Below the pieces are notes generated by a model. That model ran no database searches, had not been told where the DNA came from, and saw only the letters and a list, made by a program, of their open reading frames with translations. From Alphaproteobacteria bacterium (GTDB lineage: Bacteria; Pseudomonadota; Alphaproteobacteria; UBA2966), in NCBI GenBank assembly GCA_030740435.1, contig JASLXG010000135.1:1-38099 (forward strand): a DNA stretch of 38,099 nt. Reading direction: 5' to 3'. This document shows positions 1 through 38,099 of the stretch, in pieces (the stretch's first letter is position 1; each line of letters opens with the position of its first letter). The position numbers and the translations under genes were made by a program.

Positions 1-31
1 ACGAAACGTCCAATCCGGCATAGTACTTCAT
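1..31 (-). CDS. IS110-family transposase, N-terminal fragment cut by the window edge
   Basis: Reading leftwards from an ATG at 31, the ten visible codons give MKYYAGLDVS. This matches the usual start of IS110-family (DEDD) transposases, in which the Asp of the GLDVS motif is the first acidic catalytic residue. A strong ribosome binding site (AAGGAGAG) lies about six bases upstream of the ATG, which supports a real start. Everything downstream is outside the window, so it cannot be known whether the element is complete. Roughly 230 bases separate this start from the end of lpdA. They contain no gene I recognise and probably include the element's upstream end and the lpdA 3' region. The family call rests on only ten residues plus the RBS. 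Confidence 0.6.
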   Translation of the reverse strand, partial: MKYYAGLDVS

Positions 32-262
32 GGCTGCTCTCCTTAACGCTTCTTGTGGCTGGAACATCCAGACCACGTTCCAAAAGCTCGGAGAGTAGCC
101 ACCCTCAGCGCCGATTACCCCATCTCTGTGGTCAATTCTCCCTGCTTCAAGTGGCTGGGCACTCGAAGATGTGCGCCTGCATTGGCATCAAGGGGGAGGG
201 GGACACTTTTCTTCACAGGCTCTGCGGCGGAAATGATGGTGCGAGACCTTGCCGACCCCGCC

Positions 263-1666
263 TCAGGCGTGGATCACCCGTCCGCCGGCGTCGAGCGCCG
301 CCTCCTTGAGCGCCTCGGCCAGCGTCGGGTGGGCGTGGCAGATCCGCGCCACGTCCTCGGCCGCGCCGCCAAACGCCATCACCGCCACGGCTTCGTGGAT
401 CAGCGTGCCGGCGTCGGGCCCCAGGATGTGGACACCCAGGATGCGGTCCGTCTTGGCATCGGCCAGGACTTTTACAAAGCCGTCGGTCTCGCCGAGACAA
501 CGGGCGTAGCCGTTGGCCGAAAAGGCGAATTTTCCCTTGCTGTAGTCGACGCCGGCCTCTTTCAAGGCCTCCTCCGTCTGGCCCACGCCGGCACCCTGGG
601 GCGAGGTGTAGATGACGCCGGGCACCAGATCGTAATCGACGTGGCCGGCCTGGCCGGCCATGGTCTCGACGCAGGCCACGCCGTCCTCCTCGGCCTTGTG
701 GGCCAGCATGGGGCCCCGGACTACGTCGCCGATGGCGAAGACCCCGTCGACGTTGGTGGCAAAGCCGCCATCGATACCGATGAAGCCCTGGGCATCGCGG
801 GCCACGCCCAGCTCGTCCAGGCCCAGGCCGTCGGTGAAGGGCCGGCGGCCGACCGATACCAGCACCACGTCGCAGTCGATTTTTTCTGCGTCGCCGCCTT
901 TTACCGGCTCCAGGCTCAGCGTGACTTTGTTTTTCAAAGCCTTGGCGGCCGTCACCTTGGCGCCCAGCTTGAAGGTCATGCCCTGTTTCTTGAGGCTGCG
1001 CTGCAGCGTCTTGGCTATCTCCAGATCCAAGGGCGGCGTGATGCGGTCGAGGAACTCGACGACGGTCACCTGCGAGCCCAGCCGGCGCCAAACCGAGCCC
1101 AGTTCCAGGCCGATGAAGCCGGCCCCGATGACCACCAGGCGTTTCGGTACTTTTTTCAGTGCCAGCGCGCCGGTCGAGGAAACGATCTGCTTTTCGTCGA
1201 CCTCGACGCCGGCCAGCGGCGAGACATCGGAGCCCGTGGCGATGATTATTTTCCCGGCGGCCAGCGTCTGTTCGCTTTTGCCGCTTTTGACCGCCACTTT
1301 GCCCGGCGCCGCGATACGCGCCGTGCCCTCGATGTGCGCCACCTTGTTTTTCTTGAAAAGGTAGGCCACGCCCGCGGTGAGGTCGCCGACGATCTTTTCC
1401 TTGCGCCCCATCAGTGCCTTGAGGTCGAGGCTGACTTGGGCCTTGATGCCGTGGTCGGCAAAACCGTGGCTGGCCTCGGCGAACAACTCCGACGAGCGCA
1501 ACAAGGCCTTCGAGGGGATGCAGCCGACATTCAGGCAGGTGCCGCCAAGGGCTGCGCGCTTTTCCACGCAGGCCACCGTCATGCCGAGTTGGGCGGCACG
1601 GATGGCGGCCACGTAGCCGCCCGGGCCGCCGCCGATGACCACCAGGTCGTAGGAATTCTCGCTCAT
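263..1666 (-). CDS. lpdA: Dihydrolipoyl dehydrogenase (E3)
   Basis: E3 flavoprotein that reoxidises the dihydrolipoyl group of the 2-oxoglutarate dehydrogenase complex and passes electrons through FAD to NAD+. The protein is 467 residues, normal for the family. An FAD Rossmann motif (GGGPGG) lies at about residues 12-17. The redox disulfide motif GGTCLNVGC has Cys44 and Cys49. A second nucleotide-binding motif (GAGFIG) sits near 180, and the C-terminal catalytic motif HPTLAE has His446 and Glu451. The ATG at 1666 was chosen because homologous sequence begins there; the frame stays open further upstream but runs into sucB. It starts 17 bases after the sucB stop and is the last gene of the TCA block, so this E3 is probably dedicated to that complex, although it could also serve pyruvate dehydrogenase. 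I saw no convincing terminator after it. Confidence 0.96.
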   Translation of the reverse strand: MSENSYDLVVIGGGPGGYVAAIRAAQLGMTVACVEKRAALGGTCLNVGCIPSKALLRSSELFAEASHGFADHGIKAQVSLDLKALMGRKEKIVGDLTAGVAYLFKKNKVAHIEGTARIAAPGKVAVKSGKSEQTLAAGKIIIATGSDVSPLAGVEVDEKQIVSSTGALALKKVPKRLVVIGAGFIGLELGSVWRRLGSQVTVVEFLDRITPPLDLEIAKTLQRSLKKQGMTFKLGAKVTAAKALKNKVTLSLEPVKGGDAEKIDCDVVLVSVGRRPFTDGLGLDELGVARDAQGFIGIDGGFATNVDGVFAIGDVVRGPMLAHKAEEDGVACVETMAGQAGHVDYDLVPGVIYTSPQGAGVGQTEEALKEAGVDYSKGKFAFSANGYARCLGETDGFVKVLADAKTDRILGVHILGPDAGTLIHEAVAVMAFGGAAEDVARICHAHPTLAEALKEAALDAGGRVIHA

Positions 1667-1683
1667 GCTTGCGCCCCGCCCCA

Positions 1684-2912
1684 CTAGAGATCGAGCAAAA
1701 TTCGTTGCGGATCCTCGATGCACTCCTTGACCCGGACCAGGAAGGTCACGGCCTCGCGGCCGTCGACGATGCGGTGGTCGTAGCTCAGCGCCAGGTACAT
1801 CATGGGCCGCACCTCGACGGCATCACCCACCGCCATGGGCCGGGGCTGGATCTTGTGCATGCCCAGGATGCCGGACTGCGGCGGGTTGAGGATGGGCGTC
1901 GACAGCAGCGAGCCGTAGACGCCGCCGTTGGTGATGGTGAAGGTGCCGCCCGACATCTCATCCAAGGTGAGTTTGCCATCGCGGGCGCGGCGGCCGAGTT
2001 CGCCGATTTCGGTCTCGACGTCTGCAAAACTCTTTTCGTCGGCATCGCGCAGCACCGGCACCACCAGGCCCTGAGGCGTGCCCACGGCGACACCGATGTC
2101 GTAGTAGTTCTTGTAGACCAGGTCGTCGCCCTCGATCTCGGCGTTGACGGCCGGGATCTCTTGCAGCGCCACGACGCAGGCCTTGAGGAAAAAGGACATG
2201 AAGCCCAGCCGCACGCCGTGGCGTTTTTCGAAGTCGTCGCGGTAGTCGCGCCTGAGCGCCATCACCGCCGACATGTCGGCCTCGTTGAAGGTGGTCAGCA
2301 TGGCGGCCGTGTTCTGGGCCGCCTTGAGGCGTTCGGCGATGGTGCGCCTGAGCCGCGTCATGCGCACCCGTTCCTCGCGCTCGGCCCGGGGCCGGGGGCC
2401 TGAGGGCGCGGCCGGCGCGGCCGGCGTGGCCGGCGCAGGAGCCGCCGCCTTGGCCTCGATGAACTGCAGCACGTCGCCCTTGGTCAAGCGCCCGCCCTTG
2501 CCCGTGCCGCTGATGGCGGCGGGATCCAGGGAATGTTCCTCGACCAGCTTGCGCACGGCCGGCGACAAAGGTGGCGCGGCCACTGGCTCAGCCACTGGGG
2601 CGGCCGCCTCGGCGGCGGGCGGGTCTGGTTTGACGACTTCGGGTTGCGCCGCCGCCGGCGCCACCGCCGCCACCTCGCCCTCGGCGATGACGCCCAACAG
2701 CGCCCCCACCTCGACCGTGGCATCGACCTCGGCGGCTATCTCGGCCAGGCTTCCCGAGGCCGTGGCATAGACCTCGAGCGAGACCTTGTCGGTCTCCAGC
2801 TCCAACAGCGGCTCGTCGGCGACGACGCTGTCGCCCACCGCCTTGAACCACTTCGCCACCGTCGCCTCGGTTATCGATTCGCCGAGGCTGGGAACCCTTA
2901 TTTCCGTTGCCA

Positions 2913-2913
<1 letters not shown>
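1684..2913 (-). CDS. sucB: Dihydrolipoyl succinyltransferase, E2 of 2-oxoglutarate dehydrogenase
   Basis: E2 core enzyme that transfers the succinyl group from the lipoyl arm to CoA. The 409-residue protein shows the standard order. A single lipoyl domain covers residues 1-76, with the lipoylated Lys43 in the motif ETDKVSLE. An Ala/Pro-rich linker follows, then a peripheral subunit-binding domain (about 112-150, [15 protein letters not shown]). The C-terminal catalytic domain ends with SYDHRIVDG, which carries the catalytic His and Asp. One lipoyl domain together with the succinyltransferase-type C-terminus favours SucB over the pyruvate dehydrogenase E2. The start ATG overlaps the sucA stop in a TAATG junction, indicating translational coupling. 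lpdA follows after 17 bases. Confidence 0.96.
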
Positions 2914-5780
<2,867 letters not shown>

Positions 5781-5814
5781 CCCCCCCTCGCTTGAGACCC
5801 AGCGGCCCCCCGGC

Positions 5815-6683
<869 letters not shown>

Positions 6684-6684
<1 letters not shown>

Positions 6685-7853
6685 TACTTGGCCTCCTTGA
6701 CCGCTTTGACCACCTTTTCGGCGGCGTCGCCGAGATCGTCACCGGACAGGATGGGCAGGCCTGAATCAGCCAGTATCTGCTTGCCCAGATCGACGTTGGT
6801 GCCTTCCAGGCGGACCACCAGGGGCACGCCGATGCTAACCTCCTTGGCCGCCGCCACGATGCCCTCGGCAATCACGTCGCAACGCATGATGCCGCCGAAG
6901 ATGTTCACCAGAATTCCTTCGACGTTGGGGTCGGAAAGAATGATCTTGAAGGCTTCGGTGACGCGGTCGCGGTCGGCGCCGCCGCCGACGTCGAGAAAGT
7001 TGGCCGGCGACCCGCCATAGAGCTTGATGATGTCCATGGTGGCCATGGCCAGGCCGGCCCCGTTGACCATGCAGCCGATGGAGCCGTCGAGCTTGATGTA
7101 GCTGAGCTCGTGTTCGGCGGCCTCGAGCTCGGCCGGGTCCTCTTCGCTCTCGTCGCGCAAGTCAGCGATGTCGGGCCGGCGGTAAAGCGCGTTGTCGTCG
7201 AAGTTCATCTTGGCATCCAGCGCCATCACCTCGCCCGCCTTGGTGACCACCAGCGGGTTGATCTCGATGAGGCTGGCATCGGTCTCGCTGAAGGCGCTGT
7301 AGAGCGCCATCAGGAACTTGACCGCGGCGCCCACCTGCTTGCCCTCGAGCTCCAGGCCGAAGGCGATGCGCCGCGCGTGAAAGGCCTGCAGCCCGGTGGC
7401 CGGATCGATGGAGACGAACTGGATCTTCTCGGGCGTCTTGGCCGCCACCTCCTCGATGTCCATGCCGCCCTCGGTCGAGGCCATGATGGTCACCCGGCTG
7501 GTGCCGCGGTCGATCAGCATGCTGAGGTAGAGCTCGCGGGCGATGTCGCAGCCCTGCTCGATATAGACGCGCTTGACCTCCTTGCCTGCCGGGCCGGTTT
7601 GGTGCGTGACCAGGGTCATGCCCAGGATGTCGTGGGCCGCCTGCGTGGCCTCGTCGAGCGACTTGACGACCTTGACGCCGCCGCCCTTGCCGCGGCCGCC
7701 GGCGTGGATCTGGGCCTTGACCACCCAGACCGGGCCGCCCAGTTCCTCGGCCGCCGCCCGGGCCTCGTCGACGGTGAAGGCCACCCGGCCCTCGGGCACG
7801 ACGACGCCGTATTTGGCGAACAGCTCCTTGGCCTGGTGTTCGTGAATGTTCAT
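6684..7853 (-). CDS. sucC: Succinyl-CoA synthetase beta subunit
   Basis: ATP-grasp beta subunit that binds nucleotide and succinate and pairs with SucD. The protein is 389 residues, very close to the family norm. It starts [16 protein letters not shown], the conserved N-terminus, and ends with the [15 protein letters not shown] region of the ligase domain. The frame is open well upstream of 7853, but that stretch is antisense-type composition overlapping mdh, so the ATG at 7853 is taken. It lies 29 bases downstream of the mdh stop and overlaps sucD by one base. Confidence 0.96.
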
Positions 7854-7882
7854 GGCTTCCCCCGGGCGGTCTCGGGCCGCGA

Positions 7883-8986
<1,104 letters not shown>

Positions 8987-9038
8987 CTACCTAGCGCGAA
9001 TCGTCAGGCGCCGCAAGGCCGCAGGCGCGGCGGGGCGG

Positions 9039-9590
9039 TCAGGAATCGGTTTTGCCGCCATGATGTTCCTTGTGGTTCATCTTGTGATGCTTGTCGTGCT
9101 CGTGCCCGCCGCCCTTGTGCATGTCATCGTGGTGCTGCCCGCCCATGGCGCCGACGGCCAAGATGGGTACCGTGATTTCGACCCGCCCGGCCTTCTCGAA
9201 GGTCAGCACGAGCGCCAACTCGCCGCCCTTTTCCAGCGGTGCCACCAGCTTCATCAGCATCACGTGCAGGCCGCCGGGCCGGAAGACCACAGGGGCGCCG
9301 GGCGGCACCTCGACGGCTTTGATTCGCCTCATGCGCATGACGCCCTCTTTCGAAACGTGGGTGTGGAACTGGGCCTTGGCCGCGGCCGGGGTTTCCACCG
9401 CCACCAGGCGGTCGGCTTTGCTCCCGAGATTATGCACGGTTATGTAGGCGGCGCCGTTCCGCGCCATCTTGCCGGCCGAGGCCCGGGCCCAGGCGTGCCC
9501 CACCATGATCTCGCCGGCCTGCCATTCGGCGGCCAGGGCCGAGGGCGTGATGGCGGCGAGAAGCAACAGGGCATAGACGGCTCGAAACAT
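9039..9590 (-). CDS. Periplasmic copper chaperone PCu(A)C family, His-rich tail
   Basis: Predicted secreted copper chaperone of the PCu(A)C (formerly DUF461) family, which delivers copper to cytochrome oxidase. The 183-residue precursor has a signal peptide (about residues 1-20, ending SALA-AE). The Cu-binding signature is visible: His76/His78, Met85/Met87, then the HVML motif (His109, Met111, Met113). Residues 149-183 form an extra tail with ten histidines plus Met and Asp/Glu, likely a second metal-binding segment. The ATG at 9590 has AAGGAGAA upstream, and the signal peptide begins there; an upstream in-frame start would bury it. Divergent from htpG across about 110 bases. It could cooperate with the cytochrome c maturation genes elsewhere in the window, but that is inference. 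Confidence 0.88.
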   Translation of the reverse strand: MFRAVYALLLLAAITPSALAAEWQAGEIMVGHAWARASAGKMARNGAAYITVHNLGSKADRLVAVETPAAAKAQFHTHVSKEGVMRMRRIKAVEVPPGAPVVFRPGGLHVMLMKLVAPLEKGGELALVLTFEKAGRVEITVPILAVGAMGGQHHDDMHKGGGHEHDKHHKMNHKEHHGGKTDS

Positions 9591-9699
9591 CGAAATTCTC
9601 CTTGGGGCAGTCGGCCCCCCTTGAATTACCCCCGATGGTGAACATATTGTCCGCCAAACCGGCAAAACCAACAGTTCATTTCGCGAGGGCTTGTCCGCC

Positions 9700-11586
9700 A
9701 TGGTTCAGGAGACACGCAGTTTCGAGGCCGAAGTCACCAAGCTTCTGCACATCGTCGCCAATTCGCTCTACAGCGACAAGGAAACCTTCCTGCGCGAGTT
9801 GATCTCGAATTCCTCCGACGCCTGCGACCGGCTGCGCTATGCCGCCATCACCGATCCCGATCTGTCGGCCGACGACCCCGACCTGCGCATCACCATCAAC
9901 GTCGACAAGAAAGCCCGCAAGGTCACGGTGTCGGACAACGGCATCGGCATGAACCACGACGAATTGATCGACAACCTGGGCACCATCGCGCGCTCGGGCA
10001 CCTCGGCCTTCATGAACCACCTGAGCGGCGACGACAACAAGGACGTGGCCCTGATCGGCCAGTTCGGCGTCGGCTTCTATTCCTCGTTCACCGTTTCCGA
10101 CCACGTCGAGGTGATCAGCCGCAAGGCCGGCGAGGACCAGGCCTGGCGCTGGTCCTCGGACGGCCAGGGCAGCTACGAGGTGGCCGAGGCCGACCGTGCC
10201 GGCCGCGGCACCGACGTGGTGCTGACCATCCGTAAGGCGGAGAAGGATTTCGTCGAGGCGGCGCGTCTGCACCACATCATCAAGCGCTTCTCCGACCACA
10301 TCGCCATTCCCATCCGCTTCGCCGACGGCGTCGCCGACAGCCCGCTGGCGGCGGGCGAGAAATTGAACGAGGCCTCGGCGCTGTGGACACGGCCGAAGAA
10401 GGACATAACGGCCGAGCAGTACACCGAGTTCTACCGCCACTCCGCCCACAGCTACGACGAACCCTGGCTCACGCTGCATGCCCGGGCCGAGGGCAAGATC
10501 GAATACACGCTCCTGTTGTTCGTGCCTTCGGCCCGGCCCTTCGATCTCTTCAGCGCCGAGCGCCGGCACCGGCTCAAGCTTTACGTCAAGCGGGTCTTCA
10601 TCACCGATGATCTCGAAGGCCTGTTGCCGCCCTGGCTGCGCTTCGTACAGGGCATCGTCGACGCCGAGGACCTGCCGCTCAACATCAGCCGCGAGGTGCT
10701 GCAATCGAGCCCGCTGGTGACGCGCATTTCGAAGGCCCTGGTCAAGCGGGTGCTGAACGAGCTGACCAAGAAGGCCGAGAAGAAGCCCGAGGAATTCGCC
10801 AGCTTCTGGGAAAACTTCGGCGCCGTCGTCAAGGAGGGCATTTACGAGGACCCCGACCGGCGCGAGGCGCTGCTCAAGCTGGCCCGCTTCCGCAGCACGC
10901 GTTCGGGCGATGGCCTGACCGGGCTTTCCGACTATGTGGCGGGCATGGCCGAGGGCCAGAAGTCGATCTTCTACATCACCGGCGATGATCTCGAAGCGTT
11001 GCGCAAGAGTCCGCAGATCGAGGGCTTCGCCGCCCGCGGCGTCGAAGTGCTGCTGCTGACCGACCCGGTCGACGATTTCTGGATCGCCTCGGGCTTCGAA
11101 TTCGAGGGCCACGCCTTCAAGTCGATCACCCGGGGCGACGCCGAGTTCGACGAGATCAAGGCGCCCGAGGACAAGCCGGACGAAGCCGAGGCCGCCGACG
11201 AAGGTGCCATCTCGACCTTGATAGCGCATCTCAAACTGACGCTGGGCGAGGCCGTCAAGGACGTGCGCACCACCGACCGCCTGACCGACAGCCCGGTCTG
11301 CCTGGTGGCCGACGACCAGGATATCGACATGCATCTGGCCAGGCTTTTGAAGGCTCAGGGCCAGTCTATTCCCCAAAGCCCGCGGGTGTTGGAGCTCAAT
11401 CCCCGGCACGATCTGGTGAAGTCCCTGGCCACCGCCTCGACCAAGGATGGCGCCAGCGAATCGCTGGCCGACGCCGCCTTCCTGCTGCTCGACCAGGCCC
11501 GCATCATCGAGGGCGAAATCCCCGAAGACCCGGCCGCCTTCTCGCGCCGCCTGGCCGACGTCATGGCGCGGGGAATTGGATCCTAA
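9700..11586 (+). CDS. htpG: Molecular chaperone HtpG (Hsp90)
   Basis: Cytosolic ATP-dependent Hsp90 chaperone. The 628-residue protein is the normal bacterial length. The GHKL ATPase domain shows LISNSSDACDRLR (about 34-46), DNGIGM (about 80) and GQFGVGFYS (about 121-129), followed by the middle domain (DLPLNISREVLQ) and a C-terminal dimerisation domain. The ATG at 9700 is preferred to an in-frame TTG at 9691, because the GAGGG at 9684-9688 is too close to the TTG but about eleven bases from the ATG. The gene is convergent with the nitroreductase, and the two stop codons overlap (11583-11586), leaving no room for a separate terminator between them. Confidence 0.97.
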   Translation: MVQETRSFEAEVTKLLHIVANSLYSDKETFLRELISNSSDACDRLRYAAITDPDLSADDPDLRITINVDKKARKVTVSDNGIGMNHDELIDNLGTIARSGTSAFMNHLSGDDNKDVALIGQFGVGFYSSFTVSDHVEVISRKAGEDQAWRWSSDGQGSYEVAEADRAGRGTDVVLTIRKAEKDFVEAARLHHIIKRFSDHIAIPIRFADGVADSPLAAGEKLNEASALWTRPKKDITAEQYTEFYRHSAHSYDEPWLTLHARAEGKIEYTLLLFVPSARPFDLFSAERRHRLKLYVKRVFITDDLEGLLPPWLRFVQGIVDAEDLPLNISREVLQSSPLVTRISKALVKRVLNELTKKAEKKPEEFASFWENFGAVVKEGIYEDPDRREALLKLARFRSTRSGDGLTGLSDYVAGMAEGQKSIFYITGDDLEALRKSPQIEGFAARGVEVLLLTDPVDDFWIASGFEFEGHAFKSITRGDAEFDEIKAPEDKPDEAEAADEGAISTLIAHLKLTLGEAVKDVRTTDRLTDSPVCLVADDQDIDMHLARLLKAQGQSIPQSPRVLELNPRHDLVKSLATASTKDGASESLADAAFLLLDQARIIEGEIPEDPAAFSRRLADVMARGIGS

Positions 11587-12254
11587 AAACCGCTGAAAGT
11601 AGCGAATTCCTCGAGCGGCGCGCGTTCGGTGGGGAAGTTGTTTTCCGGCGCCCCGGTGTCGGCGTAGCCCAACGACATGCCGCACATGACGATTTCCAAC
11701 TCGCTCACGCCCACCACCTCACGGGCGATCTTGTGGTAGAGCGCGAAGGCACCCTGGGCACAGGTGTCGAGGCCCTCGGCCCGGGCCAGCAGCATGACGT
11801 TCTGGATGAACATGCCGACGTCGAACCATGAGCCCACGCCCATGTCGCGGTCGATGGTGAAGAGCAAGCCGACGGGGGCGCCGAAAAAGGTGTAGTTGCG
11901 GCCGAATTGGGCCCACATGGCTTCGCGGTCGCCCTTGGGGATGCCAATGGTGCTGTAGAGCAGTTTGCCCACGGTGCGGCGACGCTGATCGTAGGGTTCG
12001 CGCCATTCTTCGGGATAGTCCTGGTATTCGGCGACGTACAAATGATCTTCGACCTCGCGCGCCGCCAGGATGGCCTGGCTGAAACGCTCCTTGGTCTCGC
12101 CCGCCACCACGTGCACTTTCCAGGGTTGCAGGTTGCCGCTCGAAGGCGCCCGCACCGCCGCCTCGATAATGCGCTCGACGGTGCCAAGCGGCACCGGTGT
12201 GGGCAGGAATGCCCGCACCGAGTGCCGGCTGGTTATTGCTTCGACGACGTCCAT
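11583..12254 (-). CDS. Nitroreductase-family FMN oxidoreductase
   Basis: Nitroreductase-fold protein of 223 residues, expected to bind FMN and to reduce nitro- or quinone-type substrates with NAD(P)H. The substrate is not identifiable from sequence. The N-terminal FMN phosphate-binding motif is SRHSVRAF (9-16), and APSSGNLQPWKV (36-47) is the second conserved block. A C-terminal GYADTGAPENNF segment matches the usual FMN-contacting end. I placed the start at the ATG at 12254, where family similarity begins; the frame extends 21 codons upstream to 12317 without a better ribosome binding site. It follows the DUF1223 gene by 78 bases on the same strand, so it may be the last gene of the acnA group. 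Confidence 0.88.
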   Translation of the reverse strand: MDVVEAITSRHSVRAFLPTPVPLGTVERIIEAAVRAPSSGNLQPWKVHVVAGETKERFSQAILAAREVEDHLYVAEYQDYPEEWREPYDQRRRTVGKLLYSTIGIPKGDREAMWAQFGRNYTFFGAPVGLLFTIDRDMGVGSWFDVGMFIQNVMLLARAEGLDTCAQGAFALYHKIAREVVGVSELEIVMCGMSLGYADTGAPENNFPTERAPLEEFATFSGF

Positions 12255-12332
12255 TTGACCCAGGCTCCGAACTGTTGTTTCGGGCCCTAATCGAGCGTCT
12301 TGCGCCCGGTTTGTCAAATTTGGCTGTTGCCG

Positions 12333-13082
12333 CTAGCCGCCGAATTCGAGCTTCACCGCCCCCAGGATGGGACCGCCCTCGGCCTCCTGCACGATGACGA
12401 CGCAGCCGTCGCGGCCATTGGCCTTTGATGCCTTAATATCGGTCTCCAGCTCGGTGGCGCCGCCCTCCCAGTGGCCCAGCCTTTTCAGGCTGCGCACCAC
12501 GTTGTGGTAGTCGAGGGTGCGGCCACGGTTCTCGCCACGCCGGATGGCCACCTTGTGGCGCCGGTCGTATTCGACCAGCCAGACGATGGCCGGACGCGAC
12601 ACCTGACCGGGCGCGATATTGATCTTGAGGCCGCCCTCGGGCGTGGCCGTCAGCCGTAACTCCGAGGCACTGCCGACGCTCAGGCCGTCGATGGCGGCAA
12701 GTACGGCCTGGCGTTGCGATCCCACGACGTGGCTGCGGCCGCTGATCACCATCTGCGGCGTGTAGACGTAGCGCTGGCTGAGCGTGCGGCCGTAGGCGCG
12801 CTGGCGGGCCGTGGTGTCGGGCGTGGCGAAGGTGTCCTTCCAGCCGATGTAGTCCCAGTAATCGATGTGGTAGCTGAGCGCGATGATGTCGTCGCGCTGG
12901 GCCAGCTCGCCAAGGAAGACATCGGCCGGCGGACAGGAGGAGCAGCCCTGCGAGGTGAAGAGCTCGACCACCGTCGGGGACTGCTGGGCTCGGGCGCCAG
13001 ACAGACCCAGCCCCGCGACCAACATGAGGGCGGCGAGGAAGAGACCGAGCGGGCGATGCGATGAGCGACAAAACATCACCAT
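12333..13082 (-). CDS. Secreted DUF1223 thioredoxin-like protein
   Basis: Exported protein of the DUF1223 family, which has a thioredoxin-like fold and unknown physiological role. The 249-residue precursor starts with a signal peptide (about 1-32, ending ARA). It has the motif LFTSQGCSSCPPAD with Cys47 and Cys50, the characteristic CxxC of the family. SYHIDYWDYIGWKDTF is another conserved block. The start could be either ATG at 13082 or 13076 (two codons apart); neither has a strong ribosome binding site. DUF1223 genes are commonly found next to acnA in alphaproteobacteria (recalled, not searched). Here a GMC oxidoreductase gene lies between them. A thiol redox role in the periplasm is plausible but unproven. 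Confidence 0.86.
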   Translation of the reverse strand: MVMFCRSSHRPLGLFLAALMLVAGLGLSGARAQQSPTVVELFTSQGCSSCPPADVFLGELAQRDDIIALSYHIDYWDYIGWKDTFATPDTTARQRAYGRTLSQRYVYTPQMVISGRSHVVGSQRQAVLAAIDGLSVGSASELRLTATPEGGLKINIAPGQVSRPAIVWLVEYDRRHKVAIRRGENRGRTLDYHNVVRSLKRLGHWEGGATELETDIKASKANGRDGCVVIVQEAEGGPILGAVKLEFGG

Positions 13083-13139
13083 GCTGGCTTACGGGAGGCC
13101 GGCTTCACAAGCGAATCACTTGTCGGTGAGATATCCGCC

Positions 13140-14756
13140 CTAACGCCGGTCCTGGCGGATCATCTCGGCCGCCTTTTCGGCGATCATCACCACCGGTGAG
13201 TTGGTGTTGCCCGACGTGATGGTGGGCATCACCGAGGCGTCGACCACGCGCAAGCCGGCGATGCCGTGGAGCCTGAGGCGGGCATCGACCACGGCCTGGT
13301 CGTCGGCGCCCATCTTGCAGGTGCTGACGGGGTGAAAAATCGTCGTGCCGATGTCACCGGCCGCCCGGGCCAGGTCCTCGTCGTCCTCGATACCGGCACC
13401 GGGCAGGTATTCCCGCGGGCCGAAGGGGGCCAGTGCCGGGGCTTGGCAAATGCGCCGCGTAAGCCGGATGGCATCGGCCGCCACCTGGCGGTCGGCTGGC
13501 GCCGTAAGGTAGTTGGGCCGGATTTCGGGGGCGGCAAAGGGATCGTTGCTGGCGATGGCGACGCGGCCGCGGCTTTCGGGGCGCAAGTTGCAGACCGAGG
13601 CGGTGAAGGCGGGAAAATCGTGCAAGGGGTCGCCGAACTTGTCCAGCGACAGAGGCTGCACATGGAATTCCAGGTTGGGCGTCTCGCGCGAGGGGTCCGA
13701 CTTGGCAAACAGACCAAGCTGGCTCGGCGACATGGTCAGCGGCCCCCGGCGCAGGAGGAAATACTGCAGGCCCATGCCCAGGCGGCCGAACAGGCTGTTG
13801 GCGCTTTGGTTCAGCGTCTTGGTGTTGCTCACCCGGAAGATCAGGCGAAGCTGCAGGTGATCCTGCAAATTGCCGCCGACGCCAGGTAGTTCGTGGCGCG
13901 TTTCGATACCGTGTTGGGCCAAAAGCTCGGGCGGCCCGATGCCGGAAAGCTGCAACAATTGCGGCGAGCCGATGGCGCCGCTGGCCAGGATCAACTCGCC
14001 GGCCACGCCGGCCACGAAATCGCTTCCGCCGCGCCGGAACCTGAGACCCGTGGCGCGCTTGCCGTCGAGCTCGATGGCGCTGGCCTGGGCGCCGGTCAGC
14101 ACGTGCAGGTTGGCACGCTGGCGCACCGGGCGCAGAAAGCCCTTGGCCGTGGTCCAGCGCACGCCACGCTTTTGGTTGACCTGGAAGTAGGCGCTGCCCT
14201 CGTTGTCACCGCGGTTGAAGTCATCGATCTTGGGAATACCGCTTTCGGCGGCGGCCTCGCGGAAGGCGTCGAGGATCTCCCAGCTCAGGCGCATCTCCTC
14301 GACCCGCCACTCGCCGCCGGCGCCGTGGAAGTCGTCGGCGCCGTGGACGTAGTCCTCGGATTTCTTGAAGTATGGCAGCACGTCATCCCAGCCCCAGCCG
14401 AGATTGCCGAGCTGGCGCCAGTGGTCGTAGTCCTGGGCCTGGCCGCGCATGTAGATCATGCCATTGATGGCCGAGCAGCCGCCCAGCACCCGGCCGCGGG
14501 GATAGTTCAGCGCCCGGCCGTTGAGCCCGGCCTCGGCCACCGTCTTGAAGCACCAGTCGGTGCGCGGATCGTTCTGGGTATAGAGATAACCGATGGGAAT
14601 GTGGATCCACAGGCGGTTGTCGTGGCCCCCGGCTTCGAGCAGCAGCACCCGCACGCCGGCATCGGCCGAGAGCCGGTTGGCCAGCACGCAGCCGGCCGAG
14701 CCGGCACCGACGATGACGTAGTCGTATTCACCGATGCGCTCGACCGCTTCCGGCAT
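13140..14756 (-). CDS. GMC-family FAD-dependent alcohol/choline dehydrogenase-like oxidoreductase
   Basis: Glucose-methanol-choline oxidoreductase of 538 residues, expected to oxidise an alcohol with FAD as cofactor. The FAD-binding motif VIVGAGSAGCVLANRLS is at residues 14-30. The second GMC signature lies near 95-115 (RGRVLGGCSAINGMIYMRG). The C-terminal active-site block has IFHPVSTCKMG, with the His near 474, and TSGNTNSPVVM. The ATG at 14756 is where the family N-terminus begins; no strong ribosome binding site is seen, and coupling to acnA, whose stop is 16 bases upstream, may help. It resembles BetA-like alcohol dehydrogenases, but no betaine-synthesis partner is near, so choline is not assumed as substrate. 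Confidence 0.9.
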   Translation of the reverse strand: MPEAVERIGEYDYVIVGAGSAGCVLANRLSADAGVRVLLLEAGGHDNRLWIHIPIGYLYTQNDPRTDWCFKTVAEAGLNGRALNYPRGRVLGGCSAINGMIYMRGQAQDYDHWRQLGNLGWGWDDVLPYFKKSEDYVHGADDFHGAGGEWRVEEMRLSWEILDAFREAAAESGIPKIDDFNRGDNEGSAYFQVNQKRGVRWTTAKGFLRPVRQRANLHVLTGAQASAIELDGKRATGLRFRRGGSDFVAGVAGELILASGAIGSPQLLQLSGIGPPELLAQHGIETRHELPGVGGNLQDHLQLRLIFRVSNTKTLNQSANSLFGRLGMGLQYFLLRRGPLTMSPSQLGLFAKSDPSRETPNLEFHVQPLSLDKFGDPLHDFPAFTASVCNLRPESRGRVAIASNDPFAAPEIRPNYLTAPADRQVAADAIRLTRRICQAPALAPFGPREYLPGAGIEDDEDLARAAGDIGTTIFHPVSTCKMGADDQAVVDARLRLHGIAGLRVVDASVMPTITSGNTNSPVVMIAEKAAEMIRQDRR

Positions 14757-14772
14757 AATTTTCTGGTGCCGC

Positions 14773-17463
14773 CTAGGCCGCGGCCAAGCGCCGCAGCACG
14801 TACTGCAAAATGCCGCCGTGGCGATAGTACTCGACCTCATCCTCGGTATCGATGCGGCAGAGCAGCGCCACGTCTTCGCTGGAGCCGTCGGCGCGTGCGA
14901 TGCGGCAGGCTACGTCCATGCCAGGCGTGATGCCGCCGGCCAGGCCCGAAAGGGCAAACCTCTCGCTGCCGTCGAGGCCCAGCGTCTGGCGCGTGGTGCC
15001 GGGCTTGAACTGCAGCGGCAACACGCCCATGCCCACCAGGTTCGAGCGGTGGATGCGTTCGTAGCTCTCGCAGATGACGGCGGCCACGCCCAACAGCCGG
15101 GTGCCCTTGGCGGCCCAGTCGCGCGACGAGCCGGTGCCGTATTCCTTGCCGCCGACGACGACCAGCGGCACGCCGTCGCCTTGGTATGCCGCCGACGCCG
15201 CGAAGATCGAAGTCTGGCTGCCGTCGGGCATGTGGCAGGTGACGCCGCCTTCGCTGCCGGGCGCCATCTCGTTGCGCAGGCGGATGTTGCCGAAGGTGCC
15301 GCGCATCATGACCTCGTGGTTGCCGCGCCGGGCGCCAAAGGAGTTGAACTCGCGGGCCGGCACCTGGTGGTCGAGCAGGTATTCGCCGGCCGGGCTGTCG
15401 CCGGTGATGGCGCCGGCCGGCGAAATGTGGTCGGTGGTGATGGAATCGCCCAACAGCGCCAGCACCCGGGCGCCAGCGATGTCGGCCAAGCCTCCGGGCT
15501 CGGCCGGCATGTTCTGGAAGAAGGTGGGGTGGCGCACGTAGGTCGAGGTGGGGTCCCATTCGTAGGTCAGTCCCACGGCCGTCTCGATGGCCTGCCACTC
15601 CGGGGTGCCGCTGAAGACGTCGGCGTAGCGGCTCTCGAACATCTCGCGGTCGAGTGCCGACGCCAAGGCCTCGCGCACCTCGGCGGTGCTGGGCCAGATG
15701 TCGCCCAAATAGACCGGGTTACCGTCACTGCCACGGCCCAATGGCTCCGTCATGATGTTGCGCCTGAGCGAGCCGGCCAGGGCATAGACCACCACCAGCG
15801 GCGGCGAGGCCAGGTAGTTGGCCTTGATGTGCGGGCTGATGCGGCCCTCGAAATTGCGGTTGCCGGAAAGCACCGCACAGGCCACCAGATCGCCGGCCGC
15901 GATGGCCCCGGCGATGGGCTCCTCCAGCGGCCCCGAATTGCCGATGCAGGTGGTGCAGCCGTAGCCCACCAGATTGAAGCCCAGCGCGTCGAGAGGTTCC
16001 TGCAGGCCGGCTCGGGCCAGGTAATCGCTCACCACCTGCGAGCCCGGGGCCAGCGAGGTCTTGACCCAGGGCTTTACACGTAAGCCCTTCTCGGCCGCCT
16101 TCTTGGCCACCAGTCCGGCGGCCAGCATGACGCCGGGGTTGGAGGTGTTGGTGCAGCTTGTGATGGCGGCGATGACCACGTCGCCGTGCTTGAGCTCATG
16201 ATCGGCGCCCTCCACGGCCTTGCCGATATTGGCGCTGTCGCCCTTGTCGAAGGTCTCCTCGAGCGCCGTCTCGAAGGCCTCTTTGGCACTGGCCAGCGGC
16301 ACTCGATCCTGCGGCCGCTTGGGCCCGGCGATCGAGGGCACCACGGCGCCGAGATCAAGCGACAGCGTGTCCGTGAAAACGGGGTCGGGGGCGTCGGCCT
16401 GACGCCACAGGCCCTGGGCCTTGGCGTAAGCCTCCACCAGCGCTATGCGCTGCGCCTCGCGGCCGGTGAGCTCGAGGTAGGCCATGGTCACCTCGTCGAC
16501 GGCGAAGAAGCCGCAGGTGGCGCCGTATTCCGGCGCCATGTTGGCCAGGGTGGCACGGTCGGCCAGCGAAAGTTCCGCCACGCCGGGGCCGAAGAACTCG
16601 ACGAAACGGCCGACCACGCCATGGGCCCGCAGCATCTCGGTCACCGTCAGCACCAGGTCGGTGGCGGTGACGCCGTCTTTGAGGCTGCCGTCCAAGCGCA
16701 TGCCCACGACCTCGGGCACCACCATCGAGATGGGCTGGCCCAGCATGGCCGCCTCGGCCTCGATACCGCCGACGCCCCAACCCAATACCGAAAGGCCATT
16801 GACCATGGTGGTGTGGCTGTCGGTGCCGACCAGGGTATCGGGATAGGCGATGGTCTTGCCCTCGACCTCGCTGGTCCAAACCACTTGGGCCAGGTATTCC
16901 AGATTGACCTGGTGGCAGATGCCGGTGCCCGGCGGCACCACGCGGAAATTCTCGAAGGCCTGCTGGCCCCAGCGCAAAAAGGCGTAGCGCTCGCCGTTGC
17001 GCTCCATCTCGCGGGCGACGTTGGCGGCGAAGGCCGCGTCGTCGCCATGGTTGTCGACCATCACCGAGTGGTCGATCACCAGATCGACCGGCGTCTGCGG
17101 GTTGATGGCCTGGGGATCGCCGCCCATGGCGGCCATGGCGGCACGCATGGCGGCCAGGTCGACGACGGCGGGGACGCCGGTGAAATCCTGCATCAGCACG
17201 CGGGCCGGGCGGTAGGTGATCTCGCGGTCTGTGCCGGCCGTCTCGGCCCAGCCGGCCAGGGCGCGAATGTCGTCGACCGTTACCGTGCGGCCGTCCTCGT
17301 GGCGCAGCAGGTTCTCCAAGAGCACCTTGAGCGAAAACGGCAGGCGCGAGAGATCGCCAAGCCCGGCCTCTTGCACGGCCGGCAGGCTGAAGTAGTCGTA
17401 GCTCTGGCCGCCGACCTCGAGGCTGCGGCGAAGATTGAGGCTGTCCTGGCCGTGGGCTGTCAC
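14773..17463 (-). CDS. acnA: Aconitate hydratase A
   Basis: Aconitase, isomerising citrate to isocitrate with a [4Fe-4S] cluster. The 896-residue protein is the normal AcnA length. Cluster ligands are Cys437 (SCTNTSNP) and Cys503/Cys506 ([11 protein letters not shown]), at positions matching the E. coli enzyme. The N-terminal block [16 protein letters not shown] and the C-terminal swivel domain ([24 protein letters not shown]) are present. The start is a GTG at 17463 with AGGAG about nine bases upstream. It is divergent from the SDR gene across 107 bases that must hold both promoters. The GMC oxidoreductase follows after 16 bases. Confidence 0.97.
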
Positions 17464-17570
17464 GATTCCGTCTCCTGACCGGTGGTTTGGCGGCGGCGCT
17501 GTTCAAACACAATTGGGAACCACCCGCAAGCCTGCTAAGAGGAAGACCGCAGCCCTTTGGGAGGAAGCTC

Positions 17571-18341
17571 ATGCAGGATATCGAAACCGGCGTGGCGGGG
17601 CGAGTCGTCGTCATCACCGGCGCCGGCCAGGGCATCGGCCGCACAGCGGCCTGTCAGTTCGCCGCCCGTGGCGCCATCGTGGTGATCGCCGAACGCGACG
17701 AGGATAACGGCCAACGCGTAGCCGACGAAATCGCCGCCGCCAATGGCCGAGCCCTGGCTTTCACCACCGACGTGACGTCCGAACAATCTTTGGCCGCCAT
17801 GGTTGCCGGCACCATCGCCGCCGAGGGCCGCATCGACGTGCTGATCAACAACGCCGGCATCTACACCACGCTCGGCCGCCGGCCCTTCGACGAGATCGAG
17901 CTCGAGGAATGGGAACACGTCATGCGGGTCAACGTCACCGGCAGCTTTCTTGCCGCCCGGGCCGTGCTGCCGGCCCTGCGCCAGGCCGGCGCCGGCCACA
18001 TCATCAATATTTCCTCGAGTACCGTGCCGCTGGGGCTGCCGCTGTTGAGCCACTACGTTACTTCCAAGGCGGCCGTCATCGGCCTCACCCGGGCCCTGGC
18101 TCGCGAACTGGGGCCGGACGGCATTACCGTCAATGCCGTGCTGCCCGGCCTGACCGAAACCGAAGTCGAGAACCCAGCCGTCGACGAGGCGCGGCGCCAG
18201 TCCCTGGTGGCGCGCCAATGCATCGGCCGCAAACAACTGCCCGACGACTTGGTCGGTGTATTGTTGTTCCTGGCCTCGCCGGCCAGCGCCTTCATGACCG
18301 GCCAGTCGCTGCTGGTCGATGGCGGCTCGGCCCATCTCTAG
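17571..18341 (+). CDS. Short-chain dehydrogenase/reductase (SDR)
   Basis: Classical SDR oxidoreductase of 256 residues, using NAD(P)H on an unidentified alcohol or ketone. The cofactor motif TGAGQGIG is at residues 16-23, NNAG at 93-96, and the catalytic triad is Ser149, Tyr162 and Lys166 (HYVTSKAA). The C-terminus ends with the typical TGQSLLVDGG block. The ATG at 17571 has GGAGG twelve bases upstream, and the family fold starts there; the frame is open 28 codons further upstream but lacks similarity. It sits 13 bases before a crotonase gene. The pair may act in acyl-CoA or hydroxyacid metabolism, which fits the CoA ligases that follow. Confidence 0.92.
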   Translation: MQDIETGVAGRVVVITGAGQGIGRTAACQFAARGAIVVIAERDEDNGQRVADEIAAANGRALAFTTDVTSEQSLAAMVAGTIAAEGRIDVLINNAGIYTTLGRRPFDEIELEEWEHVMRVNVTGSFLAARAVLPALRQAGAGHIINISSSTVPLGLPLLSHYVTSKAAVIGLTRALARELGPDGITVNAVLPGLTETEVENPAVDEARRQSLVARQCIGRKQLPDDLVGVLLFLASPASAFMTGQSLLVDGGSAHL

Positions 18342-18354
18342 AAGGAAAGCCACC

Positions 18355-19137
18355 ATGACCGTCAGCAGCGAAAAGAACGGCCCCGTGACCACGGTCGTGC
18401 TCAGCCGGCCCGAGGTGCGCAACGCCCTCGACCGGGCCACCGCCGAGGGCCTGGCCGAGGCCTTTCGCGCCTTCGAGGCTGACGATGAGGCCCGGGTCGC
18501 CGTGCTGTGGGGCGCCCATGGCACATTTTGTTCCGGCGCCGACCTCAAGGCCTTCGCCCGTGGCCGCGAGTTCGCCAACCGCGTTTCGCCCGAGGGCGAC
18601 GGCCCCATCGGCGTCAGCCGCATGGTGCTGGCGAAACCGGTGATCGGCGCCATTGCCGGCCATGCCGTGGCCGGGGGGCTGGAACTGGCGCTGTGGTGCG
18701 ACCTGCGCGTGGCCGAGGAAAGCGCCGTCTTCGGCGTCTTCTGCCGGCGTTGGGGGGTGCCGCTGATCGACGGCGGCACGGTTCGCCTGCCCCGCCTGAT
18801 CGGCATGGGCCGGGCGCTCGACCTCATCCTCACCGGCCGGCCGGTGGCTGCCCGCGAGGCCCTGGACATGGGACTGGCCAACCGAGTCGTACCCGACGGC
18901 CAGGCCCGCAAAGCCGCCGAGGCTTTGGCGCTCGAGCTTTGCGGGCTGCCGCAGATCTGTATGCGCTCGGATCGTTTGTCCGTCTACGAACAGCAGGGAC
19001 GCGATCTGGAGAGCGCCATGGCGCGCGAGTTCGCGCTGGGTCAAGAGGCCGTCGAACAGGAAGCTTTCGGCGGCGCCAAGCGTTTTGCCGAAGGCGCCGG
19101 GCGGCACGGACGGTCGGCTGGCGATGGGGTCGACTAG
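18355..19137 (+). CDS. Crotonase/enoyl-CoA hydratase-like protein lacking the second catalytic Glu
   Basis: Crotonase-superfamily protein of 260 residues that should bind an acyl-CoA. The oxyanion-hole region HGTFCSGADLKAF (55-67) and AGHAVAGGLELALWCDL (101-117) are intact, and Glu110 aligns with the first catalytic Glu of rat enoyl-CoA hydratase (Glu144). Twenty residues on, where the hydratase has its second Glu (Glu164), this protein has Cys130 (FGVFCRRWGVPLIDGG). It is therefore unlikely to be a standard hydratase and may catalyse another crotonase reaction. The start ATG at 18355 has AAGGA upstream and follows the SDR stop by 13 bases. The C-terminal tail is Gly/Arg-rich. Confidence 0.88.
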   Translation: MTVSSEKNGPVTTVVLSRPEVRNALDRATAEGLAEAFRAFEADDEARVAVLWGAHGTFCSGADLKAFARGREFANRVSPEGDGPIGVSRMVLAKPVIGAIAGHAVAGGLELALWCDLRVAEESAVFGVFCRRWGVPLIDGGTVRLPRLIGMGRALDLILTGRPVAAREALDMGLANRVVPDGQARKAAEALALELCGLPQICMRSDRLSVYEQQGRDLESAMAREFALGQEAVEQEAFGGAKRFAEGAGRHGRSAGDGVD

Positions 19138-19442
19138 AATCATTCAAAACTGAAATAAATATCCACACAATGTGTTGCGCCGCCAAGCAATATTGGTATT
19201 TTGTCTCCGCCGTTGACTGCATCGACGGTTCAAACCAACAAGCGTCGGACCAACCGACCGCCTGCAAAAGCATGGGGAGTGATGTTCGCAACGACCCCCT
19301 CCGTTGCGCTTAGGTCGATTTCGTCACGTGGTCCTGTTCGGGCCCAGGGGCGATTTGCCTTTGCTGCCCCGGCCTCGTGAGATCGACAAGCAATCGAACC
19401 AATCGACAAAACCGAAATTAGACGAAAGCGAGTGGTCGTCCG
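19138..19442 (+). promoter_or_regulatory. 305-base non-coding leader upstream of the acyl-CoA synthetase/Liv module
   Basis: No gene is recognised here, and the base composition is less GC-rich than in the flanking genes, especially 19138-19205. It should contain the promoter of the CoA-ligase/Liv genes, but no convincing -35/-10 pair was found. Two structures stand out. One is a hairpin at 19287-19308 with a perfect 7-bp stem (CGCAACG/CGTTGCG) and an 8-base loop. The other is three ATCGA words at 19382, 19393 and 19402, spaced about one helical turn, ending some 35 bases before the ATG. They could be an operator or part of a leader; function is unknown. Confidence 0.4.
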
Positions 19443-21410
19443 ATGACCGACAGGGATCAATCCATCGCGCCCGCCGAGACCTTTGCCGCGCTGCTGCAGG
19501 AGCAAATCAAGCGCTGGCCCGACGCCGTGGCCTACCGGGAAAAGTATTGGGGCATCTGGCAGTCCCATACCTGGGCCGAGACCGCCGCCGGAATCCGGGC
19601 CATGGCGCTGGGATTTTCCGATGTTGGCCTCAAGCGCGGCGAGCACGTCGCCATCATCGGCGCCAACCGGCCCGAGCTCTATTGGTCGTTTACCGCCATC
19701 CAGGCCATGGGCGGCATACCCATCCCGCTATACCAGGACAGCATTGCCGAGGAGATGCAGTACGTCCTCGAGCACGCCGAAATCCGCATCGCTGTCTGCG
19801 AAAACCAGGAGCAGGTCGACAAAATCCTCTCGGTCATGGAGCGCTGCCCGAAAATCGAGATCGTGATCTACAAAGAACCCAAGGGCATGCGTCACTACGA
19901 CCAGCCCTTCATCTACGCCCTTCGCGAACTGATGGAGCGGGGCCGGGCGCTGGACGCTGCCAAGCCCGACCTCTACGACAGCCAAGTGGCGCTGGGCAAG
20001 AACGACGACGTTGCCCTGATCGCCTATACCTCGGGCACCACCGGCGACCCCAAGGGCGTGGTGCTGTCATTCCGGGCGCTGATGAAGGCGGCTCAGGAAT
20101 CGGTGGCACTCGAAGGGCTCAACGTCGAAGACGAGGTGCTGTCCTACCTGCCGCTGGCCTGGGTCGGCGATCATTTCTTCTCCGTCGCCCAGGCCTACCA
20201 CTCGGGTATGACCGTCAACTGCCCCGAAAGCAGCGACACCGTGATGCTCGACCTCAAGGAATTGGGACCGACCTATTTCTTCGCGCCCCCTGCCATCTGG
20301 GAGGGGTTTTTGACCCAGATCCGCATTCGCATGGAGGACTCGGGCCGCTTCAAGAAGTGGCTCTTTGACTACTTCATCGGGGTGGCCGGGCGCGTCGGCG
20401 TGCGCATCATGGAAGAGAAGCCGGTATCGGCGGGCGAGCGCTTCCTTTACTGGTTGGGCAGCCTCTCGATCTACGGGCCGCTGCGCAACAACCTGGGCCT
20501 CAGCCGGGTGCGCATTGCCTACACCGCCGGCGCGCCGCTGGGCGAAGAGGTCTTTGATTTCTACCGCAGCCTGGGCATCAACCTGAAACAGCTCTACGGC
20601 CAGACCGAATCCTGCGCCTATGTCACGCTCCAGCGTAACGGCGACGTCAAACACGACACGGTGGGGCCGCCGGCCCCGGGCTGCGAGGTCAAGATCGCCG
20701 AAAACGGCGAAATCCTTTTCCGCAGCCCCGGCACCTTCGACTGCTACTACAAGAACGAAGAGGCCACCATCGAGACCAAGGGCGAAAACGAAGGCGATTG
20801 GATCCATACCGGCGATGCCGGCATCATCGATGATTCCGGCCACCTCAAGGTCATCGACAGGGCCAAGGACGTCGGCACCATGAACGACGGCACGCTGTTT
20901 GCGCCCCAGTACCTGGAGAACAAGCTCAAGTTCCACCCCTTCATCAAGGAGGCGGTGACCTACGGCGACCAGCGCGACTTCGTCGGCGCCTTCATCAATA
21001 TCGACCTCGAGGCCACCGGCAACTGGGCCGAGCGCCAAGGCATCGCCTATACCAGCTACACCGATCTGGCCGACCGTGACGAGACCTACGAACTGATCAA
21101 GGGCTGTGTCGAGGACGTCAACGCCACCCTGGCCCGCGACAGCGCCCTGGTGGGCTCGCAAATCCGGCGCTTTCTTATCCTGCACAAGGAACTGGATGCC
21201 GACGACGGCGAAATCACCCGCACCGGCAAGGTGCGCCGGCGCATCATCGCCGAGCGTTTCGGCGATCTCATCGACGGCCTCTATTCCGATGCCGAACGCG
21301 TCGCCGTCGAGGCCAAGGTGACCTTCGAGGACGGCCGCGAGGGCGTCATCAAGGCCAACCTCAAGGTCCAGACCTCGAATACCTTTGATGCCATGAAGAA
21401 GGCCAGCTAA
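19443..21410 (+). CDS. AMP-forming long-chain-type acyl-CoA synthetase
   Basis: ANL-superfamily ligase of 655 residues that would adenylate a carboxylic acid and form its CoA thioester. The ATP-binding P-loop YTSGTTGDPKG is at about 194-204, YGQTES near 385, and TGDAG near 457. The C-terminal domain carries RTGKVRRR, which includes the catalytic Lys region. Length and the lid sequences resemble FadD15-like long-chain ligases, but proteins of this type next to Liv importers often act on other acids, so the substrate is left open. The ATG at 19443 has only a weak ribosome binding site. Its stop overlaps the livG start as TAATG, tying it to the transporter. Confidence 0.9.
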   Translation: MTDRDQSIAPAETFAALLQEQIKRWPDAVAYREKYWGIWQSHTWAETAAGIRAMALGFSDVGLKRGEHVAIIGANRPELYWSFTAIQAMGGIPIPLYQDSIAEEMQYVLEHAEIRIAVCENQEQVDKILSVMERCPKIEIVIYKEPKGMRHYDQPFIYALRELMERGRALDAAKPDLYDSQVALGKNDDVALIAYTSGTTGDPKGVVLSFRALMKAAQESVALEGLNVEDEVLSYLPLAWVGDHFFSVAQAYHSGMTVNCPESSDTVMLDLKELGPTYFFAPPAIWEGFLTQIRIRMEDSGRFKKWLFDYFIGVAGRVGVRIMEEKPVSAGERFLYWLGSLSIYGPLRNNLGLSRVRIAYTAGAPLGEEVFDFYRSLGINLKQLYGQTESCAYVTLQRNGDVKHDTVGPPAPGCEVKIAENGEILFRSPGTFDCYYKNEEATIETKGENEGDWIHTGDAGIIDDSGHLKVIDRAKDVGTMNDGTLFAPQYLENKLKFHPFIKEAVTYGDQRDFVGAFINIDLEATGNWAERQGIAYTSYTDLADRDETYELIKGCVEDVNATLARDSALVGSQIRRFLILHKELDADDGEITRTGKVRRRIIAERFGDLIDGLYSDAERVAVEAKVTFEDGREGVIKANLKVQTSNTFDAMKKAS

Positions 21411-22234
21411 TGAGCCAAGCCGCCGCCAGCACGGAAAGCGCCGGGTTCCCCGAGAGAACCTTCGGCGATGTCATGCTCAAGGTCGACAACGTCAGCGTCT
21501 CGTTCGGCGCCGTGCGTGCCCTGATCGAGGTCAGCTTCGACATCCGCGAGCGCGAAATCCTCGCCATCATCGGCCCCAACGGCGCCGGCAAGACGTCGAT
21601 GCTCAACTGCATCAACGGCTTCTACCACCCCAGCGACGGCACCATCACCTTCAAGGGCGAGGAGCGCCGGGACATGAAGCCGCACCTGGCCGCCGTCCAG
21701 GGCATCGCCCGGACCTTCCAGAACGTGGCGCTGTTTCACGGCATGACCACGCTCGACAATTTGATGACGGGCCGAAATCTCAAGATGAAGACCAACTTCC
21801 TGCTGCAGGCGCTGCATATCGGGCCGGCCCGCAAGGAAGAGCTCGAACACCGCGATTTCGTCGAGCACATCATCGAGTTCCTGGAGATCGAGGCCATCCG
21901 CAAGATCCCCGTCGGCCGCCTGCCCTACGGCATGCAAAAGCGCGTCGAGTTGGGACGCGCCCTGGCCGCCGAGCCTGATCTGTTGCTGCTCGACGAGCCC
22001 ATGGCCGGCATGAACATCGAGGAAAAAGAGGACATGTGCCGCTTCGTCCTCGACGTCAACGACGAATTCGGCACCACCATCGCCCTGATCGAGCACGACA
22101 TGGGGGTGGTGATGGACATCTCCGACCGCGTCGTGGTGCTCGACTATGGCCGCAAGATCGCCGAAGGCACGCCGGACGAGGTGCGCTCGAACAGCGCCGT
22201 CATCGAGGCCTATCTGGGAGTCAGCCATGACTGA
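21410..22234 (+). CDS. livG: Liv/HAAT-type ABC transporter ATP-binding protein (LivG-like)
   Basis: Cytoplasmic ATPase of a branched-chain amino acid-type (HAAT) ABC importer, 274 residues. Walker A is GPNGAGKTS at about residue 55, the signature is degenerate (LPYGMQKRVELGRAL), and Walker B is LLLLDEPMAGMN near 190. The C-terminus with VVVLDYGRKIAEGTPDEV is characteristic of LivG. An N-terminal stretch of about 20 residues precedes the fold. It is translationally coupled to the upstream CoA ligase (TAATG). With the neighbouring permeases, binding protein and livF it makes a complete importer; amino acids need not be the substrate. Confidence 0.94.
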   Translation: MSQAAASTESAGFPERTFGDVMLKVDNVSVSFGAVRALIEVSFDIREREILAIIGPNGAGKTSMLNCINGFYHPSDGTITFKGEERRDMKPHLAAVQGIARTFQNVALFHGMTTLDNLMTGRNLKMKTNFLLQALHIGPARKEELEHRDFVEHIIEFLEIEAIRKIPVGRLPYGMQKRVELGRALAAEPDLLLLDEPMAGMNIEEKEDMCRFVLDVNDEFGTTIALIEHDMGVVMDISDRVVVLDYGRKIAEGTPDEVRSNSAVIEAYLGVSHD

Positions 22235-22270
22235 AGGCGGGATCTCTGCTGACGGCGGGAGAGAGTGGTA

Positions 22271-23239
22271 ATGGAAGTTCTCAACGACAACATCCTCGCC
22301 CCCCTCATCGACATGGGGACCTACCCGGAGTTTTTCGCCGAGGTGGTGATCGGTGGTCTGATGACCGGCGTGATGTATTCGCTGGTGGCGCTGGGTTTCG
22401 TGCTCATCTTCAAGGCCTCGGGCGTCTTCAACTTCGCCCAGGGCGTGCTGGCGCTGTTCGCGGCGCTGACCCTGGTCGGCCTGATGACCGGCACCGTGCC
22501 GGTGTCGCTGGGCACCATGGGCTACACCATGTCGCCCTTCCTGGCGGTGCCGCTGACCTGTGTCGTCATGGTGGGCCTGGCCTATCTGATCGAACGTGTC
22601 GTGCTCAGGCCGCTGGTCAACCAGGAACCGATCATCCTCTTTATGAGCACCATTGGGCTCGCTTTCGTGCTCGAGGGCTTCGGCGACATCCTCTGGGGCA
22701 GCACCGTCAAGCCGCTGGACATCGGCATCCCGTCGGGCAATTTCGAATGGCAGGGCATCCAGTTCCAGGTCTTCGAGATCTGGGCCGCCGTGACGGCCGC
22801 CATCCTGGTCACGGTGCTGGCCATCTTCTTCCAGAAGACGCGCATCGGCCGCGCCTTGCGCGCCGTCGCCGACGACCATCAGGCGGCGCTGTCGGTGGGC
22901 GTGCCCTTGAAGAACATCTGGATCATCGTGTGGTCGGTATCGGGCGTGGTGGCGCTGGTCGCCGGCATCATGTGGGGCTCCAAAAGCGGCGTCCAGTTCT
23001 CGCTCTCGCTGATCGCGTTGAAGGCGCTGCCGGTGCTGATCCTGGGCGGCTTTACCTCGGTGCCGGGCGCCATCGTCGGCGGCCTCATCATCGGGGTCGG
23101 CGAAAAGGTTGCCGAGGTCTACTGGGGGCCGCTGATCGGCGGCGCCATCGAGAACTGGTTCGCCTACATGGTGGCGCTGGTGTTCCTGCTGTTCCGGCCC
23201 CAGGGCCTGTTCGGCGAAAAGATCATCGAAAGGGTGTGA
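22271..23239 (+). CDS. livH: Liv/HAAT-type ABC permease (LivH-like)
   Basis: Integral membrane permease of 322 residues with about eight hydrophobic segments. The block FKASGVFNFAQGVLALFAAL is the conserved LivH motif, and the C-terminal GAIVGGLIIGVGEKV region matches the family. The start is the ATG at 22271, preceded by GGGAGAGAG; a GTG two codons upstream is less well placed. It lies 36 bases after livG and 4 bases before livM. Confidence 0.94.
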   Translation: MEVLNDNILAPLIDMGTYPEFFAEVVIGGLMTGVMYSLVALGFVLIFKASGVFNFAQGVLALFAALTLVGLMTGTVPVSLGTMGYTMSPFLAVPLTCVVMVGLAYLIERVVLRPLVNQEPIILFMSTIGLAFVLEGFGDILWGSTVKPLDIGIPSGNFEWQGIQFQVFEIWAAVTAAILVTVLAIFFQKTRIGRALRAVADDHQAALSVGVPLKNIWIIVWSVSGVVALVAGIMWGSKSGVQFSLSLIALKALPVLILGGFTSVPGAIVGGLIIGVGEKVAEVYWGPLIGGAIENWFAYMVALVFLLFRPQGLFGEKIIERV

Positions 23240-23243
23240 CGTC

Positions 23244-24320
23244 ATGATTTACCGCGAGGCCGGCCAGATCAAGACGAGCTACGCCGCCGACCAGGCCATA
23301 TTCCCGATCACCCAGGATCGCTGGTTCATCGGCGCCATGCTGATCATCGCTTTCATCATGATCCCCCTGGTGGGCAACGAATACTTCTTCCAGGCCATCA
23401 TGATACCGGTGCTGATCTACTCGCTGGCCGCCATCGGCCTCAACATCCTGACCGGCTATTGCGGCCAGGTGTCGCTGGGCACGGGCGGCTTCATGGCGGT
23501 GGGAGCGGTGTCGTGTTACAAGCTGATGACCGGCTTCCCCGAGTTGAACCTGATCGTGGTGTTGCTGCTGTCGGGCTTTGTCACGGCCGCCGTCGGCATG
23601 ATTTTCGGCATCCCCAGCCTGCGCATCAAGGGCTTCTATCTGGCCGTCGCCACCCTGGCTGCCCAGTTCTTCCTCAGTTGGCTCTTCAACAAGGTGCCCT
23701 GGTTCGTCAACTATACGCCTTCCGGCACCATCACGGCACCGCCGCGCGAGGTGCTGGGCGTCATCATGACCGGTCCCTACGCCACCAGCCTGTCGCGCTA
23801 CTTTTTCTGCCTGATCGTCGTCTGCGTGTTCGCGCTGCTGGCCAAGAACATGGCGCGGGGCTCGGTGGGCCGGGCCTGGATGGCAATTCGTGACATGGAC
23901 ATAGCGGCCCAGTTGATCGGCTTCAGGCCCTTCCAGGTCAAGCTGCTGGCCTTCTCCATCAGCTCCTTCTACATCGGCGTCGCCGGGGCCATGATGTTCG
24001 CGCTCTGGCTGGGTGCCGTCGAGACCGCCGAGGCCTTCGACATCAACCTCTCGTTCCAGGTGCTGTTCATGGTCATCATCGGCGGCCTGGGCTCGATCGC
24101 CGGCTCCTTCATGGGCGCCGCCTTCATCGTACTGATGCCGATCCTGCTGACCAACGTCATGGTCGGCGGCATGGGCATGCAGGCGGTGACCGCCAAACAC
24201 ATCGAGATCATCATTTTCGGCTCGCTGATCATCCTGACGCTGATCATTGAGCCCAATGGCATGGCCAGGCTGTGGCAGATCGCCAAGGAAAAATTGCGGC
24301 TATGGCCCTTTCCACACTAA
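23244..24320 (+). CDS. livM: Liv/HAAT-type ABC permease (LivM-like)
   Basis: Second membrane permease of the importer, 358 residues. The conserved LivM segment GLNILTGYCGQVSLGTGGFM is present near residue 70, followed by about eight more hydrophobic spans and the FRPFQVKLLAFSISSFYIGV region. It has a hydrophilic N-terminal lead of about 28 residues before the first membrane segment. The ATG at 23244 is 4 bases after the livH stop. A 112-base gap separates it from the binding-protein gene, in which I saw no clear terminator or promoter. Confidence 0.94.
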   Translation: MIYREAGQIKTSYAADQAIFPITQDRWFIGAMLIIAFIMIPLVGNEYFFQAIMIPVLIYSLAAIGLNILTGYCGQVSLGTGGFMAVGAVSCYKLMTGFPELNLIVVLLLSGFVTAAVGMIFGIPSLRIKGFYLAVATLAAQFFLSWLFNKVPWFVNYTPSGTITAPPREVLGVIMTGPYATSLSRYFFCLIVVCVFALLAKNMARGSVGRAWMAIRDMDIAAQLIGFRPFQVKLLAFSISSFYIGVAGAMMFALWLGAVETAEAFDINLSFQVLFMVIIGGLGSIAGSFMGAAFIVLMPILLTNVMVGGMGMQAVTAKHIEIIIFGSLIILTLIIEPNGMARLWQIAKEKLRLWPFPH

Positions 24321-24432
24321 GAATCATGGTTCGCCCTGTCGGAGCGGATTGTGCGACCCGCCGAATATTGTTTAATGTTGGCGCAGTCGAAAGAAACTAT
24401 CCGATGAACTGGAAGCAAGCTGGGAGATGGGT

Positions 24433-25746
24433 ATGAAATACAGCAGATTTTCACTAGGGCTGGCTGCCGCCGTCGCTTTGACGGTGGTGGGAACAGCCGA
24501 GGTCGCGATCGCGGAGGACACCATATTCCTGCCGGGACTGACCTACCGCACCGGGCCTTACGCGCCGAACGGCATCCCCTTCGGTAACGGGTTCCGGGAT
24601 TACATCACACTGATCAACGAACGCGACGGCGGCGTCGGTGGCGTCAAGCTGGTCTACGAGGAATGCGAGACCGGCTACAACACCAAGGTTGGTGTCGAGT
24701 GCTACGAGAAGCTGAAGAGCAAGAACCCGGTGGTGGTCATCCCCAATTCGACGGGCATCACCTACCAGCTCATTCCCAAGGCGCCGGTCGACAAGATTCC
24801 GGTGTTGACCATCGGCTACGGCCGCACCACGGCGGCTGACGGCCGGGTCTTCCCCTGGGTCTTCAACTTCCCGACAACCTACTGGAGCCAGGCCAGCGCG
24901 GTCATCAACTACATCGGATCGCAAGAAGGCGGACTGGGTAACCTCAAGGGCAAGAAGATCGCCCACATCTACCACAACAGCGCCTACGGCAAGGAAGCCA
25001 ACCCCACCCTCGATGTGTTGGCCAAGAAGTTTGGCTTTAAGCTGACCAAGCTTGCCGTCGACCATCCCGGTCAGGAGCAGAAGGCGACCTGGCTGCAGAT
25101 CCGGCGCCTCAAGCCGGACTACATCTTCATGTCCGGCTGGGGCGTGATGAACCAGGTGGCGGTCAAGGAAGCCGCCGCCATCGGCTACCCCATGGATCAC
25201 TTCATCGGCAATTGGTGGTCGGGCACGGAAAGCGACGTCATGCCGGCCGCCATGGGAGCCAACGGCTACAAGGCAGCCACTTGGCATCCGCCGGGCCGCG
25301 ATTTCGATCTGCATCGCGACATCCTCAAGTACGTCTATGACAAGGGTAAGGGTGCCGGCGAGCGCGACCGCGTCGGCGAGGTGCTGTACACCCGCGGTGT
25401 CTTCAACTTCATCATCGTGGTCGAGGCCATCCGCGACGCCCAGAAGAAATTCGGCGTCAAGGTGGTCAACGGCGAACAGGTCCGCTGGGCCCTGGAAAAC
25501 ATGAGCATCGACCAGGCGCGGTGGAAGAAGATCGGTCTCTCGGGCTACAACGACATCAACGTCACCTGTGCCGATCACGAAGGCTCGGGCCCGGTGCTGA
25601 TCCAGCAGTGGAACGCCAAAACCAAGACCTGGAAGCTGGTCAGCGGTTGGAACAAGGTGATGCGTGACGTGGTGCGGCCGATGATCGAGTCGGGCGCCGC
25701 CGCCTACGCCAAGGAAAACAACATCACACCGCGTAGCTGCAGCTAG
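24433..25746 (+). CDS. livK: Periplasmic substrate-binding protein of the Liv-type importer
   Basis: Type I periplasmic binding protein of 437 residues, longer than amino acid LivK proteins (about 370). It starts with a signal peptide (about 1-28, cleavage after AIA). The mature start EDTIFLPGLTYRTGPYAPNG and the ligand-domain block GVKLVYEECETGYN are typical of HAAT binding proteins linked to CoA-ligase genes. Of two ATGs, 24433 is chosen because GGGAG lies six bases upstream, whereas it abuts the ATG at 24427. The symbol marks the family only: the ligand is unknown and, given the ligases on both sides of the importer, is likely an organic or aromatic acid. Confidence 0.85.
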   Translation: MKYSRFSLGLAAAVALTVVGTAEVAIAEDTIFLPGLTYRTGPYAPNGIPFGNGFRDYITLINERDGGVGGVKLVYEECETGYNTKVGVECYEKLKSKNPVVVIPNSTGITYQLIPKAPVDKIPVLTIGYGRTTAADGRVFPWVFNFPTTYWSQASAVINYIGSQEGGLGNLKGKKIAHIYHNSAYGKEANPTLDVLAKKFGFKLTKLAVDHPGQEQKATWLQIRRLKPDYIFMSGWGVMNQVAVKEAAAIGYPMDHFIGNWWSGTESDVMPAAMGANGYKAATWHPPGRDFDLHRDILKYVYDKGKGAGERDRVGEVLYTRGVFNFIIVVEAIRDAQKKFGVKVVNGEQVRWALENMSIDQARWKKIGLSGYNDINVTCADHEGSGPVLIQQWNAKTKTWKLVSGWNKVMRDVVRPMIESGAAAYAKENNITPRSCS

Positions 25747-25802
25747 GCGGCGTGGTGTCGTTTGTAATCCTTACCGAGTAACCCGAGTAACGGGATGTAG
25801 AC

Positions 25803-26627
25803 GTGGATAAAGCCGTGAACGATACGCAGACCCTTCTCGAAGTGAGCAACATCGAGGTCATCTACAATCATGTGATCCTGGTGTTGCGCGGCGTATCGCT
25901 CGAGGTCCCCAAGGGGAGCATCGTCGCTCTCCTTGGGGCCAACGGCGCCGGCAAGACAACTACGCTCAAGGCGATTTCCAACCTCCTTCATGCCGAACGC
26001 GGCGAGGTCACCAAGGGCGCCATCCTCTATCAGCAGGAACCGGTGCAGGCCCGCAGCCCAAGCGAATTGGTCAAAAAGGGCGTCATCCAGGTGATGGAGG
26101 GACGCCACTGCTTCGAGCATCTGACCGTCGAGGAAAACCTGCTTACCGGGGCCTACACCCGCAGCGGCGGCCGGGCCGTGGTGAACGAAAGTTTGGATTT
26201 GGTTTACAGCTATTTTCCCCGCCTCAAGGAGCGCTCGAGCGCCCTGGCCGGCTATATCTCCGGCGGCGAGCAGCAGATGACGGCGATCGGCCGCGCCTTG
26301 ATGGCCGAGCCCAATCTGATCCTGCTCGACGAGCCCTCGATGGGTCTGGCGCCGCAGTTGGTCGAGGAAATTTTCGAAATCGTCGATCGATTGAACAAGC
26401 AGGAAGGCGTCAGCTTCCTGCTGGCTGAGCAGAACGCCACCATGGCGCTACGTTACGCCGATTACGGCTATATTCTCGAGACCGGCCGCGTCGTGCTCGA
26501 TGGCGAGGGCGCCAAGCTGGCCGAGAACGAGGACATCAAGGAATTCTACCTGGGCCTCAGCGCCTCGGGACGCAAAAGCTATCGCGACGTGAAACACTAT
26601 CGGCGGCGCAAGCGCTGGCTGGCCTAA
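25803..26627 (+). CDS. livF: Liv/HAAT-type ABC transporter ATP-binding protein (LivF-like)
   Basis: Second ATPase of the importer, 274 residues. Walker A is GANGAGKTT at about 45, the signature is ISGGEQQMTAIGRAL near 153, and Walker B is LILLDEPSMGLAPQ near 171. The C-terminus has an extra basic tail (about 255-274, ending YRRRKRWLA) beyond the usual LivF end. The start is a GTG at 25803; the next GTG at 25815 is also possible and no strong ribosome binding site decides between them. It follows the binding protein by 56 bases. Confidence 0.92.
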   Translation: MDKAVNDTQTLLEVSNIEVIYNHVILVLRGVSLEVPKGSIVALLGANGAGKTTTLKAISNLLHAERGEVTKGAILYQQEPVQARSPSELVKKGVIQVMEGRHCFEHLTVEENLLTGAYTRSGGRAVVNESLDLVYSYFPRLKERSSALAGYISGGEQQMTAIGRALMAEPNLILLDEPSMGLAPQLVEEIFEIVDRLNKQEGVSFLLAEQNATMALRYADYGYILETGRVVLDGEGAKLAENEDIKEFYLGLSASGRKSYRDVKHYRRRKRWLA

Positions 26628-26672
26628 TCCGCGGCCAGGGCCGATCGCCAATCTTCCGAAGGGGGCACCCCC

Positions 26673-27917
26673 ATGGCCAATGACGAACATTACGACGACC
26701 TGGAAATCCGCGATCCCGCGATGCGCGAGGCCGACAACCTCAAGCACCTGCAAAGCCAGGTCGCCCACGCCAAGCAGAACTCGGCCTACTTCGGCAAGGT
26801 CTTCGCCGACTTCGAGGCCGCCGACATCACGGACCGGGCGGCGCTGGCCAAGCTGCCGGTGACACGCAAGCACGACCTGATCGAGACCCAGCCCCTGGAT
26901 CCGCCCTTCGGCGGCCTCAATGCCTGGCCCATGGAGAAGCTCTGGCATATCTTCCAGTCGCCCGGCCCGATCTACGAATGCGACGCCGACGTCAAGGACT
27001 ACTGGCGCTTCGCCCGCGGCATGTGGGCCGCCGGCTTCCGCGCCGGCATGATCGTCCACAACACCTTCTCCTACCACATGACGCCGGCCGGCAGCCTCAT
27101 CGAATCGGGGGCCCGGGCCATCGGTTGCCCGGTCTTCCCCGGCGGCGTCGGCAACACCGAGATGCAGGTCGAGGCCATGAGCCGCCTCAAGCCGGCGGCC
27201 TATGCCGGCACGCCCTCGTTTCTCAACATCATCCTCGACAAGGCCGACGAGATGGGCGTCGAGCCCAGCTACTCCGTCGCCACGGTGGGCGGCGAGCCGC
27301 TGCCCGCCAGCGTGCGCACCAAGATCGAGGACCGCGGAATTACCTGCTTGCAGGGCTACGGCACCGCCGAGTTGGGCCAGGTGTCCTACGAATCCAAGGC
27401 CAAGGACGGCATGATCATCGACGAAGGCGTGCTGGTCGAGCTGGTCGAGCCCGGCACCGGCAACCCGGTGGCCGAAGGTGAGGTCGGCGAGGTCGTGGTC
27501 ACCCACCTGGTCAACCAGGCCTATCCCCTGATCCGCTTCGCCACCGGTGATCTTTCCGCCTTCATGGACAGCCCAAGCCCCTGCGGCCGCAGCAACACCC
27601 GTATCCGGGGCTGGATGGGCCGGGCCGACCAGACCACCAAGGTGCGCGGCATGTTCGTGCATCCGCCCCAGGTCGGCCAGGCGGTGGGCCGCCACCCCGA
27701 AATCAAGAAGGCGCGCTTGGTCATCGACCAGGCGGACGGCCGCGATTCCATGGTACTGAAATGCGAAGTCGCAGGCGGCGGCTCGGACGACCTGGCCACG
27801 GCCATCGCCGCTTCCATCCAGACCTGTTGCAAGCTCAGGGGCGAGGTCGAATTCGTCGAGCCCGGCAGCCTGCCCGAGGACGGCAAGGTGATCGACGACA
27901 TCCGTACCTTCGATTAG
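26673..27917 (+). CDS. PaaK-like (phenylacetate-CoA ligase family) AMP-forming ligase with altered P-loop
   Basis: ANL-superfamily protein of 414 residues resembling phenylacetate-CoA ligases. Conserved later motifs are present: the YGTAELG block (A5), RFATGDLSAF (A7), GRADQTTKVRG (A8) and a C-terminal GKVIDD with the expected Lys. However, the phosphate-binding loop, normally SSGTTG, is replaced by FQSPGPIYE (94-102). The same motif is familiar from PaaK-like proteins beside Liv importers (recalled, not searched), so it may be a subfamily trait rather than damage. Substrate and even ligase activity are uncertain. The ATG at 26673 has a purine-rich GAAGGGGG upstream. The stop lies 6 bases before ccmA. 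Confidence 0.82.
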   Translation: MANDEHYDDLEIRDPAMREADNLKHLQSQVAHAKQNSAYFGKVFADFEAADITDRAALAKLPVTRKHDLIETQPLDPPFGGLNAWPMEKLWHIFQSPGPIYECDADVKDYWRFARGMWAAGFRAGMIVHNTFSYHMTPAGSLIESGARAIGCPVFPGGVGNTEMQVEAMSRLKPAAYAGTPSFLNIILDKADEMGVEPSYSVATVGGEPLPASVRTKIEDRGITCLQGYGTAELGQVSYESKAKDGMIIDEGVLVELVEPGTGNPVAEGEVGEVVVTHLVNQAYPLIRFATGDLSAFMDSPSPCGRSNTRIRGWMGRADQTTKVRGMFVHPPQVGQAVGRHPEIKKARLVIDQADGRDSMVLKCEVAGGGSDDLATAIAASIQTCCKLRGEVEFVEPGSLPEDGKVIDDIRTFD

Positions 27918-27923
27918 GACGTC

Positions 27924-28571
27924 TTGAGATTGAGCAAGGCCACTTTCGCCGCCGAGGCCCTGGCCTGCGTGCGGGGCGAGCGGCTGGTCTTTTCGGACCT
28001 CGACTTCCAGGTATCGAGCGGTGAGGCCCTGATCCTGCGCGGCCCCAACGGCAGCGGCAAGTCGACACTGTTGCGCCTGGTTGCTGGCTACCTCGACGCC
28101 AGCGCCGGGATCTTGACCTGGAACGGCCAGCCGGTGGCCGACGATCCCGATGCTCATCGCCGACGGCTGCACTACGTCGGTCATCTCGATGCCGTCAAGG
28201 CGCCGCTTACGGTGGCGGAAAACCTGGCCTTTTGGGCCGGCCAGGGTCACAGGGACGAGAGCGGCGGCGACCTCGAGGATCGCCTGCGCCAGGCGCTCGA
28301 ACGCCTCGGCCTCGGCCGCCTGGCCGAGGTTCCCGGGCGCTTCCTCTCGGCCGGCCAGAAACGCCGCCTCAACCTGGCCCGCCTGGCCGCCAGCCCGGCC
28401 CGGCTCTGGCTGCTCGACGAGCCCACGGTTTCGCTCGATGCCAATGGTGCCGGCGTGCTCGCCGAGATGGTCGTCGAGCACCTCGGGGCCGGCGGCCTGG
28501 CCATGATCGCCACCCATATCGATCTCGGTCTCATTGAGACCCGGGTGCTGACGCTGGGGGCGACGGCGTGA
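27924..28571 (+). CDS. ccmA: Cytochrome c maturation ABC ATPase CcmA
   Basis: ATPase subunit of the CcmABCD complex that releases holo-CcmE during System I cytochrome c maturation. The protein is 215 residues. Walker A is GPNGSGKST (40-48), the signature is FLSAGQKRRLNLARL near 140, and Walker B is LWLLDEPTVSLD near 161. The start is taken as a TTG at 27924, with AGGA five bases upstream; a second TTG two codons later is an alternative, and no ATG is available. It begins only 6 bases after the PaaK-like gene, so it may be read from the upstream module's promoter. It overlaps ccmB by four bases (GTGA). Confidence 0.94.
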   Translation: MRLSKATFAAEALACVRGERLVFSDLDFQVSSGEALILRGPNGSGKSTLLRLVAGYLDASAGILTWNGQPVADDPDAHRRRLHYVGHLDAVKAPLTVAENLAFWAGQGHRDESGGDLEDRLRQALERLGLGRLAEVPGRFLSAGQKRRLNLARLAASPARLWLLDEPTVSLDANGAGVLAEMVVEHLGAGGLAMIATHIDLGLIETRVLTLGATA

Positions 28572-29233
28572 GGCGCTTTGGCGCCCTGGTGGCCCGCGAT
28601 CTCCGCCTGGCTTGGCGCCAGGGCAGCGCCAGTTCGCTGGTGGTGGCGTTTTTCGTGCTCACCGTGACGCTGTTTCCGCTCGGCGTCGGGCCCGAGATCA
28701 ACCTTCTCCAGCGCATGTCCTCGGGCGTCATCTGGGTGGCCGCGCTGCTGGCGGCCATGCTCTCGCTCGATCGCCTGTTCCAAGCCGATTTCGAGGACGG
28801 CAGCCTCGATCTGCTGGCGCTTTCGCCGCTGCCGCTTGAACTTGCCGTGGTGGCCAAGTGCGCCACCCATTGGCTGACCACCGGGTTGCCGCTGATCCTT
28901 GCCGCCCCCATCCTGGCTGTGCTGCTGCACATGGAGAGCGAAGGTTTCCTGACCCTGATCGCGGCCATGGCGCTGGGTACGCCGTCGCTCAGCCTGATCG
29001 GCGCCATCGGCGCGGCGCTGACGGTGGGCATGCGGCGCGGCGGCGTGCTGCTGTCGCTGCTGGTGCTGCCGCTCTATATCCCGGTATTGATCTTCGGCGT
29101 CGGCGCCGTCGACGCCGCCATCGGCGGCCTGACCCAGGAGCCCCATCTGCTGATTCTGGGCGCCATGCTGCTGGTCGCGGTGGCGCTCTGCCCCTGGGCC
29201 GCGGCGGCGGCGCTGAGGCTGAACCTGGAATGA
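28568..29233 (+). CDS. ccmB: Cytochrome c maturation permease CcmB
   Basis: Inner-membrane subunit of the CcmABCD complex, 221 residues with six hydrophobic segments. The N-terminus RRFGALVARDLRLAWR and the block LFQADFEDGSLDLLALSPLP are typical of CcmB. The GTG start overlaps the ccmA TGA (GTGA), giving translational coupling. A 46-base gap to ccmC contains GCTATAAGGG, which could be a promoter -10 element. Confidence 0.94.
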   Translation: MRRFGALVARDLRLAWRQGSASSLVVAFFVLTVTLFPLGVGPEINLLQRMSSGVIWVAALLAAMLSLDRLFQADFEDGSLDLLALSPLPLELAVVAKCATHWLTTGLPLILAAPILAVLLHMESEGFLTLIAAMALGTPSLSLIGAIGAALTVGMRRGGVLLSLLVLPLYIPVLIFGVGAVDAAIGGLTQEPHLLILGAMLLVAVALCPWAAAAALRLNLE

Positions 29234-29279
29234 TGCCGAGCCGGGGCAACACGGTGCTATAAGGGCGGCTGGAGAAAAA

Positions 29280-30014
29280 ATGTTCCAACGCTTCGCCAAT
29301 CCCAACCGCTTCGTGCGCCTGACCGGCGCCATCCTGCCCTGGTCGACGGGGCTGGCGGCGCTGCTCATCGCGGTGGGGCTCTACCTCGGGCTCTTCGTGG
29401 CCCCGCCCGACTATCAGCAGGGCGACAGCGTGCGCATCATGTTCGTCCACGTGCCGGCCGCCTGGATGGCGCTGTTCGTCTACACCACCATGGCCGGGGC
29501 CAGCGCCGTCGGCCTGATCTGGAAGCACCCGGTGGCCGATCTCACGGCCAAGGCCAGTGCCCCCGTGGGCGCCGCCTTCACCTTCATCGCCCTGGTCTCG
29601 GGCTCGCTCTGGGGCCAGCCCATGTGGGGCACCTGGTGGGTCTGGGACGCGCGCCTGACCTCGGTGCTGGTGCTGTTTTTCCTCTACCTCGGCTACATGG
29701 CGCTGTGGCAGGCCTTCGAGGACCCGGAACGCGCCGGCAAGGCCGCCGCCATCCTGGCGCTCGTCGGCTTCGTCAACGTGCCCATCATCAAGTTTTCGGT
29801 CGACTGGTGGAATACGCTGCACCAGCCGGCCAGCGTGATGCGCGCGGACGGGCCGGCCATCCACCCCTCGATCCTGGTGCCCTTGCTGCTGATGTCGCTG
29901 GGCTTCACGTTTTTCTATCTTTCGATCGTCATCGTGCGGACGCAGCGCGAGATCATGGCCCGCAAGATCCGTTCCCTGCGCCTGCTCCAGGTCGAGCGCG
30001 AGAGTGCGGGCTGA
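29280..30014 (+). CDS. ccmC: Heme-handling membrane protein CcmC
   Basis: Membrane protein that loads heme onto CcmE. The 244-residue protein has six hydrophobic segments and the tryptophan-rich WWD domain (WGQPMWGTWWVWDARLTS, 111-128). His57 (FVHVP) and His181 (TLHQP) are the two periplasmic heme-axial histidines expected in CcmC. GGAGAAAAA directly before the ATG at 29280 serves as ribosome binding site. Confidence 0.95.
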   Translation: MFQRFANPNRFVRLTGAILPWSTGLAALLIAVGLYLGLFVAPPDYQQGDSVRIMFVHVPAAWMALFVYTTMAGASAVGLIWKHPVADLTAKASAPVGAAFTFIALVSGSLWGQPMWGTWWVWDARLTSVLVLFFLYLGYMALWQAFEDPERAGKAAAILALVGFVNVPIIKFSVDWWNTLHQPASVMRADGPAIHPSILVPLLLMSLGFTFFYLSIVIVRTQREIMARKIRSLRLLQVERESAG

Positions 30015-30110
30015 GCACCGTCCTGCGACAAAAGGCCCGCTGGACGCCCGGCCGGCGGCGCCTATATAAGGGGCGTCGCGGGACCAGGAAAGCGCCAAGA
30101 CAGCGGAGCC

Positions 30111-30317
30111 ATGAATTCCCTTTTTGAATTTTTCGCCATGGGCGGCTATGCGGCCTTTGTCTGGCCGGCCTATGCCCTGGCCGCCGTGATAATGGGCTGG
30201 CTGGCCTGGAGCAGCGTGCGCAGCCTCAGGGCCGACCGCCGCACGCTGGAAAACCTGCAGGACGAACGCCGTGAGGCGCGGGCCGGCGAAGCCGCCGAGG
30301 CAAGCCATGACGCGTAA
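30111..30317 (+). CDS. ccmD: Small membrane protein CcmD
   Basis: CcmD is a single-span protein that stabilises the CcmABC-CcmE complex. The 68-residue product has one transmembrane segment (about 13-33, containing the conserved VWPAYALA) followed by a charged cytoplasmic tail. The ATG at 30111 has GGAG close upstream. The last 11 bases overlap ccmE. The 96-base gap to ccmC contains CCTATATAAGGGGCG at 30061-30075, similar to a sequence before ccmC. Confidence 0.9.
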
Positions 30318-30744
30318 GCAGCGCCGCCTGACCTTCGTCATCGTCGGCATGGTCTTGCTGGCCGCCGCCACGGGGCTGGTGCTCAACGCTTTTCGCGACA
30401 ATCTCGTGTTCTTCCACACGCCCACCGAGGTGGCTGAGAAAAAGATCCCGCCGGAGCGGCGATTTCGATTGGGCGGCCTGGTCGAGGAAGGCTCGGTGGG
30501 CAAGGCGGCCGACGGCGTCACCGTAACCTTCCGCGTCACCGACACCGTGGAGTCGGTGCCGGTCAGCTTCAAGGGCCTGTTGCCAGATCTTTTTCGCGAA
30601 GGCCAGGGTGTCGTCGTCGAAGGCAAGCTGGACCAAGCCGGCCTCTTTGTGGCCAGTGAGGTGCTGGCCAAGCACGACGAAAACTACATGCCGCCAGAAG
30701 CTACCGAGGCCATCAAGAAGGCTGGCCAGTGGAAGGGTGATTGA
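30307..30744 (+). CDS. ccmE: Heme chaperone CcmE
   Basis: Periplasmic heme chaperone anchored by one N-terminal membrane segment (about 8-27). The protein is 145 residues. The covalent heme-binding motif HDENY is at His123 to Tyr127, as in the classical HxxxY family. The ATG at 30307 lies inside the 3' end of ccmD with GAGG nine bases upstream; the open frame further upstream belongs to ccmD in another phase. Confidence 0.95.
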
Positions 30745-30750
30745 GCCCGA

Positions 30751-32739
30751 ATGATTGCCGAAATCGGTCATTACGCCCTCATCCTGGCGCTCGCCATGGC
30801 CATCGTTCAGGGCACGTTGCCGCTGGCCGGGACGGCGCTGGGCCGGCCCGCCTGGACGGCCGTGGCGCGGCCGGCGGCGCTGGGCCAGTTCCTCTTCGTG
30901 GCCCTGGCTTTCGCGGCGCTGACCTATGCCTACGTGGTCTCCGACTTCTCGCTGGCCAACGTCTGGAAGAACTCCCATTCGGCCAAGCCGATGCTCTACA
31001 AGGTGTCCGGGGTGTGGGGCAACCACGAGGGCTCGCTGCTGCTGTGGATCCTCATCCTGACGCTCTTCGGTGGCGCCGTGGCGCTATTCGGCAACAACCT
31101 GCCGACCCGCCTGAGGGCCCGGGTGCTCGGCGTGCAGGGCCTGATCGCCATCGGCTTCATCCTTTTCATCCTGCTCACCTCGAACCCCTTCGAGCGCCTG
31201 GTGCCGGCGCCGGCCGACGGCCGCGGCCTCAATCCGCTGCTGCAGGACCCCGGCCTGGCCTTTCATCCGCCCTTCCTCTATCTCGGCTACGTCGGCTTCT
31301 CCATCGCCTTTTGCTTCGCCATCGCGGCCTTGATCGAGGGCCGTGTCGATCCGGCCTGGGCGCGCTGGGTCAGGCCCTGGACCCTGGCCGCCTGGTGTTT
31401 TCTCACACTGGGCATCGCGCTGGGCAGCTGGTGGGCCTATTACGAGCTGGGCTGGGGCGGCTGGTGGTTCTGGGACCCGGTCGAGAACGCTTCGTTCATG
31501 CCCTGGCTGGCGGGCACCGCGCTGCTGCACTCGGCCATCGTCGTCGAGAAACGCGACGCCCTCAAGGCCTGGACCATCCTCTTGGCCATCCTGGCCTTTT
31601 CGTTGAGCCTGCTGGGCACCTTCCTGGTGCGCTCGGGCGTGCTCATGTCGGTCCACGCCTTTGCCACCGATCCCGCCCGCGGCGTCTACATCCTGGCCTT
31701 CCTGGCCGCCGTGGTGGGCGGCTCGCTGATCCTTTTCGCTGTGCGCGCACCGGCCCTCAAGGGCGGCGGCCTGTTCGCGCCCATAAGCCGCGAGGGCGCC
31801 CTGGTGCTCAACAACCTGCTGCTCACCACGGCCTGCGGCACGGTGCTGCTGGGCACCCTCTATCCGCTCTTCCTCGATGCCCTGAGCGGCGACAAGGTGT
31901 CGGTCGGGCCGCCCTTCTTCAACGCCACCTTCGGGCCCCTCATGGTGCCGCTGGTGATGGCCGTGGCGGTCGGTCCCATGCTGGCCTGGAAGCGTGGCGA
32001 CGTGGCCGGCGCGCTGATGCGCCTCAAGTTCGCCTTCTTCGCCGCCGGCGCCTTGGCGCTGGTTAGTTGGGGACTGCAAAGCGAAGGCCCCGTCCTGGCC
32101 CATTTCGGCATTGCGCTCGGCATCTGGCTGGTGGCCGGGGCGCTGATCGAGTGGGGCCAGCGCCTGCGCCTCTTCGGCGCGCCGCTGGGCGAAAGCTGGC
32201 AGCGGCTGCGCCGCCTGCCCCGGGCCGCCTGGGGCATGACGCTGGCCCATTTGGGTTTCGGCGTGGTCATCCTGGGCATCACCGGCAGTACCGCCTGGCA
32301 GGAGGAAAAGCTCCAGGTCATGCGCCCCGGCGAGACCGTGGTCGTGGGCGGCTACGCCTTCACCTTCCGTGGTGTGGTGGCGGCCCAGGGCCCCAACTAC
32401 AGTGCGCGCCGCGGCACCTTCGAGGTGCGGCGCGGCGACGACCTGGTGGCCGTCATGCAGCCCGAGGCCCGGGCCTACCCCACCTCGCCCCAGGCAACCA
32501 CCGAGGCCGCCATCCGGCCGACGCTGTGGGCCAACCTCTACGCCGTGGTGGGCGACGCCGACGGCCGTGGCGGCTTTGCTACCCGGCTCTACCTCAAGCC
32601 GCTGGTCGACTGGATCTGGCTGGGCTCGCTGATCATGACGCTGGGCGGTCTGGTGTCGCTTAGCGACCGCCGCCTGCGCGTCGGTGCCCCGGCCGGCCGC
32701 CGGCGGCGGCTCAGCGGCACAAAGAAGGCCGAGGCCTGA
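30751..32739 (+). CDS. ccmF: Cytochrome c heme lyase subunit CcmF
   Basis: Large multi-span membrane protein of the cytochrome c synthetase, 662 residues. The WWD domain GWGGWWFWDPVENASFMPWL is near residues 233-252. Conserved blocks VWGNHEGSLLLW and DPGLAFHPPFLYLGYVG contain periplasmic His residues. The C-terminal half ends with a periplasmic domain followed by a final membrane span (WIWLGSLIMTLGGLVSLSDR) and a basic tail. The gene starts 6 bases after ccmE and 4 bases separate it from ccmG. Confidence 0.96.
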   Translation: MIAEIGHYALILALAMAIVQGTLPLAGTALGRPAWTAVARPAALGQFLFVALAFAALTYAYVVSDFSLANVWKNSHSAKPMLYKVSGVWGNHEGSLLLWILILTLFGGAVALFGNNLPTRLRARVLGVQGLIAIGFILFILLTSNPFERLVPAPADGRGLNPLLQDPGLAFHPPFLYLGYVGFSIAFCFAIAALIEGRVDPAWARWVRPWTLAAWCFLTLGIALGSWWAYYELGWGGWWFWDPVENASFMPWLAGTALLHSAIVVEKRDALKAWTILLAILAFSLSLLGTFLVRSGVLMSVHAFATDPARGVYILAFLAAVVGGSLILFAVRAPALKGGGLFAPISREGALVLNNLLLTTACGTVLLGTLYPLFLDALSGDKVSVGPPFFNATFGPLMVPLVMAVAVGPMLAWKRGDVAGALMRLKFAFFAAGALALVSWGLQSEGPVLAHFGIALGIWLVAGALIEWGQRLRLFGAPLGESWQRLRRLPRAAWGMTLAHLGFGVVILGITGSTAWQEEKLQVMRPGETVVVGGYAFTFRGVVAAQGPNYSARRGTFEVRRGDDLVAVMQPEARAYPTSPQATTEAAIRPTLWANLYAVVGDADGRGGFATRLYLKPLVDWIWLGSLIMTLGGLVSLSDRRLRVGAPAGRRRRLSGTKKAEA

Positions 32740-32743
32740 GCCA

Positions 32744-33277
32744 GTGCGCCTTTCCTTCATCATCCCGCTGGCCGTCTTCGCGGTTCTGGTATTGGCCCTG
32801 GGCGTCGGCCTCACCCTCAATCCCCGGGTCATTCCCTCGGCCCTGATCGACAAGCCGGTGCCGGAGTTCGAGTTGCCGCCGGTGCTGGGGCACGAGCGCG
32901 GTTTCGCCACCACGGACTTGAAAAAGGGCAAGGCCGCCGTCGTCAACATTTTCGCTTCCTGGTGCGGCCCTTGCCGCATCGAGCATCCGCTGTGGATGGA
33001 GCTGGCCAAAGGGGGGCAGGTGCCGCTGCATGGCATCAACTACAAGGACAAGCCCGAGAACGCCCGCGACTGGCTGGCGCGCTACGGCGACCCCTACACC
33101 TTGATCGGGGCCGACCGCGACGGCCGCGTCAGCATCGACTGGGGCGTCTATGGCGTGCCCGAGACCTTTGTCGTCGACGGCCAGGGCCGCATCGCCTTCA
33201 AGCACGTCGGCGTCATGACCCGGCAGATACTGGACCAGACCATCATGCCGCTGATCCGAGAGCTGGACGCCAAATGA
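32744..33277 (+). CDS. ccmG: Periplasmic thiol:disulfide oxidoreductase CcmG/DsbE
   Basis: Membrane-anchored thioredoxin-like reductase that keeps apocytochrome c cysteines reduced. The 177-residue protein has an N-terminal anchor (about 5-25) and the active site WCGPC with Cys74 and Cys77. The DsbE block YGVPETFVVDGQG is present. The start is a GTG at 32744, just after the ccmF stop; the frame is open upstream within ccmF but a start there would add an Arg-rich stretch without family similarity. The stop overlaps the ccmH start. Confidence 0.94.
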   Translation: MRLSFIIPLAVFAVLVLALGVGLTLNPRVIPSALIDKPVPEFELPPVLGHERGFATTDLKKGKAAVVNIFASWCGPCRIEHPLWMELAKGGQVPLHGINYKDKPENARDWLARYGDPYTLIGADRDGRVSIDWGVYGVPETFVVDGQGRIAFKHVGVMTRQILDQTIMPLIRELDAK

Positions 33278-33747
33278 TGCGCCTGGGGGGGGCGCTACTG
33301 GCGCTGTTACTGGTTTTCACGGCCGCCAGCGGCGCTGCCAGCGCCCAAGGCGTCGACCAGCCGCTCAGCGATCCGGCCCAGGAAACCCGTGCCCGGGCGC
33401 TCTTCAAGGATCTCCGCTGCCTGGTCTGCCAGAACCAGTCGATCGACGATTCCAACGCCGATCTGGCCCGCGACCTGCGCCAGATCGTGCGCGAACGCGT
33501 CGCGGCGGGTGACAGCGATGCCGAGGCGGTCAATTTCCTGGTCTCGCGCTATGGCGACTGGGTGCTGCTCAATCCGCCCTTCAAGCCGGGCACGCTGGTG
33601 CTCTGGCTGGGGCCGCTGGCGTTGCTGCTGCTGGCCGCGGGCGTGACCTTTGCCTACCTCAGGCGGCAACGCCGGCCGGCCGCCGCCCCGGCGGCGCTCA
33701 GCGAGGATGAGCGCCGGCGCCTCGAAGCCTTGCTCGAAGACGACTGA
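33274..33747 (+). CDS. ccmH: Apocytochrome c reductase subunit CcmH (CycL)
   Basis: Periplasmic CcmH of 157 residues with a signal peptide (about 1-25), the reactive motif LRCLVCQNQSI (Cys49, Cys52) and one C-terminal membrane anchor (about 108-128). It works with CcmG in handling the CxxCH thiols. The start ATGATG at 33274 overlaps the ccmG TGA by four bases. Its TGA shares one base with the ccmI ATG. Confidence 0.95.
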   Translation: MMRLGGALLALLLVFTAASGAASAQGVDQPLSDPAQETRARALFKDLRCLVCQNQSIDDSNADLARDLRQIVRERVAAGDSDAEAVNFLVSRYGDWVLLNPPFKPGTLVLWLGPLALLLLAAGVTFAYLRRQRRPAAAPAALSEDERRRLEALLEDD

Positions 33748-35144
33748 TGCTTTGGCTGGTCTTCACCGCCATGACCGGGCTGGCGCTCGTGCTGCTGCTG
33801 ACACCGCTGCTCAGGAAGGCCCGGCCCGATGCCGTCGCCGAGGCCGGCGGCCATGATCTGGCCGTCTACCGCGACCAGTTGCGCGAACTAGAGGCCGAGG
33901 CCGAACGCGGCACCATCGCGGCGGGCGAATTCGAAGCGGCGCGGACCGAGATCGAGCGCCGCCTGCTGGCCGCCGCCGAGCACCAGCCCCAGGAAAAGCA
34001 GCCCCAGGCCGCCGGCCGCCAAGCTGACCTGGTGGCCGCGCTTTGCCTGGCCCTGGCCCTGCCGGCGGCGGCGGCCGGGCTCTACCTTTGGCTGGGGGCG
34101 CCCGACCAGCCCGGGGTACCCTTGGCCGGCCGGCCGGCCAGCCCGCCACCAGCGGCCCAGGCCGTTCCCGACATGACGGCGGCGGTGGCTGGTCTGCGAA
34201 AGCGGCTGGAGCAAAACCCCGACAACCGCCAGGGCTGGCTCATGCTGGGCCGCTCCTATGGCGTGCTCAAGCGCTATGCCGAGGCGGCCCGGGCCTATGG
34301 CCGGGCCGCCGACATCGAGGACGGCGCCGACGTCCGCATGGCCCTGGGCGAGGCCCTGGCCCACGCCGCCGAAGGCAGCGTCACGCCGGCCGCCGAAGCC
34401 GCCTTCCGCCAGGCCCTGGCCTTCGATCCGCGCCACATCGGCGGCCGCTTCTACCTCGGCATCATGGAGGCCCAGCGCGGCCGCTGGCGGGCGGCGTTCG
34501 ACCTCTGGCTCGAGATCGCCGCCGATACGCCGGCCGATGCGTCCTGGCGCCAGGCTTTGATGCAGCACCTCGAAGATGCCGCCGGCCGTCTCGACCTCGA
34601 CCTGGCGGCGTTGCTGCCCGAGCCGCCGGCCGGCAGCGACGCGGCGGCCGAGCTCAGGGGCACGACGCCCCAGCAGCAACAGCAGATCCGGGCCATGGTG
34701 GCAAGGTTGGCGGCACGGCTGGAGAACAGCCCCGATGACCTCGAGGGCTGGCTCAAGCTGGCGCGCAGCTACCGCGAGCTGGGCGACAAGCCCAAGACGC
34801 TCTCGGCCCTGGCCCAGGCCGGCCGGCTGGCCCCCTTGGACGCCGAGGTGCAGATGATGCACGCCGCCGAGATCATCCAGCAGGCCGGGCCCCAGAGCGC
34901 CGTGCCGGCGGCCGCCGTCAGCCTCATGCAACGCGTCCTCGGCTTGGATGCGAAAAACCGCGATGCGCTTTATTTCATCGGCCTCTGGCAGGCCCAGGCC
35001 GGCCACAAGGCCGAAGCCATCGCCACCTGGCAGCGCTTGCTGGCGCTGCTGGAGCCCGGCGGCAGGGCGCACCAGAGCGTCAAGCAGCGCATCGAGGCCC
35101 TCGAAGCCCAGCCCAAAAAAGCGAATGGAGGTGCCGGGGGATAG
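33747..35144 (+). CDS. ccmI: Cytochrome c maturation TPR protein CcmI (CycH)
   Basis: CcmI presents apocytochromes to CcmF/H. The 465-residue protein has two N-terminal membrane segments (about 1-20 and 96-116) separated by a cytoplasmic, coiled-coil-like loop. A long periplasmic domain follows with TPR repeats, for example GWLMLGRSYGVLKRYAEAAR and GWLKLARSYRELGDKPKTL. A QQQQQ run sits near 310. The TGATG junction couples it to ccmH. It is the last gene of the Ccm run; its stop codon lies inside the loop of a hairpin at 35124-35154. Confidence 0.93.
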   Translation: MLWLVFTAMTGLALVLLLTPLLRKARPDAVAEAGGHDLAVYRDQLRELEAEAERGTIAAGEFEAARTEIERRLLAAAEHQPQEKQPQAAGRQADLVAALCLALALPAAAAGLYLWLGAPDQPGVPLAGRPASPPPAAQAVPDMTAAVAGLRKRLEQNPDNRQGWLMLGRSYGVLKRYAEAARAYGRAADIEDGADVRMALGEALAHAAEGSVTPAAEAAFRQALAFDPRHIGGRFYLGIMEAQRGRWRAAFDLWLEIAADTPADASWRQALMQHLEDAAGRLDLDLAALLPEPPAGSDAAAELRGTTPQQQQQIRAMVARLAARLENSPDDLEGWLKLARSYRELGDKPKTLSALAQAGRLAPLDAEVQMMHAAEIIQQAGPQSAVPAAAVSLMQRVLGLDAKNRDALYFIGLWQAQAGHKAEAIATWQRLLALLEPGGRAHQSVKQRIEALEAQPKKANGGAGG

Positions 35145-35154
35145 CACCTCCATT
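35124..35154. terminator. Hairpin over the ccmI stop codon, possible terminator
   Basis: A perfect 11-bp stem (AATGGAGGTGC/GCACCTCCATT) with a 9-base loop that includes the ccmI stop codon. On the plus strand no T-run follows. On the minus strand the stem is followed by CGC and six T residues, the classical intrinsic terminator form. It may therefore block antisense transcription into ccmI, and may also protect or end the ccm transcript. Confidence 0.55.
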
Positions 35155-35160
35155 CTGGTT

Positions 35161-35182
35161 GCGGACCATGGGGGTGGTCCGC
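35161..35182. repeat. Second perfect hairpin after ccmI
   Basis: Inverted repeat GCGGACCA/TGGTCCGC with a six-base loop, seven bases after the first hairpin. No T-run follows. Together the two stems may stabilise the 3' end of the ccm transcript. The rest of 35183-35380 holds nothing I recognise as a gene. Confidence 0.5.
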
Positions 35183-35382
35183 TCAAGCGCGATCCAAACC
35201 AATCAACCAAGAATCGGATCGCCTCTCGGCCCCATCATCGCAACCGCCATGCCACACCGGCCAGCCCGGCCAAAGCGCTGAAATCCGCCGAATCACCGGG
35301 ATTCGCCCTGGGGTCGTGCGGATTTGGTACAAACCATCGTGCCATTTTGGGACAAACTGGGAGATTCCCAACTCGGTTTTTC

Positions 35383-35413
35383 TTGACTTTGTCCCCGGCG
35401 CCACAGACATAAT
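35383..35413 (+). promoter_or_regulatory. Candidate promoter for the small gene at 35474
   Basis: TTGACT at 35383-35388 and CATAAT at 35408-35413 each match the sigma-70 consensus at five of six positions, but the spacer is 19 bases, longer than ideal. A short inverted repeat, TGGGA-GAT-TCCCA, lies at 35358-35370 just upstream of the -35 and could be an operator. The position is about 60 bases before the start codon. Confidence 0.4.
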
Positions 35414-35473
35414 AAGGGTCGGAGAGTTCTCTTTCGGCGTTTGGGCCACGATTCCGAACCCGAGGACAGGACC

Positions 35474-35725
35474 ATGGCTGAAATCACGACCGTCACCATC
35501 GCGCCGGCGTCATTCGCCCAGGAGCCGTTCATCACCGAGCCGCAGCGGCCGGCGGACCAGGCTTCGAACCGGCCCATCGAGGACTCGAGCGCCTCGTCGG
35601 CCGATCGCAACGACGACGAGATCCAGGCCCGTCAGGCGGCCCGCGAAGCCGACCGCGAGGAGCGCGAGGAGCGCGACGAGAAGCGCCGCCAGAACTCGGA
35701 GAACACGGTCGACATCCGGGTCTGA
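35474..35725 (+). CDS. Small charged protein of unknown function
   Basis: I do not recognise this 83-residue protein. It has no signal peptide or membrane segment. The first half is Pro/Ser/Thr-rich and probably disordered. The second half (about 48-76) is very rich in Arg, Glu, Asp and Gln with a helical, coiled-coil-like pattern (READREEREERDEKRR), and it ends with the hydrophobic VDIRV. The ATG at 35474 follows GAGGACAGG, an acceptable ribosome binding site. A promoter-like sequence upstream and a strong terminator 30 bases after the stop make it a single-gene transcription unit, which supports its being a real gene. Confidence 0.65.
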   Translation: MAEITTVTIAPASFAQEPFITEPQRPADQASNRPIEDSSASSADRNDDEIQARQAAREADREEREERDEKRRQNSENTVDIRV

Positions 35726-35755
35726 GGCAGGCCGACCATAAGATCAGATAATTCG

Positions 35756-35780
35756 CCCGCCGGCGAACCCGGCGGGTTTT
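35756..35780 (+). terminator. Intrinsic terminator after the small gene
   Basis: An 8-bp GC stem (CCCGCCGG/CCGGCGGG) with a 5-base loop is followed directly by TTTT. It is the clearest rho-independent terminator in the window and isolates the small gene from the NUDIX gene. Confidence 0.8.
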
Positions 35781-35841
35781 GTCTGTCCGGGCCGGCGCTC
35801 CGCATCTGGACGCGGGAGTAGCGGCGTGCCAGAGTTTGGCC

Positions 35842-36423
35842 ATGAGCAAGAAACGCCCGCGCCACTACCAATGGCCGCCGCTGCCAGACAATTTCACTGA
35901 GACTGTGCCCGAGGGCGACAATCTGGAGCGGCGGGTCTGCGACACCTGCGGCTTCATCAACTACATAAATCCCAAGATCGTCGTCGGCGCCGTGGTGGCC
36001 TGGCAGGACCGCATCCTCATGTGCCGCCGCGACATCGAGCCCAGGCGCGGTTATTGGACCATGCCGGCCGGTTTTCTCGAAGAGCGCGAAACGGTGCGCG
36101 ATGGCGCCCGGCGCGAGGCCCTCGAGGAGGCCGAAGCCGAGATCGAGGTCGGCGCGCTGTTGGCCATCTACGAGATCCCGCGCATCAGCCAGGTGCAGAT
36201 GTTCTTCCGCGCCACGCTCCTGTCCGACGACGTCGGCGTCGGCATGGAGACCCAGGAGGTGGCGTTCTTCGACTTCGACGACATGCCCTGGGACGATCTC
36301 GCCTTCCCCACCGTGACCTGGGCGTTGAAGGACTACCAGAAGGTCGCCGGCCAGGACGACTTCGCGCCCTTCACCACCCCCGACACCAAGCTCGGCCGGC
36401 GCATCGCCTCGGGCGAACTTTAG
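35842..36423 (+). CDS. NUDIX hydrolase with N-terminal CxxC
   Basis: NUDIX pyrophosphohydrolase of 193 residues; the substrate is probably a nucleoside diphosphate derivative but cannot be named. An N-terminal CDTCGFINY (33-41) resembles the half zinc-ribbon seen in this subgroup. The Nudix box runs from Gly77 through Glu83 to Arg91-Glu92 and the metal-binding Glu95-Glu96. The glycine that normally follows (x-G in the box) is Glu98 instead. The ATG at 35842 has a poor ribosome binding site, but family similarity starts soon after it. The stop at 36423 is only three bases from the inverted repeat that opens the mobile zone. Confidence 0.87.
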   Translation: MSKKRPRHYQWPPLPDNFTETVPEGDNLERRVCDTCGFINYINPKIVVGAVVAWQDRILMCRRDIEPRRGYWTMPAGFLEERETVRDGARREALEEAEAEIEVGALLAIYEIPRISQVQMFFRATLLSDDVGVGMETQEVAFFDFDDMPWDDLAFPTVTWALKDYQKVAGQDDFAPFTTPDTKLGRRIASGEL

Positions 36424-36426
36424 AGA

Positions 36427-36466
36427 GTGCCTATCCGGATAATGCAGACACCCACTACATATAGAG
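36427..36466 (+). repeat. Left 40-bp inverted repeat
   Basis: Begins GTGCCTATCCGGATAATG and ends ACATATAGAG. It is 37/40 identical to the reverse complement of 37866-37905, differing at three single positions. It lies three bases after the NUDIX stop codon. Confidence 0.9.
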
Positions 36467-36503
36467 TTGCCGCACACGTCCTTTTTACGGCAGCAATTAG
36501 CCG

Positions 36504-36522
36504 AGGCTGTTGAAGAACTCGG
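36504..36522 (+). repeat. IS-end-like sequence
   Basis: AGGCTGTTGAAGAACTCGG resembles the terminal inverted repeats of IS1182/IS5-type elements, which often contain CTGTTGAAAAACTCG (recalled, not searched). It lies downstream of the transposase fragment at 36643-36861, where the right end of such an element would be expected. Confidence 0.45.
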
Positions 36523-36539
36523 TCCTGGGGCCAATGCTG

Positions 36540-36566
36540 GTGTCCGCAATTGCTAGAAGCGGACAC
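36540..36566. repeat. Hairpin GTGTCCGC/GCGGACAC
   Basis: Perfect 8-bp inverted repeat with an 11-base loop, between the IS end and the transposase fragment. It could be a terminator or structural element of the decayed IS; no T-run follows on either side. Confidence 0.5.
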
Positions 36567-36642
36567 TTCCTTTCCGCCGCCGGCCGTCGCCGGGGCGGTT
36601 TTGCCTATTCGGTGGGGCGGATTGGTGGTTTTGGCGCATTGC

Positions 36643-36861
36643 TCAAGCCATCATGGGCCGTGGTGGCGGTCGGGCGGCAAGTTTGGCGAGGCGTTTGAGG
36701 TTCTGCACCGTGGCGGTCAACAGGAACTCGTCCTTGGCGCCGCTGAGCCCGCGCAATCTGAGCCTTGTAAGGGCCAGGTTGTGCTTGACGTCTCCGAACA
36801 GGGTCTCGATTTTCTTGCGACGGTTTCTGGAGCGGCCGTAGGCCTCGGTCTGCATCAGTGA
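36643..36861 (-). pseudogene. IS1182/IS5-like transposase, C-terminal fragment
   Basis: About 72 codons encode a recognisable DDE transposase C-terminus: NRRKKIETLFGDVKHNLALT, RLRLRGLSGAKDEFLL and TATVQNLKRLAKLA. The Glu of KKIETLF is probably the last catalytic acidic residue. The open frame continues upstream to 36981, but that part has no family resemblance, so most of the transposase is missing. This is a decayed copy that cannot move by itself. Confidence 0.7.
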
Positions 36862-37272
36862 TCGGGTGGACGAGTCAAAAAACCGGCTGCGCCGCAGGTG
36901 TGTCGACCTTGCGGTAAGTTTGTGTATGCCCCGATTTGAGCCACCGTCTCCCCTTGGTAAGCCCTTCGATGGCACCACCATAGGGAGGCCATGTTTAAAA
37001 AATTCTGAATCGAACGTGGATCACTTCACCACGAACGAACGCACGAACGAACGGGTGCAACTTGAAGAACTGAAGGCAGGGAAGCGGCAGATTTTGGACC
37101 GTTGGAAGCCCGAATCTTGAAGTCCGAGAGGACCGCTGTGGGTCAGAGGCCGAAGTGGCCCACCTCGGCTCGGCCCTGCGCTCGTCTGCTTCGCCCCGAA
37201 ACTGACCATTTTCTGGGGTTCTGGCTGCCTGCGCGGCCATGCTCGTCTCTATTGGAAACCATGGAGACGAAA
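36862..37272. other. Unassigned stretch between transposase fragment and recombinase
   Basis: No gene is supported here. Open frames on both strands lack recognisable families, signals or ribosome binding sites. The only structure seen is a short tandem repeat at 37031-37053, two copies of ACGAACGAACG separated by one C. The last bases include the recombinase ribosome binding site GGAG at 37263-37266. Confidence 0.5.
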
Positions 37273-37893
37273 ATGCAAAATCAGATCGAATCGAGCCCCG
37301 AGAGGAGCCGACGACAGCCCTGGAACAAGGGGAAGCTCATCGGGCCGAAGCCCCCTCTACAGCCGAGACATGTCTGGGCCATACGGACACGGCTGCAACT
37401 GGCCGGCCGGATACGAGACCTGGCCCTCTTCAATCTGGCGATCGACAGCAAGCTCCGGGGATGCGACGTGGTGTGCCTCAAGTTCGAGGATGTCGCTCCG
37501 CACGGCTATGCCATCGACCGGGCCACCGTGCGGCAGAAGAAGACGGGCCGACCGGTCAAGTTCGAAATCACCGAGCAAACCCGACAGGCCATAGACGCCT
37601 ATCTCAAGGCGGCCGACAAGCTGCCTGGGGAATTCCTCTTCACTGGGCGGCGCCGAAAGGACCGTTGCCTCACCACCCGCCAGTACGCCCGCCTGCTTTC
37701 CGAGTGGATCGCCGGCATTGGTCTGGACCCATCCCTGTTCGGCACCCACTCGATCCGGCGGACGAAGGCGACGCTGATCTATCGACGAACCGGCAATCTG
37801 CGAGCCGTGCAGCTGTTGCTGGGTCACACCAAGGTCGAGAGCACTGTCAGATGGCGTGTCGTTCGCTCTATATGTGGGGGGTGTCTGCATTAA
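37273..37893 (+). pseudogene. Tyrosine recombinase truncated at the catalytic tyrosine
   Basis: Phage-integrase-family site-specific recombinase, 206 residues as read. Catalytic residues visible are Arg62 (SKLRGCDVV), a Lys in RQKKTGRP (89-90), His159 and Arg162 (THSIRRTK) and His185 (LLGHTKVES). The nucleophilic Tyr should be nine residues after His185. In its place is Trp194, and from there the sequence no longer resembles the family; it reads through the right inverted repeat and stops inside it. The gene therefore appears cut by the insertion of other DNA at about 37852, and the product should be unable to cleave DNA. The ATG at 37273 has GGAG six bases upstream and is preferred over 37261. 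Confidence 0.78.
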
Positions 37894-37905
37894 CCGGATA
37901 GGCAC
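37866..37905 (-). repeat. Right 40-bp inverted repeat
   Basis: Reads CTCTATATG at its left end and CCGGATAGGCAC at its right end. It is the inverted partner of 36427-36466 and overlaps the 3' end of the truncated recombinase frame. Confidence 0.9.
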
Positions 37906-37925
37906 GCTTTCCAGCATGTCAGGAT

Positions 37926-38081
37926 TGATCCCGGCCACCCGCCGGGGCACAAGTCCCCCTCCAGGCGCTCGAGCCACATGGAGCAATGGGTCGCTCCCGG
38001 CCAGCCGGCCCGATCCAAGAACGACAACCGAGCTCGCCTCGGATCACGAGGAGAGGTACAGGGAGCGGGTGGCCGGGATCA
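37926..38081. repeat. 17-bp perfect inverted repeat pair near the right edge
   Basis: TGATCCCGGCCACCCGC at 37926-37942 is the exact reverse complement of 38065-38081. Read in opposite directions, both arms can encode RVAGI in open frames. The 122 bases between them contain no recognised gene. Possibly two related gene ends facing each other, or part of another mobile element continuing beyond the window. Confidence 0.6.
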
Positions 38082-38099
38082 GCCTTGAAAAGCTCTAAC

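Follow-up and report, generated by a model that had tools for sequence, protein, structure and literature searches.

A PaaK-fold protein family without the canonical phosphate-binding loop is linked to Liv importer and acyl-CoA synthetase genes

The window, that is, the whole stretch of DNA analyzed here (38,099 nucleotides, contig JASLXG010000135.1 of the alphaproteobacterial assembly GCA_030740435.1), encodes an acyl-CoA synthetase (ACSL), the components of a Liv-type importer and, at the end of the series, a 414-residue protein that we denote PaaKx. The genes follow each other on the plus strand in the order ACSL, LivG, LivH, LivM, LivK, LivF, PaaKx:

19443..21410, +, ACSL, acyl-CoA synthetase with an intact YTSGTTGDPKG motif (ORF translation; Pfam AMP-binding, 234.4 bits)
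21410..22234, +, LivG-like ATPase (Pfam ABC_tran, BCA_ABC_TP_C)
22265..23239, +, LivH-like permease (Pfam BPD_transp_2)
23244..24320, +, LivM-like permease (Pfam BPD_transp_2)
24427..25746, +, LivK-like periplasmic binding protein (Pfam Peripla_BP_6; closest solved structure PDB 4ru0_A, E 7.3e-125)
25803..26627, +, LivF-like ATPase, separated from PaaKx by 45 bases (Pfam ABC_tran; closest NCBIfam model LivF, below cut-off)
26673..27917, +, PaaKx, PaaK-fold protein without P-loop, 414 aa (ORF with ATG start; AlphaFold2 mean pLDDT 93.0; PaaK structures are the top structural matches)

Downstream of PaaKx lies an ABC ATPase gene that, judging by its neighbors, we take to be ccmA. The genome contains a second ACSL-Liv set on contig C134 (L154), in the order LivG-ACSL-LivH-LivM-LivK that is characteristic of the type II operons described below, with a 51% identical ACSL; this contig ends just past LivK. 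Despite this second set, the search of the window's genome yielded only one PaaKx.

PaaKx is a PaaK-fold member of the ANL superfamily. Two Pfam domains score above their cut-offs, AMP-binding (PF00501; 46.7 bits against 29.9) and AMP-binding_C_2 (PF14535; 27.2 bits against 25), and the structural model retrieves PaaK and the 2-hydroxyisobutyryl-CoA ligase HCL as top matches. The AMP-binding match does not include the P-loop position, as it begins at residue 162. Within the first 81 members of the family, PF00501 matches all 81 proteins (E up to 0.001) and PF14535 matches 64. No NCBIfam model is passed by PaaKx: the best ones are PaaK models, at 169.5 and 163.1 bits against cut-offs of 700 and 646.3, the latter being TIGR02155 (phenylacetate-CoA ligase PaaK), for which another protein of the same genome scores 714.1 bits.

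The family set consists of 121 PaaKx proteins, namely, that of the window, those of 80 loci (the best 80 of 577 candidates), and 40 from genomes identified by searching 299 Pseudomonadota genomes with a profile of those 81 proteins; the 42 matches in these genomes include the window's own genome, and G231 was left out of the sequence set, so that 40 were added. Because the set combines the best 80 of 577 candidates with a profile built on the first 81 proteins, a distant relative that carries a P-loop could be missed. All 121 sequences are mutually different. Azospirillum brasilense and Dechloromonas denitrificans are among the species in which relatives were detected. Relatives with the same motif are 43-60% identical, and 66 alignment columns are invariant across the first 81 sequences. 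The following motifs of the window protein were compared across the family:

26958..26978, +, SPGPIYE (residues 96-102), occupying the position of the A3 P-loop SSGTTG; the corresponding stretch in paralog L089 is ASSGTTGNPT
27354..27377, +, motif A5 (residues 228-235, GYGTAELG), acid at 233: D in 113/121, E in 8/121
27522..27551, +, motif A7 (residues 284-293, YPLIRFATGD), R288 and D293 in 121/121
27609..27659, +, motif A8/hinge (residues 313-329, GWMGRADQTTKVRGMFV), R317, D319, Q320 and K323 in 121/121
27879..27899, +, A10 region (residues 403-409, DGKVIDD), position 405 K in 102/121 and L/I/V/M/R in 19

The translated ORF reads FQSPGPIYE at residues 94-102, exactly as in the original prediction, where canonical PaaK has SSGTTG. 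In the alignment with seven PaaK-like paralogs from the same genome, SPGPIYE lies over SSGTTGN/K, and about three residues are missing from PaaKx immediately after it. All seven paralogs possess a P-loop, SSGTTG in two, TSGTTG in three, and SGGTTG or SGGATG in the others, and none of their genomic stretches (0/7) shows a Liv or ACSL match. The SGGATG variant belongs to L096, on contig C3. Part of this 688-residue open frame is PaaK-like, and the alignment shows no A8 resembling GRSDD; L096 is a second odd ANL protein of this genome. In the proposed check of motif conservation across the family, S96, P97 and G98 did not vary in any of the first 81 proteins or of the 40 others (121/121 altogether), and P99 is kept in 117/121. 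Given this invariance among sequences that all differ, the SPG loop is not a one-off mutation. An SSGTTG-like motif is absent from the first 81 proteins (pattern SSG[TS][TS]G) as well as from the other 40 (pattern S[SG]G[TS]TG), and a P-loop at another place in PaaKx was rejected on these grounds. An equivalent of SSGTTG elsewhere in the fold, which had been named in advance as counterevidence, was thus not found by motif search, and the model has a tight turn at residues 97-99.

The AlphaFold2 model, built from the 81-row alignment, has a mean pLDDT of 93.0 and a pTM of 0.89. At the P-loop site, strands 90-96 and 100-105 are linked by a tight three-residue turn (97-99). Among solved structures, PaaK-type ligases come closest, and the top Foldseek and VIA-align matches are PaaK, the PaaK-like protein BT_0428 and HCL. 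The full-length rmsd to known structures amounts to 10-13 A because the lid is placed differently; the N domain alone superimposes on 2y4o_A with Z 36.8 and an rmsd of 2.7 A over 315 residues.

Proline lacks an amide hydrogen, and the PaaKx loop contains two prolines. As reviewed for PaaK1, the side chains of Ser94, Thr96 and Thr97, along with the loop's main-chain amides, bind the ATP phosphates (PMC8388817); according to the alignment, these three residues probably correspond to Pro97, Pro99 and Ile100 of PaaKx. The P-loop is listed among the core motifs of phenylacetate ligases (PMC13186573), and in other ANL enzymes, mutation of its conserved residues is reported to severely reduce activity (PMC6122825). 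PaaKx could nevertheless be a working CoA ligase with a rebuilt loop, in which SPGPIYE and the nearby backbone would hold ATP differently and an unusual acid imported by Liv would be the substrate. Such an enzyme would fit the strong purifying selection on SPG and the substrate expected for a PaaK, given that the operon imports one. We nevertheless consider it unlikely in view of the two prolines, the replacement of the phosphate-binding serine and both threonines, and the ACSL already present in the operon, which in the window retains an intact YTSGTTGDPKG.

The remaining ANL motifs present a different picture. A5 (YGTAELG), A7 (YPLIRFATGD) and A8 (GWMGRADQTTKVRG) are recognized in the alignment with the seven paralogs, as had been suggested, so that the nucleotide and hinge motifs of PaaK are retained, A8 reading GRADQ in PaaKx versus GRSDD in PaaK. 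Across the 121 proteins, the A5 tyrosine is kept in 113 (F in the other 8) and the A5 aspartate likewise in 113 (E in 8), and in the pocket region H135 and P138 are invariant (121/121). The terminal lysine is a more complex case: it is present in the window protein, within DGKVIDD (K405), and aligns with that of the paralogs, as predicted, but it varies across the family (K in 102/121), unlike its invariant neighbors D403, G404 and D409 (121/121). Lysine is missing in 19/121 proteins, and at least 14 switches between lysine and other residues are required on the family tree. In the same review, the A10 lysine is described as the key catalytic residue for adenylation (PMC8388817). The pattern of motifs thus implies that residues serving the AMP half have been retained, whereas those for phosphate binding and adenylation are lost or relaxed. 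The proposal of a subfamily with altered nucleotide handling is supported by this combination of the SPG loop in all 121 proteins, A10 lysine loss in 19/121 and retained AMP-side motifs. The preserved fold, A5, A7 and A8, together with the lysine in 102/121 proteins, are also what a ligase with a rebuilt loop would display; the repeated loss of this lysine in 19/121 argues against it.

PaaKx might instead perform only the second half-reaction, using acyl-AMP from ACSL to acylate CoA or a different acceptor. The full conservation of A7 and A8 is compatible with this activity, and so is loss of the A10 lysine, which acts in adenylation and hence would be dispensable; the constant pairing with ACSL documented below points in the same direction. 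ACSLs normally carry out both half-reactions within a single protein, and release of the labile acyl-AMP would be costly, so we find this scenario quite improbable. Finally, loss of two catalytic motifs could signify a relic, a decaying PaaK carried passively in the operon. We strongly disfavor this explanation, which would have to accommodate 66 invariant columns in 81 sequences, the same motif at 43-60% identity, and retention of exactly one copy in each of the PaaKx-encoding genomes (42/299 at E 1e-80).

PaaKx genes typically are located at the end of ACSL-LivGHMKF operons or of a diverged LivG-ACSL-HM(K)F form. A same-strand LivF lies upstream in 73/80 loci of the first set and 36/40 of the second, and the LivF and PaaKx BLAST matches lie no more than 500 bases apart in 65 of the 73 and 26 of the 36. 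Where at least 7.5 kb of upstream sequence is available, ACSL and LivG, H, M and F are all present in 52/55 and 32/37 loci. Thus, PaaKx is encoded together with LivGHMKF and ACSL, that is, with a Liv-type import and activation system. The full ACSL-LivGHMF complement is missing at L009, L014 and L065 in the first set and, in the second set, at L123 (ACSL just outside the analyzed stretch), L139 (module on the opposite strand), L109 and L125 (module elsewhere on the same contig) and L112 (an ACSL ~30 kb away). No LivF match was found at L001, L009, L015, L030, L048, L065 and L078 in the first set (L015 and L030 start within ~800 bases) or at L109, L112, L125 and L139 in the second. In L001 (6307-7629), from a Sneathiella MAG, PaaKx is enclosed by aconitase-like and ccmA-like genes, which also border the window's operon, and here neither Liv nor ACSL lies between them; the 6.4 kb upstream of PaaKx in this ccm neighborhood contains no Liv match. 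No PaaKx-LivF fusion was detected in either set; long frames upstream of PaaKx that resemble fusions were rejected as readings in other frames.

The operons fall into two types, divided at 50% LivH identity: type I (at least 50% identity to the window's LivH) includes 77 loci and type II 18, the others being unsure or lacking Liv. The type II LivH proteins show 32-38% identity to the window's LivH, and this group is not uniform, with the ACSLs of L002 and L139 standing at 43-45%. In a quick IQ-TREE phylogeny of 128 rows (121 PaaKx and the seven paralogs; the program warned of long paralog branches), all 121 PaaKx proteins are separated from the paralogs by a branch with an SH-aLRT of 100. Within PaaKx, the operon types are mixed, type II requiring 10 changes, at least seven of them forced by starred branches. 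We take this to mean that PaaKx stayed constant while its transport/ligase module was exchanged repeatedly, or vice versa. The type II ACSLs have a peculiarity of their own: 16/18 do not match the normal P-loop pattern, and most contain TSGTT[S/A]xPK instead of YTSGTTGxPKG, with the final P-loop glycine replaced by serine or alanine. This variant was read in 11 type II ACSLs (L027, L050, L066, L070, L072, L115, L116, L117, L120, L127 and L144) and also in L140, the LivH of which is type I.

The linkage extends to the level of whole genomes. In the sample of 299 Pseudomonadota genomes, with thresholds that we set at E 1e-80 for PaaKx and E 1e-95 for a window-like ACSL, PaaKx is present in 42 genomes, in exactly one copy each, and the ACSL in 45, including all 42 with PaaKx (Fisher p 4e-48, ignoring the kinship of the genomes). 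Among the remaining 257 genomes, a similar ACSL was detected in three, G070, G138 and G174, all of one genus, at 411-426 bits compared to at least 452 in PaaKx genomes, with the exception of G235 (a partial match, 400 bits, 58% identity). One of the three, G070, encodes a LivG-H-M-K-F-ACSL operon with ACSL in the last position and no PaaKx (L155, contig C15); hence, PaaKx is not required by every ACSL-Liv operon. Dependence on canonical PaaK was considered and rejected: TIGR02155 (E 1e-180) is found in 51/299 genomes, 29 of them shared with PaaKx, leaving 13 with PaaKx alone and 22 with canonical PaaK alone. The operon position and the co-occurrence with ACSL in 42/42 genomes lend support to the predicted association of PaaKx with the Liv importer.

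The fixed SPG loop and the attachment to one kind of operon suggest a helper or sensor role rather than a normal ligase. On balance, judging from motif conservation and the model, we consider it somewhat probable that PaaKx is a pseudo-ligase, unable to adenylate, whose ligand is an acyl-adenylate, AMP or a CoA ester and which serves Liv/ACSL uptake and activation; the non-ligase acyl-binding protein that had been put forward as one option is consistent with the data and is the reading we prefer. This interpretation builds on the replaced phosphate-binding side chains, the loop shortened by about three residues with a tight turn in the model, and the repeated loss of the A10 lysine (19/121) alongside invariant AMP-side residues in A7 and A8. 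The service to Liv/ACSL is suggested by the P-loop-bearing paralogs that lack Liv, the operon linkage, the 42/42 co-occurrence with ACSL, and the pairing with two diverged Liv/ACSL versions mixed on the tree. PaaKx would then retain the two-domain PaaK fold, the A8 hinge and the part of the pocket that accommodates the AMP half, but it would lack the usual hold on the ATP beta and gamma phosphates and would not make acyl-adenylates. Liv would take up a carboxylic acid that ACSL would activate; in the cytoplasm, PaaKx would bind one of acyl-adenylate, acyl-CoA and AMP, and would then either keep the product for the next step or signal the load to the importer or ACSL. That PaaKx does not adenylate, what it binds and whether it touches LivF or ACSL are all inferred here.

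Several observations counter the pseudo-ligase interpretation. The retention of K405 in 102/121 proteins sits oddly with loss of adenylation at the root of the family, and the backbone around S96-G98 could provide some phosphate contacts. A role with Liv/ACSL is further called into question by the ACSL without PaaKx in three genomes, the L154 set, and L001, where PaaKx occurs without Liv.

Hints at the imported ligand are weak and point to methyl-branched acids. After the operon on an Azospirillum brasilense plasmid (L158, 8989-19221), there are genes for acyl-CoA dehydrogenase, thiolase, carboxylase and hydratase, and the genes beside it include carboxyl transferase, enoyl-CoA hydratase and biotin-carboxylase types. 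This set resembles terpene or leucine pathways and may indicate which acid is imported. A class III CoA-transferase-like gene, below every NCBIfam cut-off, follows the operon in 14/124 sources, within 400 bases in 10 of 11 measurable cases. Among the neighbors of PaaKx loci in the 124 sources, none is widespread apart from the Liv/ACSL module; several large neighbor clusters were set aside by eye because they look like antisense readings.

Among characterized proteins, the closest are PaaK1 and PaaK2 of Burkholderia cenocepacia (PDB 2y27, 2y4n, 2y4o), which have the fold and the A5, A7 and A8 positions in common with PaaKx, and BT_0428; the full-length alignment yields E 1.2e-39 for 4r1l_A (BT_0428) and E 3.3e-38 for 2y4o_A. 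PaaKx differs from all three in the absence of SSGTTG, in the GRADQ form of A8 instead of GRSDD, and in the Liv/ACSL operon. HCL (PDB 6hdw-6he2), matched in structures with acyl-AMP or acyl-AMP and CoA bound, belongs to the same structural family (Z 37.1-37.3) but is an active ligase with only 25-26% identity to PaaKx. More remote (Z 19.5-20.1) is the divergent ANL N-domain of a phenazine antibiotic biosynthesis protein (PDB 3hgu, 3hgv, 3l2k), presumably EhpF, an atypical relative of adenylating enzymes; with its chain of ~350 residues, it belongs to another pathway and is far less similar. In eukaryotes, the FLD2 domain of DIP2 is a degenerate ANL domain beside an active one, and loss of adenylation has been proposed in the DIP2 report (PMC9342972); FLD2 is degenerate in A5 and A7, both of which PaaKx keeps, and is FAAL-like and tandem-fused, without an operon link, unlike PaaKx. 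Thus, degenerate ANL domains have precedents in DIP2 FLD2 and EhpF. No description of the PaaKx family was found in the open-licence literature, by title or abstract.

In PLSDB, the PaaKx family is labeled only 'AMP-binding protein' in 14/20 plasmid records among the matches listed. Given this label and the lack of an NCBIfam model that PaaKx passes, metabolic reconstructions may credit genomes with a phenylacetate-type ligase that may be absent. If the pseudo-ligase interpretation is correct, PaaKx would offer a simple, testable system for the coupling of carboxylic acid uptake to CoA activation, and a natural ANL protein without a P-loop in which to ask which half-reaction survives. A bolder possibility, which we regard as doubtful, is that these unnamed, widespread PaaK pseudo-ligases are a dedicated cytoplasmic subunit of Liv importers that senses the acyl-AMP or acyl-CoA of ACSL and gates or couples import. 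If so, an ABC importer would be tied to vectorial acylation by a dead superfamily copy of the activating enzyme.
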